39,076 nucleotides of DNA, taken from positions 1 to 39,076 of the forward strand of contig JAGOPV010000008.1 of the NCBI GenBank assembly GCA_017991775.1, given 5' to 3'. Source of the DNA: Candidatus Levyibacteriota bacterium. Lineage in GTDB: Bacteria; Patescibacteriota; Microgenomatia; Levybacterales; UBA12049. Both the position numbers and the translations under genes were made by a program. Positions 1 through 39,076 of the stretch are shown piece by piece; the stretch's first letter is position 1; the number at the start of each line of letters is the position of its first letter. A model generated the notes under the pieces. The model was not told the origin of the DNA and made no database searches. It worked only from the letters and a program-made list of their open reading frames with translations.

Positions 1-269
1 AAGTTTGATGTAACCAAAGCTATTGGCGCCCCAATATAAAGGAAAGCTGGGTAGAGAAAATGAGTCACGGGGTACCCATAGCCGAAATTTAGTGTATTTA
101 CCCATCTCACAGGTATTTGGCCATCTCTCAATGCATCATAAAAGGCTGCAAGACGAATAACCATCCACCCACCATCATCACTGACCATAAATCCAGGATG
201 AAAAAAACTAAAAATTGCCGGTACTGACAGTAGGACAATAAAGAGCAAGGAGAAAATAGTTCTCTTCAT
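1..269 (-). CDS. Membrane GT-C-like protein, PTPS-related type (partial)
   Basis: The N-terminal 89 residues are visible; the gene runs off the left edge. It starts MKRTIFSLLF with a hydrophobic first segment (about residues 4-22). A loop follows with a DDGGW motif, a conserved-looking RLAAFYDAL stretch, and FGYGYPV before the next hydrophobic segment. That pattern (acidic loop after TM1, then GYGYP) fits the large membrane proteins annotated as 6-pyruvoyl-tetrahydropterin-synthase-related, which are GT-C-like and common in archaea and CPR bacteria. The start lies 2 nt after the stop of the preceding glycosyltransferase gene, so it is probably the last visible member of a surface-glycan operon. 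Substrate unknown. Confidence 0.75.
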   Translation of the reverse strand, partial: MKRTIFSLLFIVLLSVPAIFSFFHPGFMVSDDGGWMVIRLAAFYDALRDGQIPVRWVNTLNFGYGYPVTHFLYPAFLYIGAPIALVTSN

Positions 270-271
270 AT

Positions 272-1783
272 TTATAGAACTTGATACACCGTGTAATACG
301 ATTTCATATCATCTTTTCTAACTTGGAGCACCTTTTTCAGATTCCAATCTGCGGGAGCAATCCCGGTACCAGGACATCCCGGACAGTCTTGGTAGAAAAC
401 AACAAAAGTTTTCATGGTTTTTGCTTTTTCTATAAGATCATCTCTAAATGCATTGTCAATCGGCCAATACCCTTTAATTGTGATCTGGGGATTTTTTATA
501 AGATATATCTCATAAGCAAATGGGAGGAGTCCAAATGTACCACCAGTTCCAATAAATATTTTTTCATGCGAAGCCTGTTCTTTGAAAAAACGTATCGACT
601 CATCAACGCCTTTCCCTGACGGCCATCCTGAGACCAGCTGAGTAACATCTGATCTAGGCATAAGAGAATGCACTGGATCTTTTAAGATTAAGAATGAAGC
701 AGTAAGTGAAAATATTCCTAGGCCAAATATAATACCCAATTTCCCATATGTGCTTTTTGTCTTATTTATAAGTCCGATTGCACAGTAGGATGCAAGAACG
801 AGCAAAGGAAGACTCATAAAGAGAATGTATCTTGGATAAATTGTTCGACCAAAAAGTGCAAGGGCTGCAAAAGGAGCACCGAACCAAATTAAGAATAATA
901 TTTTCTCTCTCCAGTATGTTTTTGTTATAAAAATCGACCCTAGTGCAAAAAGAAGTATCGGAAGTCCGACATAGCGCACAAGCCAATCAAAGAGTGCCGT
1001 AGAATTTGACCAAAGATAGGTAAATGGATGCGTTATCCACTCTGAAATTGGATAAACGAAAATTGCATCTTTTTGCGCGATAATATAAAAGTAGGGGGAA
1101 AGACGAAGGATAGAATACATCGCATATGTGAGAACGACTGCAACCAAGCTATATATCGCAAATGTGAAGAGTCTTCTCGCTACTTTTTTCGCCGCAAAAT
1201 CAAAAAGAAGTAATCCAAATGGTAGAAGATATATTGCAAAAAAACCACTCGATTTATTAAGAGCTGCGCCACCTGCTACAAATCCTAATATAAAAGCATT
1301 CTCAAGTGTAACACTCCTTAAAAATCGAACTGTGAAATATAGCGCCCAAACAGCAAATGTGCCCACCAAGCTGTCGTAGAGCGCCAACCTGTCATAGACG
1401 AGCGAGAATGGAAATATCACATATAAACCTGCTGAGAGTATTCCGATCCATCTATTCTTAAAGACATCCTTACCTAAAAAGAAAAGTCCAACTAGTGACA
1501 TAAATCCTGCCATAACTGAGACCAATCTCCCAGCAACCAATGGATCGCTTATAAGTTTCATAGAGACAATTGCAAGCCAGATATATAGAGGCTGCTTTCC
1601 ATCTGTGAGTGATATAAATCGCCAACTAGAATCCTGAGAGGCTATTTGTGTCCATCGCAAGTAAATCGCTTCATCTGTAAAGATAGGTATCTGAAGAATT
1701 GTGAGGATGCGAGTTGTAAAATAAAGTACGAGTAGAATTAAGCTAATGAATATTTCAAGCTTATATGTGCGGAAAAATTTCAT
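272..1783 (-). CDS. GT-C glycosyltransferase, PMT/ArnT (GT39/GT83) type
   Basis: A polytopic membrane protein of 503 residues expected to move a sugar from a polyprenyl-phosphate donor on the outer face of the membrane. TM1 is followed by a short loop with TDEAIYLRW, matching the acidic catalytic pair at the first extracytoplasmic loop of PMT/ArnT enzymes; about ten more hydrophobic segments follow, then a soluble tail rich in aromatic residues. The frame is open up to 1831, but ATG 1783 is preferred: a TATACT -10 box (1790-1795) ends 6 nt before it, and the hydrophobic N-terminus starts there. It lies between two other GT-C genes on the same strand. Acceptor (lipid, protein or glycan) cannot be told. 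Confidence 0.8.
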   Translation of the reverse strand: MKFFRTYKLEIFISLILLVLYFTTRILTILQIPIFTDEAIYLRWTQIASQDSSWRFISLTDGKQPLYIWLAIVSMKLISDPLVAGRLVSVMAGFMSLVGLFFLGKDVFKNRWIGILSAGLYVIFPFSLVYDRLALYDSLVGTFAVWALYFTVRFLRSVTLENAFILGFVAGGAALNKSSGFFAIYLLPFGLLLFDFAAKKVARRLFTFAIYSLVAVVLTYAMYSILRLSPYFYIIAQKDAIFVYPISEWITHPFTYLWSNSTALFDWLVRYVGLPILLFALGSIFITKTYWREKILFLIWFGAPFAALALFGRTIYPRYILFMSLPLLVLASYCAIGLINKTKSTYGKLGIIFGLGIFSLTASFLILKDPVHSLMPRSDVTQLVSGWPSGKGVDESIRFFKEQASHEKIFIGTGGTFGLLPFAYEIYLIKNPQITIKGYWPIDNAFRDDLIEKAKTMKTFVVFYQDCPGCPGTGIAPADWNLKKVLQVRKDDMKSYYTVYQVL

Positions 1784-1789
1784 ATAAAA

Positions 1790-1819
1790 AGTATAGTTGA
1801 CTGAGCACACACGGTGCAA
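1790..1819 (-). promoter_or_regulatory. Leaderless promoter of the GT39-like gene
   Basis: TTGCAC (1814-1819), an 18-bp spacer and TATACT (1790-1795); the start codon follows after 6 nt, so the predicted mRNA begins at the ATG. The -35 box lies inside the upstream reading frame 1783-1831. Confidence 0.55.
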
Positions 1820-1832
1820 GCGTATCAACAAC

Positions 1833-3014
1833 TTATTTGAATTTATAAAGAACTAGACCAACCACAGTACTTAGTATGGCAGTGACTAGTGTAATCATGG
1901 GCAAAAGATTTGTGAAGCTATAACTATCATTGCCAAGAAAAAGATAGGGCACATAGAGCAGTAATGCACCTACTGTAATAATAAGTATAGGGACTCTCAC
2001 ATACCTCTCAGTTGAACAAAGGACAAGAACTGGCATAACGAACAAAAGATACCATGGCTGAAAATTGCCTGACTGTAGGGTCGCAGCGCCAACTGTGAAG
2101 AGAAGACTGAGCGCAAATATTGGAAGCACTTTCCCCCACTCTAGACTAATTTTTCTATAAGATGCCATCCACAAGATCACAACGAGTGGAAGTAATATCG
2201 CTGTAGCGTACTTAACTGCAGCAGAAAGGACTATTAATAGTATTGCTAATGCGAACTTTCGGGAGACAAGAAGATATACTCCTGCCATGCATAAAGCCAT
2301 CATAACAATATCGTTATGTGATGAGACAAGTGATTCTACTAGGACAAATGGACTAAAGGCAAACAGAATGACAGGAAATGAGCTATCACCATTTTTTAAC
2401 TTCTCACTGACCTTTTGAATGAAATAAACTGTCAGCAAAAATGCACCTGCAATAAATATTTTAAACAGGAAAAAAGTCACGATAAAGATATTGGAGCCAA
2501 GAAATGAAAGTGGGACAGTGAGTCCAAGCCACAAAGGACCATATGGATATACTCTATGAGTCCAGTGCATGAAAGAAAGCATTGGCTCACCTTGGAAATC
2601 GAGAGCCTTATGCATATAGGGGTTAAGCCCATAATGAGTAACTATTTTTGCATCAAAAATATAATTAAAAAGATCATAAGAAAATGCATTGTATGAAAAG
2701 GCTAATATACTAGTTGTGAGTAAAATCAATATCCAAAGAGTCTTTTTAGAAATACTCTTTGAATGTTTGAGTAAATAAAGATAACATCCAAAAAGTCCTC
2801 CAATACAAATGAGATATAGAATGGTCGAGAGTGGGCGATTGAAGTACCCTATATACTGAAATCCTTTCTGAATATCAGTAAAGATTGATGCTCTTGTAAG
2901 GGTAAGCCCAAGATCTACTTGCGTATATGAAAAAAGGAAGAGGAAAACTATAAAAAAGAAATAAATAATAAGGAAGATTCTGGAAATAGGATTTTTATCT
3001 CTCTGTTCTTTCAT
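1833..3014 (-). CDS. GT-C mannosyltransferase-like membrane protein (GT87/MptB-like)
   Basis: 393 residues with about ten hydrophobic segments. The first extracytoplasmic loop has YDLFNYIFDAK followed by GLNPY, and later HWTHRVYPYGPLW, the layout of polyprenol-phosphomannose-dependent mannosyltransferases of the GT87/MptB group (acid residue, GxNPY, YPYGP). It probably uses a lipid-linked sugar made by the adjacent GT2 enzyme. Its ATG overlaps the TGA of the GT2 gene as ATGA (3011-3014), so the two are translationally coupled. The donor sugar is an inference from family resemblance. Confidence 0.75.
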   Translation of the reverse strand: MKEQRDKNPISRIFLIIYFFFIVFLFLFSYTQVDLGLTLTRASIFTDIQKGFQYIGYFNRPLSTILYLICIGGLFGCYLYLLKHSKSISKKTLWILILLTTSILAFSYNAFSYDLFNYIFDAKIVTHYGLNPYMHKALDFQGEPMLSFMHWTHRVYPYGPLWLGLTVPLSFLGSNIFIVTFFLFKIFIAGAFLLTVYFIQKVSEKLKNGDSSFPVILFAFSPFVLVESLVSSHNDIVMMALCMAGVYLLVSRKFALAILLIVLSAAVKYATAILLPLVVILWMASYRKISLEWGKVLPIFALSLLFTVGAATLQSGNFQPWYLLFVMPVLVLCSTERYVRVPILIITVGALLLYVPYLFLGNDSYSFTNLLPMITLVTAILSTVVGLVLYKFK

Positions 3015-3772
3015 GATTTAGAATAGAGACCTGAAAGAGAGTTCCTTTTAATGCGAAGCAATTCCATAAACCCCTGAATAGAGTCGGTAACAGGACTAAC
3101 TCTACGCGTCTCAACATAAAGCCAAGGGACTGAAACTTCTTGAATTTTGTAGCCATACTTCTCGGCAATAAAAAGTATCTCGACATCAAATCCCGCTGTA
3201 ACATTTGAGCCACTAATCGTCTTAAATCCATTATGAATCTTCTTAACTTTTGTAAAAAGCACCTGCGCGACCTCCCCACGAAACATCTTAAAGCCACACT
3301 GTGTATCGTCAATATCTCTCAAGCCAACAATCGCCTTGCGAAGAATCATATTCGCCCTTGAGATGAAAAGTCTTATAAATGGAGAGCCTTGCCTTTTATT
3401 ACTTCGAGAGCCAACAACAACATCATTTCCCGATTCAAATAACGGCAGAAGCGTATCTATCTGTTCAATTGGAGTTGCCTGATCCATATCGGTAAAAAGT
3501 CTGTAATCCCCTTTTGCAACTAACATTCCGGAGGTAACAGCGCCAGCCTTACCCATATGCGAGTTCTCAATCAGCCTAAAGTTCTTATGTGTCTTTATAA
3601 AATCTTGAACAAATTTTACGCTCCCATCCTTGGAACCATCATCAACGATAATTACTTCATAGGTAGTCTTTTTCTTTTTGAGGAATGCGTCTACCTTATC
3701 TAAGACGCCCTTTTGGAGGTTGGCCATTTCGTCATATGAAGGAATAATAACTGAGAGAAAAATATCGTTCAC
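3011..3772 (-). CDS. Polyprenyl-phosphate mannose/glucose synthase, DPM1/ALG5-type GT2
   Basis: A cytosolic, GT-A fold, family 2 glycosyltransferase that should transfer a hexose from a nucleotide sugar to polyprenyl phosphate, supplying the neighbouring GT-C enzymes. Motifs in order: SVIIPSYDE at the N-terminus, VDDGSKDGS for nucleotide binding, FTDMDQATP (DXD-type metal site), GSRS, and TQCGFKMF, the last typical of the ALG5/DPM branch. There is no C-terminal membrane segment. The frame extends to TTG 3790, but GTG 3772 is preferred because TATAAT (3779-3784) ends 6 nt before it. It heads the minus-strand glycosylation cluster, divergent from a two-component system. Confidence 0.85.
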   Translation of the reverse strand: MNDIFLSVIIPSYDEMANLQKGVLDKVDAFLKKKKTTYEVIIVDDGSKDGSVKFVQDFIKTHKNFRLIENSHMGKAGAVTSGMLVAKGDYRLFTDMDQATPIEQIDTLLPLFESGNDVVVGSRSNKRQGSPFIRLFISRANMILRKAIVGLRDIDDTQCGFKMFRGEVAQVLFTKVKKIHNGFKTISGSNVTAGFDVEILFIAEKYGYKIQEVSVPWLYVETRRVSPVTDSIQGFMELLRIKRNSLSGLYSKS

Positions 3773-3778
3773 ACAAAG

Positions 3779-3784
3779 ATTATA
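3779..3784 (-). promoter_or_regulatory. -10 box of the glycosyltransferase operon
   Basis: TATAAT read on the minus strand, 6 nt before GTG 3772. No good -35 hexamer is seen at 17 bp; the CTTAAG direct repeat at 3808-3824 lies 23 bp upstream and could substitute for it. Confidence 0.5.
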
Positions 3785-3807
3785 CAACAAAATGGTATGA
3801 TAGGCGT

Positions 3808-3840
3808 CTTAAGGAATTCTTAAGATTAAATAGATATACT
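3808..3840 (+). promoter_or_regulatory. Operator (CTTAAG direct repeat) plus -10 of the response regulator gene
   Basis: CTTAAG (3808-3813), 5 bp, CTTAAG (3819-3824): an 11-bp period, as used by OmpR/PhoB-type regulators. After exactly 10 bp comes TATACT (3835-3840), and the ATG of the regulator follows after 6 nt. The repeat covers the -35 position, as expected for activation. The same geometry recurs at 5541-5573. Autoregulation, and control of the divergent glycosyltransferases, are inferences. Confidence 0.6.
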
Positions 3841-3846
3841 TTAGCT

Positions 3847-4515
3847 ATGAGAATACTAGTCGTTGAAGATGAAATAAAACTTGCAAACGCGATCAAACGC
3901 GCACTAGAACTTCAGACATTTGCTGTTGATCTTTGTCATGATGGTTCTTCAGGTCTAGACTTGGCACTTGGAGAAGATTTTGACTTGATTATTCTTGATC
4001 AGATGCTTCCAGGAATCAATGGGAGTGAGATCTGTGAACAACTACGCAATAAAAATATTTCCACACCAATTCTCCTACTCACAGCAAAAGCACAGCTTCA
4101 AGACAAGATCACAGGCCTAGATCGAGGAGCTGATGACTATATGACAAAACCATTTTCCTTTGAAGAGCTTTTTGCACGAATAAGAGCACTACTACGAAGG
4201 CCAAGGAACACCGCACATGCAACACTTAGTTTTAGAAACGTGCAGCTTGATCCAGCTCATTTTACAGTGACAGTTAACTCTAAGAAAGTAGATATTTCTG
4301 CCAAAGAGTTCGCACTACTTGAATACTTGATGCGGAATAAGAATGCAGTTATGAGCCGAGATCAGATTATTTCACACATTTGGAACTATGACGCGAATGT
4401 GCTCCCCACAACTGTAGAAGTCCATATCAAAAATCTTCGAGATAAAATTGATGAAGGAAAAACTAGCATAATAAAGACAATTCGCGGTAGAGGCTATACG
4501 CTACGAGAGGACTAA
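3847..4515 (+). CDS. OmpR/PhoB-family response regulator
   Basis: 222 residues. The receiver domain (1-115) has acidic E8/D9, the phospho-acceptor D51 (IILDQMLPG), T79 and K101 (YMTKPF). The C-terminal half is an OmpR-type winged helix (about 130-220) ending in RGRGYTL. Phosphorylation by the kinase encoded 2 nt downstream should drive DNA binding to tandem 11-bp-spaced half-sites. Such half-sites are present in its own promoter (3808-3824) and before the DUF2680 gene (5541-5557). The message is predicted to be leaderless. Whether it acts as an envelope-stress regulator is inferred from its target gene only. Confidence 0.92.
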   Translation: MRILVVEDEIKLANAIKRALELQTFAVDLCHDGSSGLDLALGEDFDLIILDQMLPGINGSEICEQLRNKNISTPILLLTAKAQLQDKITGLDRGADDYMTKPFSFEELFARIRALLRRPRNTAHATLSFRNVQLDPAHFTVTVNSKKVDISAKEFALLEYLMRNKNAVMSRDQIISHIWNYDANVLPTTVEVHIKNLRDKIDEGKTSIIKTIRGRGYTLRED

Positions 4516-4517
4516 CG

Positions 4518-5540
4518 ATGTTTCATTCAGCAAGACTCACATTAACTGCTTGGTATCTCCTGATAATTATGCTCATAAGTATATTCTTTAGCGCAGCTTT
4601 TTATCATCTGGGGACACGTGAGCTAGAAAGAACTATTATGCGCACACAATTCAGGCAGCTAAATCCAGGCGTGCCGATGCCTGAAAGATTTAATGAGCGA
4701 TTAATGCCTCGACAACTAACTCTTGAAGATCTGGAGAAAGCAAAGCACCAGCTCCTTATGGATCTTGTGGTTATCAACTCCATAATTTTTATCTTTGCAG
4801 GTGCCGCAGGATATTTTCTAGCTGGAAGAACGCTGCGCCCAATAAAAATAATGATGGATGACCAGAATACCTTTATCTCCCATGCCTCACACGAACTTCG
4901 CACCCCTATCGCAGTACTTCGAGCAGAAATGGAAGGTGGACTACTTGAAAAAAGTATCTCAGAGAAGCAGGCTCGAACGCTCTTGAAAAGTAGTCTTGAA
5001 GAACTGGATACACTCCAAGATCTAACTGATGATTTACTCCGATTAACAAAGATGCAATCAGTCGATGACAACCTAAATCTCATCACACTTTCCATTTCAG
5101 AGATTATAAAAATATCTAAGGCAAAAGTTGAGCCACTTGCTCACCAAAAAAACATCGCAATTCAGATTCACGTTAAAAATGCAAAAATCCTTGGAGACAA
5201 AAGCAGTCTTACTGAGCTTTTTGTCATCATGATAGAGAATGCAATTAAATATAGTCCCTCAAGATCTAACATCTCAATCTTGTCAAAGAATTCCCGTAAC
5301 ATGATCACAATCTCAATCACTGATGAAGGCGAAGGTATACACGTTGACGATGCTCCACATATCTTTGAGCGATTTTACAGATCTAACAAGCAGCTGAGCA
5401 CAAGTGGACATGGCCTTGGACTTTCGATTGCCAAAAAGATCGTTGAGCAACATGGTGGATCTATCTCTCTTCAGCGAAATGGTAAGAAAATAGGAAGCAC
5501 CTTTGTCATTTCACTCCCCACTATCAAGTCTTCCAGCTAA
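4518..5540 (+). CDS. Membrane sensor histidine kinase
   Basis: 340 residues, partner of the preceding regulator. TM1 is about residues 11-31 and TM2 about 82-103; between them is a short extracytoplasmic loop of roughly 50 residues rich in Arg, Glu and Pro, too small for a PAS or Cache domain. A phospho-acceptor H-box follows directly (SHASHELRTP, His125), with little room for a HAMP domain. The catalytic domain has an N-box (ENAIKYS, Asn241), a G1 box (TDEGEGI, Asp269), an F-box (FERFYR) and a G2 box (GHGLGL). The small loop suggests sensing of a membrane or protein signal rather than a bound metabolite. Confidence 0.92.
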   Translation: MFHSARLTLTAWYLLIIMLISIFFSAAFYHLGTRELERTIMRTQFRQLNPGVPMPERFNERLMPRQLTLEDLEKAKHQLLMDLVVINSIIFIFAGAAGYFLAGRTLRPIKIMMDDQNTFISHASHELRTPIAVLRAEMEGGLLEKSISEKQARTLLKSSLEELDTLQDLTDDLLRLTKMQSVDDNLNLITLSISEIIKISKAKVEPLAHQKNIAIQIHVKNAKILGDKSSLTELFVIMIENAIKYSPSRSNISILSKNSRNMITISITDEGEGIHVDDAPHIFERFYRSNKQLSTSGHGLGLSIAKKIVEQHGGSISLQRNGKKIGSTFVISLPTIKSSS

Positions 5541-5573
5541 CTTAAGCTCTTTTTAAGAAATGGGTTGTAAAGT
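5541..5573 (+). promoter_or_regulatory. Operator (CTTAAG/TTTAAG direct repeat) plus -10 before the DUF2680 gene
   Basis: CTTAAG (5541-5546), 5 bp, TTTAAG (5552-5557), then 10 bp, then TAAAGT (5568-5573) as a weak -10 box. Spacing is identical, base for base, to the site before the response regulator gene. Predicted start near 5580, giving a leader of about 137 nt. Confidence 0.6.
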
Positions 5574-5621
5574 AATAAATATCGATCCCACTTCGCTTAC
5601 TTCATTTCAAGGATTACATCC

Positions 5622-5711
5622 ATGCAAATGAAGAGCGCTACGAGGGACGTAAGAATCTCTAAGCTTTTTTGCTTCTCAAAAAGAGCAAGAGCTTCTAACG
5701 AAAGGAGGTGA
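5622..5711 (+). CDS. Candidate 29-residue leader peptide
   Basis: ATG 5622 opens a 29-codon frame in the leader of the DUF2680 mRNA. The peptide starts MQMKSATRD and is very basic, with the second half dominated by Arg, Lys and Ser and ending ERR. Its TGA (5709-5711) falls on the last bases of the Shine-Dalgarno sequence of the next gene, so ribosomes finishing it would sit on that site. An AAGGA lies 8-9 nt upstream. Such a layout would couple or gate translation, but a frame this short can arise by chance. Confidence 0.3.
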   Translation: MQMKSATRDVRISKLFCFSKRARASNERR

Positions 5712-5716
5712 AAGTA

Positions 5717-6217
5717 ATGAAGAAAAAAGTATTTCTAACAGCAGCAGCACTAACGCTTATTGGCACTAGCCTTGCAGGCATGACTGGTGCATATGCGCAA
5801 ACTCCAACGACAGATGGTCGAACAAATCTTGTTAAAGCAATTGCAGATAAATTCAATCTCAAGCAGGAAGATGTGCAATCTGTTTTTGATCAAGAACACA
5901 CAACTCACATGACGAAGATGAAGACTAATTTTGAGACTCAACTTTCAGCAGACGTAACAAGCGGAAAGATAACGGAAGCTCAAAAGCAGCTTATCCTCAC
6001 AAAGCGCAAAGAGCTTGATGCGGTTCGTCAAGAGCACAGGAATGACTCAACTACTTTGACACCAGCTGAGCGCAAAACTCAAATGGAAGCAAGGAGAACA
6101 GAGCTTGAAACTTGGGCCAAAGCAAATGGCATCGATCTCAAATATCTCATGGGAGGTATGGGTAAAAGAATGCACGGACACCTGGGAGGTCCGGGTATGG
6201 GAGCACCTGCCAAATAA
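5717..6217 (+). CDS. Secreted DUF2680-like protein
   Basis: 166 residues. An N-terminal signal peptide (MKKK, then a hydrophobic core, with AYA before QTP, cleavage near residue 27) exports it. The mature part is helical and charged: it opens with VKAIADKFNLKQEDV, a stretch characteristic of DUF2680 proteins in Firmicutes and CPR bacteria, and ends with a Gly/Met/His-rich tail (residues about 148-166). ITEAQ and LTPAE loosely recall the LTxxQ motifs of CpxP/Spy chaperones. ATG 5717 is chosen because a strong AGGAGGTGA lies just upstream; GTG 5708 is inside that site. It is the likely output gene of the upstream two-component system. Molecular function unknown. Confidence 0.75.
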   Translation: MKKKVFLTAAALTLIGTSLAGMTGAYAQTPTTDGRTNLVKAIADKFNLKQEDVQSVFDQEHTTHMTKMKTNFETQLSADVTSGKITEAQKQLILTKRKELDAVRQEHRNDSTTLTPAERKTQMEARRTELETWAKANGIDLKYLMGGMGKRMHGHLGGPGMGAPAK

Positions 6218-6237
6218 GAAGTAACAATTACTTCTAC

Positions 6238-6266
6238 AAACAGCCCTCTAAATGAGGGCTGTTTTT
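6238..6266 (+). terminator. Rho-independent terminator after the DUF2680 gene
   Basis: CAGCCCTC (6241-6248), loop TAAAT, GAGGGCTG (6254-6261), then TTTTT. Three flanking A/T pairs extend the stem, so it could work in both directions. Confidence 0.85.
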
Positions 6267-6303
6267 GTGAAATTAGTCACAGCATCATTTTAGTCTTATA
6301 GTA

Positions 6304-6332
6304 TTGACTTTTAGCCTCTTTTTTGCTACAAT
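6304..6332 (+). promoter_or_regulatory. Consensus-type promoter of the sugar-isomerase gene
   Basis: TTGACT (6304-6309), 17 bp, TACAAT (6327-6332). Predicted start near 6339 leaves a leader of about 160 nt. The leader holds an unused AAAGGAGG (6427-6434) far from the start codon, and a small ATCATCTGATGAT palindrome near 6370. Confidence 0.7.
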
Positions 6333-6500
6333 AAGGCCATTCTTACCCCTCTGGCGTCTCACTTCATCATCTGATGATTTTGAGGCTAAAGTTGGGCTAG
6401 ATTGATCTTTTACATCTTACGCAAAAAAAGGAGGACCCTGTTCTCGTAGTTCAATTTTCTTGTTCGTTTCGCAATCATCATCATTTCGAAAGGAAACAAA

Positions 6501-7403
6501 ATGAACATTGAAGTTACAAGCAGTCGAATCTCAATGACTTCAGACTTCATGGGATCGCAGGGCGATCCATACGAGGCATTTCGCCTCATCGCGGGTGCCG
6601 GAATTCAATTGGCACATGTGTGCCACCGGTACACCGGCCTTTACTTCATGAGCATGGAAGAAATGCATTACTACTATACTGTGACCCAAGAGTTGGGGAT
6701 CAGTATCTGCGACATCCATGCGTCAGACGGCGGTCGTGATGGCATCCTCTGGATGTCTGACTACCGATTCGAACATCGCATGGGCATGGACTTGATCCGT
6801 AACAGGCTCAAGTTTGCCAGCGTTGTAGGAGCAAGCGCGATCGTGCTACACGTGTCAAAACTTCTTCCAGAAGACCCGCAAGCGCAGGCTAAATACCTGC
6901 GGCTTGCCGAACAGAATCTGGACGAAATCGCCGGATGGGCGAAGGAACTCGGGGTGAAGGTAGGACTGGAGAACACCGACTCATTCCCGGATAACACCGG
7001 GACGATCGTTGCACTTCTGGACATCTCCGATCCCGAGTGGATCGGAATAACGTATGACAGCGGTCATGGCAACATCCATGACTCTCTTTGGTTCCTGGAA
7101 AGGTACAAGGACAGGCTCTGCGTCCTGCATCTCAATGACAATCACGGGCCCAACCGCCCGGGAGAGTCGGGAGACCCCGATATTCACTTGCTCCCGTTTG
7201 ACGGGACAACTGACTTCGAGGGGATCGCCGAGATCCTGAGCCGGTCGACGTACAACGGCATCCTCACCTTTGAGGTGAGTTACGCTATGTACAAAGAGCT
7301 CATGACACCTGAAGAGTTCCTCGAACTCTTCAAGCTCCGAGCGTCGGAGGTCACCAGAATGGTGATCGACGCAGAAGAGCTCATCCTTCTAAAGGCGGAC
7401 TAA
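6501..7403 (+). CDS. Sugar phosphate isomerase/epimerase (xylose-isomerase-like TIM barrel)
   Basis: 300 residues of the AP-endonuclease-2/xylose-isomerase-like barrel family, which isomerises or epimerises sugars with a divalent metal. Likely metal ligands: the Glu of GLENTDSF (end of a strand, about residue 157), the Asp and His of TYDSGHGN (about 190), the His of LHLNDNHG (about 210) and the Glu of TFEVSY (about 255). AAGGA precedes ATG 6501 at normal distance. The gene is clearly richer in G+C (about 52% in a hand-counted 60-base sample) than its neighbours, uses GC-rich codons, and has its own promoter and terminator, all signs of acquisition. The substrate cannot be assigned. Confidence 0.8.
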   Translation: MNIEVTSSRISMTSDFMGSQGDPYEAFRLIAGAGIQLAHVCHRYTGLYFMSMEEMHYYYTVTQELGISICDIHASDGGRDGILWMSDYRFEHRMGMDLIRNRLKFASVVGASAIVLHVSKLLPEDPQAQAKYLRLAEQNLDEIAGWAKELGVKVGLENTDSFPDNTGTIVALLDISDPEWIGITYDSGHGNIHDSLWFLERYKDRLCVLHLNDNHGPNRPGESGDPDIHLLPFDGTTDFEGIAEILSRSTYNGILTFEVSYAMYKELMTPEEFLELFKLRASEVTRMVIDAEELILLKAD

Positions 7404-7432
7404 ACTCCGCCACTACTGCGTAAGAAAACATC

Positions 7433-7460
7433 TGTCCGGGGGGAGCAATTCCCCCGGACA
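7433..7460 (+). terminator. Strong hairpin after the sugar-isomerase gene
   Basis: A 10-bp perfect stem (TGTCCGGGGG with CCCCCGGACA) and an 8-nt loop, followed by TTAT rather than a long T run. A second, smaller hairpin (GGCGGA/TCCGCC, 7394-7411) covers the stop codon. Nothing else is recognised between here and the tRNA at 7632. Confidence 0.6.
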
Positions 7461-7631
7461 TTATCAAACCTCACTCTCCCCTCTAATTTTAAATTTGAAA
7501 ATCCAACTCATGTTTGCCTGCAAGGGTAATTTAAGGTAAAATACAGGTCAGCCTATGGCTAATCGCATATAGTTAAGAAGGAAGAAAAACCAAAACTATA
7601 CGCTATCAGCTATATGCTATTAACTAACTTG

Positions 7632-7702
7632 GCCCGTTCGTCTATCGGCTAGGACATCAGATTCTCATTCTGATAAGGGGGGTTCGATTCCCCCACGGGT
7701 CA
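7632..7702 (+). tRNA. tRNA-Glu (anticodon CTC)
   Basis: A complete cloverleaf: acceptor GGCCCGT with ACGGGTC (one G-U pair), D-arm GTCTATCGGCTAGGAC, anticodon stem TCAGA/TCTGA with loop TTCTCAT (anticodon CTC at 7665-7667), a 3-nt variable loop, and T-arm GGGGG-TTCGATT-CCCCC. The discriminator is A7702. CCA is not encoded (CCC follows). The last bases of the tRNA form part of the first hairpin of the repeat at 7700-7741, and the 3' end is partly duplicated near 8087-8103. Confidence 0.95.
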
Positions 7703-7741
7703 CCCCGCTAAGCGGGGTGATAGTCCGCTCAGCGGACTCAC
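7700..7741 (+). repeat. Double-hairpin repeat, copy 1
   Basis: CACCCCGC-TAA-GCGGGGTG, linker ATA, then GTCCGC-TCA-GCGGAC and TCA. It starts on the tRNA 3' end and is identical to copy 2 over about 44 bases. Copy 3 (19411-19458) keeps the layout with different paired bases. Confidence 0.8.
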
Positions 7742-7773
7742 CTCTCTTACAAGCTCTGCTATATTAAGAGCAG

Positions 7774-8055
7774 ATGCACTACGTTTATATCCTTTTTTCT
7801 GAAAAGGATCACCTTATTTACACTGGGTTCACCTCAGATCTTAAATCAAGAATCGAAAAACACAACAATGGTTTTGTAAAAGCTACAAAACACAGGAGAC
7901 CTCTCAAGCTCATATACTACGAAGCATATTCTGAAGAACTTGATGCTAGAAGAAGAGAAATCTATTTAAAAGGTGGGAAAGGAAAATCTGAATTAAAGGT
8001 TCAACTCAAAGAAATATTTTCCAATATTGGATATAAAGTTGTTGGCGATTTGTAA
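7774..8055 (+). CDS. Small GIY-YIG nuclease-domain protein
   Basis: 93 residues, essentially one GIY-YIG domain: VYILFS and IYTGFT stand for the GIY and YIG strands, followed by Arg26, the HNNG turn (30-33), a KHRRPLKLIYYE strand and a basic C-terminal helix with YLKGGKGK. Such stand-alone domains are frequent in CPR genomes; whether they cut DNA in vivo is unknown. A TATATT box (7760-7765) lies 8 nt before ATG 7774. The gene sits between two copies of the double-hairpin repeat, the second of which also copies part of the tRNA-Glu 3' end, so it may be the cargo of a tiny tRNA-associated insertion. Confidence 0.8.
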   Translation: MHYVYILFSEKDHLIYTGFTSDLKSRIEKHNNGFVKATKHRRPLKLIYYEAYSEELDARRREIYLKGGKGKSELKVQLKEIFSNIGYKVVGDL

Positions 8056-8063
8056 CTTGTGAG

Positions 8064-8088
8064 TTTACCTTGAGCGAAGCCGAAAAGA
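8064..8088. repeat. Interspersed repeat fragment (TTCG-GCTCAAGG type)
   Basis: ACCTTGAGCGAAGCCGAAA reads on the other strand as TTTCGGCTTCGCTCAAGGT, a short sequence of the kind widely scattered between genes in many bacterial genomes. Related units occur at 37490-37534. Confidence 0.4.
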
Positions 8089-8099
8089 TTCCCTCACAG

Positions 8100-8143
8100 G
8101 TCACCCCGCTAAGCGGGGTGATAGTCCGCTCAGCGGACTCACT
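8100..8143 (+). repeat. Double-hairpin repeat, copy 2, with tRNA-3'-end-like flank
   Basis: Identical to copy 1 from GGTCACCCC to the final TCAC. The 16 bases before it (from 8088) match the tRNA-Glu 3' end at 14 positions, and the 3' flank also resembles that of copy 1 (TTCAAGCTCT versus TTACAAGCTCT). It lies between the convergent ends of the GIY-YIG and SRAP genes. Confidence 0.8.
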
Positions 8144-8163
8144 CCTTCAAGCTCTTCGATAAT

Positions 8164-8781
8164 CTAGACTTCATTTATCAGCTGCTTATCGTTATTTTTT
8201 GGAGAATTAATGAGAGGCGACACTTTCCATCGCTTTAAATTCTCAGATGATCTTGGAGTAATGTATTCTTTTAACCGATCTATGTCCATATCAGGGTCAA
8301 GCCAACTTGCTTCATCTTCTTGTCGCAAAATTATTGGCTCCCTATCATGAATTTCTTTCATAACATCTCCTGCCGTACCTGTTAAGATTACAAATCCTTC
8401 ATCATTATGTATTCCAGCAAATGAGAACGTCTCATCGTTTTTTAGTGAAAAAGCATACGGCTGCTTCCCTTCTTGAGTTCTTTTCCATTCGAAAAAGAAA
8501 TCTGCTGGTATCAGGCATCTTCTCTCCTCAAACAACTTTTTAAAAGTCCTTTTCTCATCCACAGTCTCACTTTGAGCATTTATCAAGAGGTGCTTATCAT
8601 CCCATGGAGCTCCAATTCCAAATGCTAATAACTGAGCCTTTTTAGGATCTTCTTCAGAAATTACAACTGCTTTTTGAGATGGGGCTATATTGTATGATCC
8701 CTCGTAGTCCTCAATATCCGCATCTAGTCCATATCTCGCTTTTAATTTATTCGTCTTATTCAGACCATATCTTCCACACAT
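8164..8781 (-). CDS. SRAP-domain abasic-site protein (HMCES/YedK family)
   Basis: 205 residues, one SRAP domain. The catalytic residues of the family are all visible: Cys2 (MCGRY, after Met removal), Asn31 (YNIAPS), the NAQSE segment (68-72), Glu98 (FFFEW) and His145 (IHDREP). Proteins of this family form a thiazolidine crosslink with abasic sites in single-stranded DNA and shield them from cleavage and error-prone bypass. The gene faces away from a Y-family polymerase operon; a palindromic operator candidate (8828-8843) and a weaker one (8798-8817) lie between, which suggests joint DNA-damage control. TAAAAT (8788-8793) ends 6 nt before the ATG: a leaderless message. Confidence 0.93.
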   Translation of the reverse strand: MCGRYGLNKTNKLKARYGLDADIEDYEGSYNIAPSQKAVVISEEDPKKAQLLAFGIGAPWDDKHLLINAQSETVDEKRTFKKLFEERRCLIPADFFFEWKRTQEGKQPYAFSLKNDETFSFAGIHNDEGFVILTGTAGDVMKEIHDREPIILRQEDEASWLDPDMDIDRLKEYITPRSSENLKRWKVSPLINSPKNNDKQLINEV

Positions 8782-8787
8782 GATGAC

Positions 8788-8817
8788 ATTTTAACACACT
8801 AAAATGATACATTTAGT
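8788..8817 (-). promoter_or_regulatory. Leaderless -10 of the SRAP gene and adjoining inverted repeat
   Basis: TAAAAT (8788-8793, minus strand), 6 nt before the ATG. Just upstream is ACTAAA-N8-TTTAGT (8798-8817), an inverted repeat in operator position. No clear -35 box. Confidence 0.45.
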
Positions 8818-8822
8818 CCTCC

Positions 8823-8851
8823 TTGCATTGTACGAACGTACAAGATATTAT
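8823..8851 (+). promoter_or_regulatory. Promoter of the TLS polymerase operon with palindromic operator
   Basis: TTGCAT (8823-8828), 17 bp, TATTAT (8846-8851). The 16-bp inverted repeat TTGTACGAACGTACAA (8828-8843; 7-bp arms) fills the spacer, the classical position for a repressor such as LexA. GTAC-N4-GTAC resembles the cyanobacterial LexA box. Binding by LexA is inferred; no lexA gene is in the window. Confidence 0.6.
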
Positions 8852-8895
8852 TGATTCTCTTTCGTATTTATTTCGCCGTTGTACATGCCTTACGT

Positions 8896-9156
8896 ATGCT
8901 GGAGAAGCTAAACGAAAAGATTGATGTCATAACAATTTATAGGAGAGTTGGTGCGCAAGTTAAGATTCACAAGATCAGATGGAACGGTCGTGACTACAAA
9001 ATCACCCATCACAGCTATCATCACAAAATTCGAGAAGGAAGACATGTATTTCATATCTTCCATGTTGGTACCGACGCACTCTCTTTCAGATTGAAGCATG
9101 ACCCCGATATTCTCTCATGGACATTAGAGGAGGTGTCAGATGGACTTACCAATTAA
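8896..9156 (+). CDS. Small protein ahead of the TLS polymerase (DUF6504-like?)
   Basis: 86 residues from ATG 8896. The frame is open to TTG 8851, but that codon lies on the -10 box. The core has IRWNGRDYKI followed by a His-rich strand, then HVFHIFHVGTD and a final WTLEEV strand: a small beta-rich fold. RW.GR.Y followed by an aromatic-rich hairpin recalls DUF6504 proteins encoded beside ImuB/DnaE2 in Actinobacteria; this is a pattern match by eye. It overlaps the polymerase gene by 17 bp and shares its damage-type promoter, so it is probably an accessory factor of the polymerase, comparable in position to YolD or ImuA. Confidence 0.6.
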   Translation: MLEKLNEKIDVITIYRRVGAQVKIHKIRWNGRDYKITHHSYHHKIREGRHVFHIFHVGTDALSFRLKHDPDILSWTLEEVSDGLTN

Positions 9157-10390
9157 CAGAAATAAACCTCTGACAATGCACATAGACCTTAACTCGTGCT
9201 TTGCAACCTGCACCCAGCAAGCAGATCATCTTTTACGTGGCAAACCACTTGGGATTGCAGCGTATGACTCTCCTAATGGCTGCGTAGTCTCGCCCTCAAT
9301 TGAGGCAAAACGATTTGGAGTGAAGGTGGGCATGACAGTGAGAGAGTGCAAATTGCTATGCCCACAAATGATTGTGCGGACTCCAGACCCTGCGCTATAT
9401 AGAGATGTCCATCTTAAATTTAAGAAGATCTTTTTGGACTACTCACCTATCGTGACACCAAAAAGTGTGGATGAGGCAGTCATCGATTTCACACTCTCTG
9501 AGAATCTCCATCCTGATCTCATCAGAGTTGGAAGAGAGATAAAGCAGCGGATGAGGTCGGAGATTGGAGAATGGATATCTTGTAACGTAGGTATTGGCAC
9601 TAATAGATTTCTCGCCAAACTCGCATCTTCTCTTCACAAGCCCGATGGCCTTGATCTTATTGACCACATGAACCTTGAGTACATTTATAGCACCACAAAA
9701 CTAACCGACCTCAATGGTATTAATACCAGATTCCAAGCAAGACTTAATTCATATGGAGTATTCACTCCAACAGATTTTCTTTATGCAGATAATGATCTCC
9801 TTCAAAAGAGAGTTTTTAAATCCGTCCTTGGTAGGCAGTGGTACTACAAGCTAAGAGGGTATGAGACTGATGATATTGAGTTTAAGACAAAAAGCATTGG
9901 TCAAATGTATTCGATAAAAGGTGGGGCATCTACTCAGCCTGAGATAGCACGCATCCTTATGAAGCTGTGTGAGAAGACGGGAAGAAGATTAAGGCATCAA
10001 AACTTCAGTGCAAGTGGTGTTCACGTTGCAATTGTCTACAAAGACTTTACCTATTGGCATAAAGGAATGATGAGAGACTCGGATCTCTATACGACATATG
10101 AGATCTATAAAAACGCGCTTTATGTCATGAACAAACAGTCAGAGAAGAAGCCGATATCAAAGCTTGCTATATCTGTGTATGGACTCAAGGAGAATTCGCT
10201 CGCACAAGAGACGCTGTTTGATGAGGACGAAACAAAAATGCGAAAAGCTTCAAAAGCAATGGATGAAATAAATGATAAGTATGGCGAGTTCATGATCACT
10301 CCAGGTATTATGATGCAGATGGAAGATGAGGTCATCGATCGTATTAGTTTTGGAGGAGTAAAAGAGATCGAGAATCTCTACTCCAGCTAG
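9140..10390 (+). CDS. Y-family translesion DNA polymerase (DinB/UmuC type)
   Basis: 416 residues. The N-terminus MHIDLNSCFATC aligns with the DinB motif IDMDCFFA: Asp16 is the first metal ligand and Phe21 the likely steric gate. KSVDEAVIDF supplies Asp111/Glu112, the other catalytic pair. The thumb (helix-hairpin-helix around TKLTDLNGI, about 190) and little-finger domain follow. No clear beta-clamp-binding tail is evident. A good AGAGGAGGTG precedes ATG 9140, inside the upstream gene, so the two are coupled. It inserts nucleotides opposite damaged bases; the operator at 8828 predicts SOS-type induction. Length is normal for Pol IV plus about 60 residues. Confidence 0.92.
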   Translation: MDLPINRNKPLTMHIDLNSCFATCTQQADHLLRGKPLGIAAYDSPNGCVVSPSIEAKRFGVKVGMTVRECKLLCPQMIVRTPDPALYRDVHLKFKKIFLDYSPIVTPKSVDEAVIDFTLSENLHPDLIRVGREIKQRMRSEIGEWISCNVGIGTNRFLAKLASSLHKPDGLDLIDHMNLEYIYSTTKLTDLNGINTRFQARLNSYGVFTPTDFLYADNDLLQKRVFKSVLGRQWYYKLRGYETDDIEFKTKSIGQMYSIKGGASTQPEIARILMKLCEKTGRRLRHQNFSASGVHVAIVYKDFTYWHKGMMRDSDLYTTYEIYKNALYVMNKQSEKKPISKLAISVYGLKENSLAQETLFDEDETKMRKASKAMDEINDKYGEFMITPGIMMQMEDEVIDRISFGGVKEIENLYSS

Positions 10391-10548
10391 TTCAATTACC
10401 CGATCTGAACGGGTCACATGTTCAGTAATAATACTGCATTAACTTCTCTCTTACCATGCTAAACAATTAAGCTGTGGAGAATCCCAAGATACCTTACAAT
10501 CATGTAGTTCGATTTGCCAACATCTAGACACAATAGAACTTACTCCCC
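10391..10548. other. Intergenic region with overlapping hairpins
   Basis: Two mutually exclusive hairpins just after the polymerase stop: ACCCG/CGGGT (10398-10414) and CTGAAC/GTTCAG (10405-10425). No T run follows. Nothing else is recognised up to the stop of the next gene. Confidence 0.3.
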
Positions 10549-10818
10549 TTATGATTCAGTAATCACATGAGAAACAACAAGAATTCCTTCTTTTAGATGT
10601 TTTCTGGCCTTCTCATCAATGGTCCACCCGTTAACAAGAAAATACTCTGTTTTAGTCATAGCCAGCATGGGAATTTGATATGACATATTATCCCGTGTAG
10701 CAAATAAGTTTTGAAGCCATGAATAAAGATCATTGACCATATACACCTCATCGCTCCCCTCTGGGTTGTGAGAAATCTTTTTATTTTTAAAATCTATTTT
10801 AAAATCATCTTTGACCAT
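10549..10818 (-). CDS. Small virion-like protein downstream of the giant fibre-like gene
   Basis: 89 residues, no signal peptide or membrane segment. The layout IDFKNKKISHNPEG..., then VNDLYSWLQNLF, IPMLAMTKTEY and LVNGWTIDEKARKHL matches, from memory, a domain found in large structural proteins of uncultured tailed phages (short beta strands, LYSWLQ helix, PM.A.T.TEY, NGW.ID, a final K.L..G). The start lies 5 nt after the stop of the giant gene, so they are co-transcribed. It may be a tail or fibre assembly partner of the giant protein. The phage link needs a profile search. Confidence 0.6.
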   Translation of the reverse strand: MVKDDFKIDFKNKKISHNPEGSDEVYMVNDLYSWLQNLFATRDNMSYQIPMLAMTKTEYFLVNGWTIDEKARKHLKEGILVVSHVITES

Positions 10819-10823
10819 AATTG

Positions 10824-13800
10824 TTATGTAAAAATAGCATCTTCAATTTGACCGATGAAGACATCGACCCCACTGGATTTGACAGTTGCTTGCGTTTCAA
10901 GTGGAAGATACTGAGGCTCAGATGAGGATTTTCTAACTCTAACAGTTATGCCGAAATCTGCTGTATATGCTACGGAGGATATGGTAACTGTTGTGCTTGC
11001 TGCTGTGCCTGAACCAAGCAGAGTTCCTCCAGAGGTTTTGTAGACATAGTAAGTACTTCCAATAACTACATTTGTTAGAGTTATATCGACTATTTGCCCC
11101 GGGTAGTCACCTGGCCCAACAGTATTAGTAAAAATTTCAAGTCCATCAATGTAGCTATTAAAGGAAGGAAATGTTGCGAACTGTGTGTTAGTTACCACGT
11201 TGGTAGCGCGCGTCTGACTATCAGAATCACGGACTATATTTTCAGTGGCGATAAATGTCCCACTGACGCTTGAGAGAATAATAGTACCAGTAGTGGTGGT
11301 GAGCTGATAGAGCTCATCAACTACTGCAGTTACACCACTAAGTGCTCCTCTGATCGTCTCGCCAACAACAAAAGCATTTGTCTGTCCTGAGAACATCATT
11401 CCTGGACGCGCGGTTAGCCTGAGCTTAAGTAAGAATCCTGTTGTCGTTGATACTGTCTCAGCTGCCAATGCTGCTGGAGTTGCTACTTGATAAGCACCAT
11501 ATCCTGATCCTGTATCGATTGAGTACTCAATCCTTAAGGAAAAGGCAGCATCCAGACTTGAGGTATGCCCTAGATCTAGGCTACTGAATTTGAAGGGAAT
11601 ATCGCGAAATCCTGATACTGTATGGATCCTATGCGGCCAGGTGAATTCTATCGAGTCACCAGCTGTTCTCAGATACAGTCGGCCAGTATTTGAAAAAGCT
11701 GGACTCCCAGAGACAATTGCATAGGGTGGCGTATCGCTGGAGCTTGCGTTAAATCGCATAGAGAGAGCGCCAGTTGTCGGTGAAGTGAACAGCTCATGGA
11801 ACATGGTATCGTACACCGCCGTAAATGAGATACCCACTCCGTCAACAGCAGACCCAAGCGCAAAAGTGGTAGTGGTGGTAATAGCATCAGCATTACCCCC
11901 CGAGACTCCCTTCATGATGACTCCAAGAGCTGAATTGGTAGCAGAAGTATAAAATGGAATGTCGTAGTGATTAAATGTCATGTTTTGCAACATCACCCCT
12001 GAAGCGTTATTAAGGAAAGTAAACGGAGTAACTGCTGAGATATAATTTCTCCAATTTTTAACCGTGAAGTCATCAAAGACATTATTATTTGAAAGTGCAG
12101 TGCTGCTTAAAAGCATGCTCGTGTTAGCGGCATAATTAAAATCAACAGTAAAATCAAGAAAGGTGTTATTTGACGACCCCACTAGCGTCAACAGTGCTCC
12201 AGAGAGCCCCCCATAACCTTCTTGCGTAAATGTATTTATCTTATTATCAGACGCATTTAAGAGACTAATCGGCGCGTGGGATCCTAGCATGCCAACATAG
12301 GCAACTCTATTTGTGTCAGTTGGCGTAAAGCTACTCGCAGTCCCCAAATATATCTCTGAGTACAGCGCATTAACTGGGGCGGTTGCAAGCGTTAACTCGA
12401 TGCCTTGGTTGGTGTCATTTCCGCCAAGTGAGCGAGACCAGGCTGCAACTAGCGCTAACTCTTGTGCGGCAGCAGCCAGCACTGATCCTGTGATTGTCCC
12501 AACAGATATCGGCCCTTCTGCAACTAGTGGCTGTGCCGGGGTGATCGTCAGGACTGTTGCTGCCACATTTGAGAGCACATACTGACCGTCATTACTGGTT
12601 GTTCCTGCGACGATGATGCTATCACCTGAAAGAAAGCCATCAGCTGTAAATGAACCCGTTGAAGCTGTAATGGTGTGGACTGTTCCGGCTGAGGCGAAGG
12701 TAAGCGTTCTTCCTCCTGATCCTGCTGCCTTTTTTACTGTCGTATTAGTGATAGGGGCAAGTGCACCTGAGCCAGGAACCAGATTTGCTGTGCCAATATA
12801 GATATAAGTGCCTTCCGTATTAATCTGAATAGTAAATGTATGTGATGTAGAAGTAGCTGTAAAACTAGTAGCTATTCGCTGCCAAGCACCATTTGCAGTA
12901 AAGGACTGTGTTGTTGTGACTGTTGTATTTATAGCAATTTCTCCGGATATGGTTTGGATTTGAGCATTTGGATCAGTCATAACATACACTGAAAAATTAT
13001 ACACAGAGCCTGTTTCAAGATCTGCCACCGTCTGCACCACCTTGGCGCTTGGACCATTTGAGATTAGCCTATCAGCAACTCCTGTAATCGATGCAGCTAC
13101 AGCGTAAGGTGCCTGTGAGGGAGGTATTCTCTGATCGACGACTACCGTTGCACTCGTCTTGACCCAAGCAGCATTTGAAAAATCATCTGAGTAGAGTAGA
13201 TAATTAAAAGACGCTGCCGTTGGGCCGTTAACATAGACTTCAAATTCAGCACTCTCGCTTCCATACATAAAGTTAATTGTTTGGCCTGAAAAAGTGGCCA
13301 GAAAGGCAGTATCCACTGTTATTTGCTGGGTGGTATCAACGGTTACAACTTTAGTTGGCCAGGCTATACCCGGTCCGTAAATATACATGCCTGCAGCTGC
13401 ACCTTTACTAAGTGTCTGACCTGTAAAGGTGGAACTATTATTTACACTTAGGGTTATCTGCCACGGGGTATCGACCGAGACGATCGTTGCACTCGCACCA
13501 ACTCCTCCCCCAGATATCTTCATCCCAGGACACACGTTGGCAGCCAGAAAATTCGTTGTTGAACCATTGGGTATTCTGGCCTTATTTTGTCCGGATATTC
13601 CACTGCAGTTGATGATGGTACCAAGCCCGGTATCAAAACTTCCAGATGGGATGGTCAATGTGGTGCCAGCGGCAGTACCGGCAGCGTTAGTGATACCTGC
13701 ATTGGCCGCTTCATACTTCTGGAGTCGATAGTAATATGTACTCCCATTATCAGGCACAAGACCGTTAAGTGCACCGGCTGAGATTGGACCTTCATTGACG

Positions 13801-16800
13801 AGATTAGTATGATTGGTAGTCAGCGTAATCACTGTTGCAGTTAGTGAAAGGATCATAAAGGTGCCGTTATTGGATGTAGTGCCGGTAACTACTACATTGG
13901 CTCCTGCGAGAAATCCATCTGTTATAAATGATCCACTTGAGGCTGTGATGGTTCGACCCGCCTGAGCAAAGGTGAGTGTTCTTCCGCCAGATCCTGTAGC
14001 CTGAGCGACATATCCATTGGTATAAGTCACAACAGTACTTGTTGGACTATAAAAAAGACGAGAGGCACTATTTCTGGTAAACCCAGGCGATGTCCCCCTA
14101 AAAATCGTATATGAGACTATGGCTGAAGTTGGCTCACGCCGGACCCAGGTAAGGGTCACTGCCCGGGCAGCGCTGTTATAGACAGAAAGTGATTGAGGAT
14201 GATATTTATAACCCAAGTAAGGCGTTGCAGAGTATACGCGACTTTCAGTAAAGACTGACCTGTCTGTCCAGTCCTTAAAAGTCCTGATTTTAAGGTAGTA
14301 TTTTGTATCATCGACAAGGTGTGCTCCTGCAATCGGATCATTTCCAATTCTGGCAGCAGTTGTAAAATTCTTCATACCGTTGAACATATCCTCTGAATAA
14401 GTAACATTAGTAATGGTATTTTCATTTGAGACCCCTAGAAAAAAAGGTGCGAGACTGTATGACTCAAGATTGGTAATCGTATTATTATTAAAAAGCGAAG
14501 TAAGACTTAGTGCTGCTTGAAAATTCCTCACAGTATGGAGTCCATAGAATCGTATATTAGTCCAGGTCGAGTTCTCTGTATTCGTCACAACAAGAGCAGC
14601 GTTAGGGGCAGATACCGTACCTGTACCTGATGAAAGAATTAGAGCGAACGGCTGACCAATAGCCATATTTAGATCAGTTATCGTAGCGTCATTTATATAA
14701 TTCCAGGCATTAGTAGATCCACTCCCATACCTTGACTCTCGAGAGAACCACCCATTTGCTCCAACAGTAGCTGAGAACTGGTAGTATCTACGAACTGGCT
14801 CCAGAGCAAATCCGACACTATTAAGGACAACTCCATAACACTCCTGAAGGAGCGGTGGAAGTGAGAATCCGACATTGGTTAGAGATACAGACTCTGCCTG
14901 GAGAAATGAGTTGTATGATTCATCAAACAGACAAATACTCGCTGCCAGTGCTCCTCCATTACTCATCACCATGTTCGCACCAACCAGTCGTGAGACAGTC
15001 TGGATATTAGCGGGGGTACCTGAAGTAAACATGATATTTGGACATCTGACTTTGGCACCACTGGGAACCTTATTACCATTAATGTTGTCGCCGAATTCAA
15101 CTGTATTTGTCAGCTGACTGACGTATGGATTAAAACAAGTGAGAGAGACATCAAGGGGTGTTCCAGCCTGAACAGTCCATGTTGCTCCAGAATCGGTTGA
15201 TGTCATGGCATAGCTTCTATTGACAGAGGAGTTTGACAGAGCAACTAAGGTAGTACCATTAGCGCAAACTGTCATCCAGTTACCAATCTGTGTTCCAGAG
15301 AGTGTTGTTGTGGTCCATGCAGCTGCATTAGTTGATCTTGCCGTCTGGGATGAGCCAATAAATGTAGCACTTGTTGATACAACTACAAAATTTGTTCCAT
15401 CCCATGCAATACCGCGACTAAAATTATTTGGAAGTGCACCACCAGCAGCAAAAGTCCCTGATGTTGGATCTGCTTTTGACTGGCTTCCTGATGTAGAGCC
15501 CGAAACAACTACCCATAGTGATGAACCGTTGTACGCTAGAGCTGTATATGCTGCAGAGGTGGATAGTGCTGCGCCATTTGTCCATGTTCCAGCACCATCT
15601 GCATCATAATTTGTTGCTGTTCCAGTACCAACTGCTACATATCGTGACCCACCATAGGCTACTGCATTCCAGATTTGAGAAGTGGCCATCGTTGCTGTAA
15701 CCCACGTGATGCCATTGGTTGATGAAGCAGCTGCGGTTGTTGCTGCATTTGCCGCTGTCTGGCCAACGGCCACAAAACTCGTACCGTTGCTGGCAACAGA
15801 TGTCCAGTTCATAACTGAAGGCATGGCACGCTGTGTCCAGGTAATTCCATCTGCTGAGGTGGCACAATAACCCATCCCATATGCGCCATGTGATGCAACA
15901 GCCACGAAAAGTGCGCTAGTCGCGCCGTAGGTAACAGATGTCCAATCAGCGATAAAGGGCAATGTTCTCTTGGTCCAAGTAGCCCCGTCAGAGGATGTGG
16001 CTGCAACATTTGAATATCCCCTTGAGACTGCAACATAGGTACTATTCCCATATGCTACAGAGCTCCAGTCTGGAGATATCTCAGTTGTTGTGCTGACATT
16101 TAACTCGATCTGGGTTGAGGATATCACCCTGTTAACTACAGTGTTAGCAGGAATTCCGACTGGGCCAAATACCGAGGCCCCAGCGTAGATACCTGTTGAG
16201 GAGGTAACTGTTAATAATTTCTGAGCAAGACTGCCATCTGTGCAGTTGATAGTAGTTGGACCGTATGGGCTAGATGCTGCTTGTTGAATAAAAAATTTAC
16301 CCCTTTCTTCTTTACCAACAGCTGATAGCCCATTGGTTAATAATGGCGCTGTGTCCCCATATGCGCCGGTGGCATTAAGCCACATTTCATAGACGCCAGA
16401 CCCCGATGCTGTCTCCACCCAAAGCGCTGCGATATAGTCAGTAAATGGCGCAGTCATTTCTTGACCTGATGTGCCATCCCCAGTCCCCAACTCTATCCAG
16501 TTGCCGGTGATTTCGATATCTCCGATACCTGATCCAGGAGTTATTGCAGCTTGCGCTGCACCAGAGACACGTCCCATGGTAAATCGGATACCTGTTGAAG
16601 TAGAGTTATTTGTGATATGAAGCTTACCATTAGTGAGAGTTATGGCATTCCAGAATTTCTTTTGATCAGTATTTACAGTTACAGTTGCATTGTTGGTGAT
16701 GACAAGAGTGTCATTGCTGTTCCACGTTGTTGGAGTATAGGCAATGCATGAGACTGCCTGGGAGAGCTGAGCGATAGCATCCCAATTAAATCCATCAGGA

Positions 16801-17657
16801 CTAGTCGCGGCATTGGTCGATGAGGTCGAGACAGCTGTAAAAAGATTATTACCAAAAGCAACACCTACCCAGGCTGCAGTTGCAGGCAGAGTTCTTGGAG
16901 TCCATGTAATTCCATCAGGGGATGATGCAGCAATCGATCCGGTGGTGTTGCTGAGTGCCACAAAAGTACCGTTGCCATAGGCAATAGACCTCCAGTTAGA
17001 TGAGGATGGCATGGTCATCTCTTGCCAGGTCGCTCCGCCATCAGTGGAATAGGCGCCTTTGTCCGTACCTGAAGCGATAGCGACAAAGGTGCTTTCGCCA
17101 TAGACCATATCTGTCCAGTTACGAGATGCAGGAAGAACTCCCCCTGCAGTCCAGCTAGTGCCATTGGTGGAATAGGCTGAGTCGGTACTACCATATGAGA
17201 CTGCCACAAAACGTGATCCTCCAAATTCCAAGGCTCGCCAGTCGCCACTCACAGGTAACGCACTCATCGATGTCCATTTAGCTCCATCCAATGAATATGC
17301 TCCAGCCGTTGAGCCACCACCTGCTGTAGAAACGAATCTATCGAGGCCATATTTGACTGCATACCAGGAGGCTGTAGCTGGCATAGTGCGAAGTGTCCAG
17401 GTGGCAGATGCTCCAGCCGGAGAAGAAGCAGCAATAGTGCCTGAAGTCGAGCTAACTGCGACAACTAAATTATTACCATAACAGACAGCTTGCCAAGCTG
17501 AGGACTGAACTATCGTGGCGGTTGCCCAGGTAGTGATACCCGTAGCTTGGGTCTGATAAGTTGCTGAACCCGATGGAAGTGCTACGAATGCAATACCTGC
17601 AGACATAGCAAATGCGTCATCCGCGTTTATACTTCTGTCTACCGTTATTGATGCCAC
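10824..17657 (-). CDS. Giant tail-fibre-like multidomain protein (2277 residues)
   Basis: Starts at GTG 17657 behind GAGGAGGGA. There is no signal peptide and no membrane segment, and the protein is Ser/Thr/Gly/Ala-rich. Modules by eye: two blocks of about 50-residue repeats with W..V.YG...FVAV and S.DG..W Asp-box motifs (about residues 45-305 and 527-840), probably beta-propellers of BNR/sialidase type; an FN3-like module (1152-1210); two copies of a 75-residue module beginning GSGGRTLTF (about 1221-1296 and 1645-1719); a jelly-roll carbohydrate-binding-like module between them (1486-1625); an Asn-rich beta-helix-like stretch (1826-1919); and a compact C-terminus ending VFIGQIEDAIFT. This mosaic resembles fibre or adhesin proteins of tailed phages. 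No portal, terminase or integrase is nearby. Role: glycan or cell binding, inferred. Confidence 0.75.
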   Translation of the reverse strand: MASITVDRSINADDAFAMSAGIAFVALPSGSATYQTQATGITTWATATIVQSSAWQAVCYGNNLVVAVSSTSGTIAASSPAGASATWTLRTMPATASWYAVKYGLDRFVSTAGGGSTAGAYSLDGAKWTSMSALPVSGDWRALEFGGSRFVAVSYGSTDSAYSTNGTSWTAGGVLPASRNWTDMVYGESTFVAIASGTDKGAYSTDGGATWQEMTMPSSSNWRSIAYGNGTFVALSNTTGSIAASSPDGITWTPRTLPATAAWVGVAFGNNLFTAVSTSSTNAATSPDGFNWDAIAQLSQAVSCIAYTPTTWNSNDTLVITNNATVTVNTDQKKFWNAITLTNGKLHITNNSTSTGIRFTMGRVSGAAQAAITPGSGIGDIEITGNWIELGTGDGTSGQEMTAPFTDYIAALWVETASGSGVYEMWLNATGAYGDTAPLLTNGLSAVGKEERGKFFIQQAASSPYGPTTINCTDGSLAQKLLTVTSSTGIYAGASVFGPVGIPANTVVNRVISSTQIELNVSTTTEISPDWSSVAYGNSTYVAVSRGYSNVAATSSDGATWTKRTLPFIADWTSVTYGATSALFVAVASHGAYGMGYCATSADGITWTQRAMPSVMNWTSVASNGTSFVAVGQTAANAATTAAASSTNGITWVTATMATSQIWNAVAYGGSRYVAVGTGTATNYDADGAGTWTNGAALSTSAAYTALAYNGSSLWVVVSGSTSGSQSKADPTSGTFAAGGALPNNFSRGIAWDGTNFVVVSTSATFIGSSQTARSTNAAAWTTTTLSGTQIGNWMTVCANGTTLVALSNSSVNRSYAMTSTDSGATWTVQAGTPLDVSLTCFNPYVSQLTNTVEFGDNINGNKVPSGAKVRCPNIMFTSGTPANIQTVSRLVGANMVMSNGGALAASICLFDESYNSFLQAESVSLTNVGFSLPPLLQECYGVVLNSVGFALEPVRRYYQFSATVGANGWFSRESRYGSGSTNAWNYINDATITDLNMAIGQPFALILSSGTGTVSAPNAALVVTNTENSTWTNIRFYGLHTVRNFQAALSLTSLFNNNTITNLESYSLAPFFLGVSNENTITNVTYSEDMFNGMKNFTTAARIGNDPIAGAHLVDDTKYYLKIRTFKDWTDRSVFTESRVYSATPYLGYKYHPQSLSVYNSAARAVTLTWVRREPTSAIVSYTIFRGTSPGFTRNSASRLFYSPTSTVVTYTNGYVAQATGSGGRTLTFAQAGRTITASSGSFITDGFLAGANVVVTGTTSNNGTFMILSLTATVITLTTNHTNLVNEGPISAGALNGLVPDNGSTYYYRLQKYEAANAGITNAAGTAAGTTLTIPSGSFDTGLGTIINCSGISGQNKARIPNGSTTNFLAANVCPGMKISGGGVGASATIVSVDTPWQITLSVNNSSTFTGQTLSKGAAAGMYIYGPGIAWPTKVVTVDTTQQITVDTAFLATFSGQTINFMYGSESAEFEVYVNGPTAASFNYLLYSDDFSNAAWVKTSATVVVDQRIPPSQAPYAVAASITGVADRLISNGPSAKVVQTVADLETGSVYNFSVYVMTDPNAQIQTISGEIAINTTVTTTQSFTANGAWQRIATSFTATSTSHTFTIQINTEGTYIYIGTANLVPGSGALAPITNTTVKKAAGSGGRTLTFASAGTVHTITASTGSFTADGFLSGDSIIVAGTTSNDGQYVLSNVAATVLTITPAQPLVAEGPISVGTITGSVLAAAAQELALVAAWSRSLGGNDTNQGIELTLATAPVNALYSEIYLGTASSFTPTDTNRVAYVGMLGSHAPISLLNASDNKINTFTQEGYGGLSGALLTLVGSSNNTFLDFTVDFNYAANTSMLLSSTALSNNNVFDDFTVKNWRNYISAVTPFTFLNNASGVMLQNMTFNHYDIPFYTSATNSALGVIMKGVSGGNADAITTTTTFALGSAVDGVGISFTAVYDTMFHELFTSPTTGALSMRFNASSSDTPPYAIVSGSPAFSNTGRLYLRTAGDSIEFTWPHRIHTVSGFRDIPFKFSSLDLGHTSSLDAAFSLRIEYSIDTGSGYGAYQVATPAALAAETVSTTTGFLLKLRLTARPGMMFSGQTNAFVVGETIRGALSGVTAVVDELYQLTTTTGTIILSSVSGTFIATENIVRDSDSQTRATNVVTNTQFATFPSFNSYIDGLEIFTNTVGPGDYPGQIVDITLTNVVIGSTYYVYKTSGGTLLGSGTAASTTVTISSVAYTADFGITVRVRKSSSEPQYLPLETQATVKSSGVDVFIGQIEDAIFT

Positions 17658-17880
17658 TCAGATCCCTCCTCTGAAGATTGCAGGAAAATCTGGGGTGAAA
17701 ATTGTGGCCGTTTGACAAAGGAAAAGATTACAAAAACACAATCACTGCAATGTTGTGCCACCTCGATATCTAAATATTTCTTTTTGGGTTGAAGATAAAA
17801 TAAAATCATAACTTGTTTGAGAACTGTGACTGATATAAGCATAAACAATAAAACTCTGAGTCAATCTGGACAGATGCGAA

Positions 17881-17910
17881 CGAATGTGGATGAATGTGGA
17901 TGAATGTAGA
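17881..17910. repeat. Three tandem 10-bp units
   Basis: CGAATGTGGA, TGAATGTGGA, TGAATGTAGA in tandem, directly after the stop of the membrane regulator gene and upstream of the giant gene. Together with 17658-17880, where no clear promoter was found, it makes up the 254-bp gap between the two genes. Confidence 0.6.
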
Positions 17911-17911
17911 A

Positions 17912-19165
17912 CTACAATTTTGTGGTCAAAATTGTTGGATTTAGTCGATATGTTTTATTTTGATTTAGTATCAATTTCAGAGGAGCAATTTTAGATACCT
18001 TTTTATTAATACTAATCATTGCGTCATATACTTTTCTATTATTATTTGATGAGGAATGTTCACCAAATCGTTCGAGAAGCACGTCTGTTTCAAATCTTTT
18101 TGAAGAATTAGAAAAAAGCATTTGTAGAAGATAAAATTGATTCGTTGCATAAGGTATCTCGATATCTACGCCTTCAACAATTAACAGTCCCCTTTGTTCA
18201 TTAAAAACAATCTTTTTGGGAATTGTGCTCTGTACTAAATTTTCTTTATTATGATTTTTTGTGAACAACAATATATATACTGTAAAAAATAAAATAATCA
18301 CACTAATTCCTCCTTGGAAAGCTAAGTATTGTTTTAAAACAATTAAAAACGGTCCTATAGATTCTCCGATCACAAGTACAGCTACGGGATTTGAGTTCTT
18401 TTCGATTGGGGAAGATTGAATAAAGAAGTATTCGCCTGTTTGACTATCGCGAATAATACGTTTCTGTGATGACATTGTGTATTTTCTAACATAACTTGGG
18501 TCAATAAAATTTGGAATCCTGTTCATACTGTTGACATTTACAGTCTTTGTCACAATAGTGTTATATGAATCAATTATGTTAAATGATATATCGTAAGGAA
18601 TTTTTCTAGGATCTATTTTGCTAATGTTGATCATTCCTTGAGTTGTTGAAACTTTTGCAGAGATATCATTTGCAGTTTTTACGAGCTTGATATCGATCTG
18701 ATCAAGCAGTGCCTCTGGTGGATTAAAATACGACACTGCTATTACGCCAACTGGTTTATTCTGATACAAAATTGATTTTACATAAACACGACGCGATTGA
18801 TTTGTGATACTTTTTACTGTTTGAGGGATTTTAAAAGTGAGAAGACGCTTGAAATCAGATGTATCTAAGAATCCGCGTATTTGTGCCCTTCTGTCGAGGA
18901 CAAAACCGTCTACCGTGATGAAATACAAAGGGTATGTTCCGATAAGAATCGGATCTGTATTATATGAGGATAAATCCCATGATCCATTATTCCACTGCAC
19001 GTCTCCCATAACTCTCTGGATTTTGTGATCCACTTCTTGTTGAATTTGGTACAAAAATATAGCAAGGAGAATAACTAAACTTGCGATTAGTTGTAGTAAG
19101 AAGGCGCCTAATAATATAAAAATTAATCGTTTATGATTTTTTAATTTAGTTAATAATTTATTCAT
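17912..19165 (-). CDS. Membrane-anchored winged-helix regulator, C-terminal DNA-binding domain
   Basis: 417 residues from ATG 19165 (the open frame goes to 19234, but a -10/-35 pair lies in between). TM1 is about residues 14-40, then an extracytoplasmic domain of about 240 residues with alternating strands (Cache/PAS-like in feel), TM2 about 283-302, and a cytoplasmic C-terminal domain (316-410). The last has the OmpR-type winged-helix pattern: strands IVFNEQRGLLIVEGVDIEI, helix QFYLLQMLFSN, helix TDVLLERFG, recognition helix RKVYDAMISINKK, and wing LILNQNKTYRLNP. ToxR/CadC carry this domain at the N-terminus; here the order is reversed. It likely senses an outside cue and binds DNA at the membrane. 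The giant gene lies downstream on the same strand. Confidence 0.7.
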   Translation of the reverse strand: MNKLLTKLKNHKRLIFILLGAFLLQLIASLVILLAIFLYQIQQEVDHKIQRVMGDVQWNNGSWDLSSYNTDPILIGTYPLYFITVDGFVLDRRAQIRGFLDTSDFKRLLTFKIPQTVKSITNQSRRVYVKSILYQNKPVGVIAVSYFNPPEALLDQIDIKLVKTANDISAKVSTTQGMINISKIDPRKIPYDISFNIIDSYNTIVTKTVNVNSMNRIPNFIDPSYVRKYTMSSQKRIIRDSQTGEYFFIQSSPIEKNSNPVAVLVIGESIGPFLIVLKQYLAFQGGISVIILFFTVYILLFTKNHNKENLVQSTIPKKIVFNEQRGLLIVEGVDIEIPYATNQFYLLQMLFSNSSKRFETDVLLERFGEHSSSNNNRKVYDAMISINKKVSKIAPLKLILNQNKTYRLNPTILTTKL

Positions 19166-19179
19166 GAGTAATTTGTTAG

Positions 19180-19208
19180 AGTATAAACAAGAGAAACATA
19201 AGAAACAA
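19180..19208 (-). promoter_or_regulatory. Promoter of the membrane regulator gene
   Basis: TTGTTT (19203-19208), 17 bp, TATACT (19180-19185). The ATG follows 14 nt after the -10 box, so the leader is only about 7 nt and has no Shine-Dalgarno site. Confidence 0.65.
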
Positions 19209-19220
19209 GTTATTCTAGCA

Positions 19221-19232
19221 GGTATATATACC
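19221..19232. promoter_or_regulatory. Perfect 12-bp palindrome upstream of the membrane regulator
   Basis: GGTATATATACC, 12 bp upstream of the -35 box. An operator for autoregulation is possible. The remainder of the gap (19233-19410) holds only an 17-residue hydrophobic frame (ATG 19255, stop at 19308) with TATTAT 7 nt before it, and two GGAG-type purine runs; no gene is supported there. Confidence 0.35.
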
Positions 19233-19410
19233 AAATTGGATTATTATTTTCATCATGATATTAAGTACAGCAACTGTTCTTCTTATAGCACTCGCTGAAT
19301 TAACCTGAAGGAGTACTAAGGAGGCTGGAATTGTAGGCGCAAGGTATTCTCTTTAAACAGTCTAAAGTATTTTAGGAGTTCAGGAATAACATTATTCCGC
19401 ACCGTGACTG

Positions 19411-19458
19411 AATGGGTCACTCAGCTAAGCTGAGTGATACCCCGCTAAGCGGGGTCAT
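19411..19458. repeat. Double-hairpin repeat, copy 3 (compensated variant)
   Basis: GGGTCAC start, then CACTCAGC-TAA-GCTGAGTG, linker ATA, ACCCCGC-TAA-GCGGGGT, and TCA. The layout equals copies 1 and 2, but stem bases differ in matched pairs. It lies 10 bases beyond the stop codon of the HD gene. Confidence 0.75.
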
Positions 19459-19468
19459 GTAGAAAAAC

Positions 19469-20467
19469 TCATGATGAGTATTTGGCTGCTTGCGCAAATT
19501 CTTCAACCGAAAGAGTTGTTCTATCTATTCCCCACCGCTGCCATAATTCAGGAGCCCAATCTCCAAATAACCTTACTTCAGGAAAAGGCTGTTTGAGAGT
19601 TGTCTCAAGATACCTTCTATATAATTCTGGTAAATCACCTGAAAGCACAACATCTTTCCACGTATCGACATCGGACAAGTCATCAATTGTCATTAATGAT
19701 AATTCACTTATTTCGGCATTACTTGGAACTCTAACCCAGCTTAAAGGTCCATCAGCCATCTCAGCAAACCATGAGTATTCTGATTGAAGTTTATCTAAGA
19801 ACTTCCTTCTCAAGGGGAGCATTTCCAGAAATCCTTTGCTTCCAACTCTGTGTGCATGAACCTGCTCTCCTATAGGAAGTGCTTTATCCATGAGATTGAC
19901 AAGCTGCGCCTCTAAGCTAGCTTTGTTTTTAATTTCAACTTGCTCTGAAATGTACCCATTGAATGCAGGTGCATCAAATCTAAAATTCACCAGTCCGACC
20001 GTACGAATTGCTTTAAATTCCTCATTATGTAACTCTTCAAGCTGCTCATCTCCCATCGATGCCTTTACATCTGATGTGAAATCACCATGCAGCCACTCAT
20101 TGTCATCATGATGTCTTGCTACTCTCGCCGCCTTTTCAACATCAATAGTAAATCCTGCTTCGTTTAATAAAATTGCTGTATCAGCCACCCAATCTTGTGT
20201 CTGCTGGACGTGAGTTAATTGATTTGGACGGTGGATCATCTCATGATTTCCGTATCTTCCAGGCCTTCTTGCCAATTCTATTTTCCACAGCTCAAACTGT
20301 GGGCTATCAAACTCCCGAGGAGCTATGAGATGAGGAGAATTTTCTTTAATTCTTGAAAGATCGGCTGGGGTGAGAGCAAAATCTGCCCAGTAACTCATGT
20401 CAAATGAGTTTTCTTTTGGAGGAAGATCTGCCTGCCATGATCTATCATTTTCAGAGTTAACACTCAT
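19469..20467 (-). CDS. HD-domain hydrolase
   Basis: 332 residues. The metal site of HD phosphohydrolases is seen in order: His86 (QLTHVQQT), the His120-Asp121 pair (ARHHDDNEW), and a later Asp in LMDKALPIGE (about 193). The region between resembles YfbR/HDDC2-like nucleotidases, which dephosphorylate (deoxy)nucleoside monophosphates, but the C-terminal third (about 215-332), with EYSWFAEM and aromatic-rich helices, is not recognised. TATAAT (20475-20480) lies 7 nt before ATG 20467, so the message is nearly leaderless. The next gene upstream ends over 200 bp away; it is probably transcribed alone. Substrate unknown. Confidence 0.75.
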   Translation of the reverse strand: MSVNSENDRSWQADLPPKENSFDMSYWADFALTPADLSRIKENSPHLIAPREFDSPQFELWKIELARRPGRYGNHEMIHRPNQLTHVQQTQDWVADTAILLNEAGFTIDVEKAARVARHHDDNEWLHGDFTSDVKASMGDEQLEELHNEEFKAIRTVGLVNFRFDAPAFNGYISEQVEIKNKASLEAQLVNLMDKALPIGEQVHAHRVGSKGFLEMLPLRRKFLDKLQSEYSWFAEMADGPLSWVRVPSNAEISELSLMTIDDLSDVDTWKDVVLSGDLPELYRRYLETTLKQPFPEVRLFGDWAPELWQRWGIDRTTLSVEEFAQAAKYSS

Positions 20468-20474
20468 GGCTGCG

Positions 20475-20480
20475 ATTATA
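20475..20480 (-). promoter_or_regulatory. -10 box of the HD gene
   Basis: TATAAT on the minus strand, 7 nt before the ATG; no convincing -35 at 17 bp. The rest of the gap to 20692 shows nothing recognisable. Confidence 0.5.
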
Positions 20481-20692
20481 GCACTGATTTAAAAACTTTT
20501 TGATAACCGTATCGGAGTTCTATAGAAAGTGGGTCTGTAGATTTAATTTTTCTGGAGAAAATCTTACAACAATATCAGCAAGTATAGATCGCCTATTTCA
20601 ATATCATAAACACTAGATATCAGCACTTTTCAGTTCATGCAAAATCTTCAATAAGCGATTTAATACTCTCAAGATAAAAAGATAGGTCTCTC

Positions 20693-21088
20693 CTAAAATC
20701 CCCACTCGCTCTGCCACTGCTTCATTTGTAGTATTTCTTTCTCTTGTGCAGAGATAATGTCGTTTGCCATCTTCTTTATCTCGTCATGACCTGCACTTGC
20801 TTGAGCGAGCTTAGCCATATCTATTGCGCCTTGATGATGATCTATCATCTCTGTCAAGAATGTCTTATCAAAGTCGTTGCCAGCTTTTCCCTTCAAACTG
20901 CCAACCATATCATCCATTGTCATCCCGTCATTCATCGTGCTCATTTCCTCATGCATTTTAGCTGCCTCCTCTTGATTTGAAGTCATCATCCTACTTGGTG
21001 AGAACTGTGTAGTCTGCAGAAAATTTGAGAGGAGAAATCCAATAAGCAATCCACCTACTCCATATAAAAGTGCTTTATTAATAAACAT
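20693..21088 (-). CDS. DUF305 membrane-anchored metal-associated protein
   Basis: 131 residues from ATG 21088, chosen because GGAGGTGA lies just upstream; the open frame continues to a TTG inside that site. One N-terminal membrane anchor (about 5-25), a Met-rich stretch (residues 34-62 hold many Met), then a four-helix DUF305 fold with the family hallmark EMIDHHQGAIDMA and a later ending AQEKEILQMKQW. DUF305 proteins (CopM type) are secreted ferritin-like helices that bind copper or silver. It is the last gene of the CsoR operon, 24 nt after the HMBD-MauE gene, and is presumably induced by the same metal. Confidence 0.88.
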   Translation of the reverse strand: MFINKALLYGVGGLLIGFLLSNFLQTTQFSPSRMMTSNQEEAAKMHEEMSTMNDGMTMDDMVGSLKGKAGNDFDKTFLTEMIDHHQGAIDMAKLAQASAGHDEIKKMANDIISAQEKEILQMKQWQSEWGF

Positions 21089-21112
21089 AATTTTCACCTC
21101 CAATCATAAATA

Positions 21113-21739
21113 TTACTTAAGAATCAAAAGCATGAATGCCAAAGTTGCCATCCCAAAATCTTCAATCAAAGTTACTTTTGTAAGTGGCACCTTTAAAAAT
21201 GTTCCAAGACATGCACACTGAAATTTCTCTTTCTTTGCAATCTTTATAGCAACACCGATACCACTAAATCCCATCACCAAGATCTCAAGAATCATCAACG
21301 CAACAGAGTGGGGTATCAGTATCATCGATAGTCCAAATGCCAATTCAATAAATGGATAGATGTATCCATATCCAAACCATTTTTTAGCAAGCAAATCATA
21401 CGTACTATATCCTTGTGCAAAACCTTTCAGATCGATCAACTTAAATCCAGAAAAAACTAAGAAGAATCCAATCATGAAATATGAAACGCTTTGAGAAAGA
21501 TTCCATCCGCCAAGCTGCAGATCTCGTATAGAAATTGCAATTGATGAAAGTAATATCAAACCAATGATGACAAATAATGGCAGATAATTTTTAAGATTTA
21601 CCCCTGCGCCGTGATACATAGTTGTTTCATGAACCAAATCTGCCTTTAGCACTAAGTCCATGCCACATTTTGGACACTTACTTTGTCTAGTGCTCTCAAC
21701 TTCTAGGTGCATAGGGCATATATATTTTTTCATATTCAT
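21113..21739 (-). CDS. HMBD-MauE fusion membrane protein
   Basis: 208 residues. The N-terminal 30 residues form a heavy-metal-binding domain (YICPMH, then CPKCGMDL), as found at the ends of copper ATPases and CusB-like proteins. Four membrane segments follow (starting about 52, 84, 124, 188) in the MauE/DoxX arrangement, with a CACLG cysteine pair (about 173-175) before the last, typical of redox-linked MauE proteins. A role in metal or thiol homeostasis at the membrane is likely. The ATG overlaps the CsoR stop (ATGA, 21736-21739); ATG 21733 is an alternative start. Fusion of both parts in one chain is notable. Confidence 0.8.
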   Translation of the reverse strand: MNMKKYICPMHLEVESTRQSKCPKCGMDLVLKADLVHETTMYHGAGVNLKNYLPLFVIIGLILLSSIAISIRDLQLGGWNLSQSVSYFMIGFFLVFSGFKLIDLKGFAQGYSTYDLLAKKWFGYGYIYPFIELAFGLSMILIPHSVALMILEILVMGFSGIGVAIKIAKKEKFQCACLGTFLKVPLTKVTLIEDFGMATLAFMLLILK

Positions 21740-22008
21740 TTATTTTTTCGTTTGAAAAGTGTTACAAGTTCTTCTACTGCTTTACCCTGCTCGCTTACCA
21801 TTTGATCAACAACGTGAGTTGAAATATGACGTTCAAAGAGAATTGAGTCGAGACTTTTGAGAGAATTCTGAATTGCGAGACTTTGATTGAGGAGATCAAT
21901 GCAGTAGTCATCTGCTTCTATCATTTTTTGCAAACCATCCAGTTGACCTTTAATAATATTTAATCGCTTCTGAGCTTTCTCTTTTACATCGGAATAGTGA
22001 GATTTCAT
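21736..22008 (-). CDS. CsoR/RcnR-family metal-sensing repressor
   Basis: 90 residues, all-helical DUF156 fold. Metal ligands in the family positions: Cys36 (DDYCIDLL), His61 and His65 (RHISTHVV), plus His4. The set Cys-His-His, with an N-terminal His, differs from the classical Cys-His-Cys of copper CsoR and matches RcnR (Ni/Co), though Thermus CsoR also has Cys-His-His. The frame is open to 22047, but that would include the operator; ATG 22008 starts 6 nt after the -10 box. The operator sits in its own promoter, so it should repress its own operon until metal binds. Neighbours point to copper or silver. Confidence 0.9.
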   Translation of the reverse strand: MKSHYSDVKEKAQKRLNIIKGQLDGLQKMIEADDYCIDLLNQSLAIQNSLKSLDSILFERHISTHVVDQMVSEQGKAVEELVTLFKRKNK

Positions 22009-22014
22009 GCTTTT

Positions 22015-22043
22015 ATCATATACCCGTGGGGGGTATGTGTCAA
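22015..22043 (-). promoter_or_regulatory. Promoter with CsoR-type operator
   Basis: TTGACA (22038-22043), 17 bp, TATGAT (22015-22020), then 6 nt to ATG 22008. The spacer is filled by an inverted repeat, CATATACCC and GGGTATGTG on the plus strand (22017-22025 and 22031-22039), of the TACCC/GGGTA type bound by CsoR-family repressors. Confidence 0.8.
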
Positions 22044-22059
22044 GCACATAATTGGGTGT

Positions 22060-23829
22060 TTATAACTTCTGCTGCTTCCACATTTTTGCAAATCTTCCGT
22101 TGAGAGATATTAATTCTTTAAAACTACCAACTTCTGCTATTCTTCCCTTTTCCAATACTATAATTCTATCCATTTTCTGGATTGTTGATAATCGATGTGC
22201 AATGACGATTGTAGTAAAATTATGCATAAATTCACCCATGGCAAGTTGAATTTCCTTTTCAGACTCTCCGTCAAGATGCGAGGTTGCCTCATCCAATAGC
22301 AAGATATCTGGTTGTCTGTAGAGTGCACGCGCTATTCCAACTCTTTGTCGTTGACCACCAGACAACTTCACGCCCTTCTCTCCAACCAATGTCTCTAGTC
22401 CGTCGGTCAATCCTGATACCACATCTCCTAAGTGTGCCATCCTTATCACGTCCGCAAGACTCAAGCTATGCTCTCGCCCCTCAATCTTAGCCAATTTTAT
22501 GTTTTCACCAAAAGTTAAGTTAAAAAGTTCAGTATCCTGTAAAACAACTGAGACATGATCTATGTAGGATTGACGCTTTATATTCTTTAATGGTATTTCA
22601 TCAAACAAGATTTCCCCTTCATAGTCCTCATATAAGTCCAATAACAACTTAAATAATGTTGACTTTCCGGCACCAGATAGTCCGACTATACCAATGCTTT
22701 CTCCGCGATTTATTGTGAGTGAAATATCACTTAATGCTTGACCCCGCTTGTATGCGAAGTGAATGTTCTTTAACTCTATTTGCTTCCAAGCTTTTGGATA
22801 GTCCACCTGAGCTATATTTCTCTGATTACTTTCAATTGTAGGGCTAACATTGAGAAGGTCCATTGCTCTTGAGACCCAAATTTTATTTACAACCATTTCT
22901 TGTGTGAATTCTGTCAACTCACTCGTTGAATTTCCAACTTTTTGATACATCCCAATAAAGAGAACTAAAAGGCTGATCGTATAGTTCCCAAGCCAAATAT
23001 TCCAGATAATAAAACAGATCACTAAAAATTCAAAAACAACATAGTATGTCTCAAGAACTCCTGACTGTACGCGAAAATATAGAATTCTCTTTCTAATTTC
23101 ATTCTTTAGCTCAACGACTTGTGATCTAACAATCCTCAGAATTCCCTGATCTATCCCCAGCGATTTGATTGTCTGGATATTATTGAGAGACTCAAATGTA
23201 ATACCACTAAATGTCTCATTTTTTGCATTCACCAGCCTTTCTTGTCGTGTCGGCTTCTTGAGAAGATGTATACCAAGTAGATAAAAAGTAATGATAAAAA
23301 ATAATATACTTAGACATAGCTCTTTTTCCAAAGAGAAGAAGATTATCAAAATTCCGATTGTATTAACAATTGCTTCAATAAGAATACTAAAGAACTGACG
23401 AATCATCTGATTCATGCCATCACGTCCACGGTCTATTCGCTTCATTTTATTCCCACTACCCTCCTGCTCTTGCCAAGCAAGATCTAATGTAAAAACGTGC
23501 GCTAGGCATTTCTTATAAAGATCAAGACCTACTGATTCTGCTACTTGGTTGCCAAGATACTTTGCAAAGTCATGCATTATTGATCCGTAAATACCTGTTA
23601 GGATCCACCCAGCCAATAAAAGACTGAGAGTCTGGATTAGCTGACTATCTCGAGGAGCATTTGTCAAAAGTGGAATTATCACACTGATTGCCCAGATTGG
23701 ATATAGTCTTGCGATATCACTCGTTAGCCTAAGAACTACACCAATGTAAAACTTTCTTTTATACGGTTGGATTCCACGATAAATATCGCGAATAAATGAA
23801 AGGAATGAATAACTTGTTTCTTGCTGCAT
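22060..23829 (-). CDS. ABC exporter, fused membrane and ATPase domains
   Basis: 589 residues from ATG 23829. Six membrane helices (about 25-320), then a nucleotide-binding domain: Walker A GLSGAGKST, Q-loop VLQDTELF, signature LSGGQRQR, Walker B ILLLDEATSHLD, and switch His in IAHRLST. Half-transporters of this MsbA/ABCB type work as homodimers and export lipids, peptides or drugs; the substrate cannot be read from sequence. It ends 52 bp before the CsoR gene start, but the CsoR gene has its own promoter. TAGAAT (23836-23841) with TTTACT 17 bp upstream, ending 6 nt before the ATG, predicts a leaderless message. Confidence 0.9.
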   Translation of the reverse strand: MQQETSYSFLSFIRDIYRGIQPYKRKFYIGVVLRLTSDIARLYPIWAISVIIPLLTNAPRDSQLIQTLSLLLAGWILTGIYGSIMHDFAKYLGNQVAESVGLDLYKKCLAHVFTLDLAWQEQEGSGNKMKRIDRGRDGMNQMIRQFFSILIEAIVNTIGILIIFFSLEKELCLSILFFIITFYLLGIHLLKKPTRQERLVNAKNETFSGITFESLNNIQTIKSLGIDQGILRIVRSQVVELKNEIRKRILYFRVQSGVLETYYVVFEFLVICFIIWNIWLGNYTISLLVLFIGMYQKVGNSTSELTEFTQEMVVNKIWVSRAMDLLNVSPTIESNQRNIAQVDYPKAWKQIELKNIHFAYKRGQALSDISLTINRGESIGIVGLSGAGKSTLFKLLLDLYEDYEGEILFDEIPLKNIKRQSYIDHVSVVLQDTELFNLTFGENIKLAKIEGREHSLSLADVIRMAHLGDVVSGLTDGLETLVGEKGVKLSGGQRQRVGIARALYRQPDILLLDEATSHLDGESEKEIQLAMGEFMHNFTTIVIAHRLSTIQKMDRIIVLEKGRIAEVGSFKELISLNGRFAKMWKQQKL

Positions 23830-23835
23830 CAAACC

Positions 23836-23864
23836 ATTCTAGCTCAAGCGTGAGTCAAAGTAAA
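23836..23864 (-). promoter_or_regulatory. Leaderless promoter of the ABC exporter
   Basis: TTTACT (23859-23864), 17 bp, TAGAAT (23836-23841), then 6 nt to ATG 23829. Confidence 0.55.
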
Positions 23865-23880
23865 AATACTTAGAACTGGC

Positions 23881-24543
23881 TTAGAATCCTCGCTCGATTA
23901 CGAGTTCTGATGGAGAAATTGAAATTGGAGAGTCTAATAAGTGCACGATTTGCTCTGCAACATCTTCTGGGTCCATAAATGCATCTACATTCTGGTCAGG
24001 GTTTATCTTCCAAAAATCTGTCTTCATCCCACCAGGATATACTCCTGTAACTCTAACCTTATGCTCAACTGCGGCAAGCCTGAGACTCTCAGTAAAGCCT
24101 CTCATACCCCACTTACTCGCACAATAGATTGTCTCGAGTGGTCGTGATTTAATACCCGACGTTGATGAAATATTGATAATATGACCTGATTTTTGAATGA
24201 TCATTTTTTTGTATGCTTCTTGGCTTGAAATGATTGCGCCTACTAGATTGGTATGTAGCAAATTGACTACCTCATCTGAAGTTGTATTTTCAAGTGTTTT
24301 GACCAGACCAACCCCAACGCAGTTAATAAAGATGTCAACGCTATTAATTTTTGAAAAAGCATCTTGAATACTTTTGGGATCCCTGAAGTCACATGGGATT
24401 TTAATTGCTGAGTCTAATTTATTTGACGACTCAATGCTGCGTGATAGGAGGAAAAGATTGGCACCGTTTGCCAACAAGAGTTCTGCAAGTGCTCGCCCCA
24501 AGCCACTTGAAGCTCCTGCAATGACTATATTCTTATCTTTCAT
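23881..24543 (-). CDS. Short-chain dehydrogenase/reductase
   Basis: 220 residues, classical SDR: the dinucleotide-binding turn AGASSGLG (residues 8-15), CDFRD, NCVG in place of NNAG, the catalytic Ser of INISSTSG and the YCASK pair (Tyr and Lys four apart). It lacks the usual C-terminal GG of FabG-type enzymes and ends ELVIERGF. The frame is open to 24738, but ATG 24543 is placed 6 nt behind a TATACT box, and the Rossmann fold begins at once. It is divergent from a Crp/Fnr-type regulator, which may control it. Substrate unknown; the motif set favours an NADP-dependent oxidoreductase of the DltE/YdfG type. Confidence 0.88.
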   Translation of the reverse strand: MKDKNIVIAGASSGLGRALAELLLANGANLFLLSRSIESSNKLDSAIKIPCDFRDPKSIQDAFSKINSVDIFINCVGVGLVKTLENTTSDEVVNLLHTNLVGAIISSQEAYKKMIIQKSGHIINISSTSGIKSRPLETIYCASKWGMRGFTESLRLAAVEHKVRVTGVYPGGMKTDFWKINPDQNVDAFMDPEDVAEQIVHLLDSPISISPSELVIERGF

Positions 24544-24549
24544 AATACA

Positions 24550-24591
24550 AGTATATAACATGATGCCTAATTTGCCAAAAGACTGTATACT
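24550..24591. promoter_or_regulatory. Divergent leaderless promoters of the SDR and Crp/Fnr genes
   Basis: Minus: TTGGCA (24573-24578), 17 bp, TATACT (24550-24555), 6 nt to ATG 24543. Plus: TATACT (24586-24591), 6 nt to ATG 24598, no good -35 box. The two start codons are only 54 bp apart, so the promoters overlap and one bound protein could affect both. Confidence 0.65.
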
Positions 24592-24597
24592 CTCCCT

Positions 24598-25233
24598 ATG
24601 TCTGAACAAGTTAAAAACAAAATATCCCAATTTTTCCAGAACTATAAAACACGCATCTATAAAAAAGGTGAAATTCTTGTCAGAGCAGACGATAATCCAG
24701 CAGGAATATTTTTCCTGGAAAAAGGCATCGTAAAACAATATGCCATCTCAAAAAAAGGCAATGACCAGGTTGTAAATATATTTAAAGAACAATCATACTT
24801 CCCTATGTCTTGGGCAATTAATGAGACTCATAACGAGTATTTTTTTGAGGCGATGACTGACCTTACTATTAAACTAGCTCCAAGAGATGCTGTACTCACC
24901 TTTGTAAAAGATAACCCTGATGTACTTTATGATTTACTTGCAAGAGTATATAAAGGGACAGATGGACTACTCACAAGACTGACGTACATGATGACTGGAG
25001 ATGCTTATGCACGACTCATAACTGAACTCCTCATTCAGTCCAAGCGGTTCAATCATAAACAAGAAACAATTAGAATTGAATTTAATGAGAAAGACTTAGC
25101 TTCCCTCACTGGCATGACCCGGGAAACAATTAGTCGAGAAATGAAATTGCTTAAAGATAAAAATCTTGTAGAGATAATTAAAAACGTTATAGTCATTAAT
25201 AATTTATCGAATCTCGAGAATGAGCTCCTATAA
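24598..25233 (+). CDS. Crp/Fnr-family transcriptional regulator
   Basis: 211 residues. An N-terminal cyclic-nucleotide-binding-like beta-roll (about 15-110; GIFFLEKGIVKQY is the typical strand-turn) is joined by a long dimerisation helix to a C-terminal winged helix (about 163-195), with the recognition helix in LTGMTRETISREMKLL. No Cys cluster for an iron-sulfur centre is present, so an Fnr-type oxygen sensor is unlikely. The canonical cAMP-phosphate-binding Arg/Ser signature is also not evident, so the ligand is unknown. The absent -35 box in its own promoter suggests dependence on an activator. Confidence 0.9.
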   Translation: MSEQVKNKISQFFQNYKTRIYKKGEILVRADDNPAGIFFLEKGIVKQYAISKKGNDQVVNIFKEQSYFPMSWAINETHNEYFFEAMTDLTIKLAPRDAVLTFVKDNPDVLYDLLARVYKGTDGLLTRLTYMMTGDAYARLITELLIQSKRFNHKQETIRIEFNEKDLASLTGMTRETISREMKLLKDKNLVEIIKNVIVINNLSNLENELL

Positions 25234-25234
25234 A

Positions 25235-25585
25235 TTAATGAGTTGATTTAGTAATTATCTCCTTCGTAGGAATGACTCTCACCCTAATCTTTTCCTCATT
25301 TGGCAAACCAGTTGTGAGCAAGTATCCCTGCCACATCCCATCACCCACAAACAACTCAAGGTGTACAAGATCAGTAAGATTTGGCTCGTCTTTCACCTCA
25401 TACATTTTATAAGTCCCCCGACACAGCACACATTCAATATCATGTACGTCTCTTGCAGTTACAAGTATCTCACCAATTCCCTCGACATTGACCCAGGCGA
25501 AGAAATCATCGTCAAGCGCTAGTACCTTTGTCTGATGCTTTGTCTCAGAAAGCTCGTACTGTCCATATCTAACTAACTTAATCAT
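25235..25585 (-). CDS. Conserved-looking protein of unknown function
   Basis: 116 residues from ATG 25585 (open frame to 25633). No family is recognised. It appears as a beta-rich soluble domain: YGQYELSETKHQTKVLALDD, a FAWVNVEGIGEILV strand pair, a CVLC motif (two Cys three apart, with a third residue pair missing, so not a full zinc ribbon), and a final RVRVIPT strand. The tail converges on the Crp/Fnr gene with only 1 bp between stops. A TATCAT box (25592-25597) lies 6 nt before the start; TTGACA is present further upstream at a non-matching distance. Confidence 0.6.
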   Translation of the reverse strand: MIKLVRYGQYELSETKHQTKVLALDDDFFAWVNVEGIGEILVTARDVHDIECVLCRGTYKMYEVKDEPNLTDLVHLELFVGDGMWQGYLLTTGLPNEEKIRVRVIPTKEIITKSTH

Positions 25586-25704
25586 TTGAATATGATAAAG
25601 TAAGACTACCCCAAAAGCAGTGTCAATAATCACATACTTTCTGTGATCTCGATCAATGCAATTAGATCATCTAGAGGCTACTATAGTCATGGTAGTTCAT
25701 CAAC

Positions 25705-25790
25705 ACATCTGTAGCTCAGCTTTAGAGCGCATCTTCAAATCATAATGAGATTTAGGGATGAAGGGAGGTATTTTGAATCCTTCCAGATGC
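25705..25790 (+). ncRNA. tRNA-like cloverleaf 1 with enlarged anticodon loop
   Basis: Acceptor CATCTG (25706-25711) with CAGATG (25784-25789); TA; D-arm GCTC-AGCTTTA-GAGC, a near-perfect tRNA consensus (GTAGCTCAG, AGAGCG); anticodon stem CATCT/GGATG (25730-25734, 25756-25760) with a 21-nt loop that holds its own hairpin AAATC-ATAATGA-GATTT; T-stem GGAGG/CCTTC with a 10-nt loop containing TTGAAT. First acceptor pair is A-C. No encoded CCA. It could be a tRNA with an insertion, a tRNA-derived RNA, or a decaying gene; the anticodon cannot be read safely. Confidence 0.55.
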
Positions 25791-25791
25791 A

Positions 25792-25873
25792 GAGTCGCTC
25801 GTTCAACGTAAGGACAGCTTCTTTATCCTAGTAGAGGAAGAAGACAAATGGAGTCCAACTCTCCAGCGACTCA
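25792..25873 (+). ncRNA. tRNA-like cloverleaf 2 with enlarged anticodon loop
   Basis: Begins 1 nt after cloverleaf 1. Acceptor GAGTCGC/GCGACTC is a perfect 7-bp stem (25792-25798, 25866-25872), discriminator A; D-arm GTTC-AACGTAA-GGAC; anticodon-position stem CTTCT/AGAAG (25818-25822, 25839-25843) with a 16-nt loop, inside which TCCT/AGGA can pair; variable loop ACAAA (5 nt); T-arm TGGAG-TCCAACT-CTCCA with a 7-nt loop close to TTCRANN. No CCA. All junction lengths except the anticodon loop fit a tRNA. Confidence 0.5.
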
Positions 25874-25875
25874 CA

Positions 25876-25903
25876 TTGCAAACTAGGGGGTAGTCAGTAT
25901 AAT
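25876..25903 (+). promoter_or_regulatory. Leaderless promoter of the cupin-SDR operon
   Basis: TTGCAA (25876-25881), 16 bp, TATAAT (25898-25903), 6 nt to ATG 25910. It starts directly behind tRNA-like cloverleaf 2. Confidence 0.7.
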
Positions 25904-25909
25904 AACATC

Positions 25910-26278
25910 ATGTACTTAGAAAATTTAAAAGAGCTCACAAAAGAGAATTCATATTTCCGTCGTGTTCTTCATACGGGAGAACATAGTCAGGTTGTGGCAA
26001 TGAGCATTCCAAGAGAAGGAGACATAGGGATGGAATCACACTCTGGTACTGATCAAATTCTCGTTATTGTCCACGGATCAGGTGACGTCATTATTAACGA
26101 CGATAAGAAATCATTTGAAAAGCATGACGTCATATTTGTTCCGGCAGGTGCAACTCATAATTTTATTAACACAGGCGAGGATGATCTTAAGCTTTTTACG
26201 ATTTATGCTCCTCCAGAGCATGCAGATGGAACAATTCACAAAACAAAAGAGGAAGCAGCAATTGCTGAAAAAAAATGA
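25910..26278 (+). CDS. Cupin-domain protein
   Basis: 122 residues, one cupin barrel. Motif 1 is MESHSGTDQILVIVHGSG, in which one His (about 43) and an acidic or Gln residue stand for the HxH...E set, and motif 2 is PAGATHNFINTG with the third ligand His (about 84). A single-domain cupin of this type may isomerise, oxidise or just bind a small molecule; the reduced first motif makes catalysis uncertain. It ends with a Lys/Glu-rich tail. Its TGA overlaps the ATG of the next SDR gene (26275-26278), so the two act together or are at least co-expressed. Confidence 0.85.
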   Translation: MYLENLKELTKENSYFRRVLHTGEHSQVVAMSIPREGDIGMESHSGTDQILVIVHGSGDVIINDDKKSFEKHDVIFVPAGATHNFINTGEDDLKLFTIYAPPEHADGTIHKTKEEAAIAEKK

Positions 26279-27024
26279 GGCTTAAAAATAAAGTTGCAAT
26301 TATTACTGGCGGAGGTACAGGAATTGGAAGAGGCATAGCGCTGAAATTTGCTCAAGAAGGTGCTTATGTCATGGTCTGTGGCAGGCGAGAAGAGCCATTA
26401 AAGGAAGTTGTCTCCCTTATCGAAGACTCTGGAGGAGAGGCCATCTATGCAATCGTTGATGTTTCCTCTAGTTCTCAAATCAATGATGCAGTTACTACAG
26501 TTCTCGCAAAATGGGGTCAGATCGATATCCTAGTAAATAACGCTGGAGTTTATATTCCAAATGAAGTGGTCGACGTAAATGAAAAAGACTGGGATACTGT
26601 TATGAATATTGATGTGAAAGGCCTTTTCCTCATGTCAAAATCTGTTCTTCCTCATATGCTTAAAAATGAAAAAGGCAAAATCATTAATATCGCCTCAATT
26701 GCAGGTCTATTTGGTTTTGAAAAATCTGCTGCGTACTGTGCTGCAAAAGGCGCAGTGATCAATCTCACACGAGAAATGGCTCTAGACTATGCACACCATG
26801 GTATTAATGTTAATGCGATTGCACCAGGAATTATAGAGTCTGAGATGACCGATCCCATGCTTAAAGATGAAACTACAAAAAAAAGCTTTTTAGAAAAGAC
26901 TCCTGTAGGCCGAATCGGCAATCCAGAGGATATTGCATATGGAGCAGTCTATCTCGCCTGCAAAGAATCGGATTTTGTCGCAGGGCAAATAATAGTAATT
27001 GATGGCGGCTGGACAATCAAATAG
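26275..27024 (+). CDS. SDR oxidoreductase, FabG-like
   Basis: 249 residues, full-length classical SDR: TGGGTGIG (11-18), VNNAG, the catalytic Ser of INIASIAG, YCAAK, and the C-terminal IVIDGGW that marks FabG-like and other NAD(P)-dependent enzymes. Arg at CGRREE after the second strand favours NADP(H). The family covers 3-oxoacyl-ACP reductase, but also many sugar and secondary-alcohol dehydrogenases; beside a cupin and without other fatty-acid genes, a carbohydrate or xenobiotic substrate is as likely. Its end overlaps the J-domain gene tail by 8 bp. Confidence 0.9.
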   Translation: MRLKNKVAIITGGGTGIGRGIALKFAQEGAYVMVCGRREEPLKEVVSLIEDSGGEAIYAIVDVSSSSQINDAVTTVLAKWGQIDILVNNAGVYIPNEVVDVNEKDWDTVMNIDVKGLFLMSKSVLPHMLKNEKGKIINIASIAGLFGFEKSAAYCAAKGAVINLTREMALDYAHHGINVNAIAPGIIESEMTDPMLKDETTKKSFLEKTPVGRIGNPEDIAYGAVYLACKESDFVAGQIIVIDGGWTIK

Positions 27025-27838
27025 CTTGGTGAAACTTCTCCTTAATCTCTCTTTTAAATTCTTTAATAACTTCAATCTTTCCCAAAATATCACCGAGAAG
27101 CTTTTTCTCAAGATCAGCGTACATTTGGTCCAATGTCTGTCTTGATCGAATTAGTCTTTTTTCAAAACGATACCATTCAGAACTCTTTAACTCCTCAAAG
27201 ATAAGTTCTTGATTGACAATATCATTTTCGATATGCGTCAAAATCTCTTCCAGACTTTGTACTGTAGTTTCGTCTTGTACGCCATGATCGCGCTCGATCT
27301 TTGAGAGTGCAGCAATATCTCCCACTTCATAAGCCTCATTTATCAACTTCATAATACCTTCTCTTCTCTTTTTTTCATGTGGCTCTTGAGTAAGATCGGG
27401 ATGAAAAAGCGTAATTAATTTTCTCCAGAGCTTTTTGGCGTCCTGCATAATTTCATCAGACTTTTCCTCTTCCTGCCTGTCGAAAAGCTGCTTTTGAAAA
27501 CGTATCTTTTCTTCTTCTTTTTCTATCTCTAACTGCTCAGCATAAAATGTACCTTCGAGTTCTTTGATCGCATCATCATAACTCATGCCCTCCTCTAGGA
27601 GACTTACAAGATTACGAAACCTGATGATCTCAAGATCAAGATGGTTATCTTTTGTCACAAGACTCCCTATTTTTACCATGTACTCTCTTTTGAGCATATC
27701 CAACTTTACCTTTAGTGACTCAGATCGAATGATTAATTTTTGCAGGAGAATGCGCTTTTTCTTAATCACATTAAGTAGAATTTTTCTATTACGATCTTTT
27801 TCTTTTTCTCCAAGTGAAATGAGTGATAATTGCGGCAT
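27017..27838 (-). CDS. Coiled-coil protein with an embedded J domain
   Basis: 273 residues from ATG 27838 (a TTG at 27847 is possible). The first 130 residues are charged helices, probably coiled coil (KEKDRNRKILLNVIKKKR onward). Residues about 133-175 hold a J-domain-like segment: LWRKLITLFHPDL with the diagnostic HPD, then KLINEAYEVGD. A second helical region ends with a basic tail. J domains stimulate the ATPase of DnaK/Hsp70; here the domain is central rather than N-terminal and lacks the Gly/Phe and zinc parts of DnaJ, so it is a specialised co-chaperone candidate. Client unknown. Confidence 0.75.
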   Translation of the reverse strand: MPQLSLISLGEKEKDRNRKILLNVIKKKRILLQKLIIRSESLKVKLDMLKREYMVKIGSLVTKDNHLDLEIIRFRNLVSLLEEGMSYDDAIKELEGTFYAEQLEIEKEEEKIRFQKQLFDRQEEEKSDEIMQDAKKLWRKLITLFHPDLTQEPHEKKRREGIMKLINEAYEVGDIAALSKIERDHGVQDETTVQSLEEILTHIENDIVNQELIFEELKSSEWYRFEKRLIRSRQTLDQMYADLEKKLLGDILGKIEVIKEFKREIKEKFHQAI

Positions 27839-27909
27839 AATTGACAAGTCATCATACCATATTTGAGGCTAATTTGCTTATTTTAAATGAAGAAGATTGA
27901 GGAGAAAAA

Positions 27910-28023
27910 TTATCCTTTAAGTTTTGCTTTTAATTTGCGAATAAATACCCTACGTGTTCCATGCATTTTTGTCTTTAAAAGACTCTTTGGACCTTTCTTT
28001 GTACCGCCGTGCTTAAGTGCCAT
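27910..28023 (-). CDS. Candidate small basic protein (37 residues)
   Basis: ATG 28023 opens a 37-codon frame starting MALKHGGTKKGPKSLLK and ending KLKAKLKG; 14 of 37 residues are Lys or Arg and no acidic residue occurs, a composition like small ribosomal or nucleic-acid-binding proteins. A possible promoter is TTGCTT, 17 bp, TAAGCT, ending 8 nt before the ATG. The frame is within a 298-bp gap between the J-domain gene and the terminator at 28080. No family is recognised; chance is possible. Confidence 0.35.
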   Translation of the reverse strand: MALKHGGTKKGPKSLLKTKMHGTRRVFIRKLKAKLKG

Positions 28024-28079
28024 GAGTAGACAGCTTAACAGGTACGCATATATTAAGCAATGAGTAATAATTCTGATCA

Positions 28080-28118
28080 AAAAAGAGGACAACCCGATGA
28101 AAGATCACCAGGTTGTCC
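28080..28118 (-). terminator. Rho-independent terminator of the 28137-28751 gene
   Basis: On the minus strand GGACAACC pairs with GGTTGTCC (28111-28118 and 28087-28094), with an inner GAT/ATC helix, followed by TCTTTTTTG. Confidence 0.85.
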
Positions 28119-28136
28119 AAAAGATTTTCTGATGTG

Positions 28137-28751
28137 TCACCCGTACGATGATCCGATGACTCCTTCCATAACGGCAACAAAAGCTGCGATGTTTGCCCGC
28201 TCAAGAAGTTCGGCTGCTTTCTCTTTTGAGTTGATCCTCTGCAAAATTGGCTCACCAAACACATGGTGAAGCTTAGTCAATGCAGTCGGAATCCCTCGAA
28301 ATGTCCGACAACCCGGCTCTTTTTGTCTGGTCCTGCCTGAAGACCAGTCTGCCCAACATGCACCCCTTGTGACATAGACAAGACAAAGCTCATCTCCTCT
28401 CCAAGCCTGGTGCACCTGTATCTCCTCACCCAATGGTGAGTAGTAGTCAATGGTGCGACCACGCCCAAGAGCCCACACCGGGTCTCTGCCAGGATCACCT
28501 GTCCCGACATGAAGTTCTGAGAGGTCCTCCAGTCTATAACTGCAGGGCGAAAATTTGAATTCAATGAGAGCATGTCCTGCAGTTGGAGTCTCACTGGAGA
28601 CGGTTAGTAGACGCCCATCGTCTAGCCCGTACTGATTTTTGACTCCAGTGATTTTGTATCCGCCAATTACCTGCCCTCTATGAGCAAGAATTGTCTCCCA
28701 GACAGGTGAGAGTGGCAGAATTACTTCTTCTTGCCAAGGAAAAACACTCAT
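28137..28751 (-). CDS. Unknown protein, GC-richer gene
   Basis: 204 residues from ATG 28751, behind AAAGGGGG at normal distance; the frame is open to 28787. No signal peptide or membrane segment, and no recognised family. Visible: GGYKITGVKNQYGLDDGRLLT, LHVGTGDPGRDPVWALGRGRTIDYYSPLG, a Cys in YVTRGACWADWSSG, and a C-terminal helical part (KAAELLERANIAAFVAVMEG). Codon use is richer in G+C than the flanking genes. It has its own promoter (28837-28865), a leader of about 80 nt and a strong terminator, so it is a self-contained unit, like the genes at 6501, 30337 and 31648. Confidence 0.65.
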   Translation of the reverse strand: MSVFPWQEEVILPLSPVWETILAHRGQVIGGYKITGVKNQYGLDDGRLLTVSSETPTAGHALIEFKFSPCSYRLEDLSELHVGTGDPGRDPVWALGRGRTIDYYSPLGEEIQVHQAWRGDELCLVYVTRGACWADWSSGRTRQKEPGCRTFRGIPTALTKLHHVFGEPILQRINSKEKAAELLERANIAAFVAVMEGVIGSSYG

Positions 28752-28836
28752 GACGACCCCCTTTGCTTGTGCATGAGATAAGAACAACAGTCAATGAAGT
28801 CAGCCAGGAAAATCCTGATCAGAATTCAGTAGCGCA

Positions 28837-28865
28837 AGTATAAGGGGATCATGATCGAAATTCAA
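28837..28865 (-). promoter_or_regulatory. Promoter of the 28137-28751 gene
   Basis: TTGAAT (28860-28865), 17 bp, TATACT (28837-28842). The leader to ATG 28751 is about 80 nt. Confidence 0.7.
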
Positions 28866-28870
28866 GGAGG

Positions 28871-30181
28871 CTATTTCTTGAGAGTTTTCTTAAGTCTAAG
28901 TGCTTTGATTCGCTTTCCTTCAATCTCATCAACTGTTAAAGCATACTTCCCTATCTCAATAGTGTCCCCGATACGTGGCTCATGACCCAAAAGCCCAAAG
29001 ACCAGGCCAGCAATTGTGGTGTATCCCTGACCCTTTACCGGAATAGGAAATTTCTCTTGAAATGCGGAAATGAGTGTATACCCCTTCACAAGATAGGACC
29101 CATCTGATTGCTTTGCGATATTCACAGCTGCATCTTCAAATTCATCCTCTATCTCCCCAACCAGACTTTCCATAATGTCCTCAAGGGTTACCATACCTGA
29201 AGTACCAACAAATTCATCGCTGACAACTGCTATATGAATCCTATTTTTTCGCATGTCTTGGAGAACTGAATCTATTTTCTTTGCCTCTGGAACTGTGATG
29301 ATCGTCCTTATGATATTAATTTCAGAAAGTTTTTTGTCATCACCTTTTTTTAGAAGTTCTCGATAGATATCTTTAATGTGCACAAATCCAATGATGGTGT
29401 CGATAGACGTCTCGTAGACAGGGAATCGACTGTGGGGATGTCTTTCAATTCTCTTGATTACTTCCTTGAGTGTTGATGAGACATCAAAGGCTAAAATATC
29501 TGAGCGAGGAATCATGACATATTTTACTGTTGTATCACCGAACTGAAATACTTTGTTCACCATGTCTACTTCTTTTGATGGAATTGCCCCTACCTGAGCA
29601 CTTTGTGATAGTAACATTCGTATTTCTTCTTCAGAATGAACTAATTGGTGTCCAGAGGGCGCCTTTAATCCGAACATTTTTAGTACAAGTTGCCCGGCGC
29701 CATTCAAAAACCAAATAAAAGGTCTAAATATTTTTGCAAAGATAATAAGTGGTCTGATAATTGCAAGCGAAGTTGCTTCAGACCTCTGAAGTGCAACTGA
29801 CTTTGGAGCCAGCTCTCCAAGCACAATGTGAAGAAACGTAATAATACTGAATGCTATGATCACTGAAAAAGTATGCGAAGTGATCACAGCTGCTTCTCGT
29901 GGCAAGAATGAAATAAATGGCTCAATTGCATGAGCAATCGTAGGCTCTCCCACCCATCCAAGCGCAAGGCTCGCAAGTGTAATTCCCAGCTGTGTTGCTG
30001 AGATATAGTTGTCGAGGTGATTAAGAGCACCTTGAAGTGTCTTTGCAGATTGACTCCCTTGGGATGCTAGCTCATCAATCCTCGTTTTTCTCACTGCTAT
30101 GAGTGCAAATTCCGAAGCCACAAAATACCCGTTCAAAAGTACGAGCAGTAATACAATGCCTATTTGAAATATAAATTCCAT
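28871..30181 (-). CDS. CorC/HlyC-type membrane protein (CNNM transporter family)
   Basis: 436 residues. An N-terminal CNNM/DUF21 membrane domain (about 1-190) starts with a long hydrophobic segment and NGYFVASEFALIAVRKTRIDEL, the family signature. Two CBS domains follow (about 210-335, including YVMIPRSDILAFD and GMVTLEDIMESLVGEI), then the CorC/HlyC C-terminal domain (355-430). Family members take part in Mg2+ or Co2+ efflux and bind adenine nucleotides at the CBS pair; hemolysin naming is historical. TATAAT (30190-30195) lies 8 nt before the ATG. Confidence 0.93.
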   Translation of the reverse strand: MEFIFQIGIVLLLVLLNGYFVASEFALIAVRKTRIDELASQGSQSAKTLQGALNHLDNYISATQLGITLASLALGWVGEPTIAHAIEPFISFLPREAAVITSHTFSVIIAFSIITFLHIVLGELAPKSVALQRSEATSLAIIRPLIIFAKIFRPFIWFLNGAGQLVLKMFGLKAPSGHQLVHSEEEIRMLLSQSAQVGAIPSKEVDMVNKVFQFGDTTVKYVMIPRSDILAFDVSSTLKEVIKRIERHPHSRFPVYETSIDTIIGFVHIKDIYRELLKKGDDKKLSEINIIRTIITVPEAKKIDSVLQDMRKNRIHIAVVSDEFVGTSGMVTLEDIMESLVGEIEDEFEDAAVNIAKQSDGSYLVKGYTLISAFQEKFPIPVKGQGYTTIAGLVFGLLGHEPRIGDTIEIGKYALTVDEIEGKRIKALRLKKTLKK

Positions 30182-30189
30182 AGTGATCG

Positions 30190-30195
30190 ATTATA
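30190..30195 (-). promoter_or_regulatory. -10 box of the CorC-type gene
   Basis: TATAAT on the minus strand, 8 nt before ATG 30181; leader of about 1-2 nt predicted. Confidence 0.5.
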
Positions 30196-30336
30196 ACACG
30201 TACTGAAACTGTGCGTGATTCTACTAGATTTATTACAACAAATCATCTATAAGAGAAACACGCAAAAATGCGTATAACTTTGTTTTCATTCGCACTTTGA
30301 TTTAGGGGCTAATGCCCATCACAGGAAAGGCAGAAC

Positions 30337-30870
30337 ATGAAAAAGGACGTGCTTAGGGCAGCTCTGATGTACCTTGCAAGATCGAGGTATGTTGGACTCC
30401 CAGCAAGACTTGGGCTGAGAATCCAGGACATATTCTGGCTTCGCTATCCACACCTGATGACAAGGATCGATAACTTCCTCATTATAGGAGGTGCATCGAC
30501 AGTTATCCAAGCAGCACTCCTCATGATACTTACACGTCAAATGAGGTTCATTGCTGCAGTGGTCTTGGGTGCAATCATTGCGACTGTTCCCAACTATATC
30601 CTCAGCAAGAAGATTGTATGGAAAGACCGGGTTCTCGATATCGCATTCAAATGGAACGCGATCCTTTTCCCAGTCTTTCTTGTGACCAAGTTCTCCATTC
30701 CGCTTAAAATTGCTGGAATGGCATTACTGCATGCACAAGGAGTACCAGTCATCGCATCACTTCTCTGCACCGAGGCAGCTGGAGCAGGACTCAGCTTTCT
30801 CTTCTTAGACAAAATTGCATTTGGCTCGATGACACGAGTCATCAGTCGGATCTCAAAAAGAAAGGCTTAA
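30337..30870 (+). CDS. GtrA-like membrane protein
   Basis: 177 residues with about four membrane helices (48-66, 72-92, 108-126, 142-160). FLIIGGASTVIQAALLMIL and the later VPNYILSKKIVWKDR match the GtrA/PF04138 pattern (FxxVGG...; NyxLsrxwvF). GtrA proteins help move or modify undecaprenyl-phosphate sugars in surface-glycan pathways. The basic N-terminal 40 residues are longer than usual. AGGAAAGG precedes the ATG, with a small GGGC-TAAT-GCCC hairpin just upstream in the leader. The gene is GC-richer than its neighbours and is followed by its own hairpin. Confidence 0.7.
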   Translation: MKKDVLRAALMYLARSRYVGLPARLGLRIQDIFWLRYPHLMTRIDNFLIIGGASTVIQAALLMILTRQMRFIAAVVLGAIIATVPNYILSKKIVWKDRVLDIAFKWNAILFPVFLVTKFSIPLKIAGMALLHAQGVPVIASLLCTEAAGAGLSFLFLDKIAFGSMTRVISRISKRKA

Positions 30871-30901
30871 GTAAACAAATCAACCAACTATCTAACCACT
30901 G

Positions 30902-30933
30902 GGAGGGATACGTGCCACAAACACTATCCCTCC
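30902..30933 (+). terminator. Hairpin after the GtrA-like gene
   Basis: GGAGGGATA (30902-30910) pairs with TATCCCTCC (30925-30933), extended by GTG/CAC with one bulge. Only AATTTCT follows, so termination strength is uncertain. Confidence 0.6.
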
Positions 30934-30938
30934 AATTT

Positions 30939-31475
30939 CTAAAGCATCTTTATAGAAATCGCTGTATCCTCAAAGACACTTGTCGACCATCTTCTTTCAT
31001 CTGTTATATGTCTCATATATCTCCCACCTGTCTCATCTTTTAAATAAAGATTGGCAGTGATAAGTAGCCCTGTATTTTTTAAGAGTCTTTCAAAGTGAAG
31101 TAAAAATTTTAGTGACGGATCATATCCATCAAAAAAGATCATGTCGTACTGATCATGCAATTCTGGAAGAATTGCCTCTGCCTTGTCGCAAAATGTAGTT
31201 ATACTTTTCTCAATTCCTAGTTCGACCCATTTTGACTGTGCTATCGCAAGATGCTCTCCGTCTTGATCAATGGTATCGATTTTGACCTTTTTATCTGCCT
31301 CTGCAAAACATGCAGTCGAGTATCCAACACCTGTTCCTAATTCCAGGATTCGAACTGGCCTCACAGCCTTTGTCAAAATTTTCAACACATCACCGTAATC
31401 GTAAGGCACGCCACCACACCGATGATTTTTTTTATGCTCAAGTGCAAATGAATAATATGAAGAAAGTTGAGACAT
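30939..31475 (-). CDS. SAM-dependent O-methyltransferase-like protein
   Basis: 178 residues, class I methyltransferase fold of the COG4122 type: motif I ILELGTGVGYST (about 43-54), acidic end of strand 2 DTIDQDGEH, AEAILPEL (motif around 100), and MIFFDGYDPS at the position of motif II. The C-terminus is short compared with catechol O-methyltransferases, and the substrate is unknown. TATAAT (31485-31490) lies 9 nt before ATG 31475, so the leader would be 2-3 nt. Convergent with the GtrA-like gene; their ends are separated by the hairpin at 30902. Confidence 0.82.
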   Translation of the reverse strand: MSQLSSYYSFALEHKKNHRCGGVPYDYGDVLKILTKAVRPVRILELGTGVGYSTACFAEADKKVKIDTIDQDGEHLAIAQSKWVELGIEKSITTFCDKAEAILPELHDQYDMIFFDGYDPSLKFLLHFERLLKNTGLLITANLYLKDETGGRYMRHITDERRWSTSVFEDTAISIKML

Positions 31476-31484
31476 GTATTTTTA

Positions 31485-31490
31485 ATTATA
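31485..31490 (-). promoter_or_regulatory. -10 box of the methyltransferase gene
   Basis: TATAAT on the minus strand, 9 nt before the ATG, just past the terminator of the upstream gene. Confidence 0.5.
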
Positions 31491-31509
31491 AAAGTATTTT
31501 TAATAAAAT

Positions 31510-31546
31510 GCCCTCGGCGATCTCGCAATGCGAGACCACCAAGGGC
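31510..31546 (-). terminator. Long hairpin terminator of the 31648-32262 gene
   Basis: A 17-bp stem with three G-U pairs when read on the minus strand (31530-31546 with 31510-31526), loop ATT, followed by ATTTTATT. It lies about 100 nt after the stop codon. Confidence 0.8.
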
Positions 31547-31647
31547 GAGTGGTTTAGGCTGAACGTCCTTCATTGAATGAGCTATGGTGGGCATCATTAT
31601 CAAGGACAAACTTCCCGTGCTTGTTCTGGAAACCTGCTTTGGCTTGA

Positions 31648-32262
31648 TTAGCCGTTTGCGACCGCCTGGTCGCTTGGTGCTTTACGAATTTGACGCACAA
31701 GTTCGAACACGAACCTCTCGTCCGGTTCGACTTGAATTGCATTCAAAATCGCGGCCTTTCCGAGAGCATCTGGCGAATTGGCAACGAAGTCATATGGGGT
31801 TCTCAGTTGAGAAACCACATCTCCTACCGTTGGCAGATGCGCACGTCTTGAGAACGTGCGAATCGAATGGCCACCGATTCGTCTCGGATTAGACCGGACC
31901 CTTCCGCTTGGTAGAGACGTTCGCTTGACCGCCTGCGCAGGGTTATCAACTGAGCTTCGAGTAAGCCTAAGCGTACTCACTCTCTCAGTCGGAGTCACAT
32001 AAGAGTCTTCCTGCTCACAGCGGAGCATGATTTCATGTGACTCGCCCTCGTAAAATGTCGCCATAACATCACCGATCCAATCGGTGCCCGGCTCACTTGT
32101 TTCGAAGATCATTGGATGAGGATATTCACCCTCATTCATTTGAACTCGAAAGAACCTGCCGTCTTCTCGATCGATGAGAAAATAGGAAATGGTACCTCCA
32201 TCTCCCGGTTCTGGAATTGTAACGCGCCAACCAGTGGCGCCTACTGAGAATACGTGACTCAT
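31648..32262 (-). CDS. Unknown protein, GC-richer gene
   Basis: 204 residues, soluble, no recognised family. The N-terminal half is beta-rich (TGWRVTIPEPGDGGTISYFLI, GRFFRVQMNEGEYPHPM, WIGDVMATFYEGESHEIML) and looks like one compact sandwich domain. Residues about 115-150 are Arg/Ser-rich and probably disordered, and the end is helical (DALGKAAILNAIQVE). AGGAGATGAC gives a clear ribosome site before ATG 32262. Own promoter (32316-32344), leader of about 47 nt and long terminator make it a single-gene unit with codon use unlike the AT-rich neighbours. The frame seen on the opposite strand at 31584-31892 is a shadow. Confidence 0.65.
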   Translation of the reverse strand: MSHVFSVGATGWRVTIPEPGDGGTISYFLIDREDGRFFRVQMNEGEYPHPMIFETSEPGTDWIGDVMATFYEGESHEIMLRCEQEDSYVTPTERVSTLRLTRSSVDNPAQAVKRTSLPSGRVRSNPRRIGGHSIRTFSRRAHLPTVGDVVSQLRTPYDFVANSPDALGKAAILNAIQVEPDERFVFELVRQIRKAPSDQAVANG

Positions 32263-32315
32263 GTCATCTCCTATGGTGGGGGTAGATGAACAAGAATCTC
32301 AGAACAAGCTAGTAT

Positions 32316-32344
32316 ATTATATCCTATAATATATGTGTTTTCAA
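32316..32344 (-). promoter_or_regulatory. Near-consensus promoter of the 31648-32262 gene
   Basis: TTGAAA (32339-32344), 17 bp, TATAAT (32316-32321). Confidence 0.8.
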
Positions 32345-32369
32345 GCTCTTAGATTCAAAAAAGTGAGGT

Positions 32370-33308
32370 TTAACCGTGAATTTCAACGAAGATGAAAATA
32401 ATATAGACAGCAAACATCAATATCCCTTGCTTTCTCGTTATGAAATTTTTAGACTTCACAAAAATAAAGAAGAGGGTAAGCGCAGTTAATATAAAAATAA
32501 AAGTCGTCAGAAATGCACTACTAGTGAGAACTTCACCATTATGAAGAAGCGTAAATATCCCGAACATCAGCGTACTTGCAGCTGCTGCACCGATATAATC
32601 CCCCATCGCGATATCTTTCTTGCCGGAGATAACAGAGCGGATCGCTAAAGACATTTCGGGAAGATCTGTGCCTAGGGCAATGACTAAGAGTCCAATATAG
32701 AAAGCTGAGATATTGAACATGTCAGCAAAGAAAACCGTCTTATCGACGATGATACTACTTGAGATAAATATCACACAAATACCAACAATTAGTTTAAGAA
32801 GATCCTTGTGAGAATAAGCACTGATATTTAGTATCTTAGAATTTTCTCTATTAAAAATTCCATTTTTACGCTCTATTACAAATAGCAATATCCCATAAAG
32901 CAAGATTAAAATACCTCCTTCTAAATTCGTGACCTTTTTGTCTAAAGTAAAAAGAGATGGTGTCAAAATTACAGCTAAAGTAAAGAAAGTTGTTTTAGAG
33001 TCAAGATCATTTTTAAGACTTATGCCATTACCAAAGATGGCTAGGAGCGGAATAATGACAAGAAAGAGCACGATAATCCCTCCAAGTAAGTTACCAACGA
33101 ATATTTCTGCATCATGGCTAGCTACAGCTTGTAGCCCGACTGAGAACTCAGGGAGAGATGTAAGTAAGCCCAGGAAAACAAACGAGAATGCGAATGGAGA
33201 TAATTTTAATTTACTAGAAAAGTTGCTTACTGAGGAGACAATGAGACCAGAGCCAAGCCATATGGAGACAAATGCGACAATGAAGAGTAGGAGATTTACT
33301 AAAACCAT
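32370..33308 (-). CDS. CaCA-family cation/Ca2+ antiporter (YrbG-like)
   Basis: 312 residues from ATG 33308; the frame is open to 33347. About ten membrane helices in two inverted halves. Each half carries the alpha repeat with the ion-binding acid: LGLLTSLPEFSVG in the first and ALGTDLPEMSLAI in the second (T-S/D-L-P-E), as in prokaryotic Na+/Ca2+ exchangers. It should move Ca2+ (or another cation) against H+ or Na+. TATACT (33319-33324) ends 10 nt before the ATG. It is divergent from the GT-C gene at 33327; the two promoters overlap. Confidence 0.9.
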   Translation of the reverse strand: MVLVNLLLFIVAFVSIWLGSGLIVSSVSNFSSKLKLSPFAFSFVFLGLLTSLPEFSVGLQAVASHDAEIFVGNLLGGIIVLFLVIIPLLAIFGNGISLKNDLDSKTTFFTLAVILTPSLFTLDKKVTNLEGGILILLYGILLFVIERKNGIFNRENSKILNISAYSHKDLLKLIVGICVIFISSSIIVDKTVFFADMFNISAFYIGLLVIALGTDLPEMSLAIRSVISGKKDIAMGDYIGAAAASTLMFGIFTLLHNGEVLTSSAFLTTFIFILTALTLFFIFVKSKNFITRKQGILMFAVYIIFIFVEIHG

Positions 33309-33314
33309 TTCTGC

Positions 33315-33324
33315 TATAAGTATA
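33315..33324. promoter_or_regulatory. Overlapping divergent -10 boxes
   Basis: Plus: TATAAG (33315-33320), 6 nt to ATG 33327. Minus: TATACT (33319-33324), 10 nt to ATG 33308. The start codons are 18 bp apart, so both messages are essentially leaderless and the promoters exclude each other. Confidence 0.55.
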
Positions 33325-33326
33325 GT

Positions 33327-35060
33327 ATGGCTCTCATAAAAAAGCACTGGGTTATTTTATCGATTGTTCTCTTGAGCCTTCTTTTTCACCTCACATTTCT
33401 ATCTAGTGTCCCTATCTCCACTACCAATGATCAGCTACATTATCATTTGGATGCTCAGTCATTTTTTTACACGGGGTATGATCTTACTAACTCTGTTTCT
33501 TTACTGGATATATTCCTTTTCAAATACCCTCCTCAAGAAACAGTACAAGCAGAGCTTCCGTATCTTCTTGACCTGCTTCCACTTGGGCTTTTCGGGTCCT
33601 CCTTAACTTCCGCTGCATTTATGAGTGCGTTATTTAGTGCTGGTATTGCGATAGTGCTTTATTTCTTAGGCAATATCTTTGGCAATAAAAGACTAGGCTA
33701 TCTCGCAGCACTTCTTGGTGCCATTAATCCATGGATCGTTGTTGTCGGAAGATCTGCATATGAAGCAATTCCTGCATTATTTTTCTATCTCCTCTTGCTC
33801 CTATTGTTCTATGTCTTAAGGGGAAAAAAGCTCCTCATTATAATTCCTGTTTTGTTTCTAGCATTCTATTCATATATAGGTACAAAATTGCTTTTCCTGC
33901 CCTTTCTCCTAGCCTGTGGCATCTTTTCTTATTTTTATATTCACAAGAGGAAGTTTCTCATAGAACATCTCGCAATTATTATCTCAGCAATTGCACTTGC
34001 TGGATTCTATTTATTCCAAATAAGTAATGCTGAAGGGGCTTCAAGAGTAGGTGATATTTTCCTCCCTACTGATCCACGCATCTCACAACTTGTAAATACA
34101 CTTCGTCAAGACAGTATGCCATTTTTATTTGACTCTCTTCTTATCAATAAATTTAGTATATATTTCTTGATGGTAATTGAGAATATCTTTAATACTCTTT
34201 CATTCACGTTCTTCTTTCTTACCGGCGACTACTTCTTCTCACTTTTTCGACATGGGCTTTTTTATATTGCTGACGCGGTCTTTCTTTTTATTGGCATTGG
34301 GAGCTTTTTCAAAAAGAATAAGGCTACTACTATCTTCTTCTCATCATTACTACTGATTTCTCTTCTTCCACATGTTCTTCACAATCAAAAAGATGCTGGG
34401 CAATTTAGTCCACACGTCACACTTTTTATTGGGCTACTTTTGCTCGTTATTGCACATGGGATCTCTGCTACTATTTCAAGCTTCTCAAACAAAAAACAGA
34501 TTTTTGTTATTGGAGGAATTTTGCTAATTTATCTTTTCTCAATTATCAATTTTATCCATATCTTCTTTTTTCAATCCCCACTGAGTACCGGCATCTATAC
34601 CCCTTCACGAAGACTTATGAGCAAATACTCCATTGAGGCAATGACCAAAACAGAAAAGGTAGTCATACATACAGACGACGCCAGAACTGATTATAAGAAC
34701 TTTCTTTTCTACAACAATCTCATTACCAAGAGTACAATTAGCGAAATTAAGAAAATGTTACAAACTAACGAGAATGTCTTTTCCTACAAGAATATTCAAT
34801 TTGTTTCATGTGGTGACCCTAAAGAAGTCGCAAAAGACACGACTCTTGTTATTGGAAGGATATGTTACAAAAGCTTGCCACTAAAAAGCATTGAGATACC
34901 ACAATTAAAGGATAGTGGAGGAACATATACTATTTATAATGACAAGGTGTGTAAGGGGATAAATGGACAGAGGTACATCAAGGATTTAAAATTAAGCGAT
35001 CTCGCTATTGAAGACTTAACGTCAGAGCAACTCTGTAAAAAATTCCTTTTGTCTTACTAG
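33327..35060 (+). CDS. GT-C glycosyltransferase (PMT-like membrane protein)
   Basis: 577 residues, about eleven membrane helices followed by a soluble domain of about 150 residues. TM1 (8-26) leads to a loop with ISTTNDQLHYHLDAQ, where Asn-Asp replaces the Asp-Glu of PMT/ArnT enzymes; the loop also has YPPQETVQAELPY. LGYLAALLGAINPWIVVVGRSAYEAIPALFF is the typical PMT TM3-TM4 stretch. It should transfer a sugar from a polyprenyl-phosphate donor to a surface acceptor. It is unlinked to the cluster at 1-3790 but belongs to the same broad superfamily. The end abuts the end of lon with no gap. Confidence 0.78.
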   Translation: MALIKKHWVILSIVLLSLLFHLTFLSSVPISTTNDQLHYHLDAQSFFYTGYDLTNSVSLLDIFLFKYPPQETVQAELPYLLDLLPLGLFGSSLTSAAFMSALFSAGIAIVLYFLGNIFGNKRLGYLAALLGAINPWIVVVGRSAYEAIPALFFYLLLLLLFYVLRGKKLLIIIPVLFLAFYSYIGTKLLFLPFLLACGIFSYFYIHKRKFLIEHLAIIISAIALAGFYLFQISNAEGASRVGDIFLPTDPRISQLVNTLRQDSMPFLFDSLLINKFSIYFLMVIENIFNTLSFTFFFLTGDYFFSLFRHGLFYIADAVFLFIGIGSFFKKNKATTIFFSSLLLISLLPHVLHNQKDAGQFSPHVTLFIGLLLLVIAHGISATISSFSNKKQIFVIGGILLIYLFSIINFIHIFFFQSPLSTGIYTPSRRLMSKYSIEAMTKTEKVVIHTDDARTDYKNFLFYNNLITKSTISEIKKMLQTNENVFSYKNIQFVSCGDPKEVAKDTTLVIGRICYKSLPLKSIEIPQLKDSGGTYTIYNDKVCKGINGQRYIKDLKLSDLAIEDLTSEQLCKKFLLSY

Positions 35061-37448
35061 CTAATCTACCTTCTGAGGCTTTGTGTGGAGAAGTCTGCGC
35101 GATGACTCAAGTCCAATTTCTTCATCTGCTTTCTTATTCTTTGCATAGAGAGGTTTGGCGAGTGCAATTTCCAAAACATCATCCATATGTGTTACAAACT
35201 TAAAATCAATATCCTTGAGAACTTCATCTGGAACTTCTTCTAGATCCTTCTTATTATCTTTTGGCAAGATAAGCACCTTAAGACCTGCTCTATGAGCCGC
35301 GATGACTTTCTCTTTTACGCCACCAATCTCGAGTGCTCTTCCACGAAGCGTTATCTCACCAGTCATACCAACAATTCTTCTAACTGGATTCTTAGTGAGT
35401 GCTGAGATGATTGCAGTTGTGATTGCAAGACCAGCTGAAGGACCGTCCTTAGGAACTGCTCCCTCTGGAACGTGAACATGGATATCCATCTTGCCGAACA
35501 ATTTATCTGGAAGTCCAAATTGATCTGCACGAGCGCGGATATATGAGAGTGCTGCTTGGCAAGACTCCTTCATGACATCTCCAAGTTGCCCTGTGAGAAT
35601 AAGCTGCCCTTTACCTGGCATCAGAGCTACTTCAATAAAGAGTATATCTCCTCCTGCTTCTGTCCAAGCAAGTCCAGTTGACATACCGACCTGATCCTTC
35701 TTTTCAATAAGGGTGTCATTATATCGAGTCGCTCCCAGATACTTCTGGATATCTTTCTCAGTTATTTCTATCTTGATCTTTTTACCTTCTGCTACTTTTC
35801 TAGCGACTTTTCTAAAAATAGTTGCAATTCTTCTCTCCAAATTTCTCACGCCAGCTTCCCTTGTATAGTGATTGATAATATATGTAATAGCTTTATCGGT
35901 AAGAACAACTTTACTATCTTTCAAGCCATGCATTTCCATCTGCTTTTTTAACAAGAACTTTTTAACTATATGGAACTTCTCATCATGGGTGTATCCAGCA
36001 AACTGAATAATTTCTAACCTATCGCGAAGTGCAGGCGGGATAGTATCGAGCACATTTGCTGTGGTGATGAACATAACGTTCGAGAGATCAAATGGTGCTT
36101 CAAGATAATGATCTGAAAAATCAGTATTCTGCTCTGGATCTAGTGCTTCAAGTAGCGCACTTGACGGATCACCTCTAAAATCAGCACCAACTTTATCAAT
36201 TTCATCTAACATGAAGACTGGATTCTTTGTACCTGCATCTTTGATGCCTTGAATAATACGTCCTGGGAGAGCGCCCACGTAGGTACGTCTATGTCCTCTG
36301 ATCTCTGCCTCATCTCGAATTCCTCCGAGGGAGACTCTAATAAATTTTCGATCTAATGAACGTGCGATGGATTTACCAAGAGAGGTCTTACCTACTCCAG
36401 GAGGTCCTACAAAACAAAGAATAGGACTTTTCATTTTTCCAGCTAATTTCTGTACAGCTAAATACTCAAGAATACGCTCTTTAACTTTGGGTAGACCATA
36501 ATGATCTTCATTGAGGACTTTTTCAGCTCCTTTGATATCAACATTTGTCTTACTTTCAATACTCCATGGGAGACTGATAAGCCAATCAATATAATTTCTT
36601 ATATATGCTGCCTCAGGATTGAATTGATTCATGTTGGCAAGTTTCTTTACCTCTTTTCGAGCTTTCTCCTCAACATCCTCAGGCATTTTAGCCTCTTTAA
36701 TTTTTGTAAGTAGTTCTTTTATCTCACCATTACCATCATCTTCTCCAAGTTCTTTCTCAATTGTCTTAAGTCTTTCTCGTAGGATAGCCTCTCTCGCACC
36801 TTTTTCAAATCTCTCCTGTGTCTTAGATGCAATACGACGCTCTAGCTCAAGAACTTTTATTTCTTTTGCTAGAAGTTCGACCAACTTCTGAAGTCTTGCT
36901 TTTACATCAGTCATTTCAAGTAATTCTTGACGCTCAACTGGCTTAAGATCCAAAGCCGAAGCCACCAGATCAGAAAGCTCAGATGGAGAATTCTCAGACA
37001 TGATATTCATAAAGACTAAGAAGTCGGCTGATTTACCAAAATTCATAGCTCGTCTAAACTCATTAGTAAGATGATTACAAAGTGCAGTTATTTCAGGGGT
37101 GACAACAATATCCTCGATGATATCTTCAACATGAGCAACAAAGAAATTGTCCTGCTTCTCATATGAAAGAATACGAACTCTATTCAGACCACGAACTTGT
37201 GCATTGATCTCACCATCTGCCCGTATCATCCTCTCAATTCGTGAAAGTGTTCCAACTTCATAGAGATCTCCAGGCTCAGGGTCATGAACACGAGAGCTCT
37301 TTTGGAGAACAAAACAAACTATTCGTTCTTGGTTGTAGGAGGTCTCAAGTGCAGCTAGGCTCTTTGGCCGTCCAAATGTGAGCACTGAGTCTGTGTTGGG
37401 GAAGATGATCCCATCTCGAATTGGAATTACTGGTACTGTTCTTTCCAT
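35061..37448 (-). CDS. lon: ATP-dependent protease Lon
   Basis: 795 residues, full-length LonA. The N-terminal substrate-binding domain (1-200) and coiled coil (200-300) precede the AAA+ module: Walker A GPPGVGKT (348-355), Walker B FMLDEID (412-418), and sensor regions. The protease domain has the catalytic Ser671 in PKDGPSAGLA and Lys714 in GGVKEKVIAAHR. A charged tail follows. It degrades misfolded and regulatory proteins in the cytosol. ATG 37448 has no Shine-Dalgarno site; TATGAT lies 17 nt upstream. Upstream (37449-37564) are two units of an interspersed repeat. Confidence 0.97.
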   Translation of the reverse strand: MERTVPVIPIRDGIIFPNTDSVLTFGRPKSLAALETSYNQERIVCFVLQKSSRVHDPEPGDLYEVGTLSRIERMIRADGEINAQVRGLNRVRILSYEKQDNFFVAHVEDIIEDIVVTPEITALCNHLTNEFRRAMNFGKSADFLVFMNIMSENSPSELSDLVASALDLKPVERQELLEMTDVKARLQKLVELLAKEIKVLELERRIASKTQERFEKGAREAILRERLKTIEKELGEDDGNGEIKELLTKIKEAKMPEDVEEKARKEVKKLANMNQFNPEAAYIRNYIDWLISLPWSIESKTNVDIKGAEKVLNEDHYGLPKVKERILEYLAVQKLAGKMKSPILCFVGPPGVGKTSLGKSIARSLDRKFIRVSLGGIRDEAEIRGHRRTYVGALPGRIIQGIKDAGTKNPVFMLDEIDKVGADFRGDPSSALLEALDPEQNTDFSDHYLEAPFDLSNVMFITTANVLDTIPPALRDRLEIIQFAGYTHDEKFHIVKKFLLKKQMEMHGLKDSKVVLTDKAITYIINHYTREAGVRNLERRIATIFRKVARKVAEGKKIKIEITEKDIQKYLGATRYNDTLIEKKDQVGMSTGLAWTEAGGDILFIEVALMPGKGQLILTGQLGDVMKESCQAALSYIRARADQFGLPDKLFGKMDIHVHVPEGAVPKDGPSAGLAITTAIISALTKNPVRRIVGMTGEITLRGRALEIGGVKEKVIAAHRAGLKVLILPKDNKKDLEEVPDEVLKDIDFKFVTHMDDVLEIALAKPLYAKNKKADEEIGLESSRRLLHTKPQKVD

Positions 37449-37489
37449 AAATCTATTAGCACTCTATCATAGGAACTGCCAGCTGTCAA

Positions 37490-37534
37490 TAGTTCGACAG
37501 GCTCACTATTTTCAATACTTCGACTAGCTCAGTA
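37490..37534. repeat. Interspersed repeat, two degenerate units
   Basis: TAGTTCGACAGGCTCACTA (37490-37508) and TACTTCGACTAGCTCAGTA (37516-37534), 26 bp apart, 15 of 19 positions alike. They belong to the widespread TTCGAC..GCTCAG type of intergenic repeat. Confidence 0.5.
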
Positions 37535-37564
37535 GTATAAAATAATTCGTGCTGTGACTGATGA

Positions 37565-37918
37565 TTATACATTAAATCTCTTCAAAAGATCGAGAAGGTC
37601 TTCGATATCAAATGGCTTTTTAAGAAACGCAGCAGCGCCTGCTCTCTGGGCAATTGTCTTAAGATCCTGGTGTGCAGACATGAGAACAATTGGGACTGCT
37701 GCATGGGTCTTTTCAGCCTTAATTTTCTTTGTTAACTCACCCCCATCTCCATCTTGCAAGGAGACATCCATCAACACAAAACTTATGTGATTATGATCTA
37801 GCGCCTCTAGGATACCAATTTCGTCTACCGCCCTCAAGACTTTACACCCTGCATTCTCCAGGATATAGAGGATAATCTGCGATATTCCCTCATCATCTTC
37901 AATAAGTAGCACCTTCAT
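37565..37918 (-). CDS. Stand-alone receiver-domain response regulator
   Basis: 117 residues, only a CheY-like receiver: acidic pocket Asp8/Asp9 (IEDDEG), phospho-acceptor Asp51 (VLMDVSL), Ser81 at the Thr/Ser position (VLMSAH) and Lys101 (LKKPF). No output domain, so it signals by protein contact, for example in a phosphorelay or by binding a kinase. It is divergent from an OmpR-type regulator and near a histidine kinase, possible partners. TAAAAT (37925-37930) ends 6 nt before the ATG, again leaderless. Confidence 0.92.
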   Translation of the reverse strand: MKVLLIEDDEGISQIILYILENAGCKVLRAVDEIGILEALDHNHISFVLMDVSLQDGDGGELTKKIKAEKTHAAVPIVLMSAHQDLKTIAQRAGAAAFLKKPFDIEDLLDLLKRFNV

Positions 37919-37924
37919 TTTCGT

Positions 37925-37985
37925 ATTTTACCATGAATCCAGCTTCATAATATGGCTTGAGCTGTGTGATTGATGCTGCTATACT
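37925..37985. promoter_or_regulatory. Divergent promoters of the two regulator genes
   Basis: Minus: TAAAAT (37925-37930), 6 nt to ATG 37918. Plus: TTGAGC (37957-37962), 17 bp, TATACT (37980-37985), 10 nt to ATG 37996. Confidence 0.6.
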
Positions 37986-37995
37986 TTGTCCATCC

Positions 37996-38673
37996 ATGAC
38001 GCACAAAGTACTCGTAGTTGAAGATGACAAAGGACTCCAGAAATACCTCCAAGAATTACTCCTTGATAACGGCTACTCTGTAACGCTGGCTGACGATGGC
38101 ATTATCGCACTCCAGATACTCTCTACCACTCCACCAGACATCGTTATCCTGGACCTCAATCTCCCTACGATGGGCGGTGAAGCAGTAATTGGCGAAATTC
38201 ATAAAAAATATAAAGAGATTCCAGTGATTATTCTCACAGCGAAAGACAGTGTGACAGATGTAGTCCAAGGTTTAAATCTCGGAGCAGACGACTATATGAC
38301 AAAACCATTTATTGCAGATGAGTTTCTGGCACGCATCAAAGCTCGCCTGAGACGCTCATCTGGGGAAAATGAGTCAATTCTAGTAGTTGATGACTTATCG
38401 CTCAATACCACAACGCTTGAGATTAAGAGAGGCGACAAGCAAATTCATCTTACTCCCCAAGAATTCAAGCTGCTACAGTATCTGATGAACAACAAGGGTC
38501 GTATTCTCACACGAGAAATGATCCTAAATAGGATATGGATGTACTCCAGCGATATAGAGACGAGAGTTGTGGATGTCTATATGGGATATCTTCGTAAAAA
38601 GATTGATGGGGATTTTGAGAAAAAGCTACTTCACTCAGTTAGAGGATTTGGATACGTTATTAAAGAAGAGTAG
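37996..38673 (+). CDS. OmpR/PhoB-family response regulator (second)
   Basis: 225 residues from ATG 37996 (the frame is open to 37957, where the -35 box lies). Receiver: Asp10/Asp11, phospho-acceptor Asp53 (VILDLNLP), Thr81, Lys103 (YMTKPF). The OmpR-type winged helix (about 130-225) ends RGFGYVIKEE. Its last 14 bp overlap the end of a histidine kinase gene on the other strand, an unusual tail-to-tail pair for partners. No CTTAAG direct repeats are seen near it, so its target sites differ from those of the regulator at 3847. Confidence 0.93.
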   Translation: MTHKVLVVEDDKGLQKYLQELLLDNGYSVTLADDGIIALQILSTTPPDIVILDLNLPTMGGEAVIGEIHKKYKEIPVIILTAKDSVTDVVQGLNLGADDYMTKPFIADEFLARIKARLRRSSGENESILVVDDLSLNTTTLEIKRGDKQIHLTPQEFKLLQYLMNNKGRILTREMILNRIWMYSSDIETRVVDVYMGYLRKKIDGDFEKKLLHSVRGFGYVIKEE

Positions 38674-39076
38674 GCAGATCAACCCGAACCATTGTACCTC
38701 GATTCTTCTCTGACTTTATTGAGATTTCGCCATGATGATACTGCACTATGTGTTTTGTAAGTAATAATCCAACTCCTAGACCCTCTGCTTCAGTCTGAGA
38801 ACCTTTATAAAATCCTTCAAAAATTTTATGTTGTTCAGATCTCTCTATTCCTTCACCTTGATCCGTAATTCTTAGTGAAAGTAGCTTTTTATCTTTGTCA
38901 ATCTCGACCCTGATTGGCTTATCGCTTGGCGAAAATTTATCTGCATTACTCAAAAGTGCAGTGAACATCTGAATTAACTTTGAAGAATCTCCAATAACTT
39001 TGGCTTTAGTCGCCTGTGGACTCCTAGTCATTATCACCTCTCTATTTGGATTTACGAACTTATATCTCTTAACACT
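38660..39076 (-). CDS. Histidine kinase, C-terminal catalytic part (cut by window edge)
   Basis: 139 residues visible; the frame stays open to the right edge, so the protein begins beyond it. The visible part is an HATPase_c domain: N-box LLSNADKFSP, G1 box ITDQGEGI, F-box-like IFEGFYKG, G2 box GLGVGLLLTKHIVQYHHG, ending VRVDLPTLL. The dimerisation/phospho-acceptor His domain must lie outside. The gene converges on the OmpR-type regulator with a 14-bp overlap, and the stand-alone receiver is close, so all three may form one signalling set. Confidence 0.88.
   Translation of the reverse strand, partial: SVKRYKFVNPNREVIMTRSPQATKAKVIGDSSKLIQMFTALLSNADKFSPSDKPIRVEIDKDKKLLSLRITDQGEGIERSEQHKIFEGFYKGSQTEAEGLGVGLLLTKHIVQYHHGEISIKSEKNRGTMVRVDLPTLL

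Follow-up and report, generated by a model that had tools for sequence, protein, structure and literature searches.

AraC-type regulators of Bacillus, YesS for example, pair two helices with an external sensor and carry their DNA-binding domain at the C-terminus. ToxR, CadC and TcpP combine an external sensor with a membrane-bound OmpR-type winged helix; in these proteins the winged helix is N-terminal and precedes a single membrane helix. A survey that counted 50,302 transmembrane transcription regulators puts the share with two membrane regions at 17% (Demey et al. 2023, PMC10269533). A study of Cache domains lists Cache proteins with HTH-clan or LytTR outputs and assigns a Cache domain to WalK (Upadhyay et al. 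2016, PMC4822843). The regulators and Cache-HTH factors of these papers resemble the protein described here, with its predicted DNA-binding domain, in combining such a domain with membrane helices.

This protein also resembles ToxR, CadC and TcpP in having an external sensor and a membrane-bound, predicted OmpR-type winged helix. Unlike theirs, its winged helix is C-terminal (residues 318-409) and follows two membrane helices; the protein thus falls outside the ToxR/CadC family. A sequence-only reading of the locus had described this as a reversed domain order. The description holds against ToxR/CadC but not against OmpR-type response regulators, where input first and winged helix last is the ordinary polarity. 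Since response regulators have this same order, the membrane sensor here occupies the place of the receiver domain.

The gene, its relatives and its neighbourhood

The window (the whole stretch of DNA analysed, 39,076 nucleotides) is one complete contig of a very small Patescibacteria genome, 0.81 Mb in 30 contigs. An open frame with a TTG start at 19234 can be read on the minus strand from 17912 to 19234. Homologs begin near the ATG at 19165 rather than at the TTG; with this start, the gene occupies 17912-19165 (-) and encodes 417 amino acids. It is supported by the open frame and by in-frame homologs in five other genomes. Because alignment with the homologs sets the start at 19165, a palindrome at 19221-19232 lies outside the protein.

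The part order proposed from the sequence (N-terminal anchor, external region, second membrane helix, C-terminal winged helix) was borne out. It is kept by five full-length genes in Microgenomatia, found in this genome, G005, G086, G210 and G176. The G026 homolog is split into two halves on two contig ends and has the same order. Identity of the homologs to this protein is 28-39%, with G005 at 39% and G210 and G176 more distant. The regulator is rare: among the 73 genomes of the family, 4 have it, and a sample of the class yielded five full-length genes among 374 genomes (G026 is not among that sample's matches). Scans of viral contigs found no relatives, and a viral structure library gave nothing convincing. 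The literature search found neither a description of such a protein in Patescibacteria nor a laboratory test of any member of the group.

The next gene downstream (window 10824-17657 (-)) shares the strand and is separated from the regulator by about 255 bp; it encodes a giant fibre-like protein of 2277 amino acids. The regulator, pointed out as the first gene upstream of the giant gene on this strand, was proposed as a possible switch for surface-contact genes. The position is as described; the linkage is not conserved. G005, G026 and G086, the three other regulator-bearing genomes of the family, lack the giant gene, while G065, from another genus of the family, has a giant-gene homolog (84% identity) and no regulator. 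Matches to the giant gene occur in 3 of 73 family genomes, its own included; one of these matches is weak. The neighbourhoods of the relatives are unrelated: the regulator lies between metG and tatD in G026, beside CBS and transporter genes in G005, beside an ArsB/NhaD-like transporter gene in G086, directly after tRNA-Pro and before rarA/cysS in G210, and after ftsX and an M23-type peptidase in G176. Names of neighbouring genes were assigned by reading ORF translations. In G210, only four bases separate the end of the tRNA-Pro gene (L019 1419-1493) from the start codon of the homolog (1498-2706).

In G065, the neighbours of the giant-gene homolog (L060 8794-15618 (+)) include further very large, beta-rich proteins, two receiver domains standing alone and a dCache_1 histidine kinase. 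The giant gene and its surroundings look like a mobile surface or phage-related cassette. In the window, a metal-type cluster at 20693-22047 (-) contains a CsoR-like repressor, a heavy-metal-binding/MauE membrane protein and a DUF305 protein.

A possible promoter, TTGTTT-17-TATACT, was read by eye at 19180-19208 (-); it falls below the promoter-scan threshold and is not listed by the scan. Upstream of it is the perfect 12-bp palindrome GGTATATATACC (19221-19232), which had been pointed out from the sequence. The palindrome exists; a function for it is not supported beyond chance. There are 17 perfect 12-bp palindromes in the window, and approximately 4% of 100-bp windows contain one. It was not found upstream of five homologs, and this is the only copy in the genome. 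A role as operator was rejected on these grounds.

A switch reserved for the neighbouring giant gene and further surface-contact genes would fit the shared strand and short spacing, as well as the fact that the giant-gene homolog of G065 also adjoins a Cache-type sensor protein, the histidine kinase. Kinship between the sensor of this kinase and that of the regulator was rejected (hhalign probability 0.1). With the regulator and the giant gene each occurring without the other, unrelated neighbourhoods among the relatives and a palindrome at chance frequency, the proposal is not upheld, and a switch of this kind is very improbable.

The sensor front and its coupling

The external sensor spans residues 40-270 (18356-19048 (-)) and consists of two PAS/Cache-like halves, one distal (approximately 57-150) and one proximal (approximately 194-270); the whole external region is about 245 residues long. 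Pfam Cache_WalK matches five of seven aligned sequences (best 1.2e-6), Pfam ArlS_N two of the seven, and NCBIfam HK_WalK three (best 6.5e-6). This protein alone matches Cache_WalK with E 0.0018 and 19.1 bits, below the curated cut-off of 27, and a PDB search with its sequence alone found nothing. The model of residues 1-307 aligns to a WalK model with Z 11.3 and rmsd 4.2 over 178 residues; the crystallised external domain of WalK (4ywz) aligns with Z 8.5 and rmsd 3.2 over 124 residues. Profiles and models thus identify the front half as a predicted Cache sensor, most like that of the histidine kinase WalK. Side matches to Rota_NS53 and TerB_C in Pfam and to BrxA in PADLOC were dismissed as single, weak and against the trend.

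The regions matched by WalK, ArlS and genuine histidine kinases in profile comparisons comprise the sensor and stop at the second membrane helix. The family profile also matches two HisKA-bearing histidine kinases elsewhere in Patescibacteria: L038, which has both HisKA and HATPase, and L040, whose HisKA lies in a 291-aa open frame. These matches cover profile positions 138-323 and 150-323, which correspond to the membrane-proximal half of the sensor and helix 2. Pfam gives no match to HisKA or HATPase_c in this protein or the aligned sequences, and none to Response_reg in this protein. The earlier comparison with a histidine kinase in which DNA binding takes the place of the catalytic part is therefore fair, DNA binding being predicted, and the likeness is stronger than the sequence-only reading could tell.

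The first membrane helix comprises approximately residues 14-36 (19058-19126 (-)) and is preceded by the basic MNKLLTKLKNHKR; the second comprises approximately residues 283-306 (18248-18319 (-)). Both are supported by the model and by hydropathy, which predicts helix cores at residues 15-33 and 283-301 in all five full-length members (this protein and four homologs). Basic residues lie N-terminal of helix 1, on the cytoplasmic side, in most members and just after helix 2 in several. In the full-length model, which is of low confidence (pLDDT 60), single long helices at residues 2-55 and 271-309 each extend out of the membrane span, as in Cache sensors. The second helix is followed by a linker (residues 307-317; 18215-18247 (-)) which is unconserved according to the alignment and per-domain identity.

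Conservation varies between the parts. Mean pairwise identity is highest in the distal sensor (38.8%) and the winged helix (38.6%), and lowest in helix 2 (14%) and the linker (11%); linker length among relatives ranges from 6 to 16 residues. Rigid helix-to-helix coupling as found in kinases is unlikely, given the low conservation of helix 2 and the linker and the variable length of the latter; control by the dimer state or by the proximity of the winged helices would be more likely. The same features could suggest regulated proteolysis, in which cleavage at helix 2, set off by a signal, would free the winged helix to reach the nucleoid. This is improbable: there is no protease partner in a conserved neighbourhood, and relatives of the ToxR/CadC type work while membrane-bound (PMC10269533).

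A membrane-bound mode of action is preferred. A WalK-like Cache sensor outside the membrane, presumably dimeric, would take up a signal; its state would be passed through the second membrane helix and the short flexible linker to the OmpR/PhoB-type winged helix. The winged helix, tethered to the membrane by its N-terminal side, would bind promoter DNA at putative target genes. Signalling may occur through the dimer state, or when two winged helices are brought close to each other, rather than by phosphorylation. The protein is probably a compact, one-piece gene switch.

The C-terminal winged helix and its family

The winged-helix domain comprises residues 318-409 (17939-18214 (-)), as identified by a domain model, Foldseek and VIA-align matches to OmpR-type domains, and hhalign. 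Its fold had been set beforehand as the point on which the proposal could fail; an OmpR/PhoB winged helix is predicted. The model of the isolated domain, made from only three sequences, has pLDDT 83.6 and pTM 0.77. It has the layout EEE-HHH-EE, with three N-terminal strands, three helices and a C-terminal hairpin; helix 3 is RKVYDAMISINKKVSK. The best 50 PDB matches in VIA-align are all winged helices of the OmpR/PhoB/ToxR type, CadC and ToxR included. PrrA is the top match (Z 12.4, rmsd 1.8, 92 residues).

Sequence comparison points to the same group. The best PDB sequence match is the DNA-binding domain of AdeR (E 0.014). Pfam Trans_reg_C matches the domain with E 0.006 and 17.1 bits, below the curated cut-off of 26.2; it is consequently the profile-profile comparison which carries the kinship with OmpR/PhoB. 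In this comparison, hhalign aligned a profile of 14 diverse members over 93 columns (probability 93.6, E 2.1e-7) with four canonical winged helices of Patescibacteria; three of these come from this genome and the fourth from G148. Canonical OmpR-type signatures (the conserved Trp, R-L-R and G-x-G-Y) are missing or give way to Y-D-A-x(4)-N-K-K. Helix 3 has the pattern R-x-V-Y-D-A-x(4)-N-K-K where V-D-V-H-I-x-x-L-R-x-K is usual.

The genome's only full-strength matches to Trans_reg_C are a response regulator paired with a histidine kinase (window 3847-5537 (+); a canonical pair), a second OmpR-type regulator (window 37957-38673 (+)) and an NTPase-like protein on contig 22. This last protein (L052) and the NTPase-like protein L025 end in a canonical OmpR-type winged helix, which represents another one-component design.

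The divergent winged helix is not limited to membrane proteins. A search with the 14-member profile finds it at the end of soluble proteins in many Patescibacteria. Of 380 sampled Patescibacteria genomes, 25 carry it, almost always no more than 12 residues from the C-terminus, and most carriers are without a membrane helix; examples are the C-terminal ends of the proteins at L021-L043 and L061-L087. Scans of soluble carriers gave no convincing Pfam family, and no family recognises the divergent domain above cut-off in the members scanned. This placement in many proteins and the altered helix 3 make the domain look like an exchangeable C-terminal output domain. It is without a name in the libraries searched, and recognising it could aid the annotation of many proteins of unknown function.

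Lack of surface charge for DNA binding had also been set as grounds for abandoning the proposal; the net charge is +5 for the domain, +4 for helix 3 and +3 for the wing, and the idea withstood this test. The DNA-binding domain of the window's own response regulator, in a slightly shorter 82-residue cut, has +3. Charge varies across the divergent group from -4 to +9, with one relative at net -2 and another at 0. This range, the loss of canonical residues from helix 3 and the occurrence of the domain at the end of many soluble proteins of unknown function would suit a domain that has the winged-helix fold but binds protein or RNA, in which case the protein would be a membrane-anchored scaffold or co-regulator. 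Such a role is unlikely, as all close structural matches are DNA-binding domains, helix 3 and wing are both positive in this protein, and fusion to a sensor fits standard signalling logic.

Comparison with known systems

Two membrane helices in each of the five full-length members, together with a DNA-binding domain predicted by fold and profile, agree with the definition of transmembrane transcription regulators. The features computed here are a gene with homologs, two membrane helices, a Cache/WalK-like front, a winged-helix fold and no kinase or receiver domains; the protein is likely to be a transmembrane one-component transcription regulator. If this is true, a sensor of the histidine-kinase type drives an OmpR-type winged helix directly, without a kinase, a receiver or phosphate, and the regulator is a natural test of the minimum needed between sensor and DNA. 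One subsurface survey found kinases to be least frequent in CPR bacteria (PMC10805038), and this genome contains only two HisKA matches. The direct design would therefore occur in bacteria with few kinases.

The regulator probably arose when a sensor front of the histidine-kinase type was fused to the divergent winged helix that ends many soluble Patescibacteria proteins. A more specific history is offered tentatively and is doubtful: a WalK/WalR-like two-component system may have collapsed, in a Patescibacteria lineage, into a single kinase-free membrane regulator with a winged-helix output peculiar to the phylum. This regulator would signal without phosphorylation, and would save genome space in sensing the envelope or a host surface.

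WalK (YycG) is similar in that its external Cache domain is flanked by two membrane helices, and it provides the best structural and profile matches to the front half. In contrast to WalK, the regulator does not contain HAMP, cytoplasmic PAS, HisKA or ATPase domains, and the winged helix stands in the place of the kinase. Its external region is also larger, with two PAS-like halves; the 124 aligned residues compare with a WalK chain of 147. OmpR/PhoB-type response regulators (WalR, PrrA, AdeR, SaeR) likewise have a C-terminal winged helix joined to the input by its N-terminal side. They differ in having a receiver domain, where the input here is a membrane-spanning sensor, and in the signature residues of the winged helix, which have diverged in the regulator.

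The available portions of PMC10269533 and PMC4822843 mention neither Patescibacteria nor a C-terminal OmpR-type winged helix joined to a WalK-like front. Since two-helix regulators and Cache proteins with HTH outputs have been published, two-helix membrane regulators and Cache-HTH fusions are already known kinds, and only the combination appears to be new. In the genomes compared, which are Patescibacteria, this combination consists of a predicted OmpR-type output, drawn from a divergent Patescibacteria winged-helix family, on a WalK-like front.
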